From NCBI GenBank assembly GCA_031296355.1, contig JARLFX010000079.1, positions 1 through 6,902 on the forward strand: DNA of 6,902 bases. Reading direction: 5' to 3'. Of the stretch, positions 1 through 6,902 are shown piece by piece. The notes under the pieces are model-generated. The model was not told the DNA's origin and made no database searches. It saw only the letters and a list, made by a program, of their open reading frames with translations. How positions within the stretch are numbered: position 1 is the stretch's first letter; the number at the start of each line of letters is the position of its first letter. Source of the stretch: Acidobacteriaceae bacterium (GTDB lineage: Bacteria > Acidobacteriota > Terriglobia > Terriglobales > Acidobacteriaceae). A program made the translations under genes and the position numbers.

Positions 1-182
1 CACGAAGCGGTATCGCATTGCTGGCACATCATGGGAACAGAGAAGCCTTCACGCTCCCAGCTATATACATGGACACGAGTCGCTGTGGGCCGGAACTGAT
101 TCTCGTGGCTAAAACCGCAAGCCAGTTCGCAGTTCTGGCATCCAGTGCACTTGTCTGGATGGATCATTAATACTTTCGGCAT
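1..182 (-). CDS. 4Fe-4S ferredoxin-type electron-transfer subunit, 5' end only
   Basis: Reading leftward from ATG at 182, 60 codons are visible before the window edge, so the gene is incomplete. The peptide begins MPKVLMIHPDKCTGCQNCEL and carries a CxxCxxCxxxC cluster motif at C12, C15, C18 and C22, then a second CxxC (C53, C56) that opens the next cluster-binding segment. A Shine-Dalgarno GGAG (191-188) lies 5 nt before the ATG, which fixes the start. Proteins with this N-terminus are short cytoplasmic two- to four-cluster electron carriers of the HycB/CooF/DMSO-reductase-B type. The closest pattern I recall is the iron-sulfur subunit encoded beside tungsten aldehyde ferredoxin oxidoreductases. 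The partner enzyme would lie beyond the left edge, so this assignment is inference; the nearby moaA supports a pterin enzyme. It lies 129 nt downstream of the outer-membrane gene on the same strand and may be cotranscribed. Sure of the ferredoxin fold, less sure of the partner. Confidence 0.85.
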   Translation of the reverse strand, partial: MPKVLMIHPDKCTGCQNCELACGFSHENQFRPTATRVHVYSWEREGFSVPMMCQQCDTAS

Positions 183-268
183 AACTTCTCCAATACAACT
201 GGCATAACTGCTACGCACTACTCTCTGGGTAGGCAAGCGCCAGTATCCTAGCACGCCCAGAGGAGCGG

Positions 269-300
269 TGAGTACCTCAATCCGTAAACTGAGGTACTCA
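269..300 (-). terminator. Perfect 11-bp inverted repeat after the outer-membrane gene
   Basis: TGAGTACCTCA (269-279) and TGAGGTACTCA (290-300) are perfect reverse complements separated by 10 nt. On the minus strand the hairpin begins 11 nt after the stop codon of the 312-1262 gene and ends 86 nt before the iron-sulfur start codon. No U-run follows on the minus strand, so it is not a textbook intrinsic terminator. It could be an attenuating or RNA-stabilising intergenic hairpin that sets unequal expression of the two genes, or a protein operator. Confidence 0.5.
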
Positions 301-311
301 ACCGGAAACAG

Positions 312-1262
312 CTAGAAACCGTACGACATTTGGACTCCAACCTGATGACGCGCCTTGAGGTTGACACCCGGCGCGATGGTGCCGGCAACCTGGGCAACGC
401 CCACGTCGAAGTTCAACTTGTGCTTCGGACTGGGAATAATGCGGGCGCAATAGGTAAGCGTGGTTGGGATGTTGAGTTTGACGCCGCCAATATCGGCAGC
501 GCTGGTGAAACCGAACGGATGCTCCGGCTGTTGCGATGCTTCGGAACCGAAGATGATCGTGCTCGAGCTGGGGCCCTTGAATGCGAATGCGACTGCGCCG
601 AATCCGCGTGCTTGCCAGTTGGGAGCATTACCGCCCATGCCCCAGAGTTCCGCATTGGTGCCGCGAACGCCGGCGTTCAGTACAACAGCGGCAAGCGGAC
701 CAGCCTTCTTGACCGGGACGGCCTTGGTGGCAACAGCGTAGATATCACCATTGCTGCTACCGGCGTTGGTGGCCGGGTGCCATGTGAGATAGTCGCCCAC
801 GTTGCGAACACCGGTACGAGCAATAAAGCCCGTTGAAATAGCTGGAACCCAGTTATTCTTCTTGTAGTTCTCTGGAATGACGATGAACTTGGCGTTATAA
901 ATTTCAAAACCGTTCTGCCAAAGCGGACTCAGCGAAGCGTCGCCGCCGAGGTTATGGTACTCGTGGGTATAGCCCACTTCGAGACGCTTGCCAATGCCGG
1001 CTTCAATTGACGCCTCATGAAAGTCGCCGATCACGGGACCGGCATTGAAATAGTGGTAAGCGACAACAGGATGGATCTTCTGCCCTTCGGCAGATGCGGT
1101 ATAGGCCATCGGGGTAACGAACACGCCCGTCTCGCCTTCCCATCCCAAAGCCTGCGCATTTCCGGTTGCAGACGAGCCGAGCACGGCTGCCACGCCGAAC
1201 GACGCCATCAGCAGCAGGCGCCCCATGGAACGGATGTTACTTTTCTGACTTGAGTAGTTCAC
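312..1262 (-). CDS. Putative outer-membrane beta-barrel protein with signal peptide
   Basis: The protein has 316 residues and a GTG start at 1262. The start is supported by AGGTGG (complement of 1276-1271) 7 to 8 nt upstream. Met13 is a possible alternative start that would give a more compact signal peptide. Residues 13-38 form a hydrophobic leader with a likely signal peptidase I site after NAQA (A38). The mature part alternates Gly/aromatic-rich strands with polar loops (for example 46-58, 84-101, 119-129, 190-200, 218-229, 284-316) and ends in Tyr-Gly-Phe, the terminal aromatic typical of BAM-inserted outer-membrane barrels. I cannot name the family; no catalytic motif is visible. A single cysteine (C272) remains in the mature chain. 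It lies directly upstream of the iron-sulfur subunit on the same strand and has a -24/-12 element about 145 nt before its start, suggesting sigma-54 control. A porin or uptake channel for the substrate of the linked enzyme is a reasonable guess only. Confidence 0.8.
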   Translation of the reverse strand: MNYSSQKSNIRSMGRLLLMASFGVAAVLGSSATGNAQALGWEGETGVFVTPMAYTASAEGQKIHPVVAYHYFNAGPVIGDFHEASIEAGIGKRLEVGYTHEYHNLGGDASLSPLWQNGFEIYNAKFIVIPENYKKNNWVPAISTGFIARTGVRNVGDYLTWHPATNAGSSNGDIYAVATKAVPVKKAGPLAAVVLNAGVRGTNAELWGMGGNAPNWQARGFGAVAFAFKGPSSSTIIFGSEASQQPEHPFGFTSAADIGGVKLNIPTTLTYCARIIPSPKHKLNFDVGVAQVAGTIAPGVNLKARHQVGVQMSYGF

Positions 1263-1406
1263 AGATGCACCACCTCACGAAACTTAAAGATCGGCACAGG
1301 GCACGAACAACAACATTCGGCACTAACCATCCAGCTACCGGCTTCACACCAAAAGGTGACGCGGGTCTCTTCTGCTGAGGCTTTGTACTCTGGCCGTGCT
1401 TACCTA

Positions 1407-1423
1407 TGCACGTCGTATGCCAA
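1407..1423 (-). promoter_or_regulatory. Putative sigma-54 (-24/-12) promoter facing the outer-membrane gene
   Basis: On the minus strand the sequence reads TTGGCATACGACGTGCA. It has the invariant GG (1421-1420) and GC (1409-1408) separated by exactly 10 nt, plus the flanking TTGGCA and TGCA of the sigma-54 consensus. Transcription would start near 1396, leaving a leader of about 134 nt before GTG 1262. An enhancer-type motif cluster lies about 200-265 bp upstream (1620-1686). A GG-N10-GC pair alone occurs often by chance, but the extra consensus bases and the sigma-54 activator gene nearby raise confidence. Confidence 0.65.
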
Positions 1424-1474
1424 GTTGTTCATGGCCGCCGCACAATGCGCGATCTGGGTAATGTTCCGCTCCGC

Positions 1475-1506
1475 GCACGCCTTCGTGCACTGCTGCAGAT
1501 GCAGCA
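1475..1506. repeat. Two adjacent short inverted repeats
   Basis: GCACG-CCTT-CGTGC (1475-1488) is a 5-bp stem with a tetraloop. TGCTGCA-GA-TGCAGCA (1491-1506) is a perfect 7-bp inverted repeat with a 2-nt centre. They lie between the -24/-12 element at 1407-1423 and the GTCACA cluster at 1620-1686, so the sigma-54 promoter would not transcribe them. The second is better suited to a dimeric DNA-binding protein than to an RNA hairpin. No function can be assigned. Confidence 0.4.
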
Positions 1507-1565
1507 AACCGGAGTTGAAGTCCAACCATTTCAAGCTATGAGTGCAAGAAGCCGATGACGCTGCG

Positions 1566-1590
1566 CTCGCTTTGGCGAATGCAAAGAGAG
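1566..1590. repeat. Imperfect hairpin, 5+3 bp
   Basis: CTC-g-CTTTG (1566-1574) pairs with CAAAG-a-GAG (1582-1590) around a 7-nt loop, with one mismatch. No U-run follows on either strand. It may be chance or a minor regulatory hairpin. Confidence 0.25.
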
Positions 1591-1619
1591 AAAACAAAGA
1601 AGTTGATTCGCGGGAGAAA

Positions 1620-1686
1620 GCTGTCACACTTTGACGTCACAAAACGAGACAAGTGTCACAAAATGCAACTTAGTTGTGTATGTGAC
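1620..1686. promoter_or_regulatory. Cluster of GTCACA/TGTGAC sites, candidate enhancer (UAS)
   Basis: GTCACA occurs directly at 1623-1628, 1636-1641 and 1655-1660 and inverted (TGTGAC) at 1681-1686. Read on the minus strand, two copies are TTTTGTGAC and a third is AAGTGTGACA. This is close to the TTTCGTGACAA and TCTCGTGACAA repeats at 5891-5923. The cluster lies about 200-265 bp upstream of the minus-strand -24/-12 element, a normal enhancer distance for sigma-54 activators. It also contains the palindromes TGACGTCA (1632-1639) and CAACTTAGTTG (1665-1675). A CRP/FNR-like half-site reading (TCACA) cannot be excluded. Confidence 0.5.
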
Positions 1687-1723
1687 TTGGAATGCGCATG
1701 TTAGATGATTCGATTGCTTGATA

Positions 1724-1822
1724 CAAAGCCGTAGTGGGCATTGCTCGTGCCTTCGGCTGGAAGAGCTGGGAGAACGCACCGCTTCACGGGCCTACAACGA
1801 AAGAGATAAGTACAATGCTTTG
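1724..1822 (+). promoter_or_regulatory. Moco/Tuco riboswitch (Moco RNA motif) upstream of moaA
   Basis: This is a structured leader RNA just before moaA. The outer stem P1 pairs CAAAGC (1724-1729) with GCUUUG (1817-1822). P2 pairs GUGGGC (1734-1739) with GCCUAC (1790-1795), six pairs with one G-U. Inside are a hairpin GCUC (1743-1746)/GAGC (1763-1766) with an inner GCC-UUC-GGC, the unpaired conserved-looking AGAACGCACC (1771-1780), and a hairpin CCG-CUUCA-CGG (1779-1789). AACGAAAGAGAU (1796-1807) follows P2. This arrangement and the GUGGGCA, AACGCACC and GCCUAC blocks match the Moco RNA motif as I remember it. That RNA is known from moaA leaders and is thought to sense molybdenum or, when P3 is missing, tungsten cofactor. 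Which ligand applies here cannot be settled by eye. The spacing from its 3' end to the moaA start is 82 nt. Confidence 0.82.
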
Positions 1823-1823
1823 A

Positions 1824-1855
1824 GGCGAAGATACTCATTCCTCGCCGATGCGGCG
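1824..1855 (+). promoter_or_regulatory. Possible riboswitch expression platform: two competing hairpins
   Basis: Immediately after P1 of the riboswitch, GGCGA (1824-1828) can pair with UCGCC (1842-1846), while CGCCG (1843-1847) can instead pair with CGGCG (1851-1855). The two stems share 1843-1846 and exclude each other. Neither is followed by a U-run, so transcription termination is not evident. Control could act on translation or on RNA stability, but the moaA ribosome site at 1892-1896 is not obviously sequestered by either stem. Speculative. Confidence 0.3.
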
Positions 1856-1891
1856 GATGGACCTCAAATTGCAAACAGGAAACTGGTACTC

Positions 1892-1896
1892 AAGGA
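1892..1896 (+). promoter_or_regulatory. moaA ribosome-binding site that sets the start at 1905
   Basis: AAGGA lies 8 nt before ATG 1905. The in-frame upstream ATGs at 1848 and 1857 have no good Shine-Dalgarno, 1848 sits in the loop of a potential hairpin, and the extra 19 residues do not resemble a MoaA N-terminus. Confidence 0.75.
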
Positions 1897-1904
1897 TTTT
1901 GCTT

Positions 1905-2879
1905 ATGGCTCCTATCGATATTCATGGTCGCCGCATCAGCTATCTTCGGCTGTCGGTGACCGATCGCTGCAATTTGCGCTGCCAGTACTGTATGCCGGCC
2001 GAAGGAGTCCGGAAGCTGGAACACAACGATATCTTGAGCTTTGAGCAACTTCACCGCATCGCCCGTCTGGCGGTTGGCCTTGGCATCGAAAAGATCCGGA
2101 TTACCGGCGGCGAACCGTTGGTGCGCAAGGGCCTCGTCGAGTTTATTAAGAACCTCTCTGCAATCGACGGGCTGAAAGAACTTGATCTTACGACGAATGG
2201 TTTGCTGCTGCGTGAGTTCGCGGCGGACCTGCGCCGCGCCGGAGTGCAGCGGCTCAATGTAAGCCTCGATTCGCTGAAACCTGCGACCTTTTCGTCGTTG
2301 ACGCGTGGCGGCAGACTGGAAAAAGCCGAGGACGGAATTCTCGCGGCGGAAGAGGCTGGCTTTCCGCCTGTAAAAATCAACACGGTTGTAATCCGGGGAG
2401 TGAATGACAACGAGGTGCTCGATTTTGCGGACCTGACGCTAAGGACTCCTCACCAAGTCAGGTTTATCGAATACATGCCGACAAGTATCGTGCCGGGCTG
2501 GCCGTCAGCGCTGGTCACCGGAGAAGAAATACTTCAGCAAATCAGCGATGTTTATCCACTGCGGCCGCTGCCCCAGAGCGACGAGGCAGGCCCGGCAAAG
2601 CTTTTCAAGATTCCCGGAGCGTTGGGAACGATCGGAATTATTACGCCGATCTCAAGTCATTTCTGCGCGTCGTGCAATCGCATCCGCGTGACCGCTTCGG
2701 GGGTCGTGAAAGGGTGCTTGTTCGATAGCGGAGCAAGTCTGAAGCCGTATCTGGAAGGCAGCGACGACGAACTGCAAGCTGTTCTATTTGGTGCGCTGAA
2801 GAACAAACCGGATCGGCATCACTTATTGGACAGCAAAGTACATATCATGCCTTTCTCGATGTCTGAGATAGGCGGATAA
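1905..2879 (+). CDS. moaA: GTP 3',8-cyclase (radical SAM, molybdenum cofactor biosynthesis)
   Basis: MoaA converts GTP to 3',8-cyclo-7,8-dihydro-GTP, the first step of molybdopterin (Mo or W pyranopterin) synthesis, in the cytoplasm. From ATG 1905 the protein has 324 residues, a normal length for the family. The N-terminal radical-SAM [4Fe-4S] motif is CNLRCQYC (C22, C26, C29) after the typical ISYLRLSVTDR. The SAM-binding GGEP is at 68-71, and RFIEYMP at 186-192 is a family hallmark. The second, GTP-binding cluster uses C254, C257 and C271 (CxxC-x13-C), and the chain ends MSEIGG with the functional Gly-Gly tail. It is therefore intact. It stands alone without moaB, moaC, moaD or moaE in view. 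The Moco-type riboswitch in its leader implies feedback control by finished cofactor, and proximity to a probable pterin-enzyme subunit fits cofactor supply. A start at 1848 (343 residues) is the less likely alternative. Confidence 0.96.
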   Translation: MAPIDIHGRRISYLRLSVTDRCNLRCQYCMPAEGVRKLEHNDILSFEQLHRIARLAVGLGIEKIRITGGEPLVRKGLVEFIKNLSAIDGLKELDLTTNGLLLREFAADLRRAGVQRLNVSLDSLKPATFSSLTRGGRLEKAEDGILAAEEAGFPPVKINTVVIRGVNDNEVLDFADLTLRTPHQVRFIEYMPTSIVPGWPSALVTGEEILQQISDVYPLRPLPQSDEAGPAKLFKIPGALGTIGIITPISSHFCASCNRIRVTASGVVKGCLFDSGASLKPYLEGSDDELQAVLFGALKNKPDRHHLLDSKVHIMPFSMSEIGG

Positions 2880-2936
2880 TTGCCCATAGCGAGTAAGGCC
2901 TTCGCTCCCGGGATTTGGTTTAATCGGAGTAAGGAT

Positions 2937-2978
2937 ATGTGCAACACAATTGTTTCCGGCCCATGCCAGGAGAACTGA
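2937..2978 (+). CDS. Possible 13-codon leader ORF coupled to the membrane-protein gene
   Basis: ATG 2937 to TGA 2976-2978 encodes MCNTIVSGPCQEN. GGAG at 2926-2929 lies 7 nt before the ATG, as good a ribosome site as any in the window. The TGA directly abuts ATG 2979 of the next gene, and that gene's own AGGAGA (2968-2973) lies inside the last codons. This suggests translational coupling or a leader peptide. The peptide has two cysteines (C2, C10) and resembles no precursor I know, including PqqA or mycofactocin. Chance is a real possibility for so short an ORF; the evidence is only the ribosome site and the exact stop-start junction. Confidence 0.4.
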   Translation: MCNTIVSGPCQEN

Positions 2979-3371
2979 ATGCCAACACCTTCGCTCGCTA
3001 AACCCTCAGTTTCGTATGCGCGCATTGGGAGCATTCTGTTTCGGACTCTTCACCTTCTGGCCATCAGCATTCTGGTCGGAGGACACGCGTTCAACGCTCC
3101 GGCCGATCAACTGCGTCCCCTGCTCTATCTCGCAATCGTGAGCGGAGTTGGCATGGCATGGATTGAAGCATACCCTTTTTGGCAGGCTCTGTTTCAGGGC
3201 TGGGGCATTCTTGTGATGATAAAGCTGGCGCTGCTGTGCGCAATTCCATTTGCATGGAACCACCGGCTGGGGATTCTGATCGTAGTGTTGGTGATTGGAT
3301 CTGTGGGATCGCACTTACCCAAGCGGCTGCGGCATTGCTCGCCACTGCTGGGACCGGAAGCGGGCTGCTAG
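2979..3371 (+). CDS. Small four-helix integral membrane protein of unknown function
   Basis: The protein has 130 residues. The start at 2979 is supported by AGGAGA (2968-2973) 5 nt upstream and by the abutting stop of the 13-codon ORF. Four hydrophobic segments are visible at about 18-37, 46-64, 74-93 and 96-112, so it is an inner-membrane protein. Intramembrane or interfacial histidines (H25, H36, H111), the patterns RTLHLLAISILVGGH and GSVGSHLPKRLRH, and W61/E63 recall small CopD-like or haem-binding membrane proteins, but I cannot assign a family. The C-terminal tail after about residue 118 is short and holds C120 and C130. It lies 99 nt after moaA on the same strand, with no visible terminator between them, so cotranscription with moaA under the riboswitch is likely. 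Its stop is 28 nt from the stop of the convergent regulator. A role beside the pterin enzyme, such as passing electrons to the membrane, is only a guess. Confidence 0.8.
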   Translation: MPTPSLAKPSVSYARIGSILFRTLHLLAISILVGGHAFNAPADQLRPLLYLAIVSGVGMAWIEAYPFWQALFQGWGILVMIKLALLCAIPFAWNHRLGILIVVLVIGSVGSHLPKRLRHCSPLLGPEAGC

Positions 3372-3399
3372 AGCCGGACAGAGAGATTGGCGACAGTGC

Positions 3400-5400
3400 T
3401 CAGTTGGATCGGCCGGCTAATTCAGACGAACAGGGAAAAGCAGCAGCTTCTGCCGCGCCGTATTCCTTGATCTTGCGATACAAGGTATTGCGACTGATTC
3501 CCAGCGAGGCTGCGGCCTTCTGAATGTTGCCTTTATGAAAGGCTATCGCCTTGGCGATCATCGCCTGCTCCACTTCATCGAGAGGCCGTAACGGCGCAAC
3601 GGGCGAACATGGATTGGACTCGGAATCGGAACTGATCAACTCGAAGTATTCCGGTCGCAAAAGTGGATCGTCGCCGGCCAGGTTAATGGCTCTCTCGATG
3701 GCATTCTCGAGTTCACGCACATTGCCCGGCCAGGAATAACACTTCAACTTTTCCAGAAGCCCTTCGTCGATTCCCTTCGCATCGACCTTCATCTTCGCGG
3801 CAATCTTGAGGGCTAAACTTTGCGCAAGTGCCGGAATATCTTCCTGCCGCTCGCGCAAGGGCGGTATGCGAAGATTGAGTACATTGAGCCGATAGAATAG
3901 ATCCTGACGGAAGCGGCCAGCTTTCACTTCCTGCTTCAGGTCCTTCAGGGTAGCGGCGATGATGCGAATATCGATTTCGCGGTCCGCGGTGGCACCGATG
4001 CGTGTTACCTTTCGCTCTTGAATCACACGGAGCAGTTTCATCTGTGCACAGAGCGGCATATCGCCGATCTCGTCGAGGAAGAGGGTTCCACCGTTCGCGG
4101 TTTCGAACTTTCCTGCCTGGCCACCCTTTTTGGCGCCGGTAAAGGAGCCGTCCTCATAGCCGAACAATTCACTTTCCACCAGGGACTCCGGTAGCGCGGC
4201 GCAGTTGACCGCAACAAACGGACCGTTGCATCTCTGGCCGTTGAAGTGAATTGCCTGCGCAACCAGTTCCTTGCCCGTGCCGCTCTCACCTTCGATCAGC
4301 ACTGTGGACGAACTGGCGGCCGCCATTCTGGTGCGCGCCTTTAATTCGGTCATGCTGGCGCCATCGCCCACGATGTCGTCGACAGACAAGCGCGGCGCAG
4401 CGAGATAAAACTGCTTGGGAAGAGCTTTCCACTTGTTGGCAACCTCCCGAAAAGTTGCGACCGCGCCAATAACCGTGCCGCTTTCGTCCCGAAGCAGAGA
4501 AGCGGAACTTCGAATTTTTTTGCCCGCCTGACTGCAGACAATCTCTTTGTCTTCGTACTGCACACCATCCTGCAGTATCTGAAGAAGCGGGATATGCAAA
4601 CTTGTCAATTGCGTGATATGCCGTCCGCGGGCGAGCTTCGGATCGAGACCGAAAATGCTTGCTCCCTTGGAATTGATTTCCGTGACGACTCCTCTATTGT
4701 CAACAGAGACCATTCCATCGGACATGCTTTCGAGCAGAATATTGGAGTAGCGATAGGCGTTATAGAGCTTCTCAGTGGCGCGCTGCAGGCAGAGTTGATT
4801 TTCGATGGCGCCAACGGCTGCCACAACCATTCCCAAGGTGTGAACGTTGGAGTGATGATAGTCGCCGCTCAGATCGAGCACGCCCACCATTTGGCCGTCC
4901 GCATCGAAGATGGGTGAAGCGGAACACACCAGAAAGTGATTCGGCTGGCAGTAGTGTTCCGCGGCAAAAACCTGCACTGGTTTACGCTCGAAGATGGCGG
5001 TACCGATGGCGTTGGTGCCTCTGGCAGCCTCACTCCAGTTCCCTCCGGGGCATAACTCGACCTGCCGCGTAAGCGAGGTAACATCAGCATCGCCGATCAC
5101 ATCCAGAAGGAATCCGGTCTCATCGCTGAGCACCACCTGGAATCCAGTGTGCTTAACGAAGTCGTACAGCCGCTCCATCACGGGCCGCACAATTTTGACA
5201 AGATGCTGACGTTGGAAGAGGCGTTCCTTGAGGCGGGACTGATCAATGCAACCCAACTCGGGGTTAAGTGGGTCAACGCTGAGGTTGTGACATCGCTGCC
5301 AGGAACTGGCAACCTCCACGCTCAAATGGCGAACGTCGAGAGATGCCCCGCCCGTGTACTGCTGCCACGCGTTCTGAACGACAAGGTTATCCGACGGCAT
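3400..5400 (-). CDS. Sigma-54-dependent enhancer-binding activator, AcoR type (GAF-PAS-AAA+-Fis)
   Basis: The protein has 666 residues with ATG at 5400 and a modest AGGT ribosome site 6 to 7 nt upstream. Residues about 60-205 form the GAF-like sensory region of AcoR-type activators, with the signature GTNAIGTAIFERKPVQVFAAEHY (here 128-150). A PAS-like domain follows at about 215-320. The AAA+ sigma-54 interaction module spans about 340-575: Walker A GESGTGKE (371-378), sigma-54 contact loop GSFTGA (418-423), Walker B GTLFLDE (438-444), the arginine-finger region RFRQDLFYRLN (496-506) and SWPGNVREL (556-564). A Fis-type helix-turn-helix occupies about 624-646. There is no receiver domain, so it should respond directly to a small molecule; AcoR itself responds to acetoin, but specificity is not transferable. 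The contact loop has Ser where most family members have Ala (GAFTGA). Nearby -24/-12 elements and shared GTGACA sites make the outer-membrane gene and the TonB receptor likely targets. Confidence 0.93.
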   Translation of the reverse strand: MPSDNLVVQNAWQQYTGGASLDVRHLSVEVASSWQRCHNLSVDPLNPELGCIDQSRLKERLFQRQHLVKIVRPVMERLYDFVKHTGFQVVLSDETGFLLDVIGDADVTSLTRQVELCPGGNWSEAARGTNAIGTAIFERKPVQVFAAEHYCQPNHFLVCSASPIFDADGQMVGVLDLSGDYHHSNVHTLGMVVAAVGAIENQLCLQRATEKLYNAYRYSNILLESMSDGMVSVDNRGVVTEINSKGASIFGLDPKLARGRHITQLTSLHIPLLQILQDGVQYEDKEIVCSQAGKKIRSSASLLRDESGTVIGAVATFREVANKWKALPKQFYLAAPRLSVDDIVGDGASMTELKARTRMAAASSSTVLIEGESGTGKELVAQAIHFNGQRCNGPFVAVNCAALPESLVESELFGYEDGSFTGAKKGGQAGKFETANGGTLFLDEIGDMPLCAQMKLLRVIQERKVTRIGATADREIDIRIIAATLKDLKQEVKAGRFRQDLFYRLNVLNLRIPPLRERQEDIPALAQSLALKIAAKMKVDAKGIDEGLLEKLKCYSWPGNVRELENAIERAINLAGDDPLLRPEYFELISSDSESNPCSPVAPLRPLDEVEQAMIAKAIAFHKGNIQKAAASLGISRNTLYRKIKEYGAAEAAAFPCSSELAGRSN

Positions 5401-5457
5401 GTGTCTACCTGAGAGCGCTAAACCTATAGAGTATCTTTCGCAAAGCGTATGTTATAC

Positions 5458-5523
5458 GGTGATACCCGTCACGTTGGCCTGATATGCAAGTTGTATCGAG
5501 GCATAGGTGATACAGGGAAAGGA
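5458..5523 (+). repeat. GGTGATAC direct repeat near the regulator's start
   Basis: GGTGATAC occurs at 5458-5465 and 5516-5523, 58 bp apart. Between them lies GTCACG (5468-5473, reading CGTGAC on the minus strand), related to the GTGACA sites elsewhere. The first copy and GTCACG form a short GTGA/TCAC inverted repeat (5459-5472). They lie 58-123 bp upstream of the regulator start and 184-252 bp upstream of the -24/-12 element at 5707, so they could serve autoregulation or act as an enhancer. Weak evidence. Confidence 0.3.
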
Positions 5524-5706
5524 GATAGGGCACTATTGGATTTGCCGGCACACCTACTCAAACCAAGGAAGGTGGCTGTCGCTGCGGTGAAACCACTCAT
5601 ACTTCGACTACATCTCTCGCGATCAAGCGACCATAGGCTCTGCCCAGAATGCTACGGCATATATCTATCAAACGCTAAAAAAAGAAGTTATATGGTGTGC
5701 ATCCAC

Positions 5707-5723
5707 TTGGCATAGTTCCTGCA
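5707..5723 (+). promoter_or_regulatory. Putative sigma-54 promoter without an obvious adjacent gene
   Basis: TTGGCATAGTTCCTGCA has GG (5709-5710) and GC (5721-5722) exactly 10 nt apart, with the TTGGCA and TGCA flanks of the consensus. It shares its first eight bases with the element at 1423-1407. An IHF-like sequence (TATCAAACGCTAA, 5666-5678, 12 of 13 to consensus) lies about 30 bp upstream, followed by a run of seven A. Transcription would begin near 5734; the next clear gene starts at 6277. Confidence 0.55.
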
Positions 5724-5890
5724 TTCATATATAGATTTCGCACGTTATCCTCCATTAGAATCAGGAGTAGCCAGGACCTGACGAGGACGAGTATTTCCGG
5801 TAGGTCCGTTTTGTTCGAGATCACGATGGACAGCGCGCAAGCTGTTCTCTCTATAGCTAATTGGGACAGCCGGCATCTGGCGAAGTTGTT

Positions 5891-5923
5891 CCATTTCGTG
5901 ACAACCGCCCCATCTCGTGACAA
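5891..5923 (+). promoter_or_regulatory. Tandem 14-bp repeat, candidate enhancer sites for the sigma-54 activator
   Basis: CCATTTCGTGACAA (5891-5904) is repeated as CCATCTCGTGACAA (5910-5923), 13 of 14 identical with a 19-bp period. The first copy also forms a loose TTGT...ACAA inverted repeat (5886-5904). The pair lies about 211-243 bp upstream of the perfect -24/-12 element at 6132, a usual position for activator binding. The core GTGACA is shared with the cluster at 1620-1686. Confidence 0.6.
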
Positions 5924-6131
5924 ATAAATGGGACGGGAAGACCGGCCCCTCACCTGCACTCCAACTTCTCGTGCATCTGGTAGCGCTGGCCGATACACTC
6001 TCGCCGCAAGGCAATTGAGACCTGTAGGCCATTTGTTTTCAATCCATTATGACGACCTTACTCAGATTGCCCCTGTCGTCCCAGAGTATTCCGCACCTGT
6101 ACCGATGAATCCTTTTGCTGACAAACCAACG

Positions 6132-6148
6132 TTGGCACGGCGCTTGCA
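6132..6148 (+). promoter_or_regulatory. Sigma-54 (-24/-12) promoter of the TonB receptor gene
   Basis: TTGGCACGGCGCTTGCA matches the sigma-54 consensus TGGCACG-N4-TTGCA at every defined base, with GG at 6134-6135 and GC at 6146-6147. Transcription should start near 6159, giving a leader of about 117 nt before ATG 6277. The strongest promoter call in the window. Confidence 0.9.
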
Positions 6149-6249
6149 ATGTTGTTATTGCGTGCACCACAGCATTCCGGCGAAACCAGCGCACGTTGAC
6201 CGGTTCAGCATTGGCGCGCATTCACCCACGGCTTGATCGCCATCATTTC

Positions 6250-6269
6250 AGGAGGAATTCCAGGACGGA
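6250..6269 (+). promoter_or_regulatory. Ribosome-binding region of the TonB receptor with a displaced strong SD
   Basis: A full AGGAGG (6250-6255) lies 21 nt before ATG 6277, too far for direct use, and overlaps the palindrome GGAATTCC (6254-6261). The usable site is the weaker GGA at 6267-6269, 7 nt before the ATG. No alternative in-frame start exists between them. Confidence 0.5.
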
Positions 6270-6276
6270 AACATTT

Positions 6277-6902
6277 ATGAAAAAACATTTGTTTTTGATT
6301 TTTGCAATTCTACTCGCTTCCCTTTCTTCGTTCGCGCAGGACACCGCGAGTACGTGCTCAATAACCGGCATCGTAAAGGATCCAAATCAGGCGGTGCTTG
6401 CAAACACCCAGGTCACCCTCACGAATTTGGCTACCAAGGCAAAGATAACTGCCACGACTAATGGACAGGGGCTTTACCTGTTCGCGCCCCTGCAACCCGG
6501 CAGCTACTCGGTTGCTGTCGCGGCCACCGGGTTTGAGCCAAGTGCGAGCGGCGTGCTGAGGGTGGCGATAGGTCAAAATCTCCACTTCGATATCTCTCTG
6601 CAGCTAGCAGGAACCACGGAGACTGTAAGCGTCTCGGCCGGATCATTCGAGAACGCCTATCGCGTGGATACCCTGCAGCCAGCTACGCCATTAGGCATAA
6701 CACCTATCGTGAACCTTCCTTATACGATCAATGTAATTTCGCGCCAGTTGATCGACGATACGATGTCGAGAAACTTCAAGCAAGCCTCCAAGTATCTTCC
6801 CCTGGTCTCATTCCAGGAGATGCAGGGATCCGAGGTACTGCGTCCGGAAACGCGCGGAATGCAGGGAACCAACATGCAGGGCGACCGCATGGATGGAATG
6901 GG
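6277..6902 (+). CDS. TonB-dependent receptor with carboxypeptidase-regulatory-like domain, N-terminal part
   Basis: Starting at ATG 6277, 208 codons are visible and the gene continues beyond the right edge without a stop. Residues 1-20 are a signal peptide (MKKHLFLIFAILLASLSSFA, cleavage before Q21). Residues about 28-110 form a carboxypeptidase-regulatory-like beta-sandwich: SITGIVKDPNQAVLANTQV, then TTNGQGLYLFAPLQPGSYSV and TGFEP. From about 142 the plug domain of TonB-dependent receptors begins (NLPYTINVISRQLIDD; then LRPETRGMQGTNMQGDRMDG at 188-207). Such proteins import large or scarce substrates (siderophores, vitamins, metals, glycans) through the outer membrane using TonB energy. The substrate cannot be told from this part. 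The plug is methionine-rich (M182, M195, M200, M205, M208). The sigma-54 promoter and tandem upstream sites place it under an enhancer-binding activator, most simply the AcoR-like neighbour. The Oar-like class of large acidobacterial receptors is an alternative subfamily. Confidence 0.92.
   Translation, partial: MKKHLFLIFAILLASLSSFAQDTASTCSITGIVKDPNQAVLANTQVTLTNLATKAKITATTNGQGLYLFAPLQPGSYSVAVAATGFEPSASGVLRVAIGQNLHFDISLQLAGTTETVSVSAGSFENAYRVDTLQPATPLGITPIVNLPYTINVISRQLIDDTMSRNFKQASKYLPLVSFQEMQGSEVLRPETRGMQGTNMQGDRMDGM

Follow-up and report, generated by a model that had tools for sequence, protein, structure and literature searches.

Which promoters does the sigma-54 activator encoded in this contig govern, and what process do their genes serve? 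The window (the whole stretch of DNA analysed, 6,902 nucleotides from an Acidobacteriaceae bacterium) carries the following genes.

1 to 182, minus strand: 4Fe-4S ferredoxin-like protein, 5′ part only (contig end), Fer4 domain
312 to 1262, minus strand: DUF3034-type outer-membrane beta-barrel, 316 residues, first gene of the operon, assigned from homologues and predicted structure
1905 to 2879, plus strand: MoaA, the GTP 3′,8-cyclase of pterin-cofactor synthesis (TIGR02666, 357 bits against a cut-off of 284)
2979 to 3371, plus strand: small membrane-type protein, 130 residues, with a 59% identical relative adjoining the activator in the genome G338
3400 to 5400, minus strand: sigma-54 activator with GAF-PAS-AAA+-Fis architecture (Pfam) and a GSFTGA loop, 666 residues
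6277 to 6902, plus strand: TonB-dependent-receptor-like protein, 5′ part, 208 residues (contig end), CarboxypepD_reg at 66.9 bits

The MoaA start at 1905 is the assigned one, in a frame that is open from 1848. The small membrane-type protein has no Pfam match, and a scan of the window for tRNAs and Rfam families returned none. Judged from sequence, the locus is likely to form a local regulon in which an AorR-like GAF-PAS activator works through sigma-54; it would comprise the DUF3034 barrel, the ferredoxin (probably followed by an aldehyde ferredoxin oxidoreductase, AOR) and the TonB-type receptor.

The regulator had been called AcoR-like in a preliminary description of the locus, and its domains agree with this. 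The AAA+ sigma-54 interaction domain (PF00158, 231.6 bits, cut-off 20.2) is accompanied by GAF (PF01590), PAS (PF00989) and Fis-type (PF02954) domains, all above their cut-offs. The GAFTGA loop takes the variant form GSFTGA, which recurs in 23 of the 27 nearest proteins listed (P0121–P0147, the window's own included); two have GAFTGA and two are unmatched by the expression. The protein stays below the NCBIfam cut-offs for PrdR (374/795), DhaR (369/551), PrpR (342.5/499) and NorR (318/476). Relatives at E ≤ 1e-150 occur in 2/200, 3/397, 4/396, 3/150, 2/80 and 2/300 genomes of overlapping samples. These are seven distinct genomes: G338 (70% identity), G001, G002 and G785 (51%), and G480, G517 and G632 (41–43%). 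The sigma-54 DNA-binding domain was found in all four relatives checked. On plasmids, nine records hold activators, all at 36–37% identity, and the activator search of viral contigs confirmed zero relatives. In the tree, the second activator of G001 has an extremely long branch and is left unplaced.

Three −24/−12 elements lie around the activator gene, scored with a −24/−12 base-frequency matrix.

6132 to 6148, plus strand: TTGGCACGGCGCTTGCA, element of the receptor gene, full consensus, score 20.3, match to the composite pattern described below
5707 to 5723, plus strand: TTGGCATAGTTCCTGCA, third element, without candidate upstream activating repeats (UAS), score 17.4
1407 to 1423, minus strand: TTGGCATACGACGTGCA, element of the DUF3034-ferredoxin operon, score 16.2, match to the composite pattern

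They have the coordinates and strands that the preliminary description gave them and are the only strong elements of the window, in which the fourth-best score is 9.1. Against these three, 500 dinucleotide shuffles gave a mean of 0.052 sites at scores of at least 16.2, and none contained three or more. A sigma-70 promoter scan of the window yielded 0 sites versus 3.9 in shuffles.

Two of the elements had been credited with GTGACA-type sites upstream, oriented as the promoter. Such sites are present at 5898 and 5917 (plus) and at 1659, 1640 and 1627 (minus), 204–236 bp before the start of the −24 box. The GTGACA motifs are the right halves of 17-bp inverted repeats, mostly imperfect, with the consensus TGTYNC-N5-GNGACA, which one of the four window units fits in full.

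5887 to 5903, plus strand: TGTTCCATTTCGTGACA, unit 1 of the receptor promoter, inverted repeat
5906 to 5922, plus strand: CGCCCCATCTCGTGACA, unit 2 of the receptor promoter, inverted repeat, 19 bp from unit 1
1654 to 1670, minus strand: AGTTGCATTTTGTGACA, unit 1 of the DUF3034 promoter, inverted repeat, 19 bp from unit 2
1635 to 1651, minus strand: TGTCTCGTTTTGTGACG, unit 2 of the DUF3034 promoter, inverted repeat

Measured to the −24 start, the units stand at 245 and 226 bp at the receptor promoter and at 247 and 228 bp at the DUF3034 promoter. A repeat pair score, devised after the sites had been viewed, gives P values of 0.01 for the receptor promoter and 0.02 for the DUF3034 promoter (300 mononucleotide shuffles each). 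The 5707 element was tried as a regulon member and rejected: it lacks an upstream repeat pair (shuffle P = 1.0) and is probably no part of the regulon.

A chance resemblance without function is very improbable as an explanation of these sites. It would fit the frequency of GTGAC[AG] alone, whose 9 occurrences in the window are no clear excess over the 6.6 ± 2.5 of shuffles, and plain counting of GTGACA was dropped as evidence; strict −24/−12 counts also lie at chance level in three relatives discussed below. The combined arrangement nevertheless argues against it. Not one of 500 shuffles contained even a single strong −24/−12 element with two GTGAC[AG] sites 100–300 bp upstream. A composite pattern of a −24/−12 element and one inverted-repeat unit, drawn up after the sites were known and from the window and G338 sites jointly, matches twice in the window and not in 200 shuffles. 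Across 387 sampled genomes of the order it occurs in one, G338, where it is found twice, and in none of the other 386; given the joint construction, G338 is no independent match for the degenerate second site. Three composite matches on viral contigs, where the available DNA encodes none of the 13 query proteins, were taken as chance.

The genome G338 (2.7 Mb), whose activator is 70% identical to that of the window, supplies the closest comparison. Its gene order runs from a Cys-rich protein, a promoter, AOR1, a ThiF/MoeB-like protein, the activator and the small membrane protein to two MoeA, MoaA, a second promoter, a ferredoxin and AOR2. Shared with the window is the order activator, small membrane protein, MoaA, promoter and ferredoxin; the window differs by having no MoeA, by the DUF3034 gene ahead of the ferredoxin and by the receptor in the place of AOR1. 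A scan of related genomes had been suggested for the −24/−12 elements and their repeats, and in G338 it turned out favourably. The strict expression TTGGCAYR-N5-TGCA has two matches in the 2.7 Mb, against 0 for the reversed pattern, and both sites precede AOR genes near the activator, MoaA and the two MoeA. The TCGTGACA pair has a single match in G338, 220 bp ahead of one of these elements, and is absent from G785, G001 and G002. At both promoters of G338 the repeats stand in tandem with 19-bp spacing, at 229/210 and 225/206 bp from the −24 box (pair-score P of 0 and 0.003, 300 mononucleotide shuffles each). The 19-bp unit spacing is thus found at all four promoters of the two genomes, with unit 1 at 245 and 247 bp from the −24 box in the window and at 229 and 225 bp in G338.

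The ferredoxin links the minus-strand operon to an enzyme. It is 76% identical to the ferredoxin ahead of AOR2 in G338 and 78% identical to the one ahead of an AOR in Edaphobacter aggregans, and in both relatives the AOR gene directly adjoins the ferredoxin gene. MoaA is divergent from the DUF3034-ferredoxin operon in the window, just as the 71% identical MoaA of G338 is divergent from ferredoxin-AOR2. G338 has two PF01314 proteins above the cut-off, its only AORs, both at the activator locus and both with AFOR_N and AFOR_C domains. The operon, formerly described as one of a probable pterin enzyme, can accordingly be narrowed by the ferredoxin-AOR order of these two relatives: an AOR most likely follows the ferredoxin past the contig end.

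More distant relatives of the activator show a similar layout with other enzymes. Behind the activator, G001 and G002 have a −24/−12 element and a DUF3034 gene (element scores 15.4 and 18.2), and G785 has an element (17.6) and, without DUF3034, directly the enzyme. The enzyme of G001 is a molybdopterin-dependent aldehyde oxidoreductase (NF045668, 1531 bits, cut-off 1100), to which that of G785 is 79% identical. The target in G002 consists of an FAD/Fe-S protein and molybdopterin oxidoreductases and is not an aldehyde oxidoreductase. Strict −24/−12 counts in these three genomes are not above chance (5 versus 1 in the reversed control for G785, 3 versus 2 for G001, 1 versus 2 for G002) and are therefore uninformative there; the best site of the G002 stretch, which is also its only strict match (19.8), sits within the activator gene. 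G517, G480 and G632 have an AOR1-like gene (68%) divergent from their activator relative, with no −24/−12 element scoring at least 12.5 in 19 kb around the pairs. The ferredoxin-AOR locus of Edaphobacter has a −24/−12 element and lacks a clear repeat pair (P = 0.09); the activator match there is partial (40%) and about 11 kb away. G001 contains an additional ferredoxin-AOR fragment (41%, under the family cut-off) that is distant from the activator.

The half-sites differ between these groups as well. Expressions for TGTYNC-N5-GNGACA found none in the 51% relatives, which possess other half-sites: G001 and G785 carry TGCTCC-N5-GGAGCA and, at a distance of 25 bp, another, imperfect copy of it, and G002 has TGTTCC-N5-TGMGCA three times, 405–450 bp upstream. 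Arm length and the 5-bp spacer are as in the window, and the half-site is different (pair-score P of 0 for G001 and G785 and a weak 0.04 for G002; 300 mononucleotide shuffles each, as for Edaphobacter). The recognition helix reads LGISRNTLYRK in the window and G338 and LGIARNTLYRK in G001, G002 and G785. G338 is the only other sampled genome with the half-site of the window.

These observations bear on the possibility that another EBP acts in trans on the window sites and that the neighbouring activator regulates something else. This is improbable: the module is found only in G338, near the activator, and G338 alone among the sampled genomes of the order has an activator this close (70%). Half-site and recognition helix also differ between the same groups, of which there are only two. 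Control by the neighbouring activator through sigma-54 is the supported prediction, which draws on the geometry of the sites, their rarity in G338 and its order, the gene order and the half-site and helix difference between the two groups.

The first gene of the operon has 1019 homologues; the best 120, as listed, are 61–92% identical, and some carry PF11231 or the name DUF3034. The protein itself has no Pfam match at 1e-3, PF11231 being found in part of its close homologues, and a PDB sequence search gave zero matches at E 10. A first structure model from 18 sequences was too poor (pLDDT 59) and was replaced by one from a 112-row alignment, which reaches pLDDT 81.7 with 12 long strands. The structural matches listed for it in the PDB are outer-membrane barrels, and the model thus predicts an outer-membrane beta-barrel fold. 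The literature searched offered no function for DUF3034.

The association of this family with sigma-54 promoters was followed in 16 DUF3034 loci from named genomes. A −24/−12 element of at least 14 bits within 600 bp upstream is found at both loci with an adjoining activator and at none of the 14 others (Fisher P 0.008), among which L011 and L014, with partial and weaker activator-like matches, are counted; the 14-bit and 600-bp limits were chosen after a first, stricter expression had been run. That expression, which demands C or T in front, found a single site in the 16 loci, 627 bp upstream in L005, and passed over both positives, G001 and G002, whose promoter elements begin with G. At the laxer E of 1e-80, 7 of the 16 DUF3034 genomes match the activator, mostly in the AAA+ part alone.

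On the other side of the activator, the receptor-like protein scores 23.6 bits for the Plug domain (cut-off 23.9), and its barrel part would fall past the window end. Neither a DUF3034 nor a receptor match was found in the G338 stretch read, so that the evidence for control of the receptor comes from the window only. The activator might instead control the aldehyde-oxidation operon alone, the receptor promoter belonging to another activator or being a relic of an AOR1-type promoter as in G338. In G338 the module on the receptor-equivalent side drives AOR1 and no receptor, and no second receptor with repeats was found, the −24/−12 element before a CarboxypepD-type gene in G785 having none. Against this reading, which is considered unlikely, stand the full −24/−12 consensus of the receptor promoter, a repeat pair with the same spacing as at the DUF3034 promoter, and the receptor gene start 129 bp downstream of the element. 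The same UAS and −24/−12 module at both promoters supports the regulon of an outer-membrane/Fe-S operon and a TonB-type receptor as first conceived.

In the proposed mechanism, dimers of the GAF-PAS activator would bind the two tandem TGTYNC-N5-GNGACA repeats through the Fis-type HTH. From about 225–247 bp upstream, the activator would loop to the sigma-54 RNA polymerase waiting at −24/−12 and spend ATP to open it. The two predicted target promoters are that of the DUF3034 barrel and the ferredoxin, which most likely feeds an AOR, and that of the TonB-type receptor. An aldehyde, or a compound from which one arises, is the probable signal for the GAF-PAS part; aldehyde oxidation as the theme is probable from the enzymes of the relatives.

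A different inducer has also been weighed, namely the supply of Mo/W or of the cofactor, with a metallophore receptor, MoaA and enzyme supply as the regulon. MoaA in the window, MoaA and MoeA near the activator in G338, and the strict −24/−12 elements that G001 has near its second activator, ahead of MoaA and of a molybdopterin oxidoreductase, point in this direction. The receptor plug also resembles the metallophore receptors CntO and FoxA, but this PDB similarity is not significant (E 0.03 only). The window MoaA faces away from the DUF3034 promoter, and the common activity of the relatives is aldehyde oxidation (AOR in G338, G517, G480 and G632, the molybdenum type in G001 and G785), from which G002 differs. 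Sensing of metal or cofactor supply has perhaps one chance in a handful, and an aldehyde-related signal is the preferred reading.

Taken across the relatives, the layout may have been kept as the enzyme switched between the AFOR type and the molybdenum type, with the half-site shifting along with the helix and the lineage of the window adding a TonB receptor and DUF3034 for energised uptake across the outer membrane. This is a tentative proposal that is somewhat more doubtful than not. If it is true, one switch would serve to take up and oxidise a substrate that yields an aldehyde, or to import the metal required by the enzyme. The locus would offer an example in which regulator and promoter layout persist and the downstream enzyme is exchanged. 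It yields a testable activator with a likely binding site and targets in Acidobacteriota, and it suggests a hypothetical role for DUF3034, that of the channel through the outer membrane in operons of pterin enzymes.

The preliminary description held the system to be apparently little described, which applies to its Acidobacteriota form. A literature search, mostly without subscription papers, found no sigma-54/aldehyde ferredoxin oxidoreductase regulon for Acidobacteriota. In the accessible parts of three sources, the Geobacter RpoN paper (PMC2725144) mentions neither "ferredoxin oxidoreductase" nor "aldehyde", a 2025 sigma-54 survey (PMC12316311) neither "ferredoxin oxidoreductase" nor "acidobacteri", and the Desulfovibrio regulome (PMC4641369) neither "AOR" nor "tungst".

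Among enzymes, the ferredoxin order is that of the AFOR-type aldehyde ferredoxin oxidoreductase in G338 and Edaphobacter, the AOR itself being expected outside the window; DUF3034 ahead of the ferredoxin is seen in the window and not in G338. The NF045668 enzyme is a separate family with other Pfam domains, absent from the window and located behind the 51% activators and −24/−12 elements of G001 and G785.

The nearest experimentally tested precedent, according to the accessible part of the report, is AdhR of Clostridium beijerinckii (PMC7017808), a GAF-PAS EBP with several UAS at sigma-54 promoters of aldehyde/alcohol metabolism, supported by EMSA and mutants; AdhR differs in having three UAS sites and alcohol dehydrogenase targets. 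The nearest precedent overall, by description rather than by activator sequence, is the AorR regulon of Clostridium and Geosporobacter (PMC6615313, as far as its accessible text goes), in which an EBP is predicted to activate aor (aor-moaD) with a sigma-54 promoter. Its UAS motif is an inverted TGT and ACA 10–12 bp apart. An exact TGT-N11-ACA is present here in three of eight units (one of four in the window, two of four in G338) and at least once at three of the four promoters, being absent at the DUF3034 promoter. The two systems are alike in the EBP and the sigma-54 promoter at an AOR, here in G338. They differ in phylum, in the barrel-first operon, in the TonB-type receptor module and in the linkage of MoaA rather than MoaD. 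EBP and sigma-54 control of aor having already been predicted for Clostridium, the AorR and AdhR precedents leave the Acidobacteriota form as the part of the system that is new.

The window also holds the following features:
2979-3371, plus strand: small membrane-type protein without a Pfam family
5707-5723, plus strand: strong -24/-12 element (score 17.4) without repeats, 570 bp upstream of the receptor gene

In the related genome G338, a counterpart of the small protein (59% identical) adjoins the activator as well. The 5707-5723 element may belong to a second start, or else to a small RNA, controlled by a different activator. In the relative G785, a strict -24/-12 site without repeats (L042, G785:C348:3218) lies 320 bp upstream of a gene with a CarboxypepD-like domain, which is shared with the window's receptor.

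The ferredoxin-AOR of Edaphobacter aggregans (L011:373-2697) has a -24/-12 element without a clear repeat pair, and its own 21-kb stretch includes a DUF3034 gene at 9923-10846. Among the homologs listed, DUF3034 and activator matches have equal longest-contig sizes in two cases (P0014/P0128, 27396; P0063/P0150, 12061), which suggests that another two metagenome lineages carry both genes on one contig.

G001 has three strict -24/-12 sites, of which two (L038, G001:C37:75823, and L041, G001:C37:77519) are followed by MoaA and a formate-dehydrogenase/thiosulfate-reductase-like gene. They lie ~4 kb from this relative's second activator (39%, L024), an arrangement that would repeat the regulon logic.
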